From Haloterrigena sp. KLK7 (GTDB taxonomy: Archaea; Halobacteriota; Halobacteria; Halobacteriales; Natrialbaceae), in assembly GCF_037914945.1 (NCBI RefSeq), contig NZ_CP149790.1:62001-126000 (forward strand): DNA of 64,000 bases, written 5' to 3'. Under the pieces are notes generated by a model, which did not search any database, was not told the DNA's origin, and worked only from the letters and a program-made list of their open reading frames with translations. A program made the position numbers and the translations under genes. The stretch's first letter is position 1. Every line of letters begins with the position of its first letter. This document shows, piece by piece, positions 1-64,000 of the stretch.

Positions 1-347
1 ATGCACGCTTCCCTTTCGCAGACCACTGACTTTAACTTTTGCAGGCTAGGAGGTCGCCGTCCGACGCTGAACGCGCGCGGCGCCGCGGGCACTCGAGTAA
101 GGCCAGGGTACACTGCGACCGCGATGGCGTCCGATCGAGGCGGGCGACTCTCGTCGCATCGCGAGCCGACGGTCGTCTCCGAGAGCGCGTCGGTTCGATG
201 GACTGCGCGTCGCGGCGGAAGTGATCGATAGCGATCGGAACGGAGTCGGCGGTGGTCGGCAATCGGTCGCTCGAGAACTCGAGTCAGACGTCGGCTCCGA
301 AAACAGTCGACCGCGAACGGAACGTCGCAGCCGAACCGCCCAGCGAG
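1..347. other. no recognisable gene at window start
   Basis: Only short overlapping frames of low-complexity Arg/Ser-rich translation are present, which is typical of the shadow frames of GC-rich haloarchaeal DNA. I see no conserved motif, repeat or RNA gene here. The stretch is probably the 3' flank of the small zinc-ribbon gene that ends at 348 on the minus strand. Confidence 0.5.
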
Positions 348-509
348 TCACTCACCGGGCAGATGGCCGCCGGACTGCATCTCGCGGTACGTCGTACAGG
401 CCGGACACCCGTGGACGATATCACCGTTGTCACCGAAAACGCGCGCGAACTGCTGTGTGACGTGTGTGCCGCAGTTTCGACAGCGAGCGCCTGCCGTCGA
501 CGATTCCAT
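348..509 (-). CDS. DUF7563-like zinc-ribbon miniprotein
   Basis: The 53-residue product has two Cys pairs, CRNC near residues 10-13 and CPAC near 35-38. Between them is the QQFARVFGDNG segment that I recognise from small haloarchaeal zinc proteins of the DUF7563 type. The four Cys probably bind one zinc. The role is unknown; these proteins are thought to be nucleic-acid or protein binding. The frame stays open far upstream, but the translation there is junk, so I chose the ATG nine residues before the first Cys pair. A second ATG at 539 would add ten residues. No operon partner is visible. Confidence 0.75.
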   Translation of the reverse strand: MESSTAGARCRNCGTHVTQQFARVFGDNGDIVHGCPACTTYREMQSGGHLPGE

Positions 510-1080
510 GGGCTTCCAGTCTTGTTGGGTGGATTTCATGGTTGGGGGGTGGTGCGCGGACGAGCAGTGGTGAGTCGCGGCGGGCCAACAGCGGCGGGTC
601 CGGCCGCGAGACCATCGCACTCGTCCGAACGACATCCTATCGAGGGGAGCAGATACGAATAAAGGACCGAGACCGTTCACCTCGCGAGTGGTTCCGAGAA
701 CCGCGAAATAAGCAGTTTCCGGTCCGTAGCGCGCCGTACGGCTGTCGAGGCAGCACCTGTCGGGATTCCGTCTCATAACATGGGACAGTGAATTCAGATG
801 GCTTTGCCCGCATTCGGCGTCCAAAGGGCGTGTTGAACGTCTCGCAAGGGATCGAAACGGGCTATTTCGATCGAGAAACGTCGGGTTTCGCCGACGAATA
901 CTGATGTTTCCACGGCATAAGGTACATCGTTATAAAATACCACTGTCGCTTACCGATCGTCGTGCTGGAATGTAACGGTGGCGCCCGCGACCGGGACGGA
1001 CCACTCCCAGTCGATCCGCATCGAATCCTCTCCCGCGAGAGCGAACGAAGTCGATCTCCCCGAACTCGGTGAACACGACG
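510..1080. other. intergenic, no gene seen
   Basis: About 570 bases without a convincing coding frame on either strand. The part from roughly 895 to 950 is relatively AT-rich (for example ataaggtacatcgttataaa) and could hold the promoter for the downstream winged-helix gene. Nothing else is supported. Confidence 0.4.
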
Positions 1081-1413
1081 ATGTCAATGCAAGCAAGCGA
1101 TACACGAACGGAATCCACGCCCGACCCGTCCGCCCAACTCGACGTCCTCGGCGACGAATGTGCGCGAATGATTCTCGTCGCCACGAGCGACGGCCCGAAG
1201 ACGGCGAAGGAGCTGACGAAACGAACGGACAGTTCGTCGGCGACGGTCTATCGGCGAATCAATAACCTTCTCGAGAGCGGACTGCTGTCCGAGTGCGTTC
1301 GCTTCGACGACGACGGTTCGCATACGACGGCCTACGAGGCGACGATCGAGACGCTCGAGGTGCAGATTCAGGCGGACGGAATCGACGTCTCGATGCCGAC
1401 CACCGACGAGTGA
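1081..1413 (+). CDS. winged-helix transcriptional regulator (ArsR-like)
   Basis: This 110-residue protein has a winged helix-turn-helix at about residues 15-75. The segment PKTAKELTKRTDSSSATVYRRINNLLESGLL is split here as helix 2 (TAKELTKRT) and recognition helix (SATVYRRINNLLESGLL), followed by a short wing and an acidic tail. Proteins of this form are common haloarchaeal DNA-binding regulators; no ligand-binding domain is present. A GTG four codons upstream (1069) is an alternative start. It stands alone, so its target cannot be inferred. Confidence 0.8.
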   Translation: MSMQASDTRTESTPDPSAQLDVLGDECARMILVATSDGPKTAKELTKRTDSSSATVYRRINNLLESGLLSECVRFDDDGSHTTAYEATIETLEVQIQADGIDVSMPTTDE

Positions 1414-1490
1414 GCGCGGACGAACCGATCGGTCTCAGTGTGGGGGTCTGCCTGCCTGCGTAGACTAACGGGGGACGCCGAGAGGCGTGT

Positions 1491-1546
1491 GAGTAGCGAT
1501 CGTCGCCTGACGTCGTGCGAGTAGCGATCGTCGCCTGACGTCGTGC
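1491..1546. repeat. 28-bp tandem duplication
   Basis: Two perfect head-to-tail copies of a 28-base unit that starts gagtagcgatcgtcgcctga. It lies in the 270-base gap between two regulator genes and is non-coding. Confidence 0.9.
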
Positions 1547-1686
1547 GCACGGACCGTCTCTCTGGAGTGAGAATCGCCGGAACGTGCACTTTAGTTCCGA
1601 GAATATGTGTTGAAAGGAGCTCTAACACCGCTGTATGATACGGATAACAAATATCTACTCAGGGGAATGGTCACTGTGATTGAGCA

Positions 1687-1962
1687 ATGCACGATCTGAC
1701 CGGCTTCCAGCGGGACCTCCTGTACGTGATCGCAGGCGCAGATCAGCCGTCGGGACAGACCGTCAAGGACGAAGTCGAGAAGTATTATAGCTCCGAGATC
1801 AATCACGGTCGACTGTATCCGAACCTCGACACGCTCGTCAACAAAGAGCTCGTCGAGAAAGGGGAACTCGACAGACGAACGAACTACTACGCGATCACGG
1901 AGACCGGACGAGAGCGCATCCAGGAACGTCGGGAGTGGGAAGAACAGTACGTCGATTTCTGA
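1687..1962 (+). CDS. PadR family transcriptional regulator
   Basis: A 91-residue PadR-type winged helix. It starts with LTGFQRDLLYVIAGA, has the PSGQTVKDEVEKYY helix, and carries the family hallmark INHGRLYPNLDTLVNKELVEKG (residues about 38-60) followed by the NYYAITETGRERI wing. PadR proteins repress or activate small regulons, often in response to small molecules. This one lacks the C-terminal dimerisation domain, as is usual for short haloarchaeal members. An AT-rich run (tacggataacaaatatctac) lies some 30-50 bases upstream and may contain the promoter. Confidence 0.92.
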   Translation: MHDLTGFQRDLLYVIAGADQPSGQTVKDEVEKYYSSEINHGRLYPNLDTLVNKELVEKGELDRRTNYYAITETGRERIQERREWEEQYVDF

Positions 1963-2198
1963 CATGGGATTCCGAGAGTCCCGATGAGGAGGCAGCGACC
2001 GATATCGATCGGTGGTCCAACTGTGAACGTTTATCACGCACTCGACCAGCGTCGACGATCAACGGGGGGTTATCGGCCGGTGACGCGATAACCCGACCAT
2101 AACAAAGCGATTCCCGGAAGAGAAGACGAAGCGAGAATGCTCTACGCGTCGTCTCCAGACAGATCGCACCCTCTCGGCCGATACCCGGTGTCTAACAG

Positions 2199-3185
2199 AT
2201 GAGTCACGGAACGAGTCGGTTGACGGGAGTCGGTGTCATCCGCCAGTATCCGTTCGATCTCGCCGTGGTCTCGGTCGCCGCGATACTGGCGTACGGGATC
2301 GCAACGGCCATGCCGGACGGGAACGCACTGCGGCTGCTCGTCGCCTTCCCGCTGGTGCTCTTTCTCCCGGGGTACGCGCTCGTCTCCGTCCTGTTCCCGG
2401 CGACCGAACGGAGCGGGCGCGAGGCGCTGTCGACGCGGATCGATCGGCAGCGGCGGGGCATCGACGTCCTCGAGCGACTGGGGCTGTCGGTCGCGCTCTC
2501 GCTGGCGATCGTTCCGATCGTCGGACTCGTCCTGCCGTTTACCCAGTGGGGCTTTACGACCGTCGCGATGGCGGCGGCGCTCTGTGCCGTCACCGTCGTG
2601 TTCGCACAGGTCGGCGTCGTCCGGCGGTTCCGAACGCCGGCGTCGGAGCGGTTTTCCGTCTCCCCGCTCGCGTCGCTCGCCCGACTCCGACGAGACGAGA
2701 GCGCCGTCGCGACGGCGTCCTCGATACTGGTCGTCCTCACGATCGGACTGGCGGCGGGCGCGCTCCTGCTCGGCTTTCTCGTCCCGCCGTCTACCGGCGG
2801 CTACACCGAACTGGCGCTGTACAGCGGCGCCGACGGTGAGGAGCAGGTCGCCGGCAACATCACCGACGACGTCGCGCCCGGCGAATCCGTTCCGGTGACC
2901 GTCTCGATCACGAATCAGGAGGGCGAATCGACGGACTACACGGTCGTCGTTCAGGAGCAGGTGATCGAAAACGACACCGTCGTCGAACGGACGCGGCTCG
3001 AGAGCCTCGAGACGACCCTGGACGACGGGACGACGGGGAACGGCGAACTGAACGTCACGCCGACGGCGTCGGAGGGCGAAACCGTCCGCGTTAGCGTCCT
3101 CCTGTACCAGGGAGAGCCACCCGAGGAGCCGACGAACGAGAACGCCGAAGAGGACACTTACTTCTGGGTCACCGTTGGAGAGTGA
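2199..3185 (+). CDS. DUF1616 domain membrane protein
   Basis: The 328-residue product has about five predicted membrane segments (near residues 20-38, 44-66, 93-115, 120-140 and 171-192). A C-terminal extracellular domain of about 130 residues with a beta-sandwich look (PVTVSITNQEGESTDYTVVV) follows. This architecture matches DUF1616, a family that in haloarchaea is commonly found beside N-glycosylation and surface-polysaccharide genes. Here the sugar operon begins 1.4 kb downstream, which supports a cell-envelope role. The biochemical function is unknown. Confidence 0.85.
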   Translation: MSHGTSRLTGVGVIRQYPFDLAVVSVAAILAYGIATAMPDGNALRLLVAFPLVLFLPGYALVSVLFPATERSGREALSTRIDRQRRGIDVLERLGLSVALSLAIVPIVGLVLPFTQWGFTTVAMAAALCAVTVVFAQVGVVRRFRTPASERFSVSPLASLARLRRDESAVATASSILVVLTIGLAAGALLLGFLVPPSTGGYTELALYSGADGEEQVAGNITDDVAPGESVPVTVSITNQEGESTDYTVVVQEQVIENDTVVERTRLESLETTLDDGTTGNGELNVTPTASEGETVRVSVLLYQGEPPEEPTNENAEEDTYFWVTVGE

Positions 3186-3603
3186 CGCGTCCGCGACGTC
3201 GCCCTCCGTGAGGTCGTCGCCATCGATCGCCGCTGCCGCTCGCGACTGGCGTTCTGTCTGCGAATCGTATCCCGGACCGTCGTCGCTCACGTCAGTCCGA
3301 ACTGACGGTCGAATCGGGATCGGCCGGAACTCCGAGACCGGGTCGCCGTTCAGGGATCATCAGTCGACGCCCGTCAGTTAGTCCGTGATTGGAGACCGCT
3401 CTCCCCGAAAGGATACTCCGCAGGCGGACGATCCGCCCGTAGCAGCCCGAGACCGACGGCGCACCGGATCGATCCGATCGAACTCCTCGAGCGGCGCGCT
3501 CGCGACTCGGTCGCCGGCTGATCGGCGGACGGGGACGGACTCGAGTCTCGAGGGATCGAAGGGCGCACGGAACCAGTTGGGGGGCGCAGGGGCGAACGGC
3601 CGT
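3186..3603. other. intergenic between convergent genes
   Basis: A 418-base gap between a plus-strand and a minus-strand gene. The open frames that cross it translate to Arg/Ser-rich sequence without conserved motifs. No clear terminator hairpin was identified by eye. Confidence 0.4.
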
Positions 3604-4137
3604 TCAGCTCGTCAATCCGAGCGGCAACTCGAGATCGGGTCGCCGCGAGACGTGCTGAACCACTGCGAGGGCGAGAACGAACAGACAAAGCGCCAGTGCG
3701 ACGACCGGGGCGACGGCCGTCGTCAGGGGGCCGATCGAGAGCCACGATACCACGAGTCCGAGAACGCCAAGCGCCGTTACCGTCACGTACGGCCGGTGCC
3801 ACTCCCGCTGGTCCTCGAGTCGGTGATCGAGGTAGGGGTCGAAGACGTCCTCGTGGGGGAGCAGATCGATGGTGTGATCGTCGGGGTCCCAGTCGACGAT
3901 CCCGTGTTCCTCGAGCATCGGCAGGTGGGTCTGGTACAGGGAGATGTACACCCGCCGACGCTGCGTGCGCGTTACTTCGTCCGGGTCGACGTCGTTTTCC
4001 CAGGCAGCGACCTGTTCGACGAGCGGGGCGAGATCGCAGGCACCGCCCTGCCGCTTGAGATACTGGACGGTCCGCCGCCGACGAGCGTTGCTGAAGACGT
4101 CGAACAGTTCGGCCTGTGTCAGTTCGTGTTCAGACAT
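3604..4137 (-). CDS. DUF7344-like winged-helix membrane regulator
   Basis: The 177-residue product begins with a winged-helix domain (about residues 8-95) that contains LFDVFSNARRRRTVQYLK and RRVYISLYQTHLPMLEEHGIVDWD. Two predicted membrane helices follow at about 118-135 and 138-160. This domain order is typical of haloarchaeal DUF7344 proteins, which often sit near glycosylation or surface genes and are presumed membrane-tethered regulators. It is divergent from the sugar operon that starts at 4559, which makes that operon a plausible target (inference). Confidence 0.85.
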   Translation of the reverse strand: MSEHELTQAELFDVFSNARRRRTVQYLKRQGGACDLAPLVEQVAAWENDVDPDEVTRTQRRRVYISLYQTHLPMLEEHGIVDWDPDDHTIDLLPHEDVFDPYLDHRLEDQREWHRPYVTVTALGVLGLVVSWLSIGPLTTAVAPVVALALCLFVLALAVVQHVSRRPDLELPLGLTS

Positions 4138-4558
4138 AGGCGTCCTCGCGTTCCCAAACCGGTTTCCGAATCCGGGTTCCGGGGCTATTCGGATACCTCA
4201 CGTCACCGAATGGGAGGGATTGGCACTTTACTATCACTCGGCTACCCCTGCGAAAGGGATTTATACCAGTTGCAGGTCGTGACTGACGTCTACGTCGACA
4301 TTTCGGCGTAACTGGCCGTCCGATTCGACTGAACGCGGTCGGGACCCGCTGTATCGCGGTAATTTCTCCGCGACGACCGTCGGCGTCAGTATAGTTCGTG
4401 ACTACGCGACCCTCAGGGCGGGGATAACAAAGCCGTGCTACCGGCTGTATTCGGATGATTGCCCACGCGGGTATCGAGTACTCAATGATGCATCATCCAA
4501 CACGACAGTTCCGCACCCACGGCACGGACTCGAGGATCGGTTCCGGAGGTGGACCGCC
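4138..4558. promoter_or_regulatory. divergent promoter region of sugar operon
   Basis: A 420-base non-coding stretch between the divergent DUF7344-like gene and the sugar operon. It includes AT-rich patches, for example gggatttataccag near 4256-4270 and gataacaaagcc near 4421, that could be TATA/BRE elements. The operon's first gene has a strong Shine-Dalgarno (ggaggtg, near 4545), so at least that transcript probably has a leader. Confidence 0.45.
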
Positions 4559-5137
4559 GTGAGCGGGTTCGTCCACGGCGACGATTGCACAGTCGACGAC
4601 GATGCGACGGTCGGTCACGGCGAGTTCGACGAGCCGACGCGAGTCGGCGACGGCGCGACGATCAGGGCCGGCTCGATCGTCTACGGCGACGTGACGATCG
4701 GCGACGAGTTCACGACCGGCCACGACGTCCTGGTCCGGGAAGGGACGCGGATGGGCGACGACGTCCTCGTCGGCACGAAGACGGTCATCGACGGCCAGAC
4801 GACGATCGGCTCGCACGTCAGCCTCCAGACGAACGTCTACATTCCGACCGAGACGACGATCGGGGATAACGTCTTCATCGGGCCGAGCGCGGCCCTGACC
4901 AACGACGAGTACCCCATCAGGACGGACGACGGCCTCGAGGGACCGACGATCGAGGACGGCGCATCGATCGGCGCGAACGCGACGCTGTTGCCCGGCGTCA
5001 CCGTCGGCGAGAACGCCTTCGTCGCCGCCGGCGCGGTCGTCACCGAGGACGTCCCACCGGACACGCTCGCCGTCGGCACGCCGGCGACGGTGCAGGCGTT
5101 GCCCGAACCGCTCGAGGGAGCAAACCAGATCGCATGA
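4559..5137 (+). CDS. UDP-sugar N-acetyltransferase (left-handed beta helix, WbpD-like)
   Basis: The 192-residue protein is built almost entirely of hexapeptide repeats ([LIV]-G-x4, for example VGDGATI, IGDEFTT, IGDNVFI, IGANATL, VGENAFV). These fold into a left-handed beta helix that trimerises and uses acetyl-CoA. Near relatives acetylate the 3-amino group of UDP-3-amino-sugars (WbpD/WlbB type). The start is GTG with a good Shine-Dalgarno seven to ten bases upstream. Its stop overlaps the start of the aminotransferase (ATGA), which implies coupled translation. Substrate is inferred from the operon. Confidence 0.9.
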   Translation: MSGFVHGDDCTVDDDATVGHGEFDEPTRVGDGATIRAGSIVYGDVTIGDEFTTGHDVLVREGTRMGDDVLVGTKTVIDGQTTIGSHVSLQTNVYIPTETTIGDNVFIGPSAALTNDEYPIRTDDGLEGPTIEDGASIGANATLLPGVTVGENAFVAAGAVVTEDVPPDTLAVGTPATVQALPEPLEGANQIA

Positions 5138-6390
5138 CTGATCCCGACACCGACATCGACAGCGAAAGCGGGTCCGGAACCGACGCCGACGCCGGCCCGG
5201 TGGCGGAGGCCGACGGCGGCGTCGCCGAGGCGGAGAGCGACGCGTCGGCACCGGAGCCGAGCGACGAGGGCGCTGAGACCGGCGACTCCGTCCCGATCGC
5301 GAATCCGACGCTCAGCGCCGACGCCGTCGAACGGGTCGACGAGATCCTCGAGAGCGGCATGCTCGCGGACGGCCCCGAAGTCAGGGACTTCGAGGACGAG
5401 TTCGCCGCCTACTGCGAGACCGACCGGGCCGTCGCGACGTCCAACGGGACGACCGCCCTGCACGCGGCCCTCGAGGCGCTGGATCTCGACGCGGGCGACG
5501 CGGTTCTCACGTCGCCGTTCTCCTTCGTCGCGAGCGCGAACGCGATCAGACTCGCCGGCGCCACGCCCGTCTTCGCCGACATCGATCCGGAGACGTACAC
5601 GCTCGATCCGGACGCCGTCGAACGCGTCCTCGAGGAGCGCGACGACGTCGTCGGCCTGCTGCCGGTCCACCTCTACGGACTGGCGGCCGACATGAATCGG
5701 CTGTGCGAGATCGCCGACGACCACGACCTGTTCGTGCTCGAGGACGCCTGCCAGGCCCACGGCGCGGCGATCGACGGCGACCGCGTCGGGTCGTTCGGCG
5801 ACGCCGCCTGCTTCTCGTTCTATCCGACGAAGAACATGACGACCGGCGAGGGCGGGATGATCACGACCGATCGCGACGACCTCGCCGACCGGGCCGCGAG
5901 CTTCGTCAATCACGGCCGAGACGTCGGCGAGGGCGGCAGCTACGAGCACGTCGACCTCGGCCACAACTACCGCATGACGAGCCTCGCCGCCGCCATCGGC
6001 CGCGAGCAACTCGAGCGGCTGCCCGAATTCAACCGGGCACGCCGAGAAAACGCCGCCTACTACGACGAACAATTGGCCGACCTACCGGTCGAGACGCCGA
6101 CGGAACCGGACGGCTACCGACACGTCTACCACCAGTACACGATCCGGACCGACGAGCGCGACGAACTGGCGGCGACGCTCGACGAGCGTGGCGTCGACAC
6201 CGGCGTTTACTACGGAACGCCGATCCATCGACAGCCGGCCTACGAGACGGTGAGTACGGCCGCAGCGACGCTCCCCGAGGCCGAGCGGGCGGCCGAAACC
6301 GTGCTCTCGCTGCCGGTGCATCCGACCCTCTCGGAGCGCGACCGCCGAACCGTCGTCGAAGCAGTGACCGACCACTTCCACCCCCAATGA
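5134..6390 (+). CDS. DegT/DnrJ/EryC1/StrS sugar aminotransferase (WbpE-like)
   Basis: A PLP-dependent aminotransferase of 418 residues. The catalytic core begins near residue 55 (IANPTLSADAVERVDEIL). It shows the family marks SNGTTALHAALEAL, DIDPETYTLD, LPVHLYGL and EDACQAHGA, and the PLP lysine lies in FYPTKNMTTGEGG (Lys about 233). The acidic N-terminal 50 residues are an extra low-complexity extension. The family transaminates UDP-3-keto-sugars, usually with glutamate as donor. It overlaps both neighbours by ATGA junctions, so it sits in a translationally coupled operon. Confidence 0.95.
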   Translation: MTDPDTDIDSESGSGTDADAGPVAEADGGVAEAESDASAPEPSDEGAETGDSVPIANPTLSADAVERVDEILESGMLADGPEVRDFEDEFAAYCETDRAVATSNGTTALHAALEALDLDAGDAVLTSPFSFVASANAIRLAGATPVFADIDPETYTLDPDAVERVLEERDDVVGLLPVHLYGLAADMNRLCEIADDHDLFVLEDACQAHGAAIDGDRVGSFGDAACFSFYPTKNMTTGEGGMITTDRDDLADRAASFVNHGRDVGEGGSYEHVDLGHNYRMTSLAAAIGREQLERLPEFNRARRENAAYYDEQLADLPVETPTEPDGYRHVYHQYTIRTDERDELAATLDERGVDTGVYYGTPIHRQPAYETVSTAAATLPEAERAAETVLSLPVHPTLSERDRRTVVEAVTDHFHPQ

Positions 6391-7370
6391 ACGAAACACC
6401 TTCACGACCGATTCGGGCCGGCGTCATCGGCGTCGGCTCCATGGGCGAGAACCATGCGCGCGTGTACAGTCAACTACAAGATGTCGAACTCGCCTGCGTT
6501 ACCGACCACGACGAGGAGATCGCGCAGCGAGTCGCCGACGCGTACGCCACCGACGCCGTCCCGTTCGAGACCGCCCTCGAGCGCTGTGACGTCGTCACGG
6601 TCGCCGTCCCGACGCGGGCACACTACGACGTCGTCTCGGCCTGTCTGGACGCCGGCGTCCACGTCCTGGTCGAGAAGCCGATCGCCGAGACGACCGAACA
6701 GGGCCGCGATCTGGCCGAGCAGGCCGACGAACGGGGTCTCGTCCTCCAGGTCGGTCACATCGAGCGCTTCAACCCGGCCGTTCAGACGGTGACCGACCTG
6801 ATCGACGATCTCGACGTCATCAGCGTCGAGGCCGAGCGGCTCGGCCCGCCGCTCGATCGCACCGCGCTGGGCAACGTCGTCTTCGATCTGATGGTCCACG
6901 ATATCGACGTCGTCGGGGCCCTGCTCGACGATCAGCCGGACTCGGTGACCGCGACGGGAACCGAAGGCGGTCAGTACGCGACGGCGACGATGGAGTTCGA
7001 CGACGTCGTCGCTTCGCTGACGGCCAGTCGCGTCACGCAGAAGAAAGTCCGGACGCTGACCGTCACCGCCCGCGAGTGTCTCGTCGAGGTCGACTACTTA
7101 GAGCAGTCGGTGCTGATCCACCGCGACTCCTATCCGGAGTACCTCACCGACGACGGGAAGCGCCGGTACCGCCACGAGAGCGTCGTCGAACGGCCGCGCG
7201 TCGACAACGGCGAGCCGCTGCGCCACGAGCTCGAGGCGTTCGTCGAGGCCGTCCGGACCGGTTCCGAGCCGGTCGTCACCGCGGAAGACGGGATCGAGGC
7301 CCTCGAGACCGTCCAGACGATCGATTCGATGGTCACCGAGGAGAGCGAGAAACGGGAGGTGGAGGCCTGA
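6387..7370 (+). CDS. Gfo/Idh/MocA oxidoreductase (WbpB-like)
   Basis: A 327-residue NAD(P)-dependent sugar oxidoreductase. Its N-terminal Rossmann fold has GVIGVGSMGENHARVY, followed by the EKPIAETTEQG segment with the conserved Lys-Pro. The LMVHDIDVV motif carries the family's C-terminal-domain His. WbpB/WlbA members oxidise carbon 3 of UDP-N-acetyl-glucuronate, making the ketone that the aminotransferase next door would use. The ATG overlaps the previous stop, although the frame remains open far upstream in shadow sequence. Confidence 0.93.
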   Translation: MNETPSRPIRAGVIGVGSMGENHARVYSQLQDVELACVTDHDEEIAQRVADAYATDAVPFETALERCDVVTVAVPTRAHYDVVSACLDAGVHVLVEKPIAETTEQGRDLAEQADERGLVLQVGHIERFNPAVQTVTDLIDDLDVISVEAERLGPPLDRTALGNVVFDLMVHDIDVVGALLDDQPDSVTATGTEGGQYATATMEFDDVVASLTASRVTQKKVRTLTVTARECLVEVDYLEQSVLIHRDSYPEYLTDDGKRRYRHESVVERPRVDNGEPLRHELEAFVEAVRTGSEPVVTAEDGIEALETVQTIDSMVTEESEKREVEA

Positions 7371-8878
7371 TGGTCGGCGACGACTCCGCCGACGAAATCG
7401 ACACCGGCCTCTACGACGCGGCGATCGAACCGGCGCGCCAGCGCGAGCTGCTGACCGACGGCGAGATCCCGGTCGCCGTCTACGGCCTCGGGAAGATGGG
7501 GCTGCCGTTGGCGGGGGTCTACGCCGAAACGACGGGCGACGTCACGGGCGTCGACATCGACCCTGACGTCGTCGAGCGGATCAACGACGGCGAGAGCCAC
7601 GTCATCGGCGAGCCCGGACTGGACGAGCTCGTCGCCGAACAGGTCGACGCCGGTCGACTCGAGGCGACGACGGACGGCCCCGCGGCGGCCGCGAACGCGC
7701 GGATCCACGTGATCATCGTCCCGACGCTGCTCGACGAGGACGACCAACCGAACCTGGCGACCGTCGAGTCGGTCGTCGACGACATCGCCGCCGGCTTGGC
7801 GCCGGGCGACCTGGTCATCGCCGAGTCGACGCTCCCGCCGGGAACCTGCCGGGACGTCATTCAGCCGCACCTGGAACAGGAAAGCGGCCTCGCGGCCGAC
7901 GAGTTCGGACTGGCGTTCTGTCCGGAGCGGACGTCCAGCGGCCGCGCGCTGGAAGACATCCGCGGCGCGTATCCCAAGGTCGTCGGCGGGATCGACGACG
8001 AGAGCACCCGGGCCGCGGCCGTCGTCTACGACGAACTCTCCGACAACGAGGTCCACCCGGTCTCGGACGCCACGACCGCGGAGGCCGTCAAGGTCTTCGA
8101 GGGCGTCTACCGGGACGTCAACATCGGACTGGCCAACGAACTGGGTCGGCTGGCCGACGAACTCGGCATCTCGGTCCGCGAGGCGATCGGGACGGCCAAC
8201 GACCTGCCGATGTGCCAGCTCCACGATCCCGGGCCGGGCGTCGGGGGCCACTGCATCCCCTTCTACCCGCACTTCTTGCTGTCGCAGGCCGAGGCGCCGA
8301 TGGACCTGACGCGGACGGCCCGCCGGATCAACGACGAGATGCCGGCCGTCACCGTCGACAGACTCGAGCGGGAACTCGAGGCGACCGGCACCGACCTCGA
8401 GGACGCGTCCGTCGTCGTCCTCGGGATCACCTACCGGCCCGGCGTCGAGGAAACGCGCGCGTCGCCGGCGATCGGCGTGATCGACGCGCTGGGAGACGCC
8501 GGCGCGGATGTCGCTGGAGTCGATCCACTGGTCGATCCCGCCGACTACGGCGCTCGAGCGGTCGATCTCGACGATCTTGCGGACGAGTCGTTCGACGCCG
8601 CAGTCGTCGTGACGCCTCACGCCGAGTTCGAGTCGATTCCGTGGGCCGACCTCGAGCCGATGATCGTCGTCGACGGCCGGGACGCGGTCGACCTCTCGGG
8701 AACGCCACACCGGAGATACACCCTCGGCGGAACGGCGGACGGACGGCCGCCGCGGGGTAACGGCGGAGCGGACGCGATCGCGGCGGACGAACGCTCGCTG
8801 ACCGCCGACGGCGGCACCGACGAGCGAGCGACGGAAACCGACGGCACCCTCGAGAACGCTGGGGCAGACGATGTATAA
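7370..8878 (+). CDS. UDP-N-acetylhexosamine 6-dehydrogenase (WbpA/WecC type)
   Basis: A 502-residue nucleotide-sugar dehydrogenase. It has the NAD-binding motif VYGLGKMGLPLAG near residues 35-48, the central FCPERTSSGRALEDI segment and the catalytic Cys in GPGVGGHCIPFYPH (about Cys 295). The C-terminal UDP-binding domain starts at VVVLGITYRPGVEETRASPA. It oxidises the 6-OH of UDP-GlcNAc or UDP-ManNAc to the uronate. The last 60 residues are an acidic tail not needed by the family. The start shares one base with the preceding stop and its end overlaps the glycosyltransferase start by 8 bases. Confidence 0.94.
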   Translation: MVGDDSADEIDTGLYDAAIEPARQRELLTDGEIPVAVYGLGKMGLPLAGVYAETTGDVTGVDIDPDVVERINDGESHVIGEPGLDELVAEQVDAGRLEATTDGPAAAANARIHVIIVPTLLDEDDQPNLATVESVVDDIAAGLAPGDLVIAESTLPPGTCRDVIQPHLEQESGLAADEFGLAFCPERTSSGRALEDIRGAYPKVVGGIDDESTRAAAVVYDELSDNEVHPVSDATTAEAVKVFEGVYRDVNIGLANELGRLADELGISVREAIGTANDLPMCQLHDPGPGVGGHCIPFYPHFLLSQAEAPMDLTRTARRINDEMPAVTVDRLERELEATGTDLEDASVVVLGITYRPGVEETRASPAIGVIDALGDAGADVAGVDPLVDPADYGARAVDLDDLADESFDAAVVVTPHAEFESIPWADLEPMIVVDGRDAVDLSGTPHRRYTLGGTADGRPPRGNGGADAIAADERSLTADGGTDERATETDGTLENAGADDV

Positions 8879-9929
8879 GGGCAAACGAATCGGCGTCGTC
8901 GTCACGGCCTACGACGAGGAGTCGTTCGTCGGGACCGTCCTCGAGACGGTTCCGGACTTCGTCGATCGGATCTACGCCGTCGACGACGCGTCGCCGGACG
9001 ACAGCTGGCGAGAGATTCAGCGCGTCGCCGAGCGGATCAACGAAGACGCCGAACCCGAGCCGGCGCTCGCGCTGGCCGACGGCGGCGACGCCCGGCGGGT
9101 CGTGCCGATCCGCCACAAGGAGAACCGCGGCTACGGCGCGGCGGTCAAGACCGGGTACAAACACGCCGCCGACGACGAGATGGACGTCGTCGCCGTGATG
9201 AACGGGGACGGCCAGATGGACCCCGCGATCCTCGATCGAATCATCGACCCGGTCGTCGAGGGCGAGGCCGACTACGCGAAGGGGAACCGCCTCCTCCACC
9301 CCGACGACCGCGAGGGGATGTCGGCGTTCCGGTTCTTCGGCAACGCCCTGCTCACCGGTCTCTCGAAGTTCGCCTCGGGCTACTGGACCGTCGGCGATCC
9401 GCAGAACGGCTACACCGCTATCTCGCGGGAGACGATCGAACGGCTCGATCTCGAGTCGATTACCGATCGATACGGCTTCCTCAACCACCTGTTGACGCAC
9501 CTCAACGTCAACGAGTGTCGCGTCGCGGACGTCTCGATGTCGGCCGTCTACGGGGAGGAGACCAGCAGCATCCGCTACGTCCCGTTCGTGCGGTTCGTCT
9601 CGCTGCTGTTGCTCCGGAGTTTCATCTGGCGGCTGAAGACCCGATACGTGATCGAGAAGTTCCATCCGGCCGTCGTCCTGTACGGCGCCGGCGCCACTGG
9701 GCTCCTCGGCGGGAGCGCCGGAATCGGCAACGCGGTCGTCCGAACCCTCCGCGGAAAGGACGGGTTCACCGGTGCGGTCGGCTCGTTCGTGGCCTTCCTG
9801 CTCGGCCTGATCGCACTCGGGTTCGCGATTTACCTCGATATCGACGAAAACGAATCGCTCGAGACGACCAGATACGAGCACAGCGGAGCGGAGTCCGACG
9901 TCGAGACGCCCAGTCAGTCGATCGAGTAA
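8871..9929 (+). CDS. GT2 family glycosyltransferase with C-terminal membrane helices
   Basis: A 352-residue GT-A fold enzyme. The start IGVVVTAYDEESFVGTVLETVP with AVDDASPDDS holds nucleotide-sugar binding aspartates, and VMNGDGQMDP carries the DxD-like metal site. Two hydrophobic segments near residues 265-290 and 300-322 anchor it in the membrane. Such DPM1-like enzymes move a sugar from a nucleotide donor to dolichol phosphate or to a lipid-linked glycan. As last gene of the operon it probably uses the diacetamido-uronic acid made by the four upstream enzymes (inference). Confidence 0.92.
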   Translation: MYKGKRIGVVVTAYDEESFVGTVLETVPDFVDRIYAVDDASPDDSWREIQRVAERINEDAEPEPALALADGGDARRVVPIRHKENRGYGAAVKTGYKHAADDEMDVVAVMNGDGQMDPAILDRIIDPVVEGEADYAKGNRLLHPDDREGMSAFRFFGNALLTGLSKFASGYWTVGDPQNGYTAISRETIERLDLESITDRYGFLNHLLTHLNVNECRVADVSMSAVYGEETSSIRYVPFVRFVSLLLLRSFIWRLKTRYVIEKFHPAVVLYGAGATGLLGGSAGIGNAVVRTLRGKDGFTGAVGSFVAFLLGLIALGFAIYLDIDENESLETTRYEHSGAESDVETPSQSIE

Positions 9930-10120
9930 CGAACGATATCGTCGTCGTCACACGCCGGACAGCAGGCCGTGTCCGCCGAGACGGTCGTCCCGCAGGTGCG
10001 ACACTCGTAGATGACCGTCGGCGACGGATCGCTCTCGCCACTGTGCTGTGTCGTCGCTGGTGACTCAGTGTTCGGCTCCGATCCGGTAAAGAGACCGGAG
10101 AGCAGGCGAGAGAGTGACAT
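9914..10120 (-). CDS. zinc-ribbon small protein
   Basis: The 68-residue product starts MSLSRLLSGLF and ends with a zinc ribbon (YECRTCGTTVSADTACCPACDDDDI), two CxxC pairs near residues 40-60. The ATG at 10120 is preferred because upstream codons look non-coding. Its 3' end overlaps the convergent glycosyltransferase by 16 bases. Function unknown; similar single zinc ribbons are abundant in haloarchaea. Confidence 0.8.
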   Translation of the reverse strand: MSLSRLLSGLFTGSEPNTESPATTQHSGESDPSPTVIYECRTCGTTVSADTACCPACDDDDIVRYSID

Positions 10121-10274
10121 AGAATTCGGTGGCCGGTTCTTCTTCCGATTCGGCCATAAGTGTTTCGTGATCGGTCGTCGAATCAAATGCGACGACCGTC
10201 ACTGATTGGTGAAAATAGCGTTCGGAATAGCAATAATATCTCATATTTCAACAAATCCGATCGATAGTTGGGTG

Positions 10275-10312
10275 GGAAAGTTTATGCTTGTATGCTCGAC
10301 TTCATCCGGTAT
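10275..10312 (+). promoter_or_regulatory. TATA-like box of leaderless gene
   Basis: The run gaaagtttatgc lies about 30 bases before the ATG at 10313. That is the spacing expected of a haloarchaeal TATA box in a leaderless transcript, and it supports that ATG over two upstream in-frame starts. Confidence 0.5.
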
Positions 10313-10741
10313 ATGGAACGGAAGTGCGCGACACGCGACTCGCAGACGACGAACGGCGACGATCGAGCGGCCGCGATCGAGCCGACCAGTCGAACGGCCA
10401 CAGCGGCGACGACCGACTCGCCGACCGCGACGATCGCCGCGACGACTCGAGACGCCGATCCGTCGTCGAACACGCTGACGATCATCGGTCACGAGACGCC
10501 CTCGAGTTTCGAGATCACGGTCGACGGGACGATCGAACTGGTCGACGACGACGGCGAGTCGGCGACGATCGTCTCGGGATCGTCAGTCGAGGGGACAATC
10601 GAAACCGGGACGCTCCGGTTCCGATTCACCGGTGATCTCGTCGACGTGACGTTCGTCGACTGTCGGATCACGGGGCTGGCGCCGGGCGCCGTCCCGAACG
10701 TCCACGTGGACTACGCCGCCCCCGAGGAGTCGCGGTCGTAG
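10313..10741 (+). CDS. conserved haloarchaeal protein of unknown function
   Basis: A 142-residue protein with a low-complexity Thr/Ala-rich N-terminal third. It then has a compact beta-rich domain (NTLTIIGHETPSSFEITVDG, then FTGDLVDVTFVDCRITGL) that I recognise as a recurring haloarchaeal domain without known function. Repeated hydrophobic alternation suggests an all-beta fold. It has no signal peptide or membrane segment. Codon use resembles its neighbours. The earlier ATG or GTG codons in frame (10268, 10292) are possible starts but fit the promoter less well. Confidence 0.75.
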   Translation: MERKCATRDSQTTNGDDRAAAIEPTSRTATAATTDSPTATIAATTRDADPSSNTLTIIGHETPSSFEITVDGTIELVDDDGESATIVSGSSVEGTIETGTLRFRFTGDLVDVTFVDCRITGLAPGAVPNVHVDYAAPEESRS

Positions 10742-10844
10742 CACGAACGCCCCGGACCCGAGCGCGACGGAGCGATGCAACAGTATCTTGTAGCCCGATT
10801 GCGTTTCTCCGGCCGACGCGACCGTATTCACGGGGAGAACCAGC

Positions 10845-11189
10845 ATGACCGAACCGCACGCGAACGACGGTGACGAGGAACCGGACGAGAACGCCCCGAG
10901 CGCGGACGACGATGCTGACGAAGCGGAACCGGACGTCCCCGCCGACTGGATGGACCCCGCCGACGACGACATCCTCGAGTTGATGCGGGAGAACTACATC
11001 TTCGATCCCGACCACATCGAGGAGGAGGGCGTCTGTCGCGCGCCCCACGCCGCCTACCGCTGCCGAGAGCTCACCAAGCGCGGCCTGCTGGAGAAGCAGG
11101 CCATCGGAATGTACGACATCACGGAGTTAGGGGAGCGATACCTCGAGGGCGAGGTCGACCCGACCGACCTCGAGCCCGACGACGAGTAG
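10845..11189 (+). CDS. winged-helix regulator, PhiH1-repressor-like
   Basis: This 114-residue protein has an acidic 35-residue leader. It then has the pattern ADWMDPADDDILELMREN, HAAYRCRELTKRGLLEKQAIGMYDITELGERYLEGE, here read as WMxPxDxxIL, a recognition helix and an ITxxGxxYLxG wing. That layout is typical of haloarchaeal regulators related to the repressor of phage PhiH. Many are chromosomal and their targets are unknown. It stands alone here. Confidence 0.85.
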   Translation: MTEPHANDGDEEPDENAPSADDDADEAEPDVPADWMDPADDDILELMRENYIFDPDHIEEEGVCRAPHAAYRCRELTKRGLLEKQAIGMYDITELGERYLEGEVDPTDLEPDDE

Positions 11190-11202
11190 CGACTCGAGGG
11201 AC

Positions 11203-11559
11203 TCAGGCGGCGTCGGCGTCGACGGCCTCGGGCACGTCGTCCTCGAGCATCGCCACGACGTCGTCGGCCCCGACGAACCCCTCGGCGCGGCGATCGATCT
11301 CCTCGCCGTCGGCGAACACGATCAGCGTCGGCACCGAGCGGATCTCGAACCGGTCGACGAGACCGATATCGTCGCCGGGATTAATCAACGCGACGGGCAC
11401 TCCGGTCGCGCGGGCGACGTTGCCCAGAACCGGTTCCATCGCCTGACACATCGTACAGCCGCTGGTGTAAAACTCGACGAGGGCGACGTCGTGGTCCTCG
11501 AGGAAAGCGTCGAGGTCGTCGCCGGTCTCGAGGGACGTCGGGCTGGATGGTCCGTCCAT
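11203..11559 (-). CDS. thioredoxin family protein
   Basis: A 118-residue thioredoxin fold with LVEFYTSGCTMCQAMEPVL, which contains the redox pair CTMC near residues 35-38. The cis-proline loop is RSVPTLIVFADG. The atypical CTMC instead of CGPC suggests a reduction potential different from classical thioredoxin, perhaps an oxidoreductase for specific clients. It is cytosolic, with no signal peptide. It converges with the regulator at 10845. Confidence 0.92.
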   Translation of the reverse strand: MDGPSSPTSLETGDDLDAFLEDHDVALVEFYTSGCTMCQAMEPVLGNVARATGVPVALINPGDDIGLVDRFEIRSVPTLIVFADGEEIDRRAEGFVGADDVVAMLEDDVPEAVDADAA

Positions 11560-11917
11560 ACCGTCCCTATCGGTTTCTCGCTGAAATCGGTGACGGCGGC
11601 AGGCGACGGCCAGCAGCAGCGTGACCCGACTCGAGACGACGTTCCGGGTGGAGAAATCCGACGTAATGAACGGACTCGCCGCCGATCTACTCGGATGAAT
11701 TCGTCTGAATCGGCGGGAGGAGCGTGACTGCGAATCGGTCGTCGCGACTGGATCGTCGACCCTCGAAGCCGCTCCATAGCCGCCGGCGAGGCGACCGGTT
11801 GTCGCGCCAGGAGACAGCGCCGTTTCGATCGAAATCGCTCGTATACGGGCGAGGACTCGCGTGGACGATTCGAACCATAGCCGACGGCTTTACGCGCCGT
11901 CCCCGTCGGACCAGTCG
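11560..11917. other. intergenic between divergent genes
   Basis: Open frames here are short and compositionally biased, with no motif. A possible TATA element (ggctttacg, near 11886-11894) lies about 28 bases before the zinc-ribbon gene at 11918. Confidence 0.4.
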
Positions 11918-12256
11918 ATGACTCGGCCCGCAACCACCTCCGACGAGCGTCCGCCAGTGTCCCGGAAATCGACCCTGTTCTGCTGGGAGTGCGACCACGC
12001 GAACCCGATCGACGGCGACTGGGTTCGCCGGACGCGGGACCGACACGTCGAATACGACTGCCCCGTCTGTGAGACGACGCTCGCGAAACGGCCGCGTCCC
12101 GACGACGCGACGCCCGATCGGTCGACCCCTCGGCCGACCGCGACGTGGCAGCGAACGATCCGGACCACGATTCGGGTCTGGCGAGCGACCATCGACGTCG
12201 GACTATCGGGCGTCGGGGCGATAACGGTCCCGCCGATCGAACGACGACAGCGCTGA
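11918..12256 (+). CDS. zinc-ribbon protein of unknown function
   Basis: A 112-residue protein with a Cys4 zinc ribbon: FCWECDHANPIDGDW near residues 21-35 and YDCPVCETTLAKRP near 47-60. An Arg/Thr-rich C-terminal region follows. The ribbon form is common in haloarchaeal small proteins. The start follows a TATA-like element at leaderless spacing; an upstream in-frame ATG at 11861 is less likely. Confidence 0.75.
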   Translation: MTRPATTSDERPPVSRKSTLFCWECDHANPIDGDWVRRTRDRHVEYDCPVCETTLAKRPRPDDATPDRSTPRPTATWQRTIRTTIRVWRATIDVGLSGVGAITVPPIERRQR

Positions 12257-12556
12257 CGAGCTGTCCGTGCTCGGTCAACTGTGCCGCTGAGCCGTGGACA
12301 TCCCACCGATGTGCATCTCGCGTGCGATCCCAGATGAGATTCCGGTTAGTGCCGTTCTCCGGTCCGTTCGTCACGGACGCTCGGTTACCCCTCCACGTCT
12401 ATTCAGTTTTCTCCGACGTTTTTCAGACGTTGTTAGTCGCAACCCCTGATACACCCTATTCTAAACAACATACGTCCATATTTATCTCTCTATAGGAGTA
12501 TTCGCCAACATCAGTAGAACTTTAGTATTAGAATCCAATGTCCTACTCGACAGAAG
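12257..12556 (+). promoter_or_regulatory. promoter region of glutamine synthetase
   Basis: The 300-base gap turns AT-rich towards the gene. Two TATA candidates are visible: catatttatctctctatag (about 12476-12495) and ctttagtattagaatcc (about 12521-12537). The second lies near 28-34 bases before the ATG and would give a leaderless mRNA. No separate gene is seen. Confidence 0.5.
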
Positions 12557-13912
12557 ATGACAAGCGGAAATCTCACGTCCGCGGAAGAGGCGGTACTGGA
12601 CGAGATCGAAGAACAGGACATCGACTTCCTTCGACTGCAGTTCACCGACATCCTGGGGACGGTGAAGAACGTCTCCGTGCCGGCCCGCCAGGCCGAGAAG
12701 GCCTTCACCGAGGGGATCTACTTCGACGGCTCCTCGATCGAGGGCTTCGTCCGCATTCAGGAATCGGACATGCGTCTGGTTCCCGATCCGGACACGTTCG
12801 CCGTCCTCCCCTGGAGACAGCGCGAGGACGGGGCGTCCGCCCGGATGATCTGTGACGTCTACAACACCTCCACGGGCGAACCCTTCGAGGGCGACCCGCG
12901 CAACGTCCTCAAAGGGGCCATCGAGCGCGCAAACGAGATGGGCTACGATGTCAACTTCGCGCCCGAGCCGGAGTTCTTCATGTTCGAGGAGGACGAGGAG
13001 GGCCACGCGACGACCGACACCGCCGACCACGGTGGCTACTTCGACCTCGCGCCGAAAGACCTCGCCTCGGACGTCCGCCGCGACATCATCTACGGCCTCG
13101 AGGACATGGGCTTCGAGATCGAGGCCAGCCACCACGAGGTCGCTCGCGGCCAGTACGAGATCAACTTCGAGTACGACGACGCACTGGCGACCGCGGACAA
13201 CGTCGCCACCTTCCGCACCGTCGTCCGCGCCATCGCCGCCGAACACGACCTGCACGCGACGTTCATGCCCAAGCCGATCCCGAAGATCAACGGCTCGGGC
13301 ATGCACACGCACATGTCGCTGATGACCGAGGACGGCGAGAACGCGTTCCACGACGAGGACGACGAGTTCAACCTCAGCGATACCGCGCACTCCTACCTCG
13401 CGGGCATCCTCGAGCACGCGCCGGCGATCACGGCGGTCGCGAACCCCACCGTGAACAGCTACAAGCGTCTGGTGCCGGGCTACGAGGCGCCGGTCTACGT
13501 CGCCTGGTCGGACCGCAACCGCTCGGCGCTGGTCCGCAAGCCGGCCGCCCGCGTCCCGGCCGCCTCGCGCATCGAACTGCGCTCGCCGGACCCCTCGTGT
13601 AACCCGTACCTCGCCTTCGCCGTCATGATCCACGCCGGTCTCGACGGCATCGAGCAGGACCTCGAGTGTCCCGACCCGGTCCGGGAGAACATCTACGAGT
13701 TCGACGAGGCCAAGCGCGAGGAGTACGGCATCGACACGCTGCCGTCGAACCTCGGCGAGGCCGTCGAGGCCTTAGAGGAGGACGAGGTCATCTACAACGC
13801 GCTCGGCGAGCACGTCGCACCGAAGTTCGTCGAGGCCAAGAGCCAGGAGTTCGAGGAGTACCTCGTCGACGTCTCCCAATGGGAGATCGACCGGTACCTC
13901 GAACAGTACTGA
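12557..13912 (+). CDS. glnA: glutamine synthetase, type I
   Basis: A 451-residue type I glutamine synthetase, which makes glutamine from glutamate, ammonia and ATP and is the main ammonium assimilation enzyme. It has the N-terminal beta-grasp domain with [18 protein letters not shown]. Catalytic-domain hallmarks are the metal-ligand segment [42 protein letters not shown] with [10 protein letters not shown], and [17 protein letters not shown]. Length matches the prokaryotic family. It is monocistronic; a PII-controlled form is usual in haloarchaea but cannot be seen here. Confidence 0.98.
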
Positions 13913-14299
13913 CCGTCGAGGTTTGCCGATCGGCGTCGGTCCTCGGTTCCGTTCCGCTTGTTTTTCCGTCGTAGTCTCGAGGAGAGTAGCCACGAGTGTG
14001 TCAGCGATCGGTGAGGCATCGTTGACTCGAGGAGCGACCGTTCGAGTAGGGAACGGAGGGGGCTTCCGGTCCTCGAGTGTCTGCTGGATGCCGAAATTCA
14101 GGGGTGTCGTTGGACCTCCACCCCCACTTTTCACGAGAGTGTCTCTATCTGGTCGTGGCAGTCAGGACCTCGCTACACGAATAGACGGCGGAGAGAGATG
14201 ACACCGCGTGAACTGATGAGGAGGGGGGGGTGATCGGAGTGTAAACAGGATACGGTAGTCGTCGAACAAGCAGACATAGCTATATAAATTGAGGACGCC
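13913..14299. other. intergenic 3' of glnA and cdc6 gene 1
   Basis: Non-coding. It contains a weak ORB-like segment (cacccccacttttcacgaga, about 14119-14138), an eight-G run near 14223-14230 and an AT-rich patch (agctatataaattgagg, about 14278). It forms the outer edge of the first origin locus. Confidence 0.45.
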
Positions 14300-14322
14300 C
14301 ACCCCACCTTTCCGCTCTATAG
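14300..14322 (-). repeat. ORB-like repeat, origin 1 family (left copy)
   Basis: A reverse-oriented copy of the TATAGAGCGGAAAGGTGGGG motif, placed directly at the 3' end of cdc6 gene 1. With the copies on the far side of the gene it flanks the initiator on both sides. Confidence 0.75.
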
Positions 14323-14328
14323 CCTCTT

Positions 14329-15534
14329 TCACTCGTCAGGCTCGATCAGTTTGCAGGCTTCAAGCGTTTTCTCCGGATCGTCTACCAGCGTGATCGTCGT
14401 ACGGCTGCCTTTGGCTTTCCCTGCGGCTTTGGTAGTTCGAGTGATGATTTCGAGGAACTCCGCCTCTTCGAGGAGATCACGAACCCGCCGTTCCGAGAGC
14501 GGACTGATTTCCTCGAGAGAGCACTTCCGCTTATAGAGGCTGTAGGCTTCTGTCGTTGTGACGGGCTCTTGCTCAGTGTTCCGATCGGCTGCTAACGCGG
14601 CGACCGATTGGATAACGAGGGTGGAATGATAGGGGAGCGTCGAGATGATCTCGAGGATTTCATCGCGCTCGGCACGTTCAAACGCCTCGTCAATGAATTC
14701 ATCTTTGACGACTTCAGACTGGGTTTCGTTGGCGATCTCACCGGCGTATCTGAAAATATCCATCGCCTTTCTCGCATCACCGTACTCCCGCGCAGAGAGG
14801 GCGGCGACTCTCGCCGTGATTCCCTCCTCAAGTACTCCCTCTTTGAAGGCGTCTTTGCGGGCTTCGAGAATTTCCTTGAGCTGAGTTGCAGTATACGGCG
14901 GGAACACGTGGCGGCGCTCGCCGAGACTCGAGAGCGTCCGCTCGTTGAGTTTATCAGTGAATCGCGGTTTGTTGCTGATTCCGATGACGCCGAGAGACGA
15001 GTTAGTCAATTTGTTGGCCTCGCCCGCTCGCGAGAGCGTCATCAGGAGATCGTCGTAGGAGTGATGTTTATCGATCTCATCGAGGATCACGATCGACACG
15101 TCGAGAGTGGCGTCCATCGCTTCCCACGCTCGCTGATAGAACTGTCCAGTAGATAGGCCAGTATCGGGAATTCGGACACCGGAGACGTCTGGATCGTTGA
15201 GTTGCTGAGCGATTCGAATGACCGCATCGGTCTCGCTCGAACTCTGCGAACAATCGACGTATGCGATTCCGACCGAGTAGTCGTTTACTTTGGCCTTTTC
15301 CTTGAGGCGTTGTGTGATGAACTTCACAGAGAGCGATTTCCCGGTCCCGGGTTTCCCGTAGACGAGACAGTTAGAGGGTTTGGAGCCGTTCGTTGCCGGG
15401 TATAAGGACTGTGCAAGGGACTCAAGTTCGTCATCGCGACCGATAATTCGGTCCTCGTCAACGACGTAGTCTATTTGGACCATATCCTTGTTTTTAAAGA
15501 CCGATGAGATCCCTCCGAAGAAATCCGTTGGCAT
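14329..15534 (-). CDS. Orc1/Cdc6 replication initiator (copy 1)
   Basis: A 401-residue AAA+ initiator that should bind origin recognition boxes, open the DNA and load MCM helicase. It has Walker A GKPGTGKS near residues 60-67, Walker B VILDEIDK and sensor 1 IGISNK. The ERTLSSLGERRHVFPPYTATQLKEIL region follows, and the C-terminal winged helix contains ISPLSERRVRDLLEEAEFLEII. Full length for the family. ORB-like repeats of one family flank the gene, and its likely origin is the AT-rich gap upstream. Coding GC looks lower than in neighbours, which suggests later acquisition. Confidence 0.96.
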   Translation of the reverse strand: MPTDFFGGISSVFKNKDMVQIDYVVDEDRIIGRDDELESLAQSLYPATNGSKPSNCLVYGKPGTGKSLSVKFITQRLKEKAKVNDYSVGIAYVDCSQSSSETDAVIRIAQQLNDPDVSGVRIPDTGLSTGQFYQRAWEAMDATLDVSIVILDEIDKHHSYDDLLMTLSRAGEANKLTNSSLGVIGISNKPRFTDKLNERTLSSLGERRHVFPPYTATQLKEILEARKDAFKEGVLEEGITARVAALSAREYGDARKAMDIFRYAGEIANETQSEVVKDEFIDEAFERAERDEILEIISTLPYHSTLVIQSVAALAADRNTEQEPVTTTEAYSLYKRKCSLEEISPLSERRVRDLLEEAEFLEIITRTTKAAGKAKGSRTTITLVDDPEKTLEACKLIEPDE

Positions 15535-15634
15535 ACTTTATTGGTTGAGATATATTGAAATAAAAGTTCTGAAATAGAGCCATGCTTCCGCTCTATATCA
15601 GATAAAGATCGGAGAAGAAGCGCTCTCGAGGGAT

Positions 15635-15658
15635 TATAGAGCGGAAAGGAGGGGTGTC
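15635..15658 (+). repeat. ORB-like repeat, origin 1 family
   Basis: Forward copy with core TAGAGCGGAAAGGAGGGGTG. Confidence 0.75.
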
Positions 15659-15748
15659 TTTCGAAACCACATTTCCGCTCTAACGAACCTGAAGTGGGTG
15701 GTATCATTGAACGAGGAACCAAGAGATGAGTTCGAAAGGAGAATTGAG

Positions 15749-15777
15749 CACCCCCACCCCACCTTTCCGCTCTATAG
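15749..15777 (-). repeat. ORB-like repeat, origin 1 family
   Basis: Reverse copy ending CCTTTCCGCTCTATAG, preceded by a C-rich extension (cacccccacccca) that is the conserved G-stretch of the box on the other strand. Confidence 0.75.
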
Positions 15778-16069
15778 ATCCATAAGAGACGCTTAGGGAG
15801 GCACACAGAGAAATCTGGTATGTACAGCATCGACTGCTTCGAAGGCGCTACGGAGATTCAATGATTATTTATATATTTATCGATATAGGTAGCATAATCC
15901 TATTCTGGCTATTCAGGAATACCGTTCTCAGACGATTGCAAGGACGAGTTATACTCGCAACTCAGCTCCAGTTCAGATTCGTATCGCCATCATCGATTCT
16001 TTCCGCAATAGAAGAGCTCCCCTATTCATATTCCGTATAAATATCCATCAATAGAGTATCTCCGTTAGG

Positions 16070-16093
16070 TATAGAGCGGAAAGGTGGTGTGTG
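16070..16093 (+). repeat. ORB-like repeat, origin 1 family
   Basis: Forward copy with core TAGAGCGGAAAGGTGGTGTG. Confidence 0.75.
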
Positions 16094-16130
16094 CCCGTTG
16101 CACTGGCGAGACGACAAAGTGAACTCGGAT

Positions 16131-16154
16131 TCTATAGAGCGGAAACATGGGGTG
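16131..16154 (+). repeat. ORB-like repeat, origin 1 family
   Basis: Forward copy with core TAGAGCGGAAACATGGGGTG, only about 60 bases after the previous box. Confidence 0.75.
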
Positions 16155-16385
16155 CCCGGGAATCCCAGCTACCAGTTCTTGTCGGTTCTGTTAAAACGCT
16201 CAAAGAATCACTAATTAGCCGATAGAGTCGTAGATCTCGATAAGGTTACCACCTCCAGTCGAAAACACTGAACACGATGGGGTGGGTGTCTCCGTCTAAC
16301 TGACCCTCTCAATCGAACCTCCGAGAAGACGTGATTGGGTTCGCTCAGAGAACGCTCGCTAGTTCCTCAGTTCCGATCCGACCGC

Positions 16386-16619
16386 TCAGTTCGCGACGAC
16401 GTACTCCTCGCCGCGCTGTTCGATCAATCCGTCACTCGAGAGCGTGTTCAGCAGACTCAGGATCGAGAGTTGCTTCATCGCCAGCAGGTCGCCCAGATCG
16501 TCGGCCGTGGCGCCACCCGTCGCCTCGAGACAGAGGTAGACGAGTTTCGCCTGCGCGGAGTCGAGGTCGTCGGGAACCGGTTCGATCCGGGATCGCGATC
16601 GCTGCTCCTGTGAACTCAT
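16386..16619 (-). CDS. small helix-turn-helix protein beside origin 1
   Basis: A 77-residue protein with a single winged-helix-like domain: SAQAKLVYLCLEATGGATADDLGDLLAMKQLSILSLLNTLSSDGLIEQRG is here read as helix 1 (AKLVYLCLEAT), helix 2 (TADDLGDLLAM), recognition helix (LSILSLLNTLSSDGLI) and a short wing. It resembles small TrmB/MarR-type haloarchaeal regulators. A TATA box (gtatataaa, 16645-16653, read on the other strand) lies about 30 bases upstream of the chosen start. ATG at 16625 is an alternative. It forms the far border of origin 1. Confidence 0.85.
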   Translation of the reverse strand: MSSQEQRSRSRIEPVPDDLDSAQAKLVYLCLEATGGATADDLGDLLAMKQLSILSLLNTLSSDGLIEQRGEEYVVAN

Positions 16620-16644
16620 TGTCATCGGGATCGTCCCCGTTCGC

Positions 16645-16653
16645 GTATATAAA
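16645..16653 (-). promoter_or_regulatory. TATA box of the small HTH gene
   Basis: gtatataaa, read as tttatatac on the coding strand, at leaderless spacing from either possible start. Confidence 0.6.
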
Positions 16654-16860
16654 TCTACACGTAGATTGTGTATATATCGAGTAAAGGGGTCTAGTACCGT
16701 ATTCGACGGAATTTCGTCGGAAAGCAAATGTGTGAGTCGATAGCGAATGCGCTGAGCGACGTCCGAGACGATCCGGGATAACGGACTGGCCAGTCTACCT
16801 GCGCGTCGTCCGGAACCGGCGGACGTTTTACCGGCGGCGACCCACCCTCGAGACGACCCG

Positions 16861-17259
16861 ATGACGAACGATCGCGACCGACCGACGCCGCCGTCCGATC
16901 TCGACCGCGACGCCAGGGAGGCGCTGGCGCGACTCGAGGATCGGGACGCCGACGAACTCCGCGCTATCGGGGAGTATCTCGAGGCGCTCGCGGCATGGAC
17001 GGAATCGACCGCAGGGGAGTCTGAGGCGTCGACGAGTGCGGAGACGAGTTCGACTCCGGGCGAACACGGCAGTGATACCGGTAGCGAGACCGACGACGCC
17101 AGTGACGATGGCGACGCTACCGATTCCGACCGCGAGTACCCCCCAGACGTCCCGGAACGGGCGACGGTTACCGTCAAGGAGATCGCCGGAACGACGTACT
17201 ACTATTACCAGTGGCGCGACGGAGACCGCATCGAGTCGAAGACGGTCCAGCGGGAGTAA
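16861..17259 (+). CDS. conserved haloarchaeal protein, acidic linker and C-terminal motif
   Basis: A 132-residue protein. The N-terminal part (residues 1-45) is helical: SDLDRDAREALARLEDRDADELRAIGEYLEAL, here quoted in part as DLDRDAREALARLEDRDADE. An acidic Ser/Thr linker follows. The C-terminal motif, ATVTVKEIAGTTYYYYQWRD, is one I have seen in many haloarchaeal small proteins. The function is not known. The start agrees with the onset of sensible sequence. Confidence 0.75.
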   Translation: MTNDRDRPTPPSDLDRDAREALARLEDRDADELRAIGEYLEALAAWTESTAGESEASTSAETSSTPGEHGSDTGSETDDASDDGDATDSDREYPPDVPERATVTVKEIAGTTYYYYQWRDGDRIESKTVQRE

Positions 17260-17382
17260 CGGCGATCAGTGGCGGATCGGTACCCGGCACGAATTACGAA
17301 ACGGCGTTCTCACCGTCCGGTCTCGACCGGTCCACGTGTTGGTCGGGAAACAGTTATGGGGAGTCGGGGGGAACTATCGAGT

Positions 17383-17742
17383 ATGCTCAACGTGTTCTTC
17401 GGCTTCCTCTCGCTCCTCCTCGTGGTCGGCGGGGGATTCTCCGTTTACGAAGCGCGCTCGTATACCGACGAGCAACGGGCTCGAGCACCGCGGCTCTGGC
17501 GGGCGTACGTCGCCAGCGGCGCGGTCCTCTGTCTCGTCGGCGTCGGAAGCGTCGCGTGGCTCGTAACCGGCGGGACACCGTGGGCAGTGAGCGGTTTCGT
17601 GAGCCTCGCCGCCGCGCTCCCGTGTTTCGCTCAGGCGTGGTTCCACCGGACGGCGATGATCGACCGCAGTCCGCTGGCCGAGCGACTGGCCGCGGTCGTC
17701 GCCCGAAAGCTCAATTTCCCCGAGGCCTCCCGGCAGGCCTGA
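17383..17742 (+). CDS. small three- or four-helix membrane protein
   Basis: A 119-residue protein with hydrophobic segments near residues 1-18 (MLNVFFGFLSLLLVVGGGFS), 46-63 and 68-86, then a short cytosolic tail. Upstream in-frame starts (17269, 17356) give a non-hydrophobic Arg-rich leader, so the ATG at 17383 is preferred. No family recognised. Confidence 0.65.
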   Translation: MLNVFFGFLSLLLVVGGGFSVYEARSYTDEQRARAPRLWRAYVASGAVLCLVGVGSVAWLVTGGTPWAVSGFVSLAAALPCFAQAWFHRTAMIDRSPLAERLAAVVARKLNFPEASRQA

Positions 17743-17784
17743 GACGACGGTCGATCGCCGGCACCGATCGCGGCCACGATCCCC

Positions 17785-18078
17785 TCAGTTCAGATTCCAC
17801 TCCTCGTCGTCGATCCTGATTCGCGTCAGTTCGTCCCGATCGCCCAGCAGTCGAAACTCGAAACCGCCGTCGTCGCGCTGGTACTGCAGGTCCAGCGTCG
17901 TCACGTCGGCCGTGACCTCTTCGCTGTAGGCCGGCTCCTCGTCGCGCGACTCGGGCGGCTCGATGTCGTGAGCCTCGTAGTCGACTCGAGTCGATTCCTC
18001 GATCACGTCGTCAGCGTAGACGTCGGCGTCGATCCCGTTGGTCTCCGTTTCCCGTAGCTCGAGCCGGTACGTTTCCAT
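17785..18078 (-). CDS. small acidic conserved protein
   Basis: A 97-residue acidic beta-rich protein (METYRLELRETETNGIDADV at the start). It has no Cys pairs or membrane segments. An ATG two codons upstream (18084) is also possible. It lies on the same strand as the rpa1-rpap1-rpe operon, 83 bases after it, and may be read through from it. Function unknown. Confidence 0.65.
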   Translation of the reverse strand: METYRLELRETETNGIDADVYADDVIEESTRVDYEAHDIEPPESRDEEPAYSEEVTADVTTLDLQYQRDDGGFEFRLLGDRDELTRIRIDDEEWNLN

Positions 18079-18161
18079 GGGCATACGTCCCGTTCTCGCG
18101 GTCACGGGATGGTGATTCGGCTTACATGCGCTGGCGGTGTCGCGGCCGAATCCAGAACCGA

Positions 18162-19028
18162 CTACACCGAATCGTACGGTCCGAGCCGCGTCCCGTCCAG
18201 CAGATACGCTTCGCCGTCGACCAATCCCGCGGGCAGGAACGGCGAGAGAAACGACTGGTTCGCCAGGTTGACCCACGTGCCGCCGACGAGGTCGTTGAAG
18301 GCCGGGACCACGACGACCCGCGGCGGCGCCGCGTCGTCTCGCTCGAGCCACGAGACGCCCTCGTACTCGGGACGCTCGCGGAACGGGGCGGGATCGAGCC
18401 GGCCGCGCAGCCACGCCCGCTCGACGCGGCTGCCGCCGACCTCGTCCTCGAGGCGAACGCAGGGGTGTTCGTGACCCAGACAGACGACGTCGCAGTCGAG
18501 GACCGCCGGCGCCGGCCAGGTGTGGCCGTGACAGACGCCGACGGCGCCGTCACCGAGTGCGACGCCGGCGCCTGGCGTGACCGTCACGGACTCCGGATCG
18601 AACTCGAGCGCGGCGACCTCGCGTTCGCTCTCGGGGGTGAGCCAGTCCTCGATGCCGCCGTCGTGGTTCCCCTTCACCACCGTCACCGACAGTGAGGGCG
18701 GGAACGCCTCGAAGAGGACCTCGAGTTCGCCGCGCTCCGCGCCGCCCGGATCACCGATCGAGTGCATCAGATCGCCGAGCACGACGAGTCGGTCGGGAGC
18801 GGTGCGCTCGAGTAACTCGAGCAACCGCTCCCGTCGCTCGGGAGCGTGGCTGGGAACGTCGACGCCGCGTTCGTAGCGCAGGCCGGCCTCGTAGCCGGCG
18901 TGGTAGTCGGCGACGAGCAGGACGCGCTCGGTTCCGACGGTGGCGGTCGCGGCCGGTTCGCCGGGAACGGGCTCGACGCGGGGCGGTGCCGAATCGCGAG
19001 CCGCGTCGGAGCGAGGCGCGTCGGACAT
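18162..19028 (-). CDS. rpe: calcineurin-like phosphoesterase of the RPA operon
   Basis: A 288-residue metallophosphoesterase with the family metal-site motifs in order: DYHAG, GDLMHS, GNHDGG, CHGHTW and GHEHP. Gene order rpa1-rpap1-rpe is that of Haloferax volcanii, where rpe encodes the phosphoesterase linked to the RPA1 complex. The enzyme probably acts on a nucleic acid or nucleotide intermediate in repair, but its substrate is unproven. The gap to rpap1 is 10 bases. Confidence 0.92.
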   Translation of the reverse strand: MSDAPRSDAARDSAPPRVEPVPGEPAATATVGTERVLLVADYHAGYEAGLRYERGVDVPSHAPERRERLLELLERTAPDRLVVLGDLMHSIGDPGGAERGELEVLFEAFPPSLSVTVVKGNHDGGIEDWLTPESEREVAALEFDPESVTVTPGAGVALGDGAVGVCHGHTWPAPAVLDCDVVCLGHEHPCVRLEDEVGGSRVERAWLRGRLDPAPFRERPEYEGVSWLERDDAAPPRVVVVPAFNDLVGGTWVNLANQSFLSPFLPAGLVDGEAYLLDGTRLGPYDSV

Positions 19029-19038
19029 CGATCGCCGA

Positions 19039-20961
19039 TCAGATCGCCTTCAGGGTCTCGTCGTTGGGCTCGTAACACTGCCCGCCCATCAGCGCGTCCT
19101 GGATCGCGTCCTCGACCTCGTCCTCGGACGCGCCGGTCTCGTCGGCGACTCGCTCGACGAGTTCGGTCCGGTCGGCGCCGTCGCCGTCGTCGAGGTCTTC
19201 CATCGTGTCGACGACGTAGTCCTCGAGGTCGACGTCGTCCGCGGGTTCGTCGTCCGCGGGTTCGTCGTCCGCGCCCTCACCGGATTCCGTCTCGGCCGAC
19301 TCGGCGGTGGTCTCGTCGTCATCCGGTTCCGCCGGTTCCGCTTCCGATTCGGCCTCGAGTCCCGACTCCGGCGGAGCGCCGAGGTCGTCGTCGACCGATT
19401 CGGTTCCGGCGGAGTCGGACGGTTCGGCAGGTTCGTCGGTCGCCGCGGCGTCCGCAGCCGCCTCGCGTTCGGTCTCGAACTCGTCGACGGGTTCGTCGTC
19501 GGGCTCCGGCACGTCGATGTCGGCCTCGCCGGGCTCCTCGACTTCCGCGCCGGTCGTGAACTCGGCGCCGAACTCCTCCTCGAGCTGTTCGCGTTCCTCC
19601 TCGTCCATCTCGTACATGCCGCCGTCGCCGACGTCGTCGGCGTCGAAGTCGCCGAGCTCTTCGCCCTCGTCGTCGGCTTCGGTACCGGTCTCGAGACCGG
19701 CATCCGTCTCAGCGTCAGTCTCGAGGTCGACGTCGGTCTCGGTACCGGTCTCGAGATCAGCGTCCGACTCGGCGGGTTCGTCCGTCGTCTCGAAGTCGCC
19801 GACGTCCGTTTCCTCGGATCCGGTGGTCGGTTCGGCAGTTTCGGACGGTTCAGAGTCGGTAACGGGCGGTTCGTCGGAGTCAGCGACGTCGGCGGTCGCC
19901 TCCGCTTCGGTGTCGGTCACGCCCGTTCCGGTCGGCGCCGCCTCGGCCGTCTCGGCGGCCGGTGCCGCGCTCTCGGGCGTCGATTCCGTCGGCGGTTCCG
20001 CCTCGGCCTCGGGCGCCTCGTCCATCTCGGATTCGACGTCGAGATCGGAGTCTGACGCGGACTCTCGGTCCGTTCCGGTCGCCGTGCCTGCGGCCGAGCC
20101 GGTTCCGGACGTCGCTGCGGCCGGTTCCGGCTCTGGCTCTGATTCGAGTTCGGGCTCGGCTTCCGCCCCGGCCGCGGTCGCCGACTCGAAACCCTCGAGA
20201 TCGAGGTCGACGAGGTCGGCCAGCGACGCGAACGAGGCGTCGGCGTCGGGACTCGAGTCGTCGGGCGCGAGCGAGAACGCCTCGACCTGATCGCGCTCGC
20301 CCGCGACGACCTCGACGGCCTCGAGGGCGCAGTCGCGCAGGGCCGCGAGGTAGGCCGGCGTCGTCCCGTAGTGGTCCTGTGCGAGCGGAATCCCCGCTGC
20401 GAGGCCCTTATCGACGCCAGCCTCGAGGAGCGCCTCGGTCAGGGCGTCCCCGCTCGCGCCGCTTTCTGCGGCCGCGGCGTACGTGCCGGCGCGCTCGAGA
20501 GTCTGCTCGGCCGCGCTGACGACCCAGCGGTCCCGGGTGTCGGCGTCGACCGTCGCGATGCTCTCGGGGCGAAGCGAGGTGTAGACCTGGTCCGAGTCGT
20601 CGGGCTGGAACGTTCGGGCCTTGCCGGTCACCGCGACGAACGCGGGGGGCTCGAGTTGCTCGAGCGTGGCGAGTTCGTCGGGCTGGTACTGGCCGGCGTA
20701 GACGACGAACGCGCCGGTCGGGTCGACGACGCGGGCTCGGACCATCTCGTCGTTGACCGCGGTGATCTCGGTGAGGGTGCCCACCGCGAAGACGCGGTTG
20801 AGTCGGGCGCCGGTCGGCGAGATGACGTAGTTGGGCGCCCGTTCCTCGTCGCTCTCGGCGTAGGAGAACGACGCGTCGTCGTACTCCGCGGCGAACAGCC
20901 GGTAGGCGACCTCTCGCCCCGGAATCTCCTCGTCGTCTTCGCCGTCGCCGTTCGCGCTCAT
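19039..20961 (-). CDS. rpap1: RPA-associated protein
   Basis: A 640-residue partner of the single-strand DNA-binding protein RPA1. The N-terminal 170 residues contain an OB fold (YVISPTGARLNRVFAVGTLT, then VVDPTGAFVVYAGQYQPDEL). A very long acidic Glu/Asp/Ser/Thr region (about 240-560) follows, then a C-terminal alpha-helical domain near residues 570-640 (DLEDYVVDTMEDLDDGDGAD). It starts at the ATG whose codon overlaps the rpa1 stop, so translation is coupled. In Haloferax the pair works together in DNA repair and replication. Confidence 0.94.
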   Translation of the reverse strand: MSANGDGEDDEEIPGREVAYRLFAAEYDDASFSYAESDEERAPNYVISPTGARLNRVFAVGTLTEITAVNDEMVRARVVDPTGAFVVYAGQYQPDELATLEQLEPPAFVAVTGKARTFQPDDSDQVYTSLRPESIATVDADTRDRWVVSAAEQTLERAGTYAAAAESGASGDALTEALLEAGVDKGLAAGIPLAQDHYGTTPAYLAALRDCALEAVEVVAGERDQVEAFSLAPDDSSPDADASFASLADLVDLDLEGFESATAAGAEAEPELESEPEPEPAAATSGTGSAAGTATGTDRESASDSDLDVESEMDEAPEAEAEPPTESTPESAAPAAETAEAAPTGTGVTDTEAEATADVADSDEPPVTDSEPSETAEPTTGSEETDVGDFETTDEPAESDADLETGTETDVDLETDAETDAGLETGTEADDEGEELGDFDADDVGDGGMYEMDEEEREQLEEEFGAEFTTGAEVEEPGEADIDVPEPDDEPVDEFETEREAAADAAATDEPAEPSDSAGTESVDDDLGAPPESGLEAESEAEPAEPDDDETTAESAETESGEGADDEPADDEPADDVDLEDYVVDTMEDLDDGDGADRTELVERVADETGASEDEVEDAIQDALMGGQCYEPNDETLKAI

Positions 20962-22241
20962 GCGCTCACCTCCTCGAGGAAGGCAGTGGCACGCGTCTCG
21001 GGGTCGTCGTCGCTCTCGTCGAAGGTCTCGGCGTCGAGGTTCGCGCCGTACTCGTCGACCGAGAGGTGGCCGCGCACGCGGTACTCGCGACCGACGATGC
21101 GCTCGCGGATCGTGTCCGCGACGACCTCCTGATCCATGGCCTCGCGGGCCTGCTCGAGGGCGTCCTCGAGCGTTCCGCCGTAGACGTCCTGAGTGAGTTC
21201 GTCGTCGAGGACGACGGTGACGGCGCCGGTGCCGTCGTCGAGGATCGCCTTCACGCGCAGGTCGTCGATCCCGTCGACGTCGCCGTGGGTCCGACACTGA
21301 CCCTTCTGGATGACGCGGTAACACTCCGGACAGCGCTGGATCAGTCCCGACCCGTCCCGGACCGCGATGGCGTTACCGACGAGTTCGACGTCGTAGATCC
21401 CGCCGGTCCGTACGGCCTCGCCGACGTCCATCGTCGTCGAGTCCGCGCCGACCTCGATCTCGCGGTCGACGGCGGTGACCGTCGAGAACTCCGAGACGTT
21501 GACCTCGGGGACGCCCCGGAACTCCTGGACGTAGGCGTTCTCGATCCGGACGGAGCCGCCCTCCTCGATTTCGGGGGCGGGATCCCAGTTCGTGAACGGC
21601 AGGCGGCCGCTCTCGTCGCCGAAGACGCCGCTCAGGATCTCGGTCTCGCCGTCGCGGCCGTCGATCGTCCGCCGCTCGCACTCGACGACGGACACCTCGA
21701 CGGTCACCGCGCGGTCGCCGGTCTGGAGGTCGGCTAACTGGGCGTCGCCGCCGATCTCGTCGGCGTACGCGTCGGGAACGTCGAGCGATTCGTCCTGGAA
21801 CGACAGCGAGGTGCTCTCGCCTAAGTTGAGTTCGGGTTCGCCGTCCCACTCGCGGACGCCCGCGTTGCCCGCGGTGATCGTGTCGCCGGGCGAGAGTCCG
21901 AAGTCCTCCCAGGCGGTGTAATCGATCGCGCCGGTCTCGTCCGCCAGTCGGCCCTCGACGATGACGTGATCCGAGCCCTGATAGCGGATCGATCGCTTGC
22001 CGGCGGTCAGGACCACGCCCGTCACGGTGACGTTGCCGTCCTCGGGCGTGATCTCGGCGATGTCCTTACTCGAGGGAGTGCCGCCGCCGCTCGAGCCGTC
22101 GCCGTACTTCCGTCGCAGGCTCTGTTTGGCCTCGTCGACGGGAACGCTGTACTCCACCAGGTTCTGCAGGTCGGATTTGACCTCCTCTTTGTCGACACCG
22201 AGGTCGGAGGCGAGATCCTCGGCATGGTCATCGAGTTCCAT
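20958..22241 (-). CDS. rpa1: replication protein A, three-OB-fold ssDNA-binding protein
   Basis: A 427-residue protein with an N-terminal helical segment (MELDDHAEDLASDLGVDKEE). OB folds then occur in series: VTVTGVVLTAGKRSIRYQGS, VTVEVSVVECERRTIDGRDG, and a third near residues 255-290. A zinc finger (CPECYRVIQKGQCRTHG, near residue 302-318) follows, then a C-terminal OB-like domain. It coats single-stranded DNA in replication, repair and recombination. ATG is taken rather than the GTG one codon earlier. First gene of the rpa1-rpap1-rpe operon. Confidence 0.96.
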   Translation of the reverse strand: MELDDHAEDLASDLGVDKEEVKSDLQNLVEYSVPVDEAKQSLRRKYGDGSSGGGTPSSKDIAEITPEDGNVTVTGVVLTAGKRSIRYQGSDHVIVEGRLADETGAIDYTAWEDFGLSPGDTITAGNAGVREWDGEPELNLGESTSLSFQDESLDVPDAYADEIGGDAQLADLQTGDRAVTVEVSVVECERRTIDGRDGETEILSGVFGDESGRLPFTNWDPAPEIEEGGSVRIENAYVQEFRGVPEVNVSEFSTVTAVDREIEVGADSTTMDVGEAVRTGGIYDVELVGNAIAVRDGSGLIQRCPECYRVIQKGQCRTHGDVDGIDDLRVKAILDDGTGAVTVVLDDELTQDVYGGTLEDALEQAREAMDQEVVADTIRERIVGREYRVRGHLSVDEYGANLDAETFDESDDDPETRATAFLEEVSA

Positions 22242-22292
22242 CACTCGCAGTTCGAACGGGAACGTAAAAAGCGTTCCCGCACGCGGGCGTCT

Positions 22293-22874
22293 CTACATCA
22301 GTGTGCCCGACGTGATGACGCCGCCGACGACGACCGCGCCGACGAACTGACGCCGCGTCACGGGGATCCGAATCGGGGCGATCATCAGCGGCGCCGCGAC
22401 GACGATCGCGAGCGCCCCGACCGGCGCGGGGAGGGCCGTCAACGCGACGGCCAGTCTGACGACGAGCGCCCATGCAGCGACGTGAAATGCCGTGAGTCCC
22501 CTGTAGTACGGCGTCCCGTCGACGGTGTGGCTACCGTCGACGGAGTACCGGGCCAGTCGCAGAACGCCGAATCCGACGACGACGGTCCCGGCGAGACTCT
22601 CGAGGACGGGCGCCCCGGCGACGAGCGCCGAGAGCACGATCGCCGTCGGAACGAGGTAAATGACGACATCCGCCAGCGCGTCCAGCTGGTGGCCGAGCGA
22701 CGAACCGTAGCCGCGCCGCGCCAGACAGCCGTCGGCCTTGTCGCAGAGAAACGCCAGCAGTAGCGTCAGGGTGGCCGCGTTGGGTCGATCCAGCCGGAAC
22801 AGCGTGACCGCCGTCCATCCCAGCCCCAAGCCGACGAGCGTGGCGTAGTCCGCGGGGGCGAGTCGACGGCGCAC
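22293..22874 (-). CDS. CDP-alcohol phosphatidyltransferase family protein
   Basis: A 193-residue integral membrane enzyme with the family signature DGCLARRGYGSSLGHQLDALAD, quoted in part as DGCLAR ... GHQLDALAD. This contains the metal-binding aspartates of the DGxxAR-G-D-D motif. Several membrane helices follow. The family joins CDP-activated lipid to an alcohol such as glycerol phosphate, serine or inositol phosphate; the substrate is not visible. The start is GTG one base after the stop of the GNAT gene, so the two form an operon. Confidence 0.88.
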   Translation of the reverse strand: MRRRLAPADYATLVGLGLGWTAVTLFRLDRPNAATLTLLLAFLCDKADGCLARRGYGSSLGHQLDALADVVIYLVPTAIVLSALVAGAPVLESLAGTVVVGFGVLRLARYSVDGSHTVDGTPYYRGLTAFHVAAWALVVRLAVALTALPAPVGALAIVVAAPLMIAPIRIPVTRRQFVGAVVVGGVITSGTLM

Positions 22875-22875
22875 C

Positions 22876-23454
22876 TCAGACCCTCCGCTGGCCCCTGTGT
22901 CGCGCCCCGAACAGCCGATAGTACGAGCGCACGCGCGTCCGTTCGAATCCCACACCGGTCAGCAGCCGCTTGGACGGGACGTTGTCGCTGCCGACGAGCG
23001 TCTGGACGCGCGCCCGATCGGTCCGTTCGGCGACGAACGAGAGCGCTCGAGCGACGAGCGCCGTCGCGACGCCCCGGCGGCGCCACGCGGGATCGACGTA
23101 CAGTCCCCAGAAGTACGCGCCGTCGAACTCGATCGTTCGCTGTAGCGGCTCGACGGGGAACGGACGGTCGATCGTGACGGGCTGGACGCCGACGACGCGA
23201 CCGTTCGCGACCGCGGCGACGAGTCGGTCTCGGTCGGAGAGCTCCGGTCGATTCATTCGGCCCGAAAGGGAGAACGCCGCCGGCGCGTCGACGCGAAGGG
23301 AAATCGCATCGGGAACGGCGATCTCCGGTACCGAACCGTCGAACGCGTACGTGAACTGCTCGAGTCGCGAGAACATCACCCCCACATCCGCGAGCGCATC
23401 GAACACCCGGCGGCCGAACGATGTCCGAGTGAGTTTCCATACGGGGACTGTCAT
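22876..23454 (-). CDS. GNAT family N-acetyltransferase
   Basis: A 192-residue acetyltransferase. The GNAT core has LVAAVANGRVVGVQPVTIDR, then the strand FWGLYVDPAWRRRGVATALV, whose RRRGVA is the acetyl-CoA pyrophosphate loop. The end is VGSDNVPSKRLLTGVGFERT. The acceptor is unknown. It is co-transcribed with the CDP-alcohol phosphatidyltransferase behind it, hinting at lipid-related acylation (inference). An AT-rich promoter (ctatatatacattcacgt, 23461-23478) lies just upstream. Confidence 0.9.
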   Translation of the reverse strand: MTVPVWKLTRTSFGRRVFDALADVGVMFSRLEQFTYAFDGSVPEIAVPDAISLRVDAPAAFSLSGRMNRPELSDRDRLVAAVANGRVVGVQPVTIDRPFPVEPLQRTIEFDGAYFWGLYVDPAWRRRGVATALVARALSFVAERTDRARVQTLVGSDNVPSKRLLTGVGFERTRVRSYYRLFGARHRGQRRV

Positions 23455-23592
23455 TGACTACTATATATACATTCACGTAATATGCTTTCCGGGCCGACGG
23501 CCGGAGGTCCAGATCGAACCGACGAGGGAGTGAGTCGTGGATTTCAGCGATCGTGAACGTTTTCCCCCAGTAACCGCGATGTCGAAGTACTC

Positions 23593-24477
23593 GTGAGCAC
23601 GCTCGGGGAAGTCGTGATGATCGCAACGCTGGCCGGCGCGGCGACCGGAATCGGCGCACTACCGGTGTACGTGACCGAGCGGATCAGCCACCGCTTCTAC
23701 GACGCCGCGCTCGGTCTCGCGGCCGGGATCATGTTCGGTGCGGCCGTCTTCGCGCTGGTCGTCCCCGGTCTCGAGTTCGGCTCGCTGTGGGAGGTCGTCG
23801 CCGGCGTCCTCCTGGGGAGCGTCTTCCTGCTGGTCGCGAACCGGCTCATTCCCCACATCCACCTGCTCATCACGGGCGAAGCGAACGGGACCTACCCGCC
23901 GATCTCGGGGTCGGAGGTCGAACTCGAGGCCAAGCCGAAGTCACCGCCCGGCGAGGGGAAATCCGACGGAGGGGCGACCGACGGTACCGACGCGCGCGAC
24001 GAGGATGCCGTTCCCGCGCCGGACGACGACCTCCGGCAGGCGATCCTGGTCGGCAGTGCGATCACCATTCACAACGTCCCGGAGGGGCTGGCCATCGGTA
24101 TCGCCTTCGCGGGCGGCCTCGAGGGCGTCGGGATCGCGCTCGCGATCGCGATCGCGGTCCAGAACGTCCCCGACGGCTTCGCGATGGCGATTCCGGCGAG
24201 TCGAACCGGGCTCTCGAAGCCGAAGACGATACTCTATACGATGCTCTCCGGTGCGGTTCCCGAACCGGCCGCGGCCGCGATCGGCTTCGCCCTCGTCTCG
24301 GTCGTCACCGGACTCTTCCCGCTGGCGGCCGGCTTCGCCGCCGGAACGATGCTCGCGGTCATCTTCCGGGAGATGATCCCCGCGAGCCACGGCCACGGCT
24401 ACGCCGACGAGGCCACCCTGACGTTCGTCGTCGGATTCGTCGTGATGGTCGTCGTCGACGTCGGACTCGCCGTCTGA
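23593..24477 (+). CDS. ZIP family metal transporter
   Basis: A 294-residue divalent-metal importer with about eight membrane helices. Helix 4 carries ITIHNVPEGLAIGIAFAGG, with the conserved HNxPEG metal site, and helix 5 carries VQNVPDGFAMAIPAS. The variable loop between helices 3 and 4 is long and acidic rather than His-rich. The family moves Zn, Fe or Mn into the cytosol. The start is GTG; no nearby ATG fits. The last metal ligand region REMIPASHGHGYADE carries His residues. Confidence 0.92.
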   Translation: MSTLGEVVMIATLAGAATGIGALPVYVTERISHRFYDAALGLAAGIMFGAAVFALVVPGLEFGSLWEVVAGVLLGSVFLLVANRLIPHIHLLITGEANGTYPPISGSEVELEAKPKSPPGEGKSDGGATDGTDARDEDAVPAPDDDLRQAILVGSAITIHNVPEGLAIGIAFAGGLEGVGIALAIAIAVQNVPDGFAMAIPASRTGLSKPKTILYTMLSGAVPEPAAAAIGFALVSVVTGLFPLAAGFAAGTMLAVIFREMIPASHGHGYADEATLTFVVGFVVMVVVDVGLAV

Positions 24478-24545
24478 ACCGGTCTAACCCCGGCATCTTC
24501 CGGGAATCGTCTTATGACACTTGTCAACGTATCCCGAGGGAGTCC

Positions 24546-25199
24546 ATGTCTCGAGACGATCAACGGTCACGACGGACGGTGCTCCGACTCGGCGGAAGTA
24601 CGGCCGTAGCGGCCCTGCTCGCCGGCTGTGGCGGCGGCGGGGGTCCCGGTGGAAACGGCAGCGAGGAAAATCAGTCGGGCAACGGCGAGGAGGGGGCGAA
24701 CGAGTCGGCGGGTGGCAACGAGACGAACGAGTCGGTGGGCGACAACGAGACAAACGAGTCGGAAGCCGGTAACGAAACGAACGAAACAGAGGGTGGCAAC
24801 GAGACGAACGAATCAGAAGGTGGCAACGAATCGGAAGGCGGTAACGAGTCGGAAGGCGGCAGCAGCGGGGCGCTGGAACCCGGCGAGATCGGACTCGGCG
24901 GCCAGACGCAGGCCTGGCAGGGCGCCATCCCCGACCAGATCGCCGGCGAGGAGAACCCGACGCTCACCCTCCAGGAGGGCGAGTCCTACGATATCATCTG
25001 GGAGAACATGGACGGCGCCGGCCACAACATCCAGATCCTGAATGATAGCGACGAGGTCGTCGACGACTACGAGACCGAAATCATGTCGGAGGAAGGCGAG
25101 ACCCAGACCCTCACGATCGACGAGGTCACGAGCGAGATGACCCAGTACGTCTGCGAGCCCCACCAGGCGACGATGAGCGGCGACATCGAAGTCCAGTAG
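24546..25199 (+). CDS. halocyanin-like blue copper lipoprotein
   Basis: A 217-residue Tat-exported lipoprotein: RRTVLRLGGSTAVAALLAGC, where twin Arg is followed by a lipobox Cys near residue 28. A 75-residue linker of Asn/Glu/Ser/Gly repeats follows. The C-terminal plastocyanin domain has type-1 copper ligands in GHNIQ (His) and VCEPHQATM (Cys, His, Met). It should carry electrons on the outer face of the membrane. The repeats in the linker (NETNES/EGGNE) vary in number and probably act as a flexible tether. Confidence 0.93.
   Translation: MSRDDQRSRRTVLRLGGSTAVAALLAGCGGGGGPGGNGSEENQSGNGEEGANESAGGNETNESVGDNETNESEAGNETNETEGGNETNESEGGNESEGGNESEGGSSGALEPGEIGLGGQTQAWQGAIPDQIAGEENPTLTLQEGESYDIIWENMDGAGHNIQILNDSDEVVDDYETEIMSEEGETQTLTIDEVTSEMTQYVCEPHQATMSGDIEVQ
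24690..24870 (+). repeat. degenerate coding repeats in halocyanin linker
   Basis: Degenerate 12- to 36-base units that encode Gly-(Gly/Asn)-Asn-Glu-Thr-Asn-Glu-Ser. They likely expand and contract by slippage. They keep frame and so only change tether length. Confidence 0.7.
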
Positions 25200-25337
25200 C
25201 CGATCGACGGAGCGGTCGTGACCGACAACAGTCGCGATCGAGGCGACAGTTGCGACCGGTAGGGCGACCGTCGAGTCGCTCGACCACGACACGGTCAGTA
25301 CACGGTGTTTCTTTACGGTCCGTCACGCAGGAGTCCT

Positions 25338-26000
25338 ATGCACGTCGTCGTCAACGCCGCCACGAGCGCGGACGGCAAACTCTCCTCGCGCCGTCGCGAA
25401 CAGCTCGCGATCAGCGGCGAGGCGGACTTCGAGCGCGTCGATCGACTCCGGGCCGACAGCGACGCCGTCGTCGTCGGCGTCGGTACCGTCCTCGCCGACG
25501 ATCCGCATCTGACCGTCAAAGACGAGTCGCTGTGCGAGCGGCGACTCGAGCGAGGAGAGCCGAAACAGCCGGCCCGCGTCGTCGTCGACTCGCGGGGGCG
25601 TACCCCGACCGACGCCGCGGTGCTGGACGACGCGGCGACGACCTACGTCTGCCTGAGCGAGGCCGCTCCCGTCGGTCCGCGGATGGACCTGGCCGACCAC
25701 GCGGAGCTCGTGACCGCGGGCGACGACCGGGTCGACCTCCTGCGGGCGTTCGCGGCCCTCGAGCGGGAAGGCCTCGAGCGAATCATGGTCGAGGGCGGCG
25801 GCGAACTCATCTTCTCGCTGTTCGAGGCCGGGCTGGTCGACGAGTTGCGGCTGTTCGTCGGGCCGAAAGTAATCGGCGGCCGCGACGCGCCGACGCTGGC
25901 CGACGGCGAGGGGTTCGTCGAGGAGTTTCCGTCGCTCAGTCTCGAGCGCCTCGAACGGTTGGACGAGGGAGCGTTGCTGTGCTGGACAGTGGACAGCTGA
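25338..26000 (+). CDS. 2,5-diamino-6-ribosylamino-pyrimidinone 5'-phosphate reductase
   Basis: A 220-residue RibD C-terminal (dihydrofolate-reductase-like) protein. It starts MHVVVNAATSADGKLSSRRR. The NADPH-binding part DAVVVGVGTVLADDPHLTV and the GGG region MVEGGGELIFSLFEAGLVDE are typical of the archaeal enzyme. It reduces the ribosyl group of the riboflavin and F420 precursor. No deaminase domain is fused, as expected for archaea. The ATG after ggagtcct is taken as start. Confidence 0.93.
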   Translation: MHVVVNAATSADGKLSSRRREQLAISGEADFERVDRLRADSDAVVVGVGTVLADDPHLTVKDESLCERRLERGEPKQPARVVVDSRGRTPTDAAVLDDAATTYVCLSEAAPVGPRMDLADHAELVTAGDDRVDLLRAFAALEREGLERIMVEGGGELIFSLFEAGLVDELRLFVGPKVIGGRDAPTLADGEGFVEEFPSLSLERLERLDEGALLCWTVDS

Positions 26001-26229
26001 TCGGTAGTTTGGCGGTCGTCTCTCACACCCCAGTTTTCGTGTGTCTTTTCGCGACCGGAGCCTCGAGGGGGAGGGGGGGACCCGGGGGCGTCCAGAAAAA
26101 CTAGTCGAGAATACCCTCCGTTTCCCGTGTTTCTGCGGTATTCGGTCTCCCACACAGCAGTTTCCTGAGTTTGTGACGGGGATTGTGTCTAGAAAAGCCG
26201 ACCACTCGGAGTTTCTTGCCCGAGTCGTA

Positions 26230-27441
26230 TTACGAATCCAACGTCGACCGTACCGCCTGATGGACGCCCACCGATTCGATCGTCTCATCCAACGCATCGA
26301 GTACTGCGGTCAAATCCTGAACTAACTCGATCGTCTTGTATTGGCCCCCAGTACTCCCCTCGTTTCGTTTTTCGACGGCAATCAATCCGAGCATCTCGAG
26401 TTCATCGAGATGATCGTGCATCCATCGACTCGTCAACGAATCGTGACCAGCTTCTGTGCAAAACCGTTCGTACCGTCGGTACAAATCACGAGAGCGAACG
26501 GGCGAGTCATCTGAGGAAACGTAGGACGCTAATGCATACAGTAGGATTTTCTCGTGCATGTTGAGTCCCAAAATGCCACTCGTGATCTCCTCTTGTTGGA
26601 GCAGACTACGACCGCGACGAACGTGTTCCTCGCGAACCATCTCAGCGTTTTCTTCATTCGCAATGTCTCCCGCTTTCAGAAGCAGATCAAGAGCTTTCCT
26701 CGCATCACCGGACTCCTGAGCACCGAACGCAGCACACAGAGGGATAACGCCGTCTGCGAGAATATCCTCTTGAAACGCGATCGATTGGCGTTGGCGCAAC
26801 ACTTCCTCCAACTCGTCGGCAGTATACGCGGGGAAATTAATACTCCGTTCACAGAGACTCGATCGGACCTTCGGTGAGAGCGTGTCCCGATAGGTGAGAT
26901 CGTTACTGATACCGACGACGCTAACTCGCGCATCACTGATATTGTCGTTTTCTCGCGCTCGAGAGAGTTGATAGAGCAAAGAATCGTCCTGCAGATGGTC
27001 GATTTCGTCGAGTACGATGATGAACAGTCCGCCGTGATCGTCGAACGAGTCCCACATGAGATCGTAGACTTTGGAGCGGGGATGACCAGTCTCGCTAATT
27101 TTATCGTCACGGAAGGAATTCACGAGTTCGACGGCAACCCGATAACTGGTATCGACACCGTCACAGTTGACGACGTGAGTACTGATCGAGACATCGTGTT
27201 GTTCGCTGGCCGACTCAAGACGATCAAGCAAAAACTTGGTAGCGGCAGTCTTTCCCACCCCGGTTTTGCCATATAAAAAGACGTTATCAGGTTGGCTTTC
27301 GTTGATCGCCGGTTGGAGTGCAGTGTGATATGCCTCCAGTTCGTCGTCTCGTCCGACCATCTCGTCGGGAGTATAATCGTCCAAGAGAGCATTTCGATTC
27401 TGGAACGGAAAGTCGTCAGGTGTGAAAGCGAATTGGCTCAT
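26230..27441 (-). CDS. Orc1/Cdc6 replication initiator (copy 2)
   Basis: A 403-residue AAA+ initiator. It has Walker A GKTGVGKT near residues 58-65, Walker B IVLDEIDH, sensor 1 VGISND and the ERSINFPAYTADELEEVLRQ region. The C-terminal winged helix contains DSLTSRWMHDHLDELEMLGLI. It belongs to a different subfamily from copies 1 and 3 (FTPDDFPFQNRNALLDDYTP at the N-terminus). ATG at 27441 is taken rather than GTG five codons earlier. The gene is less GC-rich than its neighbours. Its origin is probably the gap upstream. Confidence 0.96.
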   Translation of the reverse strand: MSQFAFTPDDFPFQNRNALLDDYTPDEMVGRDDELEAYHTALQPAINESQPDNVFLYGKTGVGKTAATKFLLDRLESASEQHDVSISTHVVNCDGVDTSYRVAVELVNSFRDDKISETGHPRSKVYDLMWDSFDDHGGLFIIVLDEIDHLQDDSLLYQLSRARENDNISDARVSVVGISNDLTYRDTLSPKVRSSLCERSINFPAYTADELEEVLRQRQSIAFQEDILADGVIPLCAAFGAQESGDARKALDLLLKAGDIANEENAEMVREEHVRRGRSLLQQEEITSGILGLNMHEKILLYALASYVSSDDSPVRSRDLYRRYERFCTEAGHDSLTSRWMHDHLDELEMLGLIAVEKRNEGSTGGQYKTIELVQDLTAVLDALDETIESVGVHQAVRSTLDS

Positions 27442-27487
27442 TACGATAGCAATCACACAGAGGGGATTTAGAATTTTCTACCTCCCG

Positions 27488-27561
27488 TTCAAGTGATTCA
27501 AGTGAGTGGCTTATTTATATATTGTTTACCGACTCAGAGACCCCGTCGTTCAAGTGAATTT
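27488..27561. repeat. opposed CAAGTGA boxes, origin 2 family
   Basis: GTTCAAGTGA occurs at 27488 and 27547, and a further TTCAAGTGAGTGG at 27497. They are close to the inverse of the CACTCGAAC boxes at the other end of the gap. Confidence 0.6.
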
Positions 27562-27720
27562 GTTTCGATTGAGGGTTCTCTGAACTAGTTCTAATCTATA
27601 GGACAGCTTTTAATATAGTACAGCATAAACAGTATCCGCACTGTCTGTAAATATATCAGGCCCAAATTGGGAAGGGGTGTTGCTTTACTACGATTTCGGG
27701 GGCTACGCGGAGATTCGAAG

Positions 27721-27785
27721 CACTCACTCGAACGAAGGGGTGTCTGTCTTTATAAAGAACCACCTTCACTCGAACGAGTGGTCCA
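27721..27785. repeat. two ORB-like boxes, origin 2 family
   Basis: Two copies of TTCACTCGAACGA or CACTCGAACGA, about 40 bases apart. The first is followed by the G-stretch AGGGGTGTC. The second reaches to within ten bases of the end of the enoyl-CoA hydratase gene. Confidence 0.7.
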
Positions 27786-27795
27786 ACTGAACGAC

Positions 27796-28569
27796 CTATT
27801 CGAACTCCGGCTCTCGATCCTCCACGAACGCCTCCATCCCCTCGCGCTGATCCGGCGTTCCGAACAGACTCGCGAACGCTCGCTTCTCGTACTCGAGGCC
27901 GCTCGCCTGCGGCCCCTCGTGGCGCTGGTTGAGCGCCTGTTTCGCGGCGCGCATTGCGACGGCCGGTTTCGCGGCGATTCGCGAGGCCAACTCGTCGACG
28001 GTCTCCTCGAGGGCGTCGTCCGCCACCACTTCGCCGAAAATCCCGGCCTCGGCGGCCGATTCGGCGTCGAGTCGCTCGCCGAGGAAGATCATCCGGCGGG
28101 CGGTCTCGTCGCCGACGAGTTCCGGCAGGCGCTGGGTCGCGCCCCAGCCGGGGATGATGCCGAGATCGATCTCCGTGTTCCCGATCACGGCCGACTCGCT
28201 GGCGACCCGCAGGTCGCAGGCGATGGCCATCTCGCAGCCGCCGCCGAACGCGTAGCCGTTGACCGCGGCGATCGTCGGTGCCGGGAACGCCGCCAGCGCG
28301 TCGGCGACGTCGTGGCCGAGGGCGCCCCAGTCCTGTGCCTCGTCGGACGAGAGGTCCTGCATGTAGCCGATGTCCGCGCCGGCGATGAACGCGTCGTCGC
28401 CGGCGCCGGTCACGATCAGGGCGCGGGCGTCCTCGTCCGCGGCTTCGGTGATCGCCTCGCCCATCGCCTCGAGGGTCTCGACGTTCAGGGCGTTCAGTGC
28501 CTCGGGTCGATCCACGGTCAGCGTCGCGACGTCGCCGTCCCACTCGAGTTCGACGGTCTCCCAGGACAT
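27796..28569 (-). CDS. enoyl-CoA hydratase/isomerase family protein
   Basis: A 257-residue crotonase-fold protein. It has LNALNVETLEAMGEAI near the N-terminus. The oxyanion-hole segments are ALIVTGAGDDAFIAGADI and NGYAFGGGCEMAIACD, with catalytic-site residues in NTEIDLGIIPGWGATQRLP. It hydrates 2-enoyl-CoA in fatty-acid or amino-acid breakdown; side reactions are common in this family. ATG at 28569 fits the family start; an upstream GTG does not. It reads towards origin 2. Confidence 0.95.
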   Translation of the reverse strand: MSWETVELEWDGDVATLTVDRPEALNALNVETLEAMGEAITEAADEDARALIVTGAGDDAFIAGADIGYMQDLSSDEAQDWGALGHDVADALAAFPAPTIAAVNGYAFGGGCEMAIACDLRVASESAVIGNTEIDLGIIPGWGATQRLPELVGDETARRMIFLGERLDAESAAEAGIFGEVVADDALEETVDELASRIAAKPAVAMRAAKQALNQRHEGPQASGLEYEKRAFASLFGTPDQREGMEAFVEDREPEFE

Positions 28570-28713
28570 ACGCCGGGGTTCATCGGCCGCCGTGAAATCC
28601 CTTGGCACCGCGGCAGTCTCGGTCCGCGAGAGCGGGACGATGGGCGGCCGACGAGCCGAGCCGGTCTACCGAGAGCCCGTTTCTCGAATTCGGACCCTCC
28701 ATCGAGTCAGAAC

Positions 28714-28733
28714 CTCTCTCTCTCTCTCTCTCG
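28714..28733. repeat. CT dinucleotide microsatellite
   Basis: About ten CT units in the divergent gap between the hydratase and msrA genes, some 50 bases before the msrA start. It could vary in length by slippage. Confidence 0.85.
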
Positions 28734-28780
28734 AGTCCGGACCCGTCACATCTTTCCTCGAGCGCGCCCTACCCGTGGCT

Positions 28781-29329
28781 ATGGAACGAGCCACGTTCGG
28801 CGGCGGATGTTTCTGGTGTGTCGAAGCGGCGTTCAAGGAGCTCGAGGGAGTCGAATCGGTCACCTCCGGCTACGCCGGTGGTCACACCGAGGACCCGAGC
28901 TACAAGGCGGTCTGTTCCGGGAAGACGGGCCACGCGGAAGTGGTGAAGATCGAGTACGATCCCGACGCGGTCGCCTACGAGGACCTGCTCGAGGTCTTCT
29001 TCACGATCCACGACCCGACCACGAAGGACCGCGAGGGGCCGGACGTCGGCAGCCAGTACCGGTCGGCGATCTACGCCCACGACGACGACCAGCTCGAGAC
29101 CGCCGAGGCGTTCGCGGAGGAACTCGAGAACGAGGGGCTCTACGAGGGAATCGTCACCGAGATCGAGCCGCTGGAGGCGTTCTACGAGGCCGAGGAGCAC
29201 CACCAGGACTACTTCGAGAAGAACCCCAACGACGCCTACTGCACGATGCACGCGGCCCCGAAGGTCGAGAAGGTCCGCGAGAAGTTCGCGGCGGACGTCG
29301 AGGGCGAGGGCGAACGGACGTCAGCCTGA
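28781..29329 (+). CDS. msrA: peptide-methionine (S)-S-oxide reductase
   Basis: A 182-residue MsrA that repairs oxidised methionine. The catalytic motif GGGCFWCVEAAF is near residues 7-18, with the nucleophile Cys in GCFW. Other family parts are VTSGYAGGHTEDPSY, GHAEVVKIEYDP, VFFTIHDPTTKDREGPDVGS and EEHHQDYFEKNP. The C-terminal Cys in DAYCTMH is a candidate resolving cysteine. Full length. The start is ATG behind a short AT-poor leader. Confidence 0.97.
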   Translation: MERATFGGGCFWCVEAAFKELEGVESVTSGYAGGHTEDPSYKAVCSGKTGHAEVVKIEYDPDAVAYEDLLEVFFTIHDPTTKDREGPDVGSQYRSAIYAHDDDQLETAEAFAEELENEGLYEGIVTEIEPLEAFYEAEEHHQDYFEKNPNDAYCTMHAAPKVEKVREKFAADVEGEGERTSA

Positions 29330-30000
29330 CGGTCGCACCCCCGAATCGAGGCTTCGTCGTCGTGTCGACGATGCGACTGCGCGTCCGAGATAACGATTCT
29401 CTCCGGGTGGGTCCGGCTTCAGTCGCCGCGTTTCCATCGTGCCAGAGATCCGAATGACAGGCGCCCACTAGCACCCAGTTACCAGAGTATCGTCGCATCG
29501 GATGCGATAGAATCGCCTCGAGGGAAGCCACACCGAGTGCAATTCGGCAAACAGCCACGAAATAGTCGACGCCGAATGAAAAATTAAAAACACTACATCT
29601 ATCGGACCTATATCCGCTTATTCTTCCACTATTATCCCCTCCAGAACAGATATTGCTCGGTCAAAAACCCTTATTATTGGATGGATAGTAATTGGTATCG
29701 AGGTGGTGATGATAACAGAAACCGAGACAGAAGACAGACGCGAGACACCTATCGTGGTCCTGTGACACTGTGCCTCTGTGGATCCCACGACACGCCGGTA
29801 CCCGGCCCTGACACCATGCTACGATCCTCGGCTGTCACCGTTTTTTCGGACGAACGATACCCCACCGAGCGGTCGCCATGTAATCGCTGTCGCATCGATA
29901 CGACGCAGGAACGCCCGATAGCACACCGCGGTTATGTCGTTCTGTAGTCACTCGAAGGCTCCAGTTTGAATACCCTTCTCGGCGTCGGTCCCACTGACCC
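29330..30000. other. 670-base gap with AT-rich centre
   Basis: No convincing gene. The centre (about 29575-29720) is markedly AT-rich for this genome, with aaaaattaaaaacactacat and ttattattggatggatagta. A possible 88-codon frame at 29681-29947 has no recognised motif apart from scattered Cys (TLCLCGSH, NRCRI) and is not called. The AT-rich block could be a promoter or a remnant of mobile DNA. Confidence 0.45.
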
Positions 30001-30426
30001 ATGTCCGTCGGCAAACTCGGCCCCGAAAACGTCGTCACGACCAGCCCAGACAGCACCCTCGAGGAGGCCACGCAGACGCTCGACGACGAGAACGTCGGCG
30101 CGCTCGTCGTCACCGAAGACGACGAGCCGATCGGGATGCTCACCGACCGCGACGCCGCGCTCGCGATCCACGACCGCGACGACGTCGGCTCGGCCCCGGT
30201 CGAGGAGATTATGACGGAAGACCCGGTGACACTCGAAGCGGACGACGATCCGCTCGCGATCTCGGAAGCGATCGAGGAACACAACGTGCGCCGGTTCCCG
30301 ATCGTCGACGACGACGGCGAACTGGCCGGAATCGCGACGCTGGACGACCTGATCGCGACGATCGGCGAGGAACTCGACAACGTCGCCGACACGATCGAAG
30401 CCCAGTCGCCCGACTACAGTCCGTAG
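30001..30426 (+). CDS. tandem CBS domain protein
   Basis: A 141-residue protein made of two CBS domains: residues about 7-60 (VTTSPDSTLEEATQTLDDEN, then PIGMLTDRDAALAI) and 70-125 (MTEDPVTLEADDDPLAISEA, then LAGIATLDDLIATI). A CBS pair binds adenine nucleotides and senses energy charge. Stand-alone pairs like this are frequent in haloarchaea; the partner is unknown. Confidence 0.93.
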   Translation: MSVGKLGPENVVTTSPDSTLEEATQTLDDENVGALVVTEDDEPIGMLTDRDAALAIHDRDDVGSAPVEEIMTEDPVTLEADDDPLAISEAIEEHNVRRFPIVDDDGELAGIATLDDLIATIGEELDNVADTIEAQSPDYSP

Positions 30427-30520
30427 CGACAGCGGTTCGTTTTTTCAGGCGCCTCGTCTCGCGCTCCACCCGCCGGCCGAAGAATGAAAGGTACCTCCCG
30501 CTCGAGCCCGTAGTCCGACT

Positions 30521-31798
30521 ATGAACAGTCGACCGGCCCATCCGGACGTCCTCGTCGTCGGCGGCGGGGCGACCGGCACGGGACTCGCCAGGGACCTCGC
30601 ACTGCGGGGCGTAGACGTGACGCTGGCCGAACGCGACGGGCTCTCGGCGGGCGCCTCCGGGCGCTCCCACGGCCTGCTGCACAGCGGCGCTCGGTACGCC
30701 GAGAGCGATCCCGAGGGCGCCCGCGAGTGCCTCGAGGAGAACCGAATCCTCCGCGATATCGGCGGCGCGTGCGTCCGGGAGACCCGCGGACTGTTCGTCC
30801 AGCTGGCCGACGACGATCCGCACTACTTCGAGGCGAAGCGCGCGGCCTGCGAGGACGTCGGAATCCCGGTCGACGTGATCGACGGCGAGACGGCTCGAGA
30901 CGCGGTTCCCGGTCTCGCCGAGGAAGTCGAGCGCGCGATGTGGGTCCCCGACGCGGTCGTCGTCCCGTCGCGGCTGGTCGCGGCCAACGCGGCGGCCGCA
31001 CGCGACCGCGGCGCCGAGATCCTGCCGCACGCGCCCGTCACGGACATGACCGTCGAAAACGGCCGCATCGCGTCGGTCTCCCTCGGAGGCGACGCCCGGA
31101 AGACCGTCGAACCGACGTACGTCGTGAACGCCACCGGCGCCCACGCCGGCCGAATCGCGGCGATGGCCGGCGTCACCGTCCCGATGCGTCCGACGCGGGG
31201 CGTCATGGTCTCGATCGATTACGACGGCCTCGAGCCCGTTCTCAACCGCTGTCGCGATCCGGCCGACGGCGATATCATCGTTCCCCACGCCGACGAGGCC
31301 GTGCTGGGAACGACGAGCGTCCCGGTCGACGACCCGGACGACTACGAGCGCGCCGACTGGGAGATCGAGCAGACGGTCGCCGAGTGCGCGACGATCCTCC
31401 CGGCCGTCGCCGAGGCGGACCAGGTCCGGACGTGGTGGGGCGTGCGCCCGCTGTACGAGCCCGAAGAGTCGGCTCGCGGCGGCGGACGCGGAATTTCGCG
31501 CGGCTTTCACCTGCTCGACCACGCCGCCGACGGGAACGAAGAATCGTCCCCGCCGGCGCTGGGGTCCGACGGCGTCGAGAACTTCGCCAGCATCGTCGGC
31601 GGAAAGCTGACGACCTATCGTCGGATGGCCGAGGCGACCGCGGATCTCGTCTGTGATCGACTGGGCGTCGACGGCGAGTCGACCACGGCGACGACCGAAC
31701 TCCCGGGCGAGTCGGATCCGTCGACGCTCGACGAGTACGTCCGCGAGTTCGACGGACAGGGGCCGACGGACGCGGATCTCGTCGGTACCGGACGCTGA
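30521..31798 (+). CDS. GlpA-like FAD-dependent glycerol-3-phosphate dehydrogenase
   Basis: A 425-residue FAD enzyme of the DAO/GlpA family. It has the dinucleotide motif LVVGGGATGTGLARDLALRG, GASGRSHGLLHSGARY, and the C-terminal FAD-contacting segment FASIVGGKLTTYRRMAE. It oxidises glycerol 3-phosphate. Haloarchaeal GlpA is usually much longer, with a C-terminal Fe-S-cluster domain, and is followed by glpB and glpC; both the extra domain and those genes are missing here. It ends inside a 21-bp repeat tract, which may have cut the protein. It may be a solitary paralogue with a different substrate. Confidence 0.85.
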   Translation: MNSRPAHPDVLVVGGGATGTGLARDLALRGVDVTLAERDGLSAGASGRSHGLLHSGARYAESDPEGARECLEENRILRDIGGACVRETRGLFVQLADDDPHYFEAKRAACEDVGIPVDVIDGETARDAVPGLAEEVERAMWVPDAVVVPSRLVAANAAAARDRGAEILPHAPVTDMTVENGRIASVSLGGDARKTVEPTYVVNATGAHAGRIAAMAGVTVPMRPTRGVMVSIDYDGLEPVLNRCRDPADGDIIVPHADEAVLGTTSVPVDDPDDYERADWEIEQTVAECATILPAVAEADQVRTWWGVRPLYEPEESARGGGRGISRGFHLLDHAADGNEESSPPALGSDGVENFASIVGGKLTTYRRMAEATADLVCDRLGVDGESTTATTELPGESDPSTLDEYVREFDGQGPTDADLVGTGR

Positions 31799-31864
31799 CA
31801 CCGTCGGCGCCGAACGCTGACGCGTCGGTACCGGGCGCTGACGCGTCGGTGTCGGACGCTATCG
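31781..31864. repeat. 21-bp tandem repeat over the 3' end of the GlpA-like gene
   Basis: Four imperfect units that begin GTCGGTACCGG or close variants start at 31781, 31803, 31824 and 31845. The first contains the TGA stop of the GlpA-like gene. Spacings are 22, 21 and 21 bases. Confidence 0.85.
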
Positions 31865-31878
31865 GGAGAGAGGCGGCG

Positions 31879-33576
31879 TCAGCGACCGCCGACGAGCCCG
31901 CGCGTGGCCGTCCGTAGCGACTGCGTCACTGCCGCGGGATGGGGGAGCCCGAGCCGATAGCGAACCCGATCCTCCCGTTTGAGCGGGTCGAACACGATGG
32001 GTTCCTCGAGGTCCCAGATCCGCGCCGGTGACGCGCGGACGCCGCGACGCTCGAGGACGGCGTTGGCCGCGCGGCGGCCGGCCTCGTCGGCCGACTCCAT
32101 CGAAGCCAGATCTGAGTTCGTTCGGACGTAGTCGCCGGCCAGCGCGAGGTTCGGAACGCCGACGTCGGCCGGCGGTCGGTTTCGCAGCGAGCCGACGGTG
32201 TTGATCAACAGCGGCGAGCGGTTCTCGACGCCGGTAACGACGGCGTCGCCGTCGTCCCGTTGCGTCGGAGACGCGACGGTGGTCTCGACGATCGCCGGAT
32301 CGAGGAACCAGTCGACGAGCATGTCGTCCCGCAGCCGCTCCTCGGGACCGTTCAGGTGGGTCTTCAGCTGTTCCCAGATCTCCGCGGCGATCTCCTCGCG
32401 GCTGCACCGTCTGGCCGGCTTCTCGTACAGGACCCCCGGCGTCTCCCAGTCGGAGGCGATCACCGAGAGGACGCCCGCGACCTCGTCGGCGCGGTCCTCG
32501 AGGTCGTAGTCCGATTCCGACCAGAACTGGCGCTGCGAGATCGACGTCAGCGCCCACGGGGCGTCGGCGTAGACCTGGTGGCCTCGCGACAGCGCGACGT
32601 CCTCAGTCAGGTAGAACTGGATCCCGTTCATCCAGGCGGTGTCGAGGCGCTCGATCCGACCGAGCGCGGGCGCGGTTCGCGTCAGGTCGGGGGTGAGCAA
32701 CTTCGGGGCGACATCGACGGGAACGGCGAGGACGTAGTCGTCGGCCTCGATTCGCTCGGAAGCCGCCCCCTCGGGGTCGCTCGCGGAGCCGACGACGGCA
32801 CCGGTGACGCGTCGACCGTCGGACTCGAGTCGCGCCACCGGCGTGTTCGTCCGGAACTCGACGCCGAGCGACTCGAGGTGGCGAACCCACGGATCGATCC
32901 AGGCCTCGCTGGTCGGCGCGTTCAGCACCCGCTCGGTGGGACGGGTCGGGTCGAGTTGGCCGAACAGTAACTGCAGGTAGATCGCGCCGATCGTCCTGGC
33001 GCTGCCGACCTGCGGACGCAACGCGACGAGCGCCTGCGTCGCGTAGGCGAGTCGGTCGCGAAACGCCTGCGAGCGGTTCTCGGCGTCGATGAACTCCCAC
33101 CACGAGACGTCGTCGAACTCCTCCGTTCGGCGCCGCTCGCAGGCGGTCAGGAAGTACAGGAGCCGCTCGAGCAGAAAGCGGACGTCGTCGGCGGGCAGGT
33201 CCTCGGCGAACGCCGGTCGAAGCGCCTCGAGCCAGCCTCGCACCGTCTCCGGCGTTCGGGTCTCGGCGATCCGCCCCGGTCCGGCCGCGCTCGCGACGAG
33301 AGTCGCTTCGGTCTCGACGAGGTTGTCCGCGACGGTGCCGCCGCCGTCCGGAATGCGGCCCATCGTGTCGATCACGTGGCGGTAGAACGCCGGAAAGAAT
33401 CGGAAGCCGTGTTCGCCGTGCAACGGCGCCGGCCCGTCGTCGATCGGGATCGATCGCGCCTTGCCGCCGAAGCGGTCGGTGGCCTCGAAGACGGTCACCT
33501 CGAGCCCTCGTTCGGCGAGTTCGTGGGCCGCGGTGAGGCCGCCGATTCCGCCGCCGAGTACGGCAACGTCGGTCAT
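31879..33576 (-). CDS. FAD-dependent amine-oxidase/phytoene-desaturase family protein
   Basis: A 565-residue flavoprotein. The N-terminal FAD motif is VAVLGGGIGGLTAAHELAER, followed by TVFEATDRFGGKARS. The C-terminal FAD site VGVPNLALAGDYVRTNSDLA ends with SMESADEAGRRAANAV. This is the layout of carotenoid desaturases and hydroxysqualene dehydroxylase-like enzymes, which act on isoprenoids at the membrane. The exact substrate cannot be read from sequence. No carotenoid genes are adjacent. Confidence 0.88.
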   Translation of the reverse strand: MTDVAVLGGGIGGLTAAHELAERGLEVTVFEATDRFGGKARSIPIDDGPAPLHGEHGFRFFPAFYRHVIDTMGRIPDGGGTVADNLVETEATLVASAAGPGRIAETRTPETVRGWLEALRPAFAEDLPADDVRFLLERLLYFLTACERRRTEEFDDVSWWEFIDAENRSQAFRDRLAYATQALVALRPQVGSARTIGAIYLQLLFGQLDPTRPTERVLNAPTSEAWIDPWVRHLESLGVEFRTNTPVARLESDGRRVTGAVVGSASDPEGAASERIEADDYVLAVPVDVAPKLLTPDLTRTAPALGRIERLDTAWMNGIQFYLTEDVALSRGHQVYADAPWALTSISQRQFWSESDYDLEDRADEVAGVLSVIASDWETPGVLYEKPARRCSREEIAAEIWEQLKTHLNGPEERLRDDMLVDWFLDPAIVETTVASPTQRDDGDAVVTGVENRSPLLINTVGSLRNRPPADVGVPNLALAGDYVRTNSDLASMESADEAGRRAANAVLERRGVRASPARIWDLEEPIVFDPLKREDRVRYRLGLPHPAAVTQSLRTATRGLVGGR

Positions 33577-33697
33577 CGACGTCCACTGCGGGAGCGATCG
33601 ACGTAACCGATGCGCCTAACGACCGAGGGTACGCCGCGGCCGTGCGCCCGGCCGGAAAGCTGCGTCGGGCGGGCGATCCGGATCGAAGACGGCGCCG

Positions 33698-34063
33698 TCA
33701 GAACTCCTCGCGGGCATTCGACCAGATGCCGAGCGACTGGTCGTTCGAGCAGCCGATATCGACGCGGAACTCGTGCTCGTCGTCGAGACTGATCCCGATC
33801 CGATCGAAGCTCGCCACGTACCGCGACGTGTGGTGGCGCCCCTCCCGAACGCCGACGGTCTCGCTGGCGAGTCCGGCGTCGGTCAGCCGATCGAGTTTGC
33901 GATAGGTCGTCGAGAGCGGGAGATCGACCGCTTCGGCGATCTCGGGAACGGTCTTCGGCGCCTCGAGAAGCGCGATGATCTCCCGACAGTCAGCATCGTC
34001 CAGCACGGCAGCGACGCCCTCGAGATCGGGCGAATCGCCGGACGATGAGAACTCGAGTGACAT
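33698..34063 (-). CDS. winged-helix regulator (ArsR/HTH_20-like)
   Basis: A 121-residue DNA-binding protein. The HTH is CREIIALLEAPKTVPEIAEA then STTYRKLDRLTDAGLASETV, followed by a wing with GRHHTSRYVASFDRI. The C-terminal tail ends SNAREEF. Similar proteins often control a neighbouring gene; the FAD enzyme on the same strand downstream is the nearest candidate (gap about 120 bases). ATG at 34063 is preferred over an upstream start. Confidence 0.88.
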   Translation of the reverse strand: MSLEFSSSGDSPDLEGVAAVLDDADCREIIALLEAPKTVPEIAEAVDLPLSTTYRKLDRLTDAGLASETVGVREGRHHTSRYVASFDRIGISLDDEHEFRVDIGCSNDQSLGIWSNAREEF

Positions 34064-34248
34064 AGACTGCGACCACATTAGAAGCGGAGCCTAAAGACAC
34101 GTTTGGTCCCGAAAGCGCCGGACGTGTCGGCCACGGAGGGAGATCGCGATGACACACCACCGGTTCAATCGTTCCGCAAATGCGTGGCAGGGGAGACCGG
34201 CCGGGCCACGTGGCCAACTACATGTGGGGTCGGCCCGACGACTCGCGT

Positions 34249-34938
34249 ATGAGCGACGAGCGAACGCCCGATTCGACGGTCGAGAACACGCCGGGGCAGG
34301 GACGGACGCCCGAACCCGAACGGATCGAACCGGCAGCGCCCGAGGAGTTCGGGCTCGTACAGGTCTGGTGGGGCGACGGCAAGGGGAAGACGACGGCCAC
34401 GCTCGGGATGGGGATGCGCGCCGCGGGCCACGGCTACCGCGTGCATATGCTCCAGTTCATGAAGGGCGGCGCCTCGAGCGTCGACGCCGTCCGCGGCGAG
34501 TACAACGCCATCGCGGCGCTCCCGGGACTCAGCTACGAGAACCTCGGCCACTACGGCTGGCACGGGATGGCCGACGGCAGCGACGAGGAAGACCACGAGG
34601 CGCAGGCCCGAGCCGGTCTCGAGCGCGCCCGCGAGCTACTCGAGGCGGCTGGGGAGGCCGACCTCGAGGCCCCGATCGATCTCGACGCGCCGCCGGAGGC
34701 GGGGATGCACATGCTGCTCCTCGACGAGATTCTCTACGCCGCGGATCGCGACCTGATCGGCGAAGACGACGTCCGCGAACTGATCGACGCGAAACCCGAC
34801 GACCTCGAACTGGTACTGTCGGGGAGCCACACGGAGCCGACGTACCTCGAGGACCGGGCCGATCTCGTTACGAATGTTCGCAAAGAGAAACATCCGATCG
34901 ACGACGGGCAGCGGGCCCGGCGCGGAACCGAATTCTGA
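34249..34938 (+). CDS. cobA: cob(I)yrinic acid a,c-diamide adenosyltransferase
   Basis: A 229-residue CobA/CobO/BtuR-type enzyme that adds the adenosyl group of ATP to the corrin cobalt. It has the P-loop WWGDGKGKTTATLGMGMRAA near residues 36-55, HMLQFMKGG and the second site MLLLDEILYAADRDLI. The C-terminal part has SGSHTEPTYLEDRADLVTNV. The N-terminal 30 residues are an acidic extension. The cobyric acid synthase gene lies 3.9 kb downstream, with an ABC exporter and an origin-like region between them. Confidence 0.95.
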   Translation: MSDERTPDSTVENTPGQGRTPEPERIEPAAPEEFGLVQVWWGDGKGKTTATLGMGMRAAGHGYRVHMLQFMKGGASSVDAVRGEYNAIAALPGLSYENLGHYGWHGMADGSDEEDHEAQARAGLERARELLEAAGEADLEAPIDLDAPPEAGMHMLLLDEILYAADRDLIGEDDVRELIDAKPDDLELVLSGSHTEPTYLEDRADLVTNVRKEKHPIDDGQRARRGTEF

Positions 34939-35041
34939 GCGGAAGCGGCGGCCGCTCGAGCGAACGTTCGCCCCGTCGATCCTGTTACTATTCACCTACC
35001 AACACAATTATTATCAATTCCTGTGAATGGATCGACGTTCA

Positions 35042-35821
35042 ATGGGTGCAATTCGGGTAGACGGACTGCGCAAGTCCTACGGAGCCGTCGAGGCGGTGGC
35101 CGACATGAGCTTCACCGTCGAGCGCGGGGAGTTGTACGGGTTTCTCGGGCCGAACGGCGCCGGGAAGACGACCACCATCCGGACGCTGACGGGGCAGATC
35201 CGACCGGACGCGGGGACCGTTCGGGTCCTCGAGACCGATCCGGCGGCCGAGCCGATCGAGACGCGACGCCGGGTCGGTATTCTGCCGGAGCAACAGTCGC
35301 CGCCGAGCTTCCTCACGCCGCGCGAGTACCTCGAGTTCGTCGGGGACGTTCGCGGTCTCGATCCCGACCGGGTCGCCGAGCGGACGGCCGACTGGGCCCA
35401 GCGACTCGGCTTCGAGAACAAACTCGACACGCTGCACACGGACCTCTCGCGGGGCCAACAGCAGAAGGTGATGATCACGCAGGCGTTCATCCACGAGCCC
35501 GACGTGGTCTTCATCGACGAGCCGCTGGCGAACCTCGATCCGCTGGTCCAGGAACAGGTCAAGCGATTCCTCGTCTCCTACGCCGCCGGCGACAACGCCG
35601 TCTTCGTCTCGACGCACAACATCGACGTCGCCGAAGAGATCTGTACCCGGGTCGGCATCGTCGCCGACGGCCGGATCGTCACCGAGCGCTCGCTCACCGG
35701 CGACGGGAGCGGTGCGGACGTCGAGAGCGAACGCGACGAATCGCTCCTGGAGGTGTTCCTCGAGCGCGTCGAACGCGAGGACGCTCGAGACCTGCCCTCG
35801 CTCGAACGGATCGACGCATGA
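35042..35821 (+). CDS. ABC transporter ATP-binding protein
   Basis: A 259-residue ABC ATPase. It has Walker A LGPNGAGKTTTIRTL near residues 34-48, a Q-loop in ILPEQQSPP, the signature DLSRGQQQKVM (LSRGQ rather than LSGGQ), Walker B PDVVFIDEPLANLD and the His switch VSTHNID. The subfamily is ABC-2 type exporters such as CcmA/NatA. Its stop overlaps the permease start, so the two make one transporter. An ATG five codons earlier (35027) is an alternative. Substrate unknown. Confidence 0.95.
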   Translation: MGAIRVDGLRKSYGAVEAVADMSFTVERGELYGFLGPNGAGKTTTIRTLTGQIRPDAGTVRVLETDPAAEPIETRRRVGILPEQQSPPSFLTPREYLEFVGDVRGLDPDRVAERTADWAQRLGFENKLDTLHTDLSRGQQQKVMITQAFIHEPDVVFIDEPLANLDPLVQEQVKRFLVSYAAGDNAVFVSTHNIDVAEEICTRVGIVADGRIVTERSLTGDGSGADVESERDESLLEVFLERVEREDARDLPSLERIDA

Positions 35822-37287
35822 GCGGGGCAGCGACGACCGACCGATCGGGGCCCTCGACGCGGCGACTGCTCGGCGTGCTCTTCCGCGAGGAGTGGCGGCT
35901 CCACACCCAGCTGTTCGGCGGCTGGCGGTTCGCGCTCTTCCCGGGCGTCATCGCCGTGCTGGCGGTGGGCGCGACGGTCGCCCTGCGGGAGACGGGGACC
36001 GCGGACGGAACGATCCTGACGGGCCTGCACGTCCTCGCGCTCGGCTTCGGTCTCTACAGCGGGACCGCCGGATTCGCGGGCTCGGACATGCTCGAGAACG
36101 TGTTCGGCGAGCTCTCGCTCGTCCTCTCGTCGTCGACGACGCTTCCGCTGTCTCGGCGGCGGCTGCTGGGCGTCTTCCTGCTGAAGGACGCGCTGTTCTA
36201 CGCGGTCGCGTTCGTTCTGCCGATGGCGCTCTCGAACGCGGTGCTGGTCGACCGCCCCGCGTCCGCGCCGCTGGCTGTCGGAGCACTGTGGCTCTCGCTG
36301 TCGCTGACGTTCGCCGCCGGGATGGCCCTGACCGTCGCGCTGATCGCGGTCCGGACCCGCGGCGTGCCGACGTGGGCGATCGCCGGAACCATCGTCGTCG
36401 TCGCCAGTGGGGCGTGGCTGACGGGAACCGGCGGAGCCGTCTGGAGCGCGTTCGTTCCGATCGACGGCGGCCCGATGAGTGCGATCGGACTGGCGGTCGG
36501 AACCGGACTCGTCGGCACGGCGTCGCTCGCCCTGTACGATCCGACCTACGGGCGGCCGTCGCGAACCGCCAGCGATCGGTTCGCCCGCCTCAGCGACGCG
36601 CTCCCCGTGGAGGCGGTCGGCGCCGACAGCGCGCTCGTCTCGAAGACGCTGCTCGATCTGGCCCGTTCCTCGGGCGGCGTCGCGAAGCCGTTCGTCTCCG
36701 CGGCCATCCTGCTGGCGCTGGTGGCCGCACTCGTCGATATCGTCGACTCGATCACTGGGATCGCGCCGGCACCGGGGGTCTTCTTCGGCGGCGTGCTGGG
36801 GCTGACCGCGTTCACGACGTACAACTGGCTGACCCAGTTCGACTCGCTCGAGGCCTACCTCGCCTACCCCGTCTCGATCGACGACGTGTTCCGAGCGAAA
36901 CGGATGGCGTTCGTCCTCGTCGGCGCGCCGACCGTGGCGGTGCCGTACCTCGCGGCCGTGGTCTGGTTCGAAGCGACGCTCGTCGACGCGGTCGTCGGCG
37001 CCGTCCTGCTCGCGGGCTACGCGCTGTACTACTACGGGCTGACCGTCTACATCGCCGGCTTCGATCCCAACGAGTTCCTCTTCGACGCCGTGCGGTTCTC
37101 GCTGTTCACGCTCGGCGTGGGGGTCGCGCTCGTGCCGACGCTCGTCGCTGGGTTCGTCGTGGTGCCGCCTACTGGGACCGTCGCGGTGGCGCTGGGAGTT
37201 GGTGGGATCGGGTTCGGTATCGTTGGATTAGTTCTCTCGAGTCGGGCCGGACCGCGATGGGAGAAACGGGCTCGAGATGGCGAGTGA
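35818..37287 (+). CDS. ABC-2 type transporter permease
   Basis: A 489-residue membrane protein with about twelve hydrophobic segments, starting near residue 40 (FALFPGVIAVLAVGATVAL). Helix pairs run throughout and end with GTVAVALGVGGIGFGIVGLV. The start ATG is inside the last codons of the ATPase gene, which is strong evidence for a two-gene exporter. Sequence alone does not show the substrate; haloarchaeal versions are poorly studied. Confidence 0.88.
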   Translation: MSGAATTDRSGPSTRRLLGVLFREEWRLHTQLFGGWRFALFPGVIAVLAVGATVALRETGTADGTILTGLHVLALGFGLYSGTAGFAGSDMLENVFGELSLVLSSSTTLPLSRRRLLGVFLLKDALFYAVAFVLPMALSNAVLVDRPASAPLAVGALWLSLSLTFAAGMALTVALIAVRTRGVPTWAIAGTIVVVASGAWLTGTGGAVWSAFVPIDGGPMSAIGLAVGTGLVGTASLALYDPTYGRPSRTASDRFARLSDALPVEAVGADSALVSKTLLDLARSSGGVAKPFVSAAILLALVAALVDIVDSITGIAPAPGVFFGGVLGLTAFTTYNWLTQFDSLEAYLAYPVSIDDVFRAKRMAFVLVGAPTVAVPYLAAVVWFEATLVDAVVGAVLLAGYALYYYGLTVYIAGFDPNEFLFDAVRFSLFTLGVGVALVPTLVAGFVVVPPTGTVAVALGVGGIGFGIVGLVLSSRAGPRWEKRARDGE

Positions 37288-37353
37288 GAGCGAGGTAGCT
37301 GACAAGAGCGGCGATCGGGCACCCATCTTTGTACGTGAACAGCCGAGACTCGA

Positions 37354-37377
37354 GACACCCCACCGTTGCACGTGAAG
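37354..37377 (-). repeat. ORB-like box, origin 3 family A
   Basis: Contains CACCCCACCGTTGCACGTGA. A weaker relative, cacccatctttgtacgtgaa, lies at 37320-37339. Confidence 0.7.
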
Positions 37378-37443
37378 CCGCCGGGTTCAGGCCGCAGCTA
37401 TCTGAAAAACGGTAGTCGCAGTACGTCCCGATAGCGCCTCCGA

Positions 37444-37467
37444 GACACCCCACAGCTTCATGTGAAG
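37444..37467 (-). repeat. ORB-like box, origin 3 family A
   Basis: Contains CACCCCACAGCTTCATGTGA. Confidence 0.7.
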
Positions 37468-37640
37468 AACGTAATTTGAGTCGGTACTGTGGACGATTTC
37501 TACAACGTTGCTTCGTGAGAGACTGCGAGCAGAAAACAGCTGTGGGAGCGATTCGGATAGCGGAACCGTCCCTCTGGATACTACTACTACTTCGTGAGAG
37601 GACTCTCCTGACGGAACTGCAACGCAGATATCCCTCCCCT

Positions 37641-37840
37641 CCCTCCACCGTTTCCGGAGCTTTCGGTTCTCGAGGGGTACGAAAAGCCACCACTCACACA
37701 CCACTGTTTCCGGAGCTTTTGACCCTCCAGAACGGCGCGGAAAGATACCACCCACACACCACTATTTCCGAAGCTTTTGTCCTCAGACGGATACGGAAAG
37801 ACGCCAATCCACACACCACTGTTTCCGGAGCTTTCGATTC
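37641..37840. repeat. 57-bp iteron-like tandem array
   Basis: Four copies of a box with core CCACACACCACTGTTTCCGG. The TTTCCG element occurs at 37651, 37707, 37765 and 37822, so the period is 56, 58 and 57 bases. The DNA between boxes is also imperfectly repeated (each spacer has a GGnnnnGnAAAG-type segment), so these are tandem repeats rather than boxes with unique spacers. A 57-base period is about 5.4 helical turns. Confidence 0.85.
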
Positions 37841-37918
37841 GCGAAGACAGTTTGCCAGTGTAGAGTGGACAGACACGACATCGGTTTCCTCTCCTCGAGT
37901 CTGAAATCCTTTGGGAAC

Positions 37919-37943
37919 AGACACCCCACTGATTCAAGTGAAG
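37919..37943 (-). repeat. ORB-like box, origin 3 family A
   Basis: Contains CACCCCACTGATTCAAGTGA; its TTCAAGTGA half matches the CAAGTGA boxes of origin 2. Confidence 0.7.
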
Positions 37944-38117
37944 ATCTGCAGTTGAGAGGCTACATACCCACTACACGCAATATTAGAAAAGATGTAAAGC
38001 GTTTGGATGGGTGGTGTCTCTCTCATCAGTGAGCAATTAGAGGGGAACCGTAGTGTTGCCAAGCGAGATCGTTAGGAGAGACTCTCGCTAGACAGTGGTT
38101 GGTCCGTGCTTCGTAAG

Positions 38118-38344
38118 AGGACAAAAATCGATAGGGGGAAGTCTCACAGCGAACAGTACGAGAGAAACTCAACGATCTCGCCCATCAGAATATCCTGTCG
38201 CAGTCTCGTCGCGGTCGTGGACAGGGCCGCGGGATGTCGAACTTCTATTCGATTTCGATCGATCCCGAACTCGCGATCGAAGCGCTTGCAGAAGACCCAC
38301 ATCTCGAGAGCGTCGCGGAAATTCTCCGCGAGATGAGCAGATAA
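38118..38344 (+). pseudogene. frameshifted C-terminal fragment of an Orc1/Cdc6 gene
   Basis: The conceptual peptide RTKIDRG (frame of 38118) continues, after a one-base frame change at a five-G run (38134-38138), as EVSQRTVREKLNDLAHQNIL in the frame of 38138. It then runs through RRGRGQGRGMSNFYSISIDP and ELAIEALAEDPHLESVAEIL to a TAA. This is the winged-helix tail of a cdc6-type initiator (compare LSERRVRDLLEEAEFLEII in copy 1). No AAA+ domain is found upstream, where ORB-like boxes begin. It is too diverged from the three intact copies to be a recent duplicate of them. Confidence 0.72.
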
Positions 38345-38348
38345 CGTC

Positions 38349-38385
38349 TACACTGGAATACCCCCCGTACACTGGAACTGGGGGT
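38349..38385 (+). repeat. pair of TACACTGGAA boxes, origin 3 family B
   Basis: Two direct copies 19 bases apart. The first is followed by six C, the second by a run ending in five G. They begin five bases after the stop of the cdc6 fragment. Confidence 0.7.
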
Positions 38386-38561
38386 CTCGTGCTTCATAAT
38401 CTCTCAGGGTGCAGTGACAAGAACTGTAGAAGCCGTCCGCTCGAGTCGACTACCGATTCGATATGCGAGTAGAACTGCTCAACCGCTCGAGGAAGCGAAC
38501 TCAGACACTGAAGATGAATTCTGCAGTTTGAGCGGTATCTACCGGTCGAATGTATCGGGCT

Positions 38562-38598
38562 TACACTGGAATCCCCCCCTCCCCCACCCCTACCCCGG
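38562..38598 (+). repeat. TACACTGGAA box plus C-rich tract
   Basis: TACACTGGAATCCCCCC is followed by further C runs (ctcccccacccctacccc). On the opposite strand the tract has four G runs and could form a G-quadruplex. Confidence 0.65.
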
Positions 38599-38638
38599 AT
38601 CCATCGGAATAGCGAACGTCGGTGAACACTCGGAAACG

Positions 38639-38665
38639 GTTTCACTTGCAGCGGTGGTGTGTGTC
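38639..38665 (+). repeat. ORB-like box, right edge of origin 3
   Basis: TTTCACTTGCAGCGGTGGTG followed by tgtgtc, close in form to the TTTCACCGGAAACGTGGTGT boxes of origin 4. Confidence 0.6.
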
Positions 38666-38843
38666 TGTGTTCGGTTCCACTGCTCCGTGGTTGGTGATCC
38701 CTCCCTACTACACAGAGGGGCATCGAACTCCACCGTAACGAGAAAGTCGACCTCGAGAGGGGCTCGCCGCTGGAATCGGACGACGAGTAGCGAACCGAAC
38801 CGATAGGACGATACCGAACGCCGCGCGAATGAGACCCACGCGA

Positions 38844-40472
38844 ATGACCAGAACGCTGCTCGTCGCCGGAACCGCGAGCCACGTCGGCAAGTCGACGGTC
38901 GCCGCCGGCCTCTGTCGGTTGCTCGCCGACCGCGGGGTCGACGTCGCCCCGTTCAAGGGACAGAACATGAGCAACAACGCTCGAGTGGTCGTCCGGCCCG
39001 AGGGCGTGGAGCCGGGAGAACTCGAGACCGAAAACGAGGACGGAACCGAAGCGGACGCCGACCGCTGGGGCGAGATCGGCGTCTCGCAGTTCGTCCAGGC
39101 TCGAGCGGCCCGCATAACGCCGACGACGGACTGCAACCCGGTCCTGCTCAAACCCCGCGGCGACGGGGAGAGCCAGCTGGTCCTGCAGGGACGGGCCCAC
39201 GAACACGTCCCGGCCAGCCGGTACTACGAGGAGTTCTGGGACGAGGCCCGCGAGGCCGCCGAGGAGTCCTACCGGCGACTCGCGGCCGACCACGACGTGA
39301 TCGTGGCGGAGGGCGCCGGCAGCATCGGCGAGATCAACCTCCACGATCGGGACCTCGCGAACGTCGAGACCGCGGCGTTCGCCGACGCCGACATCCTCCT
39401 GCTGGTCGACATCGAACGCGGCGGGGCCTTCGCCAGCCTCTACGGCACCATCGAACTCCTCCCGGACTCGCTGCGCGAGCGGGTCGTCGGCGCGGTCATC
39501 ACCAAGTTCCGCGGCGACCGGTCGCTGCTCGAGCCCGGTATCGAGGAGATCGAGTCGAAGACCGGCGTCCCGATTCTGGGCGTGTTGCCCTACGACGATC
39601 CCGGGCTCCCCGAGGAGGACAGCGTCGGCCTGCCATCGCGGAGCGAACGCGGCGTGCTGGGCGACGACGACGGCGTCCCCGCCGATCGGCGGATCACCGT
39701 CGCCGTGCCGCGCCTGCCCAGGATTTCGAACGCGACGGACCTCGAGGCGCTGGCCGCGGAGCCGGGCGTCTCGGTCGCGTTCGTGCCGGTCGAAGCGGAG
39801 CCGACGGACGAGGAAACGGAGCAAGACGAGGGCTCCCGGGAGGATCCGCTCGCCGACGTCGACGCCGACGCGGTCGTCCTGCCGGGAACGAAGAACACGG
39901 TCGACGACCTGCTGGCGCTCCGCGAGGCCGGCTTCGCCGACGCGCTCGCGGCGTTCGACGGGCCGATCGTCGGCGTCTGCGGCGGCTACCAGCTGCTCGG
40001 GGAGCGAATCACGAACGCAGATCTCGAGGGGACCGGCGACGACGCCGTCGTCGAGGGACTCGGACTGTTGCCGGTCGAGACGCGGTTCGAGGGGACCAAG
40101 CGCGTCGCGCAGACGACGGTCCCCGTCGACGGCGAGGCGTCGCCGCTGCTTTCCGGCGCCGACGGCACCGCGTCGGGCTACGAGATCCACGCCGGTCGAA
40201 CGCGAGTGCTCGAGGACGGGACCGAGGCGATAACCCGGCCGCTCGGGGACTCGAGCGCGGCCCGCGGCCGGGTGCTCGGCACGTACCTCCACGGCCTGTT
40301 CGACAACGAGTCGGTCCGGACGGCGTTTCTCGACGCCGTGGCGTCCGAGGCGGGGGTCGACCGGCCGCGCCGCAATGACGGGACGGCCGGACCGACGCCG
40401 TACGACCGCGCCGCGGCGCTGGTCGGCGAGCACGTCGATCTCGAGGCGCTCGGACCACCGTTCGACTCGTGA
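38844..40472 (+). CDS. cbiP: cobyric acid synthase
   Basis: A 542-residue amidotransferase that amidates carboxyl groups of adenosyl-cobyrinate a,c-diamide in cobalamin synthesis. The N-terminal ATPase part has [20 protein letters not shown] and [37 protein letters not shown] and [20 protein letters not shown] follow. The C-terminal glutaminase part has the nucleophile Cys in [14 protein letters not shown] and His in [11 protein letters not shown]. An acidic insert lies near residues 320-335. The ATG at 38844 places the P-loop at the normal distance; 38829 is an alternative. Confidence 0.96.
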
Positions 40473-40561
40473 GCCGAGGGTCACGGACGAGACAGCGCGT
40501 CGCTAACGGTTCCGAGACGGACCGAACAGCGAAGCCGCGAGAACGAGCGACTCGAGTCGGT

Positions 40562-40951
40562 CTACGTGGGGTCGGAACGGTAGGTCCCGAGCAGTTCCTC
40601 GAGGATGATACACTCCTGGTCGGTCGACTCGTAATGGGTGTCGATGAACCGCTCGGCGGCCTCGTAATCGCCTCGAAGCCCGTGTTTGCGAACGGTGATT
40701 ACGGCATCGAGGAAGAAGGTTCCACCGTCGGCACCCAGCGCCTTCGCGTGATCCTCCTCGGAGATGTCGAGTTCGGCCTTGATCTCGTCGAAGTTGAACG
40801 TCTTCACCTCGTGATCGTTGTTGAGTAGGGTGAGCACGTACTCCGCGGAGAAGCGATAGAACTCGGACTTGCTCTCGAACATACCGTCGTCGACCAGTTC
40901 GTCGATCGCCTCGACGACCTCGTCGGGGTACCTGACGGTATCTTTGGCCAT
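40562..40951 (-). CDS. ribbon-helix-helix regulator (CdrS/CdrL-like)
   Basis: A 129-residue protein with an N-terminal RHH domain: TVRYPDEVVEAIDELVDDGM, then FESKSEFYRFSAEYVLTLL. A helical C-terminal domain has GTFFLDAVITVRKHGLRGDY and ERFIDTHYESTDQECIILEE. The RHH part resembles the haloarchaeal cell-division regulators CdrS and CdrL that control ftsZ2, but the C-terminal half differs and no ftsZ is nearby. A dimeric DNA-binding role is likely; the target is unknown. Confidence 0.82.
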   Translation of the reverse strand: MAKDTVRYPDEVVEAIDELVDDGMFESKSEFYRFSAEYVLTLLNNDHEVKTFNFDEIKAELDISEEDHAKALGADGGTFFLDAVITVRKHGLRGDYEAAERFIDTHYESTDQECIILEELLGTYRSDPT

Positions 40952-41101
40952 ACGGATACGATGCTCGCTGCGGACTAATTATTGTTTCGAAGAGTTGTCC
41001 AGTCCATTACAGGTAGTGGCGACGGACTCGCGGTTCGTATCGAGTCTCGAAACGGAGCGAACGTTAAAGGAAGCGGGACGGGTTCGGCTACACGAACAGC
41101 T

Positions 41102-41917
41102 GTGATCGACGTCTCCCTCGGGTTCCTCCTCAGTTCCCTCCCCTGGTGGGTAGCGGCGCCGGTGATCCAGCTCGCGGTGCTCGTCGTCGGGATGGCCTTA
41201 GACGAGACGTACGTCAATCGGACGACGATCCTGACGGGCGCACTCGCCACGCACATTCACATCTTCGTCGCCGGCGAGGCCGGCCTGCTGGTCTCCCTCT
41301 ACGCCGACGCGGGGTTGGCCGTCGGTGCCTACGGGCTGTACGCCTACGTCGTCGACGGCTACGTGGGTACCTGGTTTCGGCTCCTCGCCTACTACGTGTA
41401 CTCGCCGCTATCGGTCTTTCTCGTCGTCCTGACCGCCGGCCCCACCGTGATCGGCGTCGAACCGCTGGTCGTCCTCGCGCTGGCTGCAGCGGGATACGCC
41501 AACGTCCAGTTCCGCGAGTACCTCCGACCCGAACAGCCGTTCTACTTCGGTCCCCGGACGCAGGAGGAGTTCGAGGCCGTCCTCGAGACCGAAGTCACTG
41601 CGGGATCGCCGGCTGACGCCGGAGCCGCCACCGGTGGAGCCGCCGACGCCGCAGCCACCGGGCCAACGGGCGCCGGGACGGCCTCGAGTACGCCCGGTAC
41701 CGAGCCCGCTGGACCGAACACCGCTGCGCAGTCAGCGGCCGGATCGAACACCGACGGACAGGCGACGGCCGGGCGGGACGGAGCGAGCGCCGGCTCGGTC
41801 GACGAGTCCGCGTCCACCGAAGACGGAGCGGAGTTCGACCACCCGGGAACCGAACCGGCCGCCGCGGCCGACTCGAGCGAACGAGGGATCCTGCCGAAGT
41901 TCATGCGCCGACTCTGA
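41102..41917 (+). CDS. multi-helix membrane protein with disordered acidic tail
   Basis: A 271-residue protein with about five membrane helices in the first 145 residues (VSLGFLLSSLPWWVAAPVIQ, GLLVSLYADAGLAVGAYGLY, YYVYSPLSVFLVVLTAGPTV among them). A cytosolic segment with EYLRPEQPFYFGPRTQEEFE follows, then 100 residues of low-complexity Ala/Gly/Thr/Ser, ending in GILPKFMRRL. The GTG start is chosen because upstream codons look like leader DNA with a TTAAAG element. No family is recognised. Confidence 0.72.
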   Translation: MIDVSLGFLLSSLPWWVAAPVIQLAVLVVGMALDETYVNRTTILTGALATHIHIFVAGEAGLLVSLYADAGLAVGAYGLYAYVVDGYVGTWFRLLAYYVYSPLSVFLVVLTAGPTVIGVEPLVVLALAAAGYANVQFREYLRPEQPFYFGPRTQEEFEAVLETEVTAGSPADAGAATGGAADAAATGPTGAGTASSTPGTEPAGPNTAAQSAAGSNTDGQATAGRDGASAGSVDESASTEDGAEFDHPGTEPAAAADSSERGILPKFMRRL

Positions 41918-41944
41918 CCGAGTCCGATTAGCGTCGCCGTTGAT

Positions 41945-42004
41945 CGGTCATCGAACTCCGGCCGGTCATCGAACTCCGGCCGGTCATCGAACTCCGGCCG
42001 GCCA
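41945..42004. repeat. 18-bp tandem repeat
   Basis: Three direct copies of GGTCATCGAACTCCGGCC and a diverged fourth (ggccatcgatcgg), just after the stop of the membrane-protein gene. Confidence 0.9.
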
Positions 42005-42063
42005 TCGATCGGCCTGTACTGACGAATACATCGTACAAAATACTGATACTATCTAGAATGTCC

Positions 42064-42081
42064 ACACATTTTAGAATGTGT
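42064..42081. promoter_or_regulatory. inverted repeat upstream of Bat-like gene
   Basis: Perfect 7-bp arms ACACATT and AATGTGT around TTAG, 170 bases before the start codon. AGAATGT also occurs as a direct repeat just upstream. It could be an operator or a weak hairpin. Confidence 0.5.
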
Positions 42082-42250
42082 ACACGGTGCAGTTCGAGAG
42101 ACCGCTCATCGTGCCGTCTACCACCCGTTCGATCCGTTCGACGACTCGGCGAGACCGGATAGCGAATATCTACCAGTACGCTTTTATTCCAAGGGAATCT
42201 TTTGTCGAAGTGACGCTTTCAGTTAGTCACGACGTCCCCGTCCTCATCGT

Positions 42251-44446
42251 ATGTCCCCCGAGACTCGTTTCGGACCGATCGTGCACATCTCGGCGTCCCA
42301 ATCGGAGTCGCTCCAGAGACGGCTTCGCGAGGCGGCGCCGTACGACGTCCGATCGATCTCACTGACGGCCCTCGAGGACGGTCTCGGGACCGTCTCCGAA
42401 GGTGAGAACGAGTCTGACACCGTCTCCGAAGCGGGGAGTGAGTCTGACACCGTCTCCGAAGGAGAGAGCGACGCCGACACGGAGAGGCCGGTTCCCGTCG
42501 GCGTCGTCCTCGAACTCGAGTGTCCGACACAGGTGCGGTCCGTTCTCGAACGGTGTTCCGAGGAGTGGGGGGACGTTCCGACGGTCGTCGCCCCACCGAC
42601 GGGCAGTGAAGCGCTCGCGACGGCGGCACTGCGAGGCGACGCCGACGAGTACGCGCCGCTCGACGGGGACGGGGATCCGGTCGAGCGGATCGTCGACGCG
42701 ATTCGACCGGGCAGCGAGGCGGCCGGCGACCGGGAGACGGTCGACGGTCGCGAGACCGACGACGAACCGACGGACGGATCGAGAGCGACGAACGGTGCAG
42801 GCCCGGCCGCAGGCGTCGCCGCGACGGCGACCGGCCGGCCGTCGGCGGAGTCGGCCGGTAAGTACCACCGCATCCTCGCCGACGAACTGCCAGACGAGGC
42901 CTTCGTTATCACCGCTGACGGCACCTATCTCGAGGCGAAGGTCCGGCCCGACGCCGCCGATCTCTACACGACGTCGGCCGACGAACTGCCCGGGGAACAC
43001 CTCACGGATGTGTTCCCCGACGACGTCGCCGCGGAGTTGCAGGCCTGTATCGATCGAACGATTCGGACCGGTACCGTGCAGTCGATCGAATACGAGACGG
43101 CGACGACCGACGGCGACCGCCGGTACGAGGGCCGAGTCGTCCCGATCGACGAACGAATCGACGACCAGGACGCCGTCGTCTGGCTCGCCAGAGACATCAC
43201 CGAGCGGGTCCGACGGGAGCGCGAACTGCGATCGCGCCGGGACCGACTCGAGACCCTCAACAGGATCGGTGCGGTCGTCGGGCAGGTGATCGACACGCTG
43301 GTCGAAGCCCCGTCCCGGGACGCCATCGAGCGGGAGGTCTGTGCCCAACTCGTCGAGTCGGAGCTGTACTGCGGGGCCTGGATCGCCGAGCGGACGGGCG
43401 AGGGGACGCTCGCCTACCGAACCGGTGCCGGCGACGTGGACACGTACCTCGATCGCGCGAGCGAGCTCGACGAGGGCCACGCGTGTCTGGTCCAGCAGGC
43501 CGTCGAGACGGGCGAGATCCAGACGGAGACGAACATCCCCGCGAGCGACTCGATGCCCGAAGCGCTTCGCGCGGCCGCCCGGACGGACGGCGTCAGGTCC
43601 GCGATCGCCGTCCCGATCAGTCACAACGAGGCGGTGTACGGCGTCCTGACGGTCCTCGCTGGCCGCGAGGACGCCTTCGGTGAGGACGAGCGAGCCGGGT
43701 TCGGGCTGCTCGGCGAAACGATCGGCTTCACCATCATGGCCGTCAAGAACCGGCAGTTGCTGTTCGCCGATACGGTCGTCGAGCTCGAGTTCCGGATCGA
43801 CGGCGGCGACACCTTCTCGTTCGATCTCTCCGAACGCTACGACTGTACCGTCTCACTGGAGTGGGCCGGGACGACGGCGAACGGGCACACCGTCCAGTAC
43901 GTCACGATCGACGGCCTCGACGGCGAGACCGTCCTCGAGGAAGCCGACGCACACCCGTCGGTCGAGAGCTGTCGGCTCATTCACGACGGCTGCGAGAACT
44001 GCACGATCGAGATGCGCCTCGCGGAGTCGGGGGTCCAGACGCTGGCGAACCACGGGGCGACGTTCCGCGACGTCACCGTCGAAGACGGCGTCGGAACCTG
44101 TCTGGTCGAGGTCTCCCAAGACGCGAACGTCCGCGAGATCGCGAAGGCGCTGACCGTGATCTACGAGAACACCGAACTCGTCGCGCGCCGCGAGATCGAC
44201 CGCCCGGTACGAACCGCCGCACAGCGACGGGATCGCATCTTCGATCAACTGACTGACCGACAACTGACGACGCTGCGACTGGCCTACTACAGCGGCTTCT
44301 TCGATTGGCCCCGCGAGAGCACCGGCGAGGAGATCGCCGACGCGATGGACGTCTCACCGCCGACGATGCACCAGCACCTCCGAAAGGGGCTGAAAGCGGT
44401 GCTCGAGGAGTTCTTCGAAGCCGGCGGCGGAGCCGAGCCGACCTGA
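42251..44446 (+). CDS. PAS-GAF bacterio-opsin-activator-type regulator
   Basis: A 731-residue regulator. An N-terminal response-like region of about 190 residues includes a repeat (TVSEGENESD and variants, near 47-77). A PAS domain follows at about 200-320 (ILADELPDEAFVITADGTYL). A GAF domain is at about 335-500 (CAQLVESELYCGAWIAERTG). Next is the bacterio-opsin-activator domain (VVELEFRIDGGDTFSFDLSE). The HTH_10 at the C-terminus is DQLTDRQLTTLRLAYYSGFF then EEIADAMDVSPPTMHQHLRK. The family senses light, oxygen or redox in haloarchaea; this one's ligand is unknown. Confidence 0.93.
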   Translation: MSPETRFGPIVHISASQSESLQRRLREAAPYDVRSISLTALEDGLGTVSEGENESDTVSEAGSESDTVSEGESDADTERPVPVGVVLELECPTQVRSVLERCSEEWGDVPTVVAPPTGSEALATAALRGDADEYAPLDGDGDPVERIVDAIRPGSEAAGDRETVDGRETDDEPTDGSRATNGAGPAAGVAATATGRPSAESAGKYHRILADELPDEAFVITADGTYLEAKVRPDAADLYTTSADELPGEHLTDVFPDDVAAELQACIDRTIRTGTVQSIEYETATTDGDRRYEGRVVPIDERIDDQDAVVWLARDITERVRRERELRSRRDRLETLNRIGAVVGQVIDTLVEAPSRDAIEREVCAQLVESELYCGAWIAERTGEGTLAYRTGAGDVDTYLDRASELDEGHACLVQQAVETGEIQTETNIPASDSMPEALRAAARTDGVRSAIAVPISHNEAVYGVLTVLAGREDAFGEDERAGFGLLGETIGFTIMAVKNRQLLFADTVVELEFRIDGGDTFSFDLSERYDCTVSLEWAGTTANGHTVQYVTIDGLDGETVLEEADAHPSVESCRLIHDGCENCTIEMRLAESGVQTLANHGATFRDVTVEDGVGTCLVEVSQDANVREIAKALTVIYENTELVARREIDRPVRTAAQRRDRIFDQLTDRQLTTLRLAYYSGFFDWPRESTGEEIADAMDVSPPTMHQHLRKGLKAVLEEFFEAGGGAEPT
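42389..42480 (+). repeat. in-frame 30-bp repeats in the regulator
   Basis: Three copies of a 30-base unit starting ACCGTCTCCGAAG, coding TVSE(G/A)xxESD. Because the unit is a multiple of three, copy number can change without breaking the protein. Confidence 0.85.
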
Positions 44447-44517
44447 ACGAGGGTCGATCGGTCGGCGTGACCGGCGACCGGTCGGCGGAACCGTTCGGTG
44501 GTCGATCGCCACCGTTC

Positions 44518-44540
44518 GTTCACCGGAAACGCGGTGTGTC
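44518..44540 (+). repeat. solitary ORB of the origin 4 family
   Basis: GTTCACCGGAAACGCGGTGT followed by gtc differs from the origin 4 consensus TTTCACCGGAAACGTGGTGT by only two bases. It lies in the 180-base gap after the Bat-like gene, about 6.5 kb from cdc6 gene 3 and nearly 8 kb from the main box cluster. Confidence 0.8.
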
Positions 44541-44627
44541 GAGCCGAAACCGGAGCGTTCGACGAGGGAACGCGGCGGCGAACACATCACGGGTGACGAT
44601 ACTCACGAGATCTTCAAAGAGGCCCAT

Positions 44628-45014
44628 ATGAACCCGAGCGGCAATGCGAACGCGTCGACGTCCTCCGACTGCGATGAGAACGACGAGTATTCGGGCGGCG
44701 GATACCGGCCGCTGCTCGCGGGAGGGTGCAGAGACGTGACGTCGGACGTCCCGGTCGAGCGCCTCTACGAGGGGTCGAACGGTCGCTACTACACCGACTG
44801 TCAGCTCGAGCGACGGCTCCGAGCCGGCCGCTGGACGCCGTGCATTCGACAGCGGGATCCGGACCGGCGGCTGGTGGAAACGAGCGACGGCTCGTTGCTG
44901 TTGCTGACGCCGACCGACGAGCTCCCGGCCTGGGCCGAACTCCGAATCGACGGCCGCGGCGCTCGCGTCGTCGATACGCGACGGCCGGTCCCGAACGGGT
45001 CGCTACCGGAGTAG
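44628..45014 (+). CDS. hypothetical haloarchaeal protein
   Basis: A 128-residue protein. The first 35 residues are low complexity; then VPVERLYEGSNGRYYTDCQL and RLRAGRWTPCIRQRDPDRRL form a compact basic/aromatic region, followed by SDGSLLLLTPTDELPAWAEL. No known motif or membrane segment. The sensible sequence and codon use favour a real gene. Confidence 0.6.
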   Translation: MNPSGNANASTSSDCDENDEYSGGGYRPLLAGGCRDVTSDVPVERLYEGSNGRYYTDCQLERRLRAGRWTPCIRQRDPDRRLVETSDGSLLLLTPTDELPAWAELRIDGRGARVVDTRRPVPNGSLPE

Positions 45015-45146
45015 CCGGCGCCGTCGACGAACCGCTCGCGACTCAGGCGTCGAGACCGCCGCGTTACGATCACCCGTCGCGACCACCGATAAGCGGTGGA
45101 TATATGAACCGACACGGACTGGATGTCGGCCGCGAGTGCCGTCGGT

Positions 45147-45911
45147 ATGGAACGACGCGCGTTTCTCGGGGCCGTCGGGTCGCTCACCTCGGTCGGCACG
45201 CTGGCGTACACGACCCGCGAACCGGTCGATACCCTCGAGATCCGCGTCTGGCTCTCGAGCGGCGCCGCGGAGTACGACGGCGTCGGCGAACGGATCCGCG
45301 ACTACCTCGAGCGGATCTTCGACCTCGAGTACTGGACGCTCGAGTGCTCGATCGGCGGTACCGTCGACGTCTCGACCGAAGACGGCGCCCGCGTCACCAG
45401 CCACGGAGAGTGGCCGCTGACGCTCGCAGCGGGAGCGATCGGACCGGGTGCGGTCGCTCCCGCCGCCGACGTCAACCTGCTCGTCACGGACGGACAGATG
45501 AGACGGACGCCGACCGGGTACGGGCTGCCACACGTCGCGTCGGTCGGCGGCGCCCGACACCTCGCCTCGCTCGAGTCGTTCGACGAACTCTGCTCGGCGC
45601 CGGCGACGGACGCCGACCGGTGGATCGTCCCGAACGAACCGCCGACGCGCTCGATGCAGGTGCTCGTCCACGAAATCGGGCACGCGCTCGGACTGGATCA
45701 CGAGCACGGCGTCTCGTTCCGGGACGGTGACGCCATCGTCGCGACGCCGATGCTGAGCAGTTACGCCTGGAACGGCGACGTCGACGTCGAGCGCTCGGCG
45801 TGCGGGAGCGCGTATCCGGAGCCGGCGGACCACCGACGAAAGCTCAGTCTGGCGTTTTCGCCCTGTGCGAAGCGCGAGCTCGCCGCGTACAGCGGTAGCG
45901 GAATAGGGTAA
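45147..45911 (+). CDS. Tat-exported zinc metalloprotease (metzincin-like)
   Basis: A 254-residue protein with a Tat-type signal (MERRAFLGAVGSLTSVGTLA), followed by a soluble domain. The zinc site is MQVLVHEIGHALGLDHEHG, the HExxHxxGxxH metzincin motif near residues 170-190, and the Met-turn is a candidate in TPMLSSYAW. It should be secreted or surface-held, and small for a protease. No propeptide with a cysteine switch is obvious. Substrate unknown. Confidence 0.85.
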   Translation: MERRAFLGAVGSLTSVGTLAYTTREPVDTLEIRVWLSSGAAEYDGVGERIRDYLERIFDLEYWTLECSIGGTVDVSTEDGARVTSHGEWPLTLAAGAIGPGAVAPAADVNLLVTDGQMRRTPTGYGLPHVASVGGARHLASLESFDELCSAPATDADRWIVPNEPPTRSMQVLVHEIGHALGLDHEHGVSFRDGDAIVATPMLSSYAWNGDVDVERSACGSAYPEPADHRRKLSLAFSPCAKRELAAYSGSGIG

Positions 45912-46139
45912 GCGAGTACAGCAGCGGGCACCGGTAGGCAAAGATAGCAACGACGGAGTGCGATACTCACGTCCAACGGTAGCGAAACACGAGAGTCGAA
46001 TCGCGGTCCCGAACCACTCGAGGGCGATCGGTCCGATCGATCGGTCAGGCATCGGACTGCCGGCGGACCCAGTGGCCCAACGCCACGCTACCCGCACTTC
46101 GAGGCGGCGACCGTCCGGACGAACCGGCGCAGAAACGGA

Positions 46140-46493
46140 TTACTCGTCGTCGTCGGTCTCGTCTTCGCCGCGAACGAAGCTCGCCTGTGGCTCCCCGTTG
46201 TCGTCGACGCCGCCGGCGCTGGGTCCTTCGATGAGCGAATCGAAATCGTCGACCTCGTCGTACCGGTCCCGATAGACGAGCGCCGCCTTTCCGGTCGGCG
46301 TAATCTCGTACAGCCCCGACCGCTCGGCGGGACCGATCTTGCGGACCAGCCCGTAATCTTCGAGTACCGGCAGTCGGGTATTGATGTTCTTGCGGCTCTT
46401 ACCCGTGTGTTCGGCGAGATTCGTCGCGACGTTCCGCCCTTTCTCTTCGAGCGCCTCGAGGATCAGGAAATCAGTAGGTTGACGCAGTTTCAC
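46140..46493 (-). CDS. winged-helix regulator, PhiH1-repressor-like
   Basis: A 117-residue regulator: MKLRQPTDFLILEALEEKGR, then NLAEHTGKSRKNINTRLPVL and LVRKIGPAERSGLYEITPTG form the winged helix. The C-terminal 40 residues are acidic. It resembles haloarchaeal MarR/PhiH1-type repressors. A TATA-like AT-rich stretch lies upstream on its strand (46500-46560). It stands alone. Confidence 0.85.
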   Translation of the reverse strand: MKLRQPTDFLILEALEEKGRNVATNLAEHTGKSRKNINTRLPVLEDYGLVRKIGPAERSGLYEITPTGKAALVYRDRYDEVDDFDSLIEGPSAGGVDDNGEPQASFVRGEDETDDDE

Positions 46494-46781
46494 TATCGTT
46501 CACTCTCGGTAGGAACTATATTTCCAGTGGTAACTAATACTTTCGGCTTTATCGATTGGGTTATACGCTGAGATAGGTATTGAAAGCGGAATATAGCGGC
46601 GAATAATCGAATGTGTTCGCACGGAGTAGTGAGAAATTACACAGCTTTCGTTTCAGTGTCCGGGTAATCGATAGACCGAGATCCCGAACGGCGGTAAGCT
46701 GTCGATGCGACCGAGAAATGATCCCGTACCGACAGGTGATCGGCCGCTCGACGGACAGGAGCGGGAACGGTCATCCAGTGG

Positions 46782-47645
46782 CTAGTGGCTCGTCGTTCCG
46801 CTCGCGGATTCGGCCGGCGCGCTCGCCTGCGAGACGGTTCGCTCGAGCGTTTCGGCGGTGATCGATTCGAGCCACTCGAGGAATCGAGCGACGGCGTCCG
46901 GTGAGTCGAGCCGGTAGGACGCGGCCGACGGCTCGTCGCCGCCGACGCGAATCCCGATGCCGTCGGGCTCGACGGTCCGGAACGCCGACTCGTCGGTCAC
47001 GTCGTCGCCGATATAGATCGGGACGGTCCCCGGCGGCATATCCGCCGCGATCAACGCGACCGCGTTCCCCTTCCCCCACGGGATCGACGGCCCGATCTCG
47101 AGGATGCGTTTCCCGGACGACACCTCGAGGGCGTCGCCGCCGAAACGGTCGACGACCGCGTGGGTCCGCCGCCTGACGATCGGCCGCATCGCGGACGGAA
47201 CGGACCGATAGTGTACCGTTCCCGTCAATCGCTTGTTTTCGATCCGGGCGTTCGGGATCGGCTCGAGGACCGACTCGAGGATTCCGCACACCTCGTCGAT
47301 ACGCGCGGCGCGTTTTCGCGCGACCGGATGGACGGCGACCGAGTCGTTTCGCTCGAGTTCCAGCCCGTGGTTGCCGGCGTAGATCGACGGCCCGTCGATG
47401 CGATCGCGAACGTCGCTCAGCGCGCGACCGCTGACGACGGCCGTCGAGACCGCCGGGTCGGCCGCCAGCGACGCGACCGCCGCCTCGTTTTCGGCCGTCG
47501 GCGCCGCCGCGTCGGGGTCCTCGACGATCGGCGCGAGCGTGCCGTCGAAGTCCAGACAGCAGCACACCCTCGATCCGGCGGTGAGCCGCGAACGGATCCG
47601 TTCCCGCTCCGTCTCGACCGGGCGGGGAGGCGTTTCGGTAGACAT
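46782..47645 (-). CDS. otsB: trehalose-6-phosphate phosphatase
   Basis: A 287-residue HAD-superfamily phosphatase. Motif I is CCCLDFDGTLAPIVEDP near residues 27-43, with the nucleophile Asp. VVSGRALSDVRDRI and VYAGNHG-like YAGNHGLEL follow, then VYIGDDVTD-like PIYIGDDVTDESAFRTVEPD near 210-230, with the metal-binding aspartates. It removes phosphate from trehalose 6-phosphate. It follows otsA with a 3-base gap, so both steps of trehalose synthesis are co-expressed; trehalose serves as a compatible solute. Confidence 0.95.
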   Translation of the reverse strand: MSTETPPRPVETERERIRSRLTAGSRVCCCLDFDGTLAPIVEDPDAAAPTAENEAAVASLAADPAVSTAVVSGRALSDVRDRIDGPSIYAGNHGLELERNDSVAVHPVARKRAARIDEVCGILESVLEPIPNARIENKRLTGTVHYRSVPSAMRPIVRRRTHAVVDRFGGDALEVSSGKRILEIGPSIPWGKGNAVALIAADMPPGTVPIYIGDDVTDESAFRTVEPDGIGIRVGGDEPSAASYRLDSPDAVARFLEWLESITAETLERTVSQASAPAESASGTTSH

Positions 47646-47648
47646 CGA

Positions 47649-49412
47649 TCAGACGGTCGAGGGAGGTTCGTTCGGGTCGACGTCCGAGTCCGACTGCGAG
47701 TCAGATCCGGATCGATTCGTCCGGTCTACGTTCCGATCCGTCCGAGAACCCGGGCCGGCGTCGGAATCGGGGTTGGAGCCGTGGTCGGAACTGGAATCGT
47801 CGTCTCGAGTACCGCCGTCGTGTCCTCCGTCGGCGTGTACCCGGCGAATCCAGTCGAACTGCGTCTCCATCCACCACTCGAGGTCGCCGTCGAAGACCCG
47901 GTTTCGGAGCGTGTTCATCCGGTGCTGCCGCTCGCGGGACGGCATCGCGACCGCCGCCTCGAGTTGCGTCGCGAAGCCGTCGACGTCGGTGGGATCGATC
48001 GTCAGCGCGTGCGACCCCAGTCGCTCGTGGGCGCCGGTCCCCTCGCTCAGGACGAGCACGCCGTCGCCGTCGACGTTCGCGGCGACGTACTCCTGGGCGA
48101 CCAGGTTCATCCCGTCGACCAGCGGACTCACGACCATCAGGTCCGCACGGCGATAGAGCCCGGACAGTTCCTCGTTCGAGAGGTAGTCCTCGGTGTAGAC
48201 GATCGGCTCCCAGTCGTCGGTCCCGAACCGCCGGTTGATCCGCGTGACCTCACTCCTGACGAGTTCGCCGTAGCGCTGGTAGGCGTCGATGTCGGTCCGA
48301 GACGGCGTCGCCGTCTGGAGGAACGTGAACTCGCCGTGCCACTCCGGACTGCGCTCGAGGAACCGTTCGATCGCCGCCAGCCGTTCGGGGATTCCCTTGG
48401 AGTAATCGAGGCGGTCGACGCCGAGTCCGAGGACGGTGTCGCTGGAAATGTCGTAGCGGTCGAACAGCGACGAGATCTGCGACGACTCGATCGAGCGCGC
48501 GTTCGCGTCGTGCGACGGCGCATCGACGCCCATGGGCGTCGCGACGACCCGCGTCGTTCCCCCATCGTAGGAGACCGTTCGCTGGGTTCGATCGACGTCG
48601 GCCGCCGGCAGGTATCGCTCGACGCAGTCGAGGAACCGCTCGGCGTAGCGTTCGATGTGGAACCCGAGCAGGTCGTTGCCGAGCAGTCCCTCGAGGATGT
48701 CTCTCCCGGCCGGACAGTGCTGGTAGGTCGTCGTCGTCGGCCACGGAATGTGCCAGAACTGGGCGACGGTCGTCGACTGCGGGACCGACTCCCGGATCAT
48801 CCGCGGCGCGAGGCCGAAGTGGTAGTCCTGTACCCAGACGATCGAGTCGGCCTCCGCGTGTTCGGCCACCGCGTCGGCGAAGCGCTCGTTGACCGTTCGG
48901 TACCACTCGAAGTCGTTCGACCGGTTCTCGATGAGATCGACAAACCCGTGACAGAGCGGCCAGAGCACGCGATTGCTGAACCCGTAGTAGTAGGAGTCGA
49001 CCGCCTCCTCCGAGAGATCGATCCGCTGGAGGGTGTACGACTCGTCGCCCGGCGGCACCGCGATACAGCCGTCGTCGTCGGCGACGTCGAAATCGGCCTC
49101 GCCGTCGCCCCAGGCGATCCAGGTTCCCTCGGACGCCTGCACCACGGGATCGAGACCAGCCGTCAGTCCGCCAGTCGGCTCGTCGACCGTAATCGACGAA
49201 TTACCGGTCGATCGCTCGTCTCCGCTACCGGAACCTTGCGACTCCGTCTCGTACTCGTGGCGATACGGCTGGCGGTTCGAAACGACGATCAGCGATCCGG
49301 GACAGACGGAATCGTCGGACCGCGAATCCGCAGTCGCGCGGCCGTATCCGTCGGCCCGTAACTGACGATTGCTCGGATGCGTCGACGGCAACCGCGCATC
49401 GGTAAATCGCAT
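47649..49412 (-). CDS. otsA: trehalose-6-phosphate synthase
   Basis: A 587-residue GT20 glycosyltransferase that joins UDP-glucose (or ADP-glucose) and glucose 6-phosphate. Family parts are LIVVSNRQPYRHEY (substrate loop), WIAWGDGEADFD, WVQDYHFGLAPRMIRE, FWHIPWP, GNDLLGFHIERYAERFLDCV, GVDRLDYSKGIPERLAAIER and MNLVAQEYVAANVDGDGVLV. A 40-residue N-terminal extension and a long Asp/Ser/Gly C-terminal tail (after about 530) are extra. It is the first gene of the otsA-otsB pair. Confidence 0.95.
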   Translation of the reverse strand: MRFTDARLPSTHPSNRQLRADGYGRATADSRSDDSVCPGSLIVVSNRQPYRHEYETESQGSGSGDERSTGNSSITVDEPTGGLTAGLDPVVQASEGTWIAWGDGEADFDVADDDGCIAVPPGDESYTLQRIDLSEEAVDSYYYGFSNRVLWPLCHGFVDLIENRSNDFEWYRTVNERFADAVAEHAEADSIVWVQDYHFGLAPRMIRESVPQSTTVAQFWHIPWPTTTTYQHCPAGRDILEGLLGNDLLGFHIERYAERFLDCVERYLPAADVDRTQRTVSYDGGTTRVVATPMGVDAPSHDANARSIESSQISSLFDRYDISSDTVLGLGVDRLDYSKGIPERLAAIERFLERSPEWHGEFTFLQTATPSRTDIDAYQRYGELVRSEVTRINRRFGTDDWEPIVYTEDYLSNEELSGLYRRADLMVVSPLVDGMNLVAQEYVAANVDGDGVLVLSEGTGAHERLGSHALTIDPTDVDGFATQLEAAVAMPSRERQHRMNTLRNRVFDGDLEWWMETQFDWIRRVHADGGHDGGTRDDDSSSDHGSNPDSDAGPGSRTDRNVDRTNRSGSDSQSDSDVDPNEPPSTV

Positions 49413-49598
49413 TCGCTGCTATTGACAACCTCGTCGCGGGTCGGTCCGCGGCCTGCAACCGCATGGAAGTCATATACGAGCTGTTACCTATCGGTATCCG
49501 TTGACGGGCGCTACACCGTGATTTCGGGCCGTTCGGGGCCGATCGCTATTCACATCGACATCGCGGTTCTGGTCGATATCGCGTCCCAGCCGAAATGG

Positions 49599-49671
49599 GG
49601 CCACGGACGGATGGGGCCACAAACGGGATGAGGTCACAGACGGGATGAGGTCACAGACGGGATGGAGTCAC
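49599..49671. repeat. 17- to 18-bp tandem repeats before the M24 peptidase gene
   Basis: About four units built on ACGGGATGAGGTCACAG; two are perfect and two diverged (acggatggggccacaa, acgggatggagtcac). They end about 45 bases before the start codon and could affect the promoter. Confidence 0.85.
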
Positions 49672-49717
49672 CCCTCCCGACCGAACGTTCTTTCCCCGGC
49701 CGACCGAACTTTCGAGT

Positions 49718-50914
49718 ATGCGATCCCCGTTCGAACACCGCATCGCGGCGTGTCAGCGCCGACTCGAGCGCGTCGACGCCGCGCTGGCCGTCCTCGTTCC
49801 GGGCCCGAACCTCACCTACCTGACCGGCTTCGAGGAGTCACCGTCGGAGCGGCACCTGTTGCTGTTCGTCCCGCAGATCGGCGATCCGGTCGTCGTCGCG
49901 CCGTCGATGTACGACGCCCAGCTCCGGACGCTGCCGATCGAGACGCTGGCGGTGCGGCTGTGGGACGACGATGACGATCCACTCGAGGAGATCGAGGCGG
50001 TCCTCGCAGAGCTGCTGGCGACTGTCGATGACGGTCGCAGCTCATCAGGGGACGACGGCTCACCGACGGTCCTCGTCGACGACCGCATGTGGGCGACGTT
50101 CACGCAGGATCTGCGGGAGTGCGCGCCGGCGGCGACGTTCGACCTCGCCAGCCGCGTCCTCGAGCAACTCCGTATCCGGAAGGACGACGTCGAACTCGAG
50201 GCGCTCCGGCGAGCCGGAACGATCGCGGATCGGGTCTCACTCGAGATCCGTTCGCGCGGGACCGAGCTGGTCGGGACGACCGAAGCGGAACTGGCCGACG
50301 AGATCGAACGGCTGCTCGCGGAGCACGGCGGCGGCGACCCCGCGTTCGAAACGATCGTCGCGTCGGGACCGAACGGCGCGCGGCCACACCACCACAGCGG
50401 CGACCGGGAGATCGAGCGCGGCGATCCGATCGTGCTGGACTTCGGCGCGTTCGTCGAGGCCGACCTCGAGGACGGAACGGGCCGCTATCCCGGCGATCAG
50501 ACGCGGACGATCGTCGTCGGCGAGCCCGCCGCCGAATACGAGCGGTACGAGCAGGTCCACGAGACCGTCCGCGAGGCCCAGCGGGCCGCGGTCGACGCCG
50601 TCGAACCCGGCGTCACCGCCGGGTCGATCGATCGCGCAGCTCGAGACGTGATCGAGGAGGCCGGCTACGGGGACGCGTTCGTCCACCGAACCGGCCACGG
50701 CGTCGGCCTCGAGGTCCACGAACCGCCCTACATCGTCGCGGACGACGAGCGCGAGCTCGAGCCCGGGATGGTCTTCTCCGTCGAACCGGGGATCTACCTC
50801 GAGGGGGAGTTCGGCGTCCGAATCGAGGATCTGGTCGTCGTCACCGAGGACGGCGTCGAACGGCTGAACGACTCGCCGCGCGGATGGGAGACCGGCGACG
50901 ACGTTCGATCGTGA
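49718..50914 (+). CDS. M24 family Xaa-Pro peptidase
   Basis: A 398-residue creatinase/prolidase-type enzyme. The N-terminal domain (about 1-135) has LAVLVPGPNLTYLTGFEESP. The pita-bread catalytic domain has the metal ligands in order: DFGAFVEADLEDGTGRYPGD (Asp, Asp), HRTGHGVGLEVHE (His), VFSVEPGIYLEGEFG (Glu) and VRIEDLVVVT (Glu). It removes N-terminal residues before proline, probably in the cytosol. Length and all five ligands are intact. Confidence 0.95.
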   Translation: MRSPFEHRIAACQRRLERVDAALAVLVPGPNLTYLTGFEESPSERHLLLFVPQIGDPVVVAPSMYDAQLRTLPIETLAVRLWDDDDDPLEEIEAVLAELLATVDDGRSSSGDDGSPTVLVDDRMWATFTQDLRECAPAATFDLASRVLEQLRIRKDDVELEALRRAGTIADRVSLEIRSRGTELVGTTEAELADEIERLLAEHGGGDPAFETIVASGPNGARPHHHSGDREIERGDPIVLDFGAFVEADLEDGTGRYPGDQTRTIVVGEPAAEYERYEQVHETVREAQRAAVDAVEPGVTAGSIDRAARDVIEEAGYGDAFVHRTGHGVGLEVHEPPYIVADDERELEPGMVFSVEPGIYLEGEFGVRIEDLVVVTEDGVERLNDSPRGWETGDDVRS

Positions 50915-50975
50915 CCGGAGCGGTTCGGAGCTCCGGTCGCTGGCGGGCGACCGACGCGTGCGGCCGGAAACGGGG

Positions 50976-51042
50976 ACACCGTGTTTCCGTTGAAATAGCG
51001 GCCGCACTTCCGCTGAAACCGACACCGGAGTTCCGGTGGAAC
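50976..51042 (-). repeat. degenerate ORB-like boxes 3' of cdc6 gene 3
   Basis: ACACCGTGTTTCCGTTGAAA at 50976, cttccgctgaaac near 51007 and acaccggagttccggtggaa near 51022 are diverged reverse copies of the origin 4 box. They close the locus on the left. Confidence 0.55.
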
Positions 51043-51088
51043 CCGCCCCACGAGGCCTCGAGACTTCGTTCTGCCGGCGTCTCGACGA

Positions 51089-52294
51089 CTACGCGTCGTC
51101 GGTTTCGACGAGCACCTTCCGAACGACGTCCGGATCCTCGAGCAGCTGGTGTTCGGTGTAGCTCCCCTCGGCGCTGCCGCCGCTCTGGCGGGACTGCTCG
51201 ATGATGTCGAGGAAGGCGTGTTCCTTCAGGAGGTCGCGGACGCGGCGCAAGGAGAGCGTGTCCGACCCCTCCTGCCGACAGATCTCCTCGTAGACGTCGA
51301 AGATCCGGGTCGTCCGAAAGCCGTCCTCGTCGGGAGTGTTGAGCGAGAGGACCGCGAGCGCTTGGAGAACGTACCGTGAATGCGGGGTCGAGCCCCGGAT
51401 GAGTTCCCGGAACCGGTCGGTCTCGGCTCGTTCCCGCGCCTGCACGACGAACTCCTCGCGGACCGTCTCGCTGCCGTTCGACTGGGCGATCTCGCCCGCG
51501 TAGCGGAGGATGTCGATCGCCTTCCGCGCGTCCCCGTGTTCCCGGGCCGCCAGCGCTGCCGCCCGGGGGATAACGGAGGGCTCGAGGACGCCGTCCTTGA
51601 ACGCGTCGCTGCGGGCCTGCATGATGTCCCGGAGCTGGTTCGCGTCGTACGGCGGGAAGACGAACTCCCGCTCGCAGAGGCTGGACTTGACCCGCTCGTC
51701 CATCCGATCCTTGTACTTGATCTTGTTACTGATCCCGATGACGCCGATCTTGCACGACTCGAGTTTGCCGGCCTCGCCCGCGCGCGAGAGTTGCATGAGG
51801 ATGTCGTCGTCGTCGAGTTTGTCGACCTCGTCCAAGATGATGAGGACGACCTCGTACTGGGAGTCGAGGACGGTCCAGAGGCGCTTGTAGTACGTCGACG
51901 TGCTGAGCCCCTTATCGGGGATCTTGATCTGCGTCCGGTCGGGATCGTTCAGCGAGTGGGCGATCGTCTGAACCGCCTGCGTCTCCGTGCTGTCCTGGGC
52001 GCAGTCGACGTAGGCGAACTCCGCGGTGACCCCCTCCTCCGTCGAGACGCGGACCAGCCGTTCGGAGATGTGCTTCGCACAGAGGGACTTTCCAGTGCCC
52101 GTCTTCCCGTAGATGAGCAGATTGCTCGGGCTCTGCCCGAAGATCGCCGGATTGACGGCGTTGGCGAGGTCGGCGATCTCGTCGTCCCGGCCGACGATCC
52201 GCCCCTCCTCCGGGAGGTGGTTGATCTCGAGCAGCTCCTTGTTCTCGAAGATAGGGTCGTCACGGGTAAACAGGTCGTCGCCGGAACTCGACAT
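51089..52294 (-). CDS. Orc1/Cdc6 replication initiator (copy 3)
   Basis: A 401-residue AAA+ initiator. It has Walker A GKTGTGKS near residues 63-70, Walker B LIILDEVDKLDDDD and sensor 1 GISNKIKYKD. CEREFVFPPYDANQLRDIMQ follows, and the winged helix has SDTLSLRRVRDLLKEHAFLD. It resembles copy 1 more than copy 2. GC content is close to that of its neighbours, unlike copies 1 and 2, which suggests it is the oldest resident. ATG at 52294 is taken; an ORB lies 9 bases upstream of it, so the protein may repress its own gene. Confidence 0.97.
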   Translation of the reverse strand: MSSSGDDLFTRDDPIFENKELLEINHLPEEGRIVGRDDEIADLANAVNPAIFGQSPSNLLIYGKTGTGKSLCAKHISERLVRVSTEEGVTAEFAYVDCAQDSTETQAVQTIAHSLNDPDRTQIKIPDKGLSTSTYYKRLWTVLDSQYEVVLIILDEVDKLDDDDILMQLSRAGEAGKLESCKIGVIGISNKIKYKDRMDERVKSSLCEREFVFPPYDANQLRDIMQARSDAFKDGVLEPSVIPRAAALAAREHGDARKAIDILRYAGEIAQSNGSETVREEFVVQARERAETDRFRELIRGSTPHSRYVLQALAVLSLNTPDEDGFRTTRIFDVYEEICRQEGSDTLSLRRVRDLLKEHAFLDIIEQSRQSGGSAEGSYTEHQLLEDPDVVRKVLVETDDA

Positions 52295-52302
52295 AATCGT
52301 AG

Positions 52303-52323
52303 ACACCACGTTTCCGGTGAAAC
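52303..52323 (-). repeat. ORB, origin 4 family, in the cdc6 gene 3 promoter
   Basis: ACACCACGTTTCCGGTGAAA, the exact inverse of the forward consensus, lying between promoter and start codon. Confidence 0.8.
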
Positions 52324-52444
52324 GTCTTTATTGTTTGGACTCGGCGACGGTTCGTCGGTCACAGCGTCGAATTACGGGACGAAGAGACGGTCTCGAGCGA
52401 TTATATAATATTAGTGGTAGCGGAAACAGCGGTGGAAGACACAC

Positions 52445-52465
52445 ACACCACGTTTCCGGTGAAAC
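52445..52465 (-). repeat. ORB, origin 4 family
   Basis: ACACCACGTTTCCGGTGAAA preceded by acac. A diverged relative, gggttccagttgaaacgg, follows at 52483. Confidence 0.8.
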
Positions 52466-53116
52466 GGGGAAAACGGGGGGACGGGTTCCAGTTGAAACGG
52501 GGGTTAGGATTCATCGGAAACCCGGTGTGGTGTCGAACCGACGGAGAGGACGAAGACAGCCACTATCGGAATATCGCCCCCATCACGGCTGCTAACCGGG
52601 AACGACAGCGGTTCCTGATTAGAAGGGACTCGAGTTCACCCCGTTCCGATGCTGTGAGCACTCCGTTCTGACGCTGTGAGCTCTCCTCGAGCCCGGTCGT
52701 TGGATCTCGATCACGACTCGCTTGAGGTCTCCAGAGGTCAAAACCGAGCATACAGCGTTCGTCATCCTCAGAGGGGAGTTTCTCGAGGCTGAGGAGTCGT
52801 TCTCTGAGTTGGAAACGAGCCCACATAAAAGAATTTCCGGTGAAAGAGCCGGTGTCGACTCACGTCGACTATTCTCTTCCTGTTTTCTACTCAATGGACT
52901 TTTTAGGCCGGAGTGTATTATATTTAGTGCAAGCAGTGAGATAGTCTAGAGGAAGGACGATAGTCAGATGCAGCAATAAAGAAGTAAAGAAGGAGGGAGA
53001 AAGACGCTCTTTCAGCAGCGAACGTAGAAAGGGGACTTCGAGATATGGTTTCTTTGGAGCCTTCTACGATTATTCCTGGAGAATCCTCATCCGGCTGGAG
53101 GCATCTCACTGAGGCC

Positions 53117-53149
53117 CCCGCCCCCACCCCACCCCACCCCACCCCCACC
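53117..53149. repeat. C-rich tract, G-quadruplex-capable
   Basis: A run of eight C4-C5 blocks separated by single A or G (for example cccccacccc) ends 11 bases before a perfect ORB. The opposite strand has enough G runs for a quadruplex. Confidence 0.7.
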
Positions 53150-53160
53150 TTCGCACCCGC

Positions 53161-53254
53161 TTTCACCGGAAACGTGGTGTGTGTGTCTTCGCTCTCGCCC
53201 TCGTTCCCACAGCCCCCTCCCCCTCTCATCCCGTTTCACCGGAAACGTGGTGTG
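53161..53254 (+). repeat. two ORBs, origin 4 family
   Basis: Perfect copies of TTTCACCGGAAACGTGGTGT at 53161 and 53234, 73 bases apart. Confidence 0.85.
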
Positions 53255-53469
53255 CGCGCGCTGCCAGTAGTCGCCGCGGTCGGACCGACCGATATCCGTT
53301 CTCGAGTCGGGTCGATACTCGCCCTCGAGCCGGACAGCCGATTCGCTCGCGCCGATTCGAGCTTCCACGGCTCGATCGATCGCCCGTCTCGAGAATCGAA
53401 CACCGCCAGCGCTCGGTCGCGATTTCCCTACTCGGTCCGACGGGCGACTCATCCGCCGCGTTCCCGATC

Positions 53470-53809
53470 GTTCACCGGAAACGTGGTGTGTCAGTGGTGC
53501 GTTTCCCGTTCGTTCCGAGATCGCGAATCCGTCCTCCGAAGCCGGGGCAGCAGTCGGTCCCCGAAGCGCAGCGGTCGGTCTTCGAAGTGATGACTAATAT
53601 GTACTGGCGCGTAGCGGCTATCGTCCTCTCTTCGATTCCCTCTCCGTGCGGTATCGTCCCCCGTTCTCCGCTCCGCCTTCACCGGAAACGTGGTGTGTCA
53701 CTGCGCCGTTCGGTGTCGCGTTCGTTCTCGGTCGGTGTCGATACCGTTTCCGTCCTCCTCGAGCCGCGATCGTTCAGCGCCGTGCTATTTCACCGGAAAC
53801 GTGGTGTGT
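53470..53809 (+). repeat. three ORBs, origin 4 family
   Basis: Copies of TTCACCGGAAACGTGGTGTG at about 53471, 53679 and 53789, all in the same orientation, spaced 208 and 110 bases. Confidence 0.85.
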
Positions 53810-53916
53810 GGGGGAACGGGAGTCGATCTCGGGAGTTCTCGCGACTGAGATTTGGGAGGATCCGCGTCCGTTCACGCACCCTCCTCGCGTCGAGACCGAG
53901 CGGTGATCGATCGCGT

Positions 53917-54093
53917 TCAGTAGTAGTAGAGTTCGACCTCGTGCCCGCAGTTTCGACAGGTCGTCTCCCGCCCCTGAAGACGGTTCGTCGTGCGTTCGTC
54001 GTGGATTCCCGGACCAGGGGGGACGGATGCGTTGACCGTTGCCTCGCACTCGGGACAACCGATACGCATCTCTGATTGGTCTGACTGGGACAT
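53917..54093 (-). CDS. 58-residue zinc-ribbon miniprotein at origin edge
   Basis: A short gene found by reading the minus strand. The product starts MSQSDQSEMRIGCPECEATV, continues NASVPPGPGIHDERTTNRLQ and ends GRETTCRNCGHEVELYYY. Two pairs, CPEC at residues 13-16 and CRNC at 46-49, form a zinc ribbon with a long loop. Its 3' end lies about 107 bases from the last ORB. The function is unknown. The balanced zinc ribbon and clean start and stop make it very likely real. Confidence 0.82.
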   Translation of the reverse strand: MSQSDQSEMRIGCPECEATVNASVPPGPGIHDERTTNRLQGRETTCRNCGHEVELYYY

Positions 54094-54241
54094 ATCTCCG
54101 GGATTGGTGGGAATTCCGCATAGTTATACTAACCGTACGCCATCTCAGCGTCGGGTTTGAATCGTTTCACCACTGTACGATCGAATTTACGCGAATTGAA
54201 CGGTTCGGGATCGACCGCGAGAGGGCCCTCGAACGACCGCG

Positions 54242-55348
54242 TCACGACACGGTGTATCGCACGTCTTCGAAGTCGAAAAACGCCGTTTCGTAGCCGTCGT
54301 GGCGCGCCACCTGTGGCGGCCGGTCGACGGCGACGGTGAGCTCGTCACCGCTCTCGAGGCCCGCGAGCTGGACGCCGTAGTGGTGGCCGAGTTCGGGATC
54401 GATCGTTTCCGCGAGCGACTCGTCCTCGAGGACGGTCGTTCCGCCGCGCTCGACCGTGGCGTTCAGCGTCGCGGACGGAAGGCGCACGTCGTTGTACGGC
54501 GTCCGAAGGCAGACGACGAGATAGTCGCCGTCGCCGGACAGTCGGTCGGCGGTCGTCCGGATCGCGGTGATCTTCGCGTCTGCGCTCCGTTCGGTGCCGA
54601 GACGGTCGCCGGGGAGGTCCTCGACCGGCGGTCCGTCGGACGTCGGCGCGTGTCCGGGCCCGTCTCCGTCGTGGCCGCCGTGACCGTGCCCGCTGGGGTC
54701 CATCAACGCGTGGGCCTCGCGAGCGCCGCGACGGTCCTCGTCGACCATTTCGAACTCGAGGTCGTGGATGTCCGAGCGCTCGAACTCGAACTCGATCTCG
54801 AGCTCGCTCGCGTCGTCGAACCGATCCGCGAACGCGCCGGTCCGCTCGGTGGTGACCGGCCCAACGCGCGCGCGGGCAGTGTACGTCCCCTCTTCGGGCA
54901 GCGTGATGTTGTCGCCGTAGTGGGCCCCCATCCGTTGGGAGAGCATGGCCCACGGCGTCAGCTGTTCGACGATCGAGCCGTCGTCGCGCCGGAGCTCGAG
55001 GTCGGTGTTCACCGGCAGGATGGTGTCCGTCTGGTCATCCCAGACGGTCAACATCAGGTGCATACTGTCGTCGGTGTCCACGTCGACCCGCTGGGTGTCC
55101 CCGGCGACGGTCCAGAACCGGTGCGGGATCGTATAGGAGAGTTCGACGGCGTACTCGCCGTCGCTCGCGCGACCGTAGTGACCCATCTCCTCCTTGCCCG
55201 CGGGCAGATAGACGGCGTCGGGACGATCTTCTACGAGCGGCGGGTTGTCCCAGGCCGACTCCTCTTCGAAACCCAGGCGTTCGAGACAGCCGGCGATGGC
55301 GGCGGTACCGGCGACGGCCGTACCACGGAGAAAGGCCCGACGGTTCAT
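54242..55348 (-). CDS. Tat lipoprotein, DUF7350/iron-transport (Tpd-like)
   Basis: A 368-residue lipoprotein: MNRRAFLRGTAVAGTAAIAG precedes the lipobox Cys at residue 21. The N-terminal domain (about 40-180) has DAVYLPAGKEEMGHYGRASD, SYTIPHRFWTVAGDTQRVDV and PWAMLSQRMGAHYGDNITLP. These resemble the Tpd/P19 family of periplasmic iron or copper proteins. A His-rich loop (GHGHGGHDGDGPGH, near 235) follows, then a second beta domain. It lies divergent to the SCO/TlpA/CcdA genes and probably handles metal outside the membrane. Confidence 0.88.
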   Translation of the reverse strand: MNRRAFLRGTAVAGTAAIAGCLERLGFEEESAWDNPPLVEDRPDAVYLPAGKEEMGHYGRASDGEYAVELSYTIPHRFWTVAGDTQRVDVDTDDSMHLMLTVWDDQTDTILPVNTDLELRRDDGSIVEQLTPWAMLSQRMGAHYGDNITLPEEGTYTARARVGPVTTERTGAFADRFDDASELEIEFEFERSDIHDLEFEMVDEDRRGAREAHALMDPSGHGHGGHDGDGPGHAPTSDGPPVEDLPGDRLGTERSADAKITAIRTTADRLSGDGDYLVVCLRTPYNDVRLPSATLNATVERGGTTVLEDESLAETIDPELGHHYGVQLAGLESGDELTVAVDRPPQVARHDGYETAFFDFEDVRYTVS

Positions 55349-55580
55349 TGCCCGCGTCTTGGGACGGCAGCGACAAAACCCCTGTTGGTTCACCCCTCGA
55401 ATTGGAGGGATACGGTGTATTCACATCGATCCCGAGAGTGCCGTGAGAGTGCCATTTTCACGCGTACGCGATTTGCCGCGCGTCGATCGACGATCGGCGG
55501 AGTCGATTGGTGTCACTACCCGTCCCGTATTCGGTGAGTGAACCAACGAAGCTTTGATCGAGCGTTGCTACGTCTCTCGT

Positions 55581-56291
55581 ATGGAACGGCGGACGTATCT
55601 TCGCTCATTCGGGGTCGCTAGTACCGTCGGGATCGCCGGCTGTCTCGATTCGCTCTCGAGCGGCGATGGCGGCGAAGGTGACGAGCGGGAACGCGCCGAT
55701 GGAGCGGTGCTCAAGCCGCCGGAGACGGATCTCAGCGAGGCGTCGCATCCGAGCTACGGCGACGAGTTACTGGACCTCTCCCTCCCCGATCCGCTAAACG
55801 ACGAGACGGTCTCGACCACGCAGTTCGAGGGCGAACGGGCCGTTTTAATGACGTTCATCTACACGAACTGCCCCGACGGGATGTGCCCGGCCCTGACGCT
55901 GCGGCTCCGCCGCACACAGGAAGTCGCCGCGAACGACGGCTACAGCGACGATATCGCGCTGCTCGAGATGACGTTCGATCCGGAGCGCGATACCGAAGAC
56001 CGGCTTCGGACGTTCGCTGATCAACAGGGTGTCGACGTCGAGGCCGAGAATTGGCACTTCCTCAGACCGGAAACCTACGACGAAGCGAAACAGATTATGA
56101 ACGAGCAGATCGGACTCCCGCTCGAGAAGAAGGATGCAGAGGAGTACGACTCGCTCGAGTACGTTTTCCCCCACTACAATCTCATTCTGCTCGCCAACGC
56201 GGACGGGATCGTCGAGCGGGCCTATCCGAATGGCGCGACGATCGACCCGGAAGCGGTCATTGACGACGTCGAAACGGTGGTGTCGTCGTAG
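55581..56291 (+). CDS. SCO1/SenC family copper chaperone
   Basis: A 236-residue lipoprotein: the signal has MERRTYLRSFGVASTVGIAG before Cys 21. The thioredoxin-fold domain has VLMTFIYTNCPDGMCPALTL, where the copper ligands are the Cys pair CPDGMC. Segments EMTFDPERDTEDRLRTFADQ and VFPHYNLILLANADGIVERA follow, the latter with the conserved His. The family delivers copper to cytochrome oxidase or guards thiols. It lies one base before the next gene. Confidence 0.92.
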   Translation: MERRTYLRSFGVASTVGIAGCLDSLSSGDGGEGDERERADGAVLKPPETDLSEASHPSYGDELLDLSLPDPLNDETVSTTQFEGERAVLMTFIYTNCPDGMCPALTLRLRRTQEVAANDGYSDDIALLEMTFDPERDTEDRLRTFADQQGVDVEAENWHFLRPETYDEAKQIMNEQIGLPLEKKDAEEYDSLEYVFPHYNLILLANADGIVERAYPNGATIDPEAVIDDVETVVSS

Positions 56292-56292
56292 T

Positions 56293-56862
56293 ATGCGCCG
56301 ACGGGACGTCCTCGCCGGCGTCGCCAGTCTGGGTATCGTCGGAGGCGGTGGCGCGGTCGCACTGCACGGCCTCCCAACGCGCGGTGACCGCGCCGGTACT
56401 GATTCGGAAAACGACGACGGATCGGAATCGGCGAACGTCGAACCACTCGCAATCGAGACGGTCGAAGCGCCGGGAAGCGAGGCGGGAGAGGTTCGCATCC
56501 CGGCGTCAGATCGGCCGACGTTTATCGATTTCTTCGGGACGTGGTGTGCACCCTGTAGCAAACAGATGCCGGCGCTCGTCGAGGCCAACGATCGCGTCGG
56601 TGACGAGGTGCTGTTCATCTCGGTCACGAGCGAGTCGATCTCGGACGAGAAATTGGTCGATTGGTGGGAAGAGCACGACGGAAACTGGTTACTCGGTCTC
56701 GACCCGACCGCGGAGCTGACCACCCGATACGATCTCAGCGCTTATCCCTTCGCCGTCGCGATCGATGCCTCGGGCCGCGTTCGGTACTCCGACTCGGGTA
56801 TCAAGACCGCCGACGAACTCGTCTCCGGTATCGAACAGGCGATCGACGCCAGTGATGGGTAA
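56293..56862 (+). CDS. TlpA-like thioredoxin, exported
   Basis: A 189-residue thioredoxin-fold protein with a Tat-like signal (MRRRDVLAGVASLGIVGGGG). The domain has TFIDFFGTWCAPCSKQMPAL with the redox pair CAPC, VLFISVTSESISDEKLVDWW, and the cis-Pro loop DLSAYPFAVAIDASGRVRYS. It likely reduces disulfides outside the membrane, with electrons from the CcdA protein encoded six bases downstream. The pair with the SCO protein upstream suggests copper-site maturation. Confidence 0.92.
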   Translation: MRRRDVLAGVASLGIVGGGGAVALHGLPTRGDRAGTDSENDDGSESANVEPLAIETVEAPGSEAGEVRIPASDRPTFIDFFGTWCAPCSKQMPALVEANDRVGDEVLFISVTSESISDEKLVDWWEEHDGNWLLGLDPTAELTTRYDLSAYPFAVAIDASGRVRYSDSGIKTADELVSGIEQAIDASDG

Positions 56863-56868
56863 CCCAGG

Positions 56869-57558
56869 ATGATCGACGGCTCACTGCCGATCGCGTTCGC
56901 GTTGACCGCTGGCATCGCGACGTTCTTCTCGCCGTGTGCGTACCCGCTCTTGCCCGGCTACGTCGGCTTCTACGCGAGTCAGACCGACGGCGACGAGGTT
57001 TCGCTCTCGAGTGCGATCAGTCGCGGTCTCGTCGCCGGAGTTGGCGTCCTCGCGACCTTCGGCGTCCTGCTCGTGGCCGCCTACTGGGTGGGTCATTCGA
57101 GACTGTCGAACATCGTGCTGTTCGAACCGTTCGTCGGTGCGGTCCTCGTCGTGTTCGGGCTGCTGGTCGTTGCCGGTCGGGCTCCCTCGCTGTCGATCGC
57201 ACTGCCGAAACGCCGCTCGAGTGTCACCGGGTTCGGCATCTTTGGGGCCGGCTATGCGCTGGCGTCGGCCGGCTGTGTCGCACCGCTGTTTATCGCCGTT
57301 CTCGCACAGGCGCTCTCGCTCCCGCCGTTCGAGGCGGCACTCGTCGTCGGCACCTACATCGGAAGCGTGGTCGTGTTGATGGTCTCGCTGACCGTCGCGA
57401 CGGGAATGGGACTGGTCGCAGGCGCCGGTCGACTGGCCGCCCACAGCAGGCTCCTCGAGCGGCTCGCGGGCGTCGTCATGATCGTCGCCGGAGTCGGTCA
57501 GTTGTACCTCGCCGTCGTCGTTCTCGACGTCATTTCGTTGCCTGGCGTGCCGTGGTAA
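56869..57558 (+). CDS. ccdA: CcdA-type thiol transport protein
   Basis: A 229-residue membrane protein with six hydrophobic segments. The first carries LTAGIATFFSPCAYPLLPGY, with the conserved FxSPC-P motif, and the fourth carries ASAGCVAPLFIAVLAQALSL, with the partner Cys. It shuttles electrons across the membrane from cytosolic thioredoxin to exported thioredoxins such as the TlpA-like protein next door. Third gene of the SCO-TlpA-CcdA operon. Confidence 0.93.
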   Translation: MIDGSLPIAFALTAGIATFFSPCAYPLLPGYVGFYASQTDGDEVSLSSAISRGLVAGVGVLATFGVLLVAAYWVGHSRLSNIVLFEPFVGAVLVVFGLLVVAGRAPSLSIALPKRRSSVTGFGIFGAGYALASAGCVAPLFIAVLAQALSLPPFEAALVVGTYIGSVVVLMVSLTVATGMGLVAGAGRLAAHSRLLERLAGVVMIVAGVGQLYLAVVVLDVISLPGVPW

Positions 57559-57650
57559 CGTTCGACGTGACCCTCAGCGTTCGCGTCACCGACGCCCCCA
57601 TTCACACGCAGGGCGAGCCGTCGTTGCGCTCGGCCGCGTACGTAGAAGGG

Positions 57651-57788
57651 ATGGATTCCAAACGACCCGACGTTCGATTGGACGACTCGCCCGACGAAGA
57701 CGGGATCGTGACGAAACGGGACGACTCGTCCACGTCGTCACGGTCGGACTCCCTGCTCGAGCGCCTACGGAGCGTTTTCCGGCGGTAG
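57651..57788 (+). CDS. short acidic-basic protein, 45 residues
   Basis: The product MDSKRPDVRLDDSPDEDGIV continues TKRDDSSTSSRSDSLLERLR and ends SVFRR. An ATG behind gtagaaggg and clean codon use support a gene, and the sequence is similar in style to small haloarchaeal proteins with an amphipathic C-terminal helix. No known motif. It lies 92 bases after ccdA and only two bases from a convergent gene. Confidence 0.5.
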   Translation: MDSKRPDVRLDDSPDEDGIVTKRDDSSTSSRSDSLLERLRSVFRR

Positions 57789-57790
57789 GG

Positions 57791-58018
57791 CTAGAACGAC
57801 GACGATTCCTCGAGCAATCCGAGATCGTCGGCGGCCAGATCGGCGATGCGCTCGGCGATGTCGGGATCGACGGTCGCCACGTCCTCCCCGTCGTGGAGCT
57901 GTGCGTTGTGTCGCTCGACCGCGTCGGCGACGTCCGGTAGCGACACGCGGGAGGTCGTCTCGCACTCGGGGCAGACGATCGGTACCTGCGGCTCGTCCGA
58001 GCCGTTCGCGGCTGTCAT
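57791..58018 (-). CDS. zinc-ribbon-like small protein
   Basis: A 75-residue protein with one visible CxxC pair in VPIVCPECETTSRVSLPDVA, then a helical part VERHNAQLHDGEDVATVDPD and a C-terminal helix. A single Cys pair suggests a dimeric zinc site or a His partner (VERHNAQLHDG). ATG at 58018 is preferred over one at 58045. Function unknown. Confidence 0.78.
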   Translation of the reverse strand: MTAANGSDEPQVPIVCPECETTSRVSLPDVADAVERHNAQLHDGEDVATVDPDIAERIADLAADDLGLLEESSSF

Positions 58019-58167
58019 GGTCGTCTCTCCGAATCGAACCGCCAAAGTCGCACTGGTTACCAGCGGCCGATTTTATCACGACGAGCGGGAATCCACCGGA
58101 GTCGTCCGGGTAGATCGCTCGAGACGACCGAAGCCGCCCGCCTTCTGAAAACGTCACGAACCGTCCG

Positions 58168-59187
58168 TCAGTCGGTTCGCCGAAGGGCGACGAGCGTCGC
58201 GACTATCCCTGCGACGACTACGGCGGGAACGCCGAATCCGGGCATCTCGTCGTTACTGTCGTCGTCGCTCGACTCGTTCGCGGCCTCGGATTCGGTCTCG
58301 TCGGTCGCGCCGGTCCCGTCGCCAGTGTCGTTCCCATCGTCGCTCTCGTTCCCGTCGTCGGACGCGTTCCCGTTCGATTCGCCGGCGGGTTCACTCGTGT
58401 TCGTCTTATCGTCGGCGCCCGTCACGTCGCTATCGAGCTGGAGGACGACGATGACCTGGCCGTGCGAGGCGTTCGGCCGGTAGGTCCAGCCGCCTCCGGC
58501 CTCCTCGTAGGGCTCGGCGGCTTCGAGCGGGTCGATGTCGGTCTCCCACGTGTCGTGGGCCTGCTGGATGTAGCCGACGACCTCGATCTTGTCGGCGTGT
58601 TCGCCCTCGACCTGTGCCTCGCCGTACTCGACCGTCGCGTCCTCGGAGAAGCCGTGGAGCTCGATGGTGTGAGAATCCATGTAGCCGTCGCCCTGCGGGA
58701 GGTCGTCGGTCGTGCCGAATTGGTCGGCGTCGAGCGGCCGTTCGTAGTGGTCGGTCAGCGGCAACTGCACGGTCAGCGGGTCGGCCTGAGAGTGCCACGA
58801 CGTCGTCTCGCCGGTCGGGATCGTGACGGTCGTGTTCGGGACTGTCTCGCCGACGATCGGCTCGCCGGCCTCGTTGAGCAGCGTCACGCCGATCTTCCCG
58901 GAGCCGTCGCCGAGGTACGGCGAGCGGTACTCGTCGCGCGGGTTGACGTAGCTGACCCAGTTCCCGTCGCTGGCCTCGTAGTACAGATCGCCCTCCTCGG
59001 GGGCCGGTTCGACGTACGCCTCCTCCGAGACGTTGCGCTCCGTGTCGTCTTCCGGGGGACTGAGAGCCGCTCCCGCGTCCGTCGCGGCGGCGGAACTCGC
59101 CGCAGCGGTCACCCCGGCCGCGCCGAGCGATCCGACCAGCAGGAGCGCGACCAGTCCGGCGGCGACGGCGCTTCGCGACGGGATCAT
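58168..59187 (-). CDS. PGF-CTERM surface protein
   Basis: A 339-residue secreted protein with a Sec-type signal peptide (residues about 1-30, VAAGLVALLLVGSLGAAGVT). Beta-rich domains with PIVGETVPNTTVTIPTGETT and YMDSHTIELHGFSEDATVEY follow. A long Ser/Asn/Asp/Gly stalk leads to the archaeosortase signal EMPGFGVPAVVVAGIVATLV ending ALRRTD. The PGF-CTERM tail is cut by archaeosortase ArtA and replaced by lipid. The stalk is a likely glycosylation region. Specific role unknown. Confidence 0.92.
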   Translation of the reverse strand: MIPSRSAVAAGLVALLLVGSLGAAGVTAAASSAAATDAGAALSPPEDDTERNVSEEAYVEPAPEEGDLYYEASDGNWVSYVNPRDEYRSPYLGDGSGKIGVTLLNEAGEPIVGETVPNTTVTIPTGETTSWHSQADPLTVQLPLTDHYERPLDADQFGTTDDLPQGDGYMDSHTIELHGFSEDATVEYGEAQVEGEHADKIEVVGYIQQAHDTWETDIDPLEAAEPYEEAGGGWTYRPNASHGQVIVVLQLDSDVTGADDKTNTSEPAGESNGNASDDGNESDDGNDTGDGTGATDETESEAANESSDDDSNDEMPGFGVPAVVVAGIVATLVALRRTD

Positions 59188-59514
59188 GCGTCGCCCTCCG
59201 CGCGGTTCGGGGTCGTTCGTTCGTCGTCCGTGCGTTCGACCGCCGACGGGTCGCCCGCTTGAGGCCTCGAGCGGGACTGCCGTGGTGCGTGTAAACGGGG
59301 CCGTGTCATCGGACCTGGCTTCGACAATCACCGATTTTTATATGAATTGCGTACCGGAAGGTTAGGAACGTATACGTGTCGGCTACCGACTGGTAGCCGG
59401 TGATTTCCGCGCCGATACGGCCGCCGAGACGGGCGATACGGCTGACCGGAGATTCCACATCCACTTGCGTCCGCGGGCCGAACCGACTTCGGGATCGAGT
59501 TCGTACGCCGTCCG
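59188..59514. other. divergent intergenic region
   Basis: A 327-base gap between two divergent genes. It includes an AT-rich segment (accgatttttatatgaattg, about 59330-59349). On the minus strand this could be a promoter for the PGF-CTERM gene, though it lies far from the start. No gene is seen. Confidence 0.4.
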
Positions 59515-60135
59515 ATGCGCTTTCGATCTGCCGCCGGCGAGGCCGACCAATCGACGCGTGAATCGCCAGCCGACGCGACCGAACCCGCCTCGAGCAGGTC
59601 GCCCGTTCGAACGTTCCTGCTCGTCGCCGGCGGGGCCGCCGCCGGCGCGTACGTCCTCTCGCGACTTCGCTCGTCGGGCGACGGCGAGGGCGCCGACGCG
59701 TCGCTCGAGACGGTTCGCGATCGGACCGCGGCGACCGTTCCCGACGAACTCGAGGAGCGACTCGCGGCGGCCGTTCCGACCGAATCGCAGTCGATCCCGA
59801 TCGGCGGCGGCGAGTCCGAACCGAGCGGGGCTGGCGACGAGAGCGACGCCTCGAGTTCCGCCGCGGAGTCCGAGCGCGCCGGCAGCGACGCGGGTACCGA
59901 TTCCGACGACGTCGGTGACGCCGAATCGATCGACGAGGAGGACGTCAACGCCGACCTCGCCGACGAGCCCTCGCCCACGAAGGTCTCCTCGGGGACCAGC
60001 GAGGAGATTCAGGACAAACCGGCCGAACCGGGCGAGATGGCGGTCGACGAGGACGTCGAGGACCTGGTCGACGACGTAGACGTCGACGAGGAGTCGGAAG
60101 CCGACGAGTCGGCCGGCGACGAGGACGAGGAATAG
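59515..60135 (+). CDS. single-pass membrane protein with long acidic tail
   Basis: A 206-residue protein with one membrane segment near residues 31-50 (PVRTFLLVAGGAAAGAYVLS). A 150-residue very acidic tail rich in Asp, Glu and Ser follows. The tail composition is typical of haloarchaeal disordered regions. No known domain. Likely anchored with the tail in the cytosol or on the surface; topology unsure. Confidence 0.65.
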   Translation: MRFRSAAGEADQSTRESPADATEPASSRSPVRTFLLVAGGAAAGAYVLSRLRSSGDGEGADASLETVRDRTAATVPDELEERLAAAVPTESQSIPIGGGESEPSGAGDESDASSSAAESERAGSDAGTDSDDVGDAESIDEEDVNADLADEPSPTKVSSGTSEEIQDKPAEPGEMAVDEDVEDLVDDVDVDEESEADESAGDEDEE

Positions 60136-60341
60136 CCCTGCTCGCGCGGCGTGTCGGAGCGCACGGCACAGCGCGCGTCGCCCTCTCGATCGAGTTTCGG
60201 TACCGCAGGACGCACTCGAATCTTCGACGCGCTCGAGTTCCCATGCCACGCTCCGCTCTTCGGACCGAGCGCAGTCCGGTACGCCCGCCGGTCCTTCCGG
60301 GAACGTGGTGCTTATCCGGTTCTCGCCCCTAGCGCGCAGTG

Positions 60342-63182
60342 ATGAGTGAGGGCGACGTCGCGGCGTTTACGCACCTCGGATCGACCGTTCGCGGGGCGCT
60401 GTCCGAACGCGGTTTCTCGACGCCGACGGCACCGCAGCGACTGGCGATTCCGCCGCTGTCGGCCGGCGAGCACACGCTCGTGATCGCGCCGACCGGGAGC
60501 GGGAAGACCGAGACGGCGATGTTGCCCGTTTTCGACCATTTGGTCGCTGACGATGGACCGCCCGAGGGGTTCGGCGCGCTCTACATCACCCCGCTGCGGG
60601 CGCTGAACCGCGACATGCGCGACCGCCTCGAGTGGTGGGGCGAGTACTTAGATCTCGAGGTGGACGTCCGCCACGGCGACACGACCCAGTACCAGCGGGG
60701 GAAGCAGGCCGAGGATCCGCCGGACGTCCTGATCACGACGCCGGAGACCGTCCAGGCGATGCTGACCGGCGAGCGACTGCGCGAGGCGTTGCAGGACGTC
60801 ACCCACGTCGTGATCGACGAGGTCCACGAGCTCGCGGCCTCCAAGCGGGGGGCGCAGCTGGCGATCGGCCTCGAGCGGCTGCACGATCTCGCGGGCGACA
60901 TGCAGCGGATCGGGCTGTCGGCCACCGTCGGCGATCCGGAGGAGGTCGGCCAGTTCCTGACCGGCGGCCGGCCCTGCGAGATCCGAGAGATCGACGTCGG
61001 GAGCAACGTCGAGGTGAGCGTCCGACAGCCGGAGATCACCGAGGCGGACGAGCGGCTCGCCGGCGAACTGATGACCGAACCGGACACGGCCAGCCACGTC
61101 CGGCTGATTCGGGACCTCGTCGCCGAGAACGAGTCGACGTTGATCTTTGTTAACACGCGACAGACGGCGGAGGCGCTGGGCTCGCGGTTCAACGAACTCG
61201 ACCTCCCGATCGGGGTCCACCACGGCTCGCTCTCGAAGGAGGCCCGCATCGAGGTCGAGGACCGGTTCAAAGCGGGGGCGTTGGACGGCCTGCTCTGTAC
61301 CTCCTCGATGGAACTGGGGATCGACGTCGGCCGGGTCGACCACGTCGTCCAGTACAAGAGCCCGCGGCAGGTGACGCGGCTGCTCCAGCGGATCGGGCGG
61401 GCCGGCCACCGGCAGGACGAGGTCTCGAGCGGGACCATCGTGACGACTCGGCCGGACGACACCTTCGAGGCGCTGGCGATCGCTCGCCGCGCCCGCGACG
61501 GCGAGGTCGAACCGGCCGCGATCCACGAGGGCAGTCTGGACGTCGTGGCGAATCAGATTCCGGGGATCGTCCAGAGCCGCGGCGATACCCGCTTTCGGGA
61601 GGCCTACGAGACGATCACGCGCGCGTACCCGTTCCGCGACGTTCCCGAGGAGACGTTCCGCGAGGTCGCCTCGGAGCTGCACCGCAATCGGATCGTCTGG
61701 TTCGACGAGGGCGAGGACCGCCTCGAGACGACCGGCGGCACCTGGCAGTACGTCTACTCGAACCTCTCGATGATCCCCGACGAGGAGACCTACGAGGTCC
61801 ACGACATCGCCTCGAGCCAGCAGATCGGGACCTTAGACGAGCGGTTCGTGGTCAACTTCGCCCAGCCGGGGGAGGTGTTCATCCAGCGCGGCGAGATGTG
61901 GCGCATCGCCGAGATCGACGACGAGGAGGCCCGCGTGAAGGTGAGTCCGATCGAGGACCCCGCCGGCGAAGTACCGTCGTGGATCGGCCAGGAGATTCCC
62001 GTCCCCGCTGCGGTGGCGGGCGAAGTGGGGGAGATTCGAGCTGTTGCGGAACCGCAGCTCTCGGCGGGGGCGGACGCCGCCGCGGTCGGCCGCGAGCTGG
62101 CGGGCCGGTATCCGGGCGACGAGTACACGCTGACCGAGGCCTGCGGGCAGCTCGAGGACCAGGTCGAGAGCGAGGCGCCGATGCCGACGGCGGATCGGCT
62201 CGTCCTCGAGCGACAGGGGCGGACCGTCGTCCTGAACGCGCCCTTCGGGCACACGGCCAACGAGACGCTCGGTCGCGTGCTCTCCTCGCTGCTCGGCCAG
62301 CGGGCCGGCTCCTCGGTGGGGCTGGAGACCGACCCCTACCGCATCGAACTCGAGGTGCCGAACTCGATCGCGACCAGCGACATCGTGGCGGTGCTCGAGG
62401 AGACCGACCCCGGTCACGTCGAGGCGATCGTCGAACTGGGGCTGAAGAACTCCGACGCGCTGGCCTTCCGGCTCGCGCAGGTCTCGGCGAAGTTCGGCGC
62501 GCTCAAGCGCTGGCAGAGCAACGGTTCCGGCCGCCTCTCGAACGAGCGACTGCTCGCGGCCCTGGAGGACACGCCGATGTACCAGGAGTCGATCCGCGAG
62601 GTGTTCCACGAGGACCTGGACGTCGAGCGGGCGAGCGCGGTCCTCGAGGGGATCCAGTCGGGCGAGATCGAGTTAGTGACCTACCGCGGTCGGACGCCGG
62701 TCGGCCAGGGCGGTCGGTCGTCGGGCGGGAAGGAGCTACTGGCGCCCGAGAACGCCGACGCGAGCGTCATCAACACGGTCCGCGAGCGCCTGCAGAACGA
62801 CCGGATCATCCTGCTGTGTACCCACTGCAAGGAGTGGAAGGTGAAGACGAAGGTCCGTCGCGTGGCCGACCAGCCCGAGTGCGGGAACTGCGGCTCGACC
62901 CGGATCGCGGCGCTGAACCCGTGGGCCGACGAGGTCGTCGACGCGGTCCGTGCCGCCGAGAAGGACGAGGAGCAGGAGAAGATGACCGAGCGCGCCTATC
63001 GGAGCGCGAGTCTCGTCCAGAGCCACGGGAAGCAGGCCGTCATCGCGATGGCGGCCCGCGGCGTCGGCCCGCACAACGCCGCCCAGATCATCAACAAGCT
63101 CCGAGAGGACGAGGACGAGTTCTACCGCGACATCCTCTCGAAGGAACGCGAGTACGCGCGCACCCAGTCGTTCTGGGACTGA
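60342..63182 (+). CDS. Lhr-type DEAD/DEAH helicase with zinc ribbon
   Basis: A 946-residue superfamily 2 helicase. RecA-like domain 1 has VIAPTGSGKTETAML near 48-62, YITPLRALNRD and the DEVH box near 159 (VIDEVHELAASKRG). RecA-like domain 2 has IFVNTRQTAEALGSRF, CTSSMELGIDVGRVD and RLLQRIGRAGHRQDE. The Lhr-core winged helix and beta-barrel regions follow. Near residues 826-850 is a Cys4 zinc site (CTHCKEWKVKTK ... CGNCGS). Lhr enzymes unwind or remodel DNA in repair. ATG at 60342 is preferred over GTG at 60339. Confidence 0.94.
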   Translation: MSEGDVAAFTHLGSTVRGALSERGFSTPTAPQRLAIPPLSAGEHTLVIAPTGSGKTETAMLPVFDHLVADDGPPEGFGALYITPLRALNRDMRDRLEWWGEYLDLEVDVRHGDTTQYQRGKQAEDPPDVLITTPETVQAMLTGERLREALQDVTHVVIDEVHELAASKRGAQLAIGLERLHDLAGDMQRIGLSATVGDPEEVGQFLTGGRPCEIREIDVGSNVEVSVRQPEITEADERLAGELMTEPDTASHVRLIRDLVAENESTLIFVNTRQTAEALGSRFNELDLPIGVHHGSLSKEARIEVEDRFKAGALDGLLCTSSMELGIDVGRVDHVVQYKSPRQVTRLLQRIGRAGHRQDEVSSGTIVTTRPDDTFEALAIARRARDGEVEPAAIHEGSLDVVANQIPGIVQSRGDTRFREAYETITRAYPFRDVPEETFREVASELHRNRIVWFDEGEDRLETTGGTWQYVYSNLSMIPDEETYEVHDIASSQQIGTLDERFVVNFAQPGEVFIQRGEMWRIAEIDDEEARVKVSPIEDPAGEVPSWIGQEIPVPAAVAGEVGEIRAVAEPQLSAGADAAAVGRELAGRYPGDEYTLTEACGQLEDQVESEAPMPTADRLVLERQGRTVVLNAPFGHTANETLGRVLSSLLGQRAGSSVGLETDPYRIELEVPNSIATSDIVAVLEETDPGHVEAIVELGLKNSDALAFRLAQVSAKFGALKRWQSNGSGRLSNERLLAALEDTPMYQESIREVFHEDLDVERASAVLEGIQSGEIELVTYRGRTPVGQGGRSSGGKELLAPENADASVINTVRERLQNDRIILLCTHCKEWKVKTKVRRVADQPECGNCGSTRIAALNPWADEVVDAVRAAEKDEEQEKMTERAYRSASLVQSHGKQAVIAMAARGVGPHNAAQIINKLREDEDEFYRDILSKEREYARTQSFWD

Positions 63183-63538
63183 TCGTCTGCGGACGCCGAT
63201 CGGTGGTGGCCGAGAGGAGACAAAACTGGTCACCGACGCCGATAGATCGATGGGTCCGTTGGCGCCGGATTTTCTAGCCCGCGGCCGTGACGGAGTAGTC
63301 GGTAGAGCGACGGCTCTTGCAGCTTCGGTTACTCCGTCTATTCCGTCTCTATTACGACGGTTCTCCCTGCTTGTAATGAATGTCTGTAAGAGAAACAGAA
63401 CGGCTGTCGAGGATTTCCTCGAGTCGCCGATTCGCCGGACGGAACACGACCGATTCCGACGCTAGTCGCTCTACACTGATCAGATGCAGATATTGTAGCC
63501 TTCAGTGAATTATTAGTATACGAGATAGTACGGCCAAT
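63183..63538. other. intergenic, no gene seen
   Basis: A 356-base gap between the helicase and the last gene. The last 60 bases are AT-rich (gtgaattattagtatacg, about 63505-63522), at a distance of 20-35 bases from the next ATG, and probably contain its promoter. Confidence 0.45.
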
Positions 63539-64000
63539 ATGAACGAACCCGTTCAAAAGATATTGTGCGTAGTGTTCTCGATTTTATTGATCACCGGTTC
63601 TATCGGGCCAGTCGTGGCTGCTCCGGGGAATAATACGTTCGGACCGACCGCCGATACCGAGGGGGCGAATCCCGCGTATCAATCGTTTTCCGAAGGCGAG
63701 AGTGAGCCCACTGCGCTCGAACTGAAGTACGCAGCGGTCGCCGAATTGGTGACGCTGCAACCCGCTGATCGCGCCGACGAACGGCGGAAGAACCAGGCCG
63801 GCGAGCGGATCAACGAGACGCTGGACGTCTATGTCGATAGAGACCGCGTCGAGAGTCCGGCTGCGTTCGAAGGTGATGCCGCCGCCGCCTCGCACCTAGC
63901 GGCGCTTGCGGACGCTGATCCAGCGCGGGTCAACGAGACGACGTGGCTGCTCGCGAAGGCGAACGCGCGAACGGCCAACGTCTCGATCACGGACGCGCGA
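63539..64000 (+). CDS. secreted haloarchaeal protein, 3' end outside window
   Basis: Partial gene of at least 154 codons, read directly from the sequence. It starts MNEPVQKILCVVFSILLITG, then SIGPVVAAPGNNTFGPTADT: a Sec signal peptide with likely cleavage after VAA. The following Asn/Asp/Glu-rich sequence (KYAAVAELVTLQPADRADER, ETLDVYVDRDRVESPAAFEG) is mostly helical. N-x-T/S sites (NNT, NET, NVS) suggest N-glycosylation. No domain recognised in the visible part. Confidence 0.78.
   Translation, partial: MNEPVQKILCVVFSILLITGSIGPVVAAPGNNTFGPTADTEGANPAYQSFSEGESEPTALELKYAAVAELVTLQPADRADERRKNQAGERINETLDVYVDRDRVESPAAFEGDAAAASHLAALADADPARVNETTWLLAKANARTANVSITDAR

Follow-up and report, generated by a model that had tools for sequence, protein, structure and literature searches.

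A probable scar of a repeatedly occupied replication origin site between a permease gene and cbiP in Haloterrigena sp. KLK7

Replicon C4 of Haloterrigena sp. KLK7 has 211,846 bases in a genome of 4.64 Mb, and the 64-kb window analysed here (the whole stretch of DNA, to which all positions refer unless a C4 position is given) corresponds to its positions 62001-126000. Within a cobalamin-related gene cluster, a gap at 37288-38840 separates an ABC-type permease gene (35821-37287, + strand), which borders the gap on the left in every Haloterrigena genome and in several Natronorubrum and Natrinema genomes, from the cobyric acid synthase gene cbiP (38841-40472, + strand), which forms the right border of the origin site. 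Five intact cdc6 genes are present on C4, none of them in the gap. The neighbouring cdc6 (51089-52309, - strand), about 14 kb from the gap, is 95-99% identical in 11 of 11 genomes tested; its inverted ORB pair (52435-52469 and 53156-53190) is intact. Because of this conservation and the long inverted pair, it probably marks the stable origin of the replicon. The cumulative GC skew of C4 is weak, with a minimum at ~3.4 kb beside the cdc6 at C4:4212, a maximum at ~168 kb and no turning point at the gap; it is too weak to place active origins or to speak against activity at the gap. The cdc6 at C4:4212, which adjoins this minimum (C4 ~3.4-4.2 kb), is flanked by two box types, GAACACATGAARCNGTGGTGTGTC downstream and CCCCACTNTTTCCAGTAAAG upstream. 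Beside cbiP, a 69-aa ORF of unknown function is intact in H. alkaliphila (L033:8377-8586) and is represented here by a degenerate stretch (38721-38793) with 68% DNA identity to the corresponding Natronorubrum region.

The gap contains three repeat families in both orientations, as a sequence-only reading of this DNA had stated, and pattern and PWM scans bear this out. The D2 family (ACACMCCACNNNTTCAAGTGAAG-type) has four boxes, three on the + strand (37355-37377, 37445-37467 and 37921-37943) and a sole inverted one on the - strand (38640-38662, TTTCACTTGCAGCGGTGGTGTGT on the + strand). Copy 1, an outlying box, scores 36 bits against a chance maximum of 8, and the same box is found beside family-B cdc6 genes in 7 other genera. 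On the complement of copy 2, CACATGAAGCNGTGGKGTGTC is also similar to the boxes that belong to the resident Cdc6 at C4:4212, and copy 3 is the only exact match to the D2 pattern in the genome. The D1 family (CCACTGTTTCCGGAGCTTT-type) has four boxes on the + strand with a period of 56-58 bp (37640-37664, 37696-37721, 37754-37779 and 37811-37836); the first has the CCCTCCACCGTTTCCGGAGCTTT form that occurs at distant family-C origins, and D1 boxes lie beside family-C genes elsewhere. The third family, ORBc (TACACTGGAATNCCCCCC), has two boxes on the + strand, at 38349-38366 and 38562-38579. Copy 1 is abutted by an inverted partner, GTACACTGGAACTGGGGG (38367-38385, - strand), which was read directly, aligns in G009 and G102 and is unchanged relative to H. 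turkmenica.

When the whole 212-kb replicon was scanned by PWM and compared with five simulated replicons, the D1 and D2 boxes scored 22-48 bits and the best chance score was 8. Elsewhere on the replicon there are only look-alikes of at most 20 bits, found next to other cdc6 genes and chiefly near the one at C4:4 kb, and the strict D2 and ORBc patterns match this genome at the gap only. The boxes have the G-rich end of ORBs and are cognate to Cdc6 families, which for D2 and D1 were found in other genera. Two further likenesses had been proposed. The box TTCAAGTGA was thought to be shared with another cdc6 locus, and it is shared with the cdc6 at 26.2-27.5 kb (4 hits, 0.11 expected), but the copies there are without the G-rich half. 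The likeness of another box to a further locus is limited to the framework that haloarchaeal ORBs have in common. Three copies of TTCAAGTGA, two of them in tandem, are found at 27488-27557, just upstream of the cdc6 at 26230-27456; as the usual G-rich ORB half is absent, they are possibly an autoregulatory site instead of an ORB.

The only initiator coding sequence in the gap is, as had been noticed, a frameshifted winged-helix fragment. This cdc6A remnant (38125-38344, + strand) comprises the last ~73 codons (68-73 residues), changes frame at a run of five Gs (38134-38138) and ends with a TAA at 38342-38344, so that no intact orc1/cdc6 adjoins the ORBs. In a profile search, 38138-38341 matched the Cdc6 winged helix (Pfam Cdc6_C, PF09079) with 23.1 bits and an E-value of 7e-5, just under the curated cut-off of 25.1 bits, and a whole-genome scan for the same profile gave 21.7 bits; the match covers only the C-terminal half of the profile (positions 50-95 of 96). 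A structure search found no solved-structure match. The fragment can be assigned to a subfamily, here called family A, by its 82-83% identity to the C-terminal ~66 residues of two Cdc6 proteins, both intact and 419 aa long, that are encoded at the same locus in Natronorubrum. DNA homology begins at 38125, the tail has the same position relative to cbiP as intact cdc6A, and the TACACTGGAA..CCCCCC boxes that come after it also flank the intact gene.

This tail and its frame change recur in H. turkmenica, while G002 and N. halalkaliphilum have shorter pieces. As tail and frame change are common to both, the decay of cdc6A predates the split of this species from H. turkmenica. Changes at codon positions 1, 2 and 3 number 2, 4 and 7 between the tail here and that of H. 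turkmenica, compared with 1, 0 and 14 between intact copies (Fisher p=0.03), and by this measure the tail appears to be no longer under codon-position constraint. Two other views of the tail were rejected: it is not a remnant of a - strand cdc6, being on the wrong strand and of a different family, and it is not an expressed mini-Cdc6, given the absence of codon-position constraint and the frame change common to both species.

Comparison with close relatives was among the checks proposed for an orphan origin. Each of the five other Haloterrigena genomes searched (G001-G005) carries an intact full-length - strand cdc6 in the gap, named plasmid examples being H. turkmenica pHTUR04, H. alkaliphila and H. 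salifodinae, and two Natronorubrum genomes also have an intact cdc6 there. An intact homologous origin with its initiator thus occupies the same place in relatives, as is expected for a disrupted origin. Four Cdc6 families have occupied the gap, A on the + strand and B, C and D on the - strand, the latter three being well separated according to tree and identities. Boxes are found in the relatives as well. Family A is present on the + strand in the two Natronorubrum genomes, where the TACACTGGAATNCCCCCC boxes flank the intact gene. Family B occurs in H. turkmenica and G002 with ACACMCCACNNNTTCAAGTGAAG boxes, family C in H. alkaliphila with ..CCACYGTTTCCGGAGCT boxes, and family D in G003, G004, H. 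salifodinae and Natronorubrum halalkaliphilum with the box ACGTTTGAATGGGTGGTGTGTG.

The pairing of boxes and initiators extends beyond these genera. Family-B Cdc6 proteins (72-83% identical) are encoded on plasmids of Haloplanus, Natrinema, Halorientalis, Halalkalicoccus, Haloarcula (pNG500), Halocatena and Haladaptatus, and their genes are flanked by D2 boxes; in most of these 7 genera an inverted D2 pair lies ~90-290 bp upstream of the gene, with more boxes past the stop. Family-C genes (proteins 83-86% identical) in 7 other genera are flanked by D1 boxes, with one weak D2 match only. The pairing of each family with its own box type agrees with the published link between Orc/Cdc6 family and ORB sequence (PMC3528665). 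The tail therefore does not represent the initiator that most boxes have lost. It is of family A, whereas most of the other boxes belong to B and C, the genes of which lie on the opposite strand in relatives and are entirely gone here. No cdc6 gene of family A, B or C is present in the assembly, where the best paralogues reach 51% identity to B (whole genome), 46% to C and 34% to A (seven closest paralogues compared). The view of the site as a dead or orphan origin with a decayed cdc6 tail was mostly right. Neither of the two results named beforehand as refuting it was obtained: the tail matches the Cdc6 winged helix in the profile search, and the boxes are conserved in relatives.

Further traces of turnover were seen at this site in other genomes. 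G003, G004 and H. salifodinae, which have a family-D cdc6 at the site, each carry one D2 box by the permease gene (L066:5894 and L067:6234, in cbiP orientation, and L207:3599), and this lone family-B box is a fossil that was left after replacement of the initiator. In N. halalkaliphilum (G067 C15, L069:4138-5155), the winged helix of the family-D cdc6 that occupies the permease-cbiP site is split by a frameshifted transposase-like gene, IS630-type as judged by eye from the sequence. This insertion is a second, independent initiator loss at the same site by another route. On the Halocatena salina plasmid NZ_CP096021.1 (12484-17307, L214), a family-B cdc6 is divergent from the gene for an AAA ATPase with 50% identity to Cdc6A, and such an A/B pair may be a divergent arrangement that recurs on haloarchaeal plasmids.

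The closest counterpart of the KLK7 site is the pHTUR04 origin at HTUR_RS24575 (NC_013747.1) in H. turkmenica. It is an orthologous site with the same outlying boxes and the same cdc6A tail, but between two arrays it has an intact cdc6B, an inverted core ORB pair and an AT-rich segment. The left arm (34212-37777) and the right arm (37442-41629) of the KLK7 site align at 89-90% to the two sides of a ~3-kb H. turkmenica segment that includes cdc6B and has a copy of the array on either side. In a three-way alignment, variants of the left copy extend to ~37520 and those of the right copy start at ~37815, with a mosaic between, so that the putative deletion junction falls at 37520-37815. Such a left/right hybrid single array is the product expected of homologous recombination between ORB arrays. 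Assembly collapse of two arrays was rejected, since the unique cdc6B would survive elsewhere, yet nothing above 51% was found in the 99.4%-complete genome.

The segment that is absent here holds both the inverted D2 pair located upstream of cdc6B and the stretch with the lowest G+C; the G+C minimum is 38% upstream of cdc6B in H. turkmenica vs 46% at the KLK7 site. Accordingly, there is no inverted ORB pair around an AT-rich segment upstream of a cdc6: the close pair is gone, and the remaining inverted D2 pair is 719 bp apart and surrounds the cdc6A tail. The survival of many boxes had been taken to suggest use of the site. Box positions are conserved at 94.8% relative to H. turkmenica and the rest of the gap at 93.4% (p=0.62, a weak test with little power), and the core pair and the AT-rich segment are missing, which does not favour that idea. 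The surviving boxes do appear intact enough for use, which counts against the explanation that we prefer.

We consider it probable that the gap is the scar of a multi-occupancy origin site whose - strand module was deleted via its ORB arrays, leaving a remnant that most likely does not fire. The permease-cbiP gap would repeatedly have hosted Orc1/Cdc6-origin modules, an older one of family A on the + strand and, on the - strand, B, C or D. In KLK7, cdc6A would have decayed to its tail, and the - strand module would have been lost next, most likely in one ~3-kb deletion by homologous recombination between the arrays flanking cdc6B. This deletion would have removed the AT-rich segment and the inverted core ORB pair together with cdc6B from a parent layout that persists on pHTUR04, and left behind outlying ORBs of three specificities (four of B, four of C and two or three of A). 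Replication of the replicon would start at other origins, notably at the conserved origin ~14 kb from the gap. With the cognate initiator absent from the genome and the core origin gone, the site most likely does not fire.

The direction of the event is part of this inference, because a single crossover yields the same left/right pattern: this species and H. turkmenica may descend from an ancestor that had the array but no cdc6, and the latter may have gained its segment, after the two split, from a circular element with the same array, which in principle would look like a deletion here. This reading is possible but unlikely. It gains from duplicated pieces in the H. turkmenica segment, where 6526-6841 is similar to the sequence on the 3' side of the A tail in G002, and from the high synonymous divergence of cdc6B, since the H. 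turkmenica and G002 genes are 46% identical at 4-fold sites, compared with 78-83% for flanking genes, so that the two copies may be separate acquisitions. It costs an earlier initiator loss plus a gain, however, where one deletion suffices, and H. turkmenica retains C-core sequence (6307-6453, 89%) by its left array. In the flanking-gene tree, this species and H. turkmenica group together (support 93/95) with H. alkaliphila outside, and this outgroup has the same left array directly beside its - strand cdc6C, which indicates that the state of an array without initiator is derived. Even if H. turkmenica gained its segment later, it follows from the D1 and D2 boxes here that an initiator had been lost from the site before. 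Replicon fusion, which had been proposed as a source of a dead origin, would fit the presence of several cdc6 genes on one replicon (five intact on C4), but we regard it as highly improbable: the permease-gap-cbiP order is unbroken in congeners, and the three box families share one site at which relatives have the matching genes, so that the site looks like a hot spot of in-place origin-module turnover.

The remaining readings give the surviving boxes a function. A resident Cdc6, most plausibly that of C4:4212-5369, could have captured the origin and fire it in trans through the D2 boxes. This protein is 47-48% identical to B, its downstream boxes have ~20 of 24 positions in common with D2 copy 2, and a Cdc6 is able to act in trans in Haloarcula hispanica (PMC3936714). 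Yet the CATG form is limited to one D2 box of four, the adjoining trinucleotide differs (CTT vs GAA), this Cdc6 is flanked on either side by its own boxes, the site has lost the core inverted pair and the AT-rich segment, and in the H. hispanica tests each origin was used by its own Cdc6 only (PMC3936714). Capture in trans, which the sequence-only reading had offered, is thus improbable, although the boxes of one resident Cdc6 have much in common with D2. We find it similarly doubtful that the leftover arrays act as an initiator sink, an incompatibility or dosage element and not an origin, that titrates B and C initiators of incoming plasmids or a resident Cdc6. The outlying, downstream type of the surviving boxes and the spread of families B and C on plasmids of many genera would suit this, while the low-powered conservation test (see above) shows no additional constraint on the boxes. 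That the orphan array has been kept as a multi-specificity sink, whose ORBs for three foreign Cdc6 families would bind initiators of incoming plasmids as a resident incompatibility or exclusion element once its own initiators had been lost, seems quite improbable to us.

Comparison with better-known origins is consistent with a non-firing scar. In H. hispanica, origins with a broken initiator are non-functional (PMC4441112), and each origin relies on the Cdc6 next to it, which can be supplied in trans, while one origin-initiator pair suffices per replicon (PMC3936714). By this precedent, the KLK7 site most likely does not fire. The H. hispanica sites oriC4-cdc6G and oriC5-cdc6H (PMC4441112) are likewise ORB-bearing origins without the intact initiator that relatives retain, and they lie in variable regions. 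They differ in having one initiator truncated per site (at promoter and start or in the winged helix), whereas in KLK7 the - strand initiator and core were wholly excised, apparently via ORB arrays, and boxes of three specificities remain. Another parallel is the ORB-rich, titrating region oriC2D of H. hispanica, downstream of oriC2-cdc6E (PMC3936714), since the KLK7 boxes also form an ORB cluster outside the core and D2 and ORBc have comparable positions in relatives. However, oriC2D acts beside an intact origin and initiator, neither of which is left in KLK7, so that the likeness is one of box content and position. By this analogy the surviving boxes are most likely outlying, titration-type ORBs, and residual binding of some Cdc6 would be plausible. 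The dormant oriC4-cdc6H of Haloferax mediterranei (PMC4595724) resembles the KLK7 site as a secondary origin of recently acquired type that is not needed by the replicon, but it keeps an adjacent cdc6 and depends on it, whereas the KLK7 site has none.

The KLK7 site is apparently a variant on disrupted origins, as judged from the sequence: a remnant at a site of serial turnover that has boxes of three specificities and suffered its loss through its own ORB arrays. For annotation, it is a warning that an ORB cluster beside a Cdc6-like sequence is not necessarily an active origin. As pairs of box and initiator have been assigned to families across genera, the question of trans firing or titration is testable with defined proteins and a 1.5-kb fragment. 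The site would provide a base-level example of how an archaeal origin may lose its initiator and keep the binding sites, by recombination between the ORB arrays flanking the gene. One intergenic site appears to have served at least four Cdc6-origin specificities in turn, and the leftover boxes would be fossils of its past occupants.
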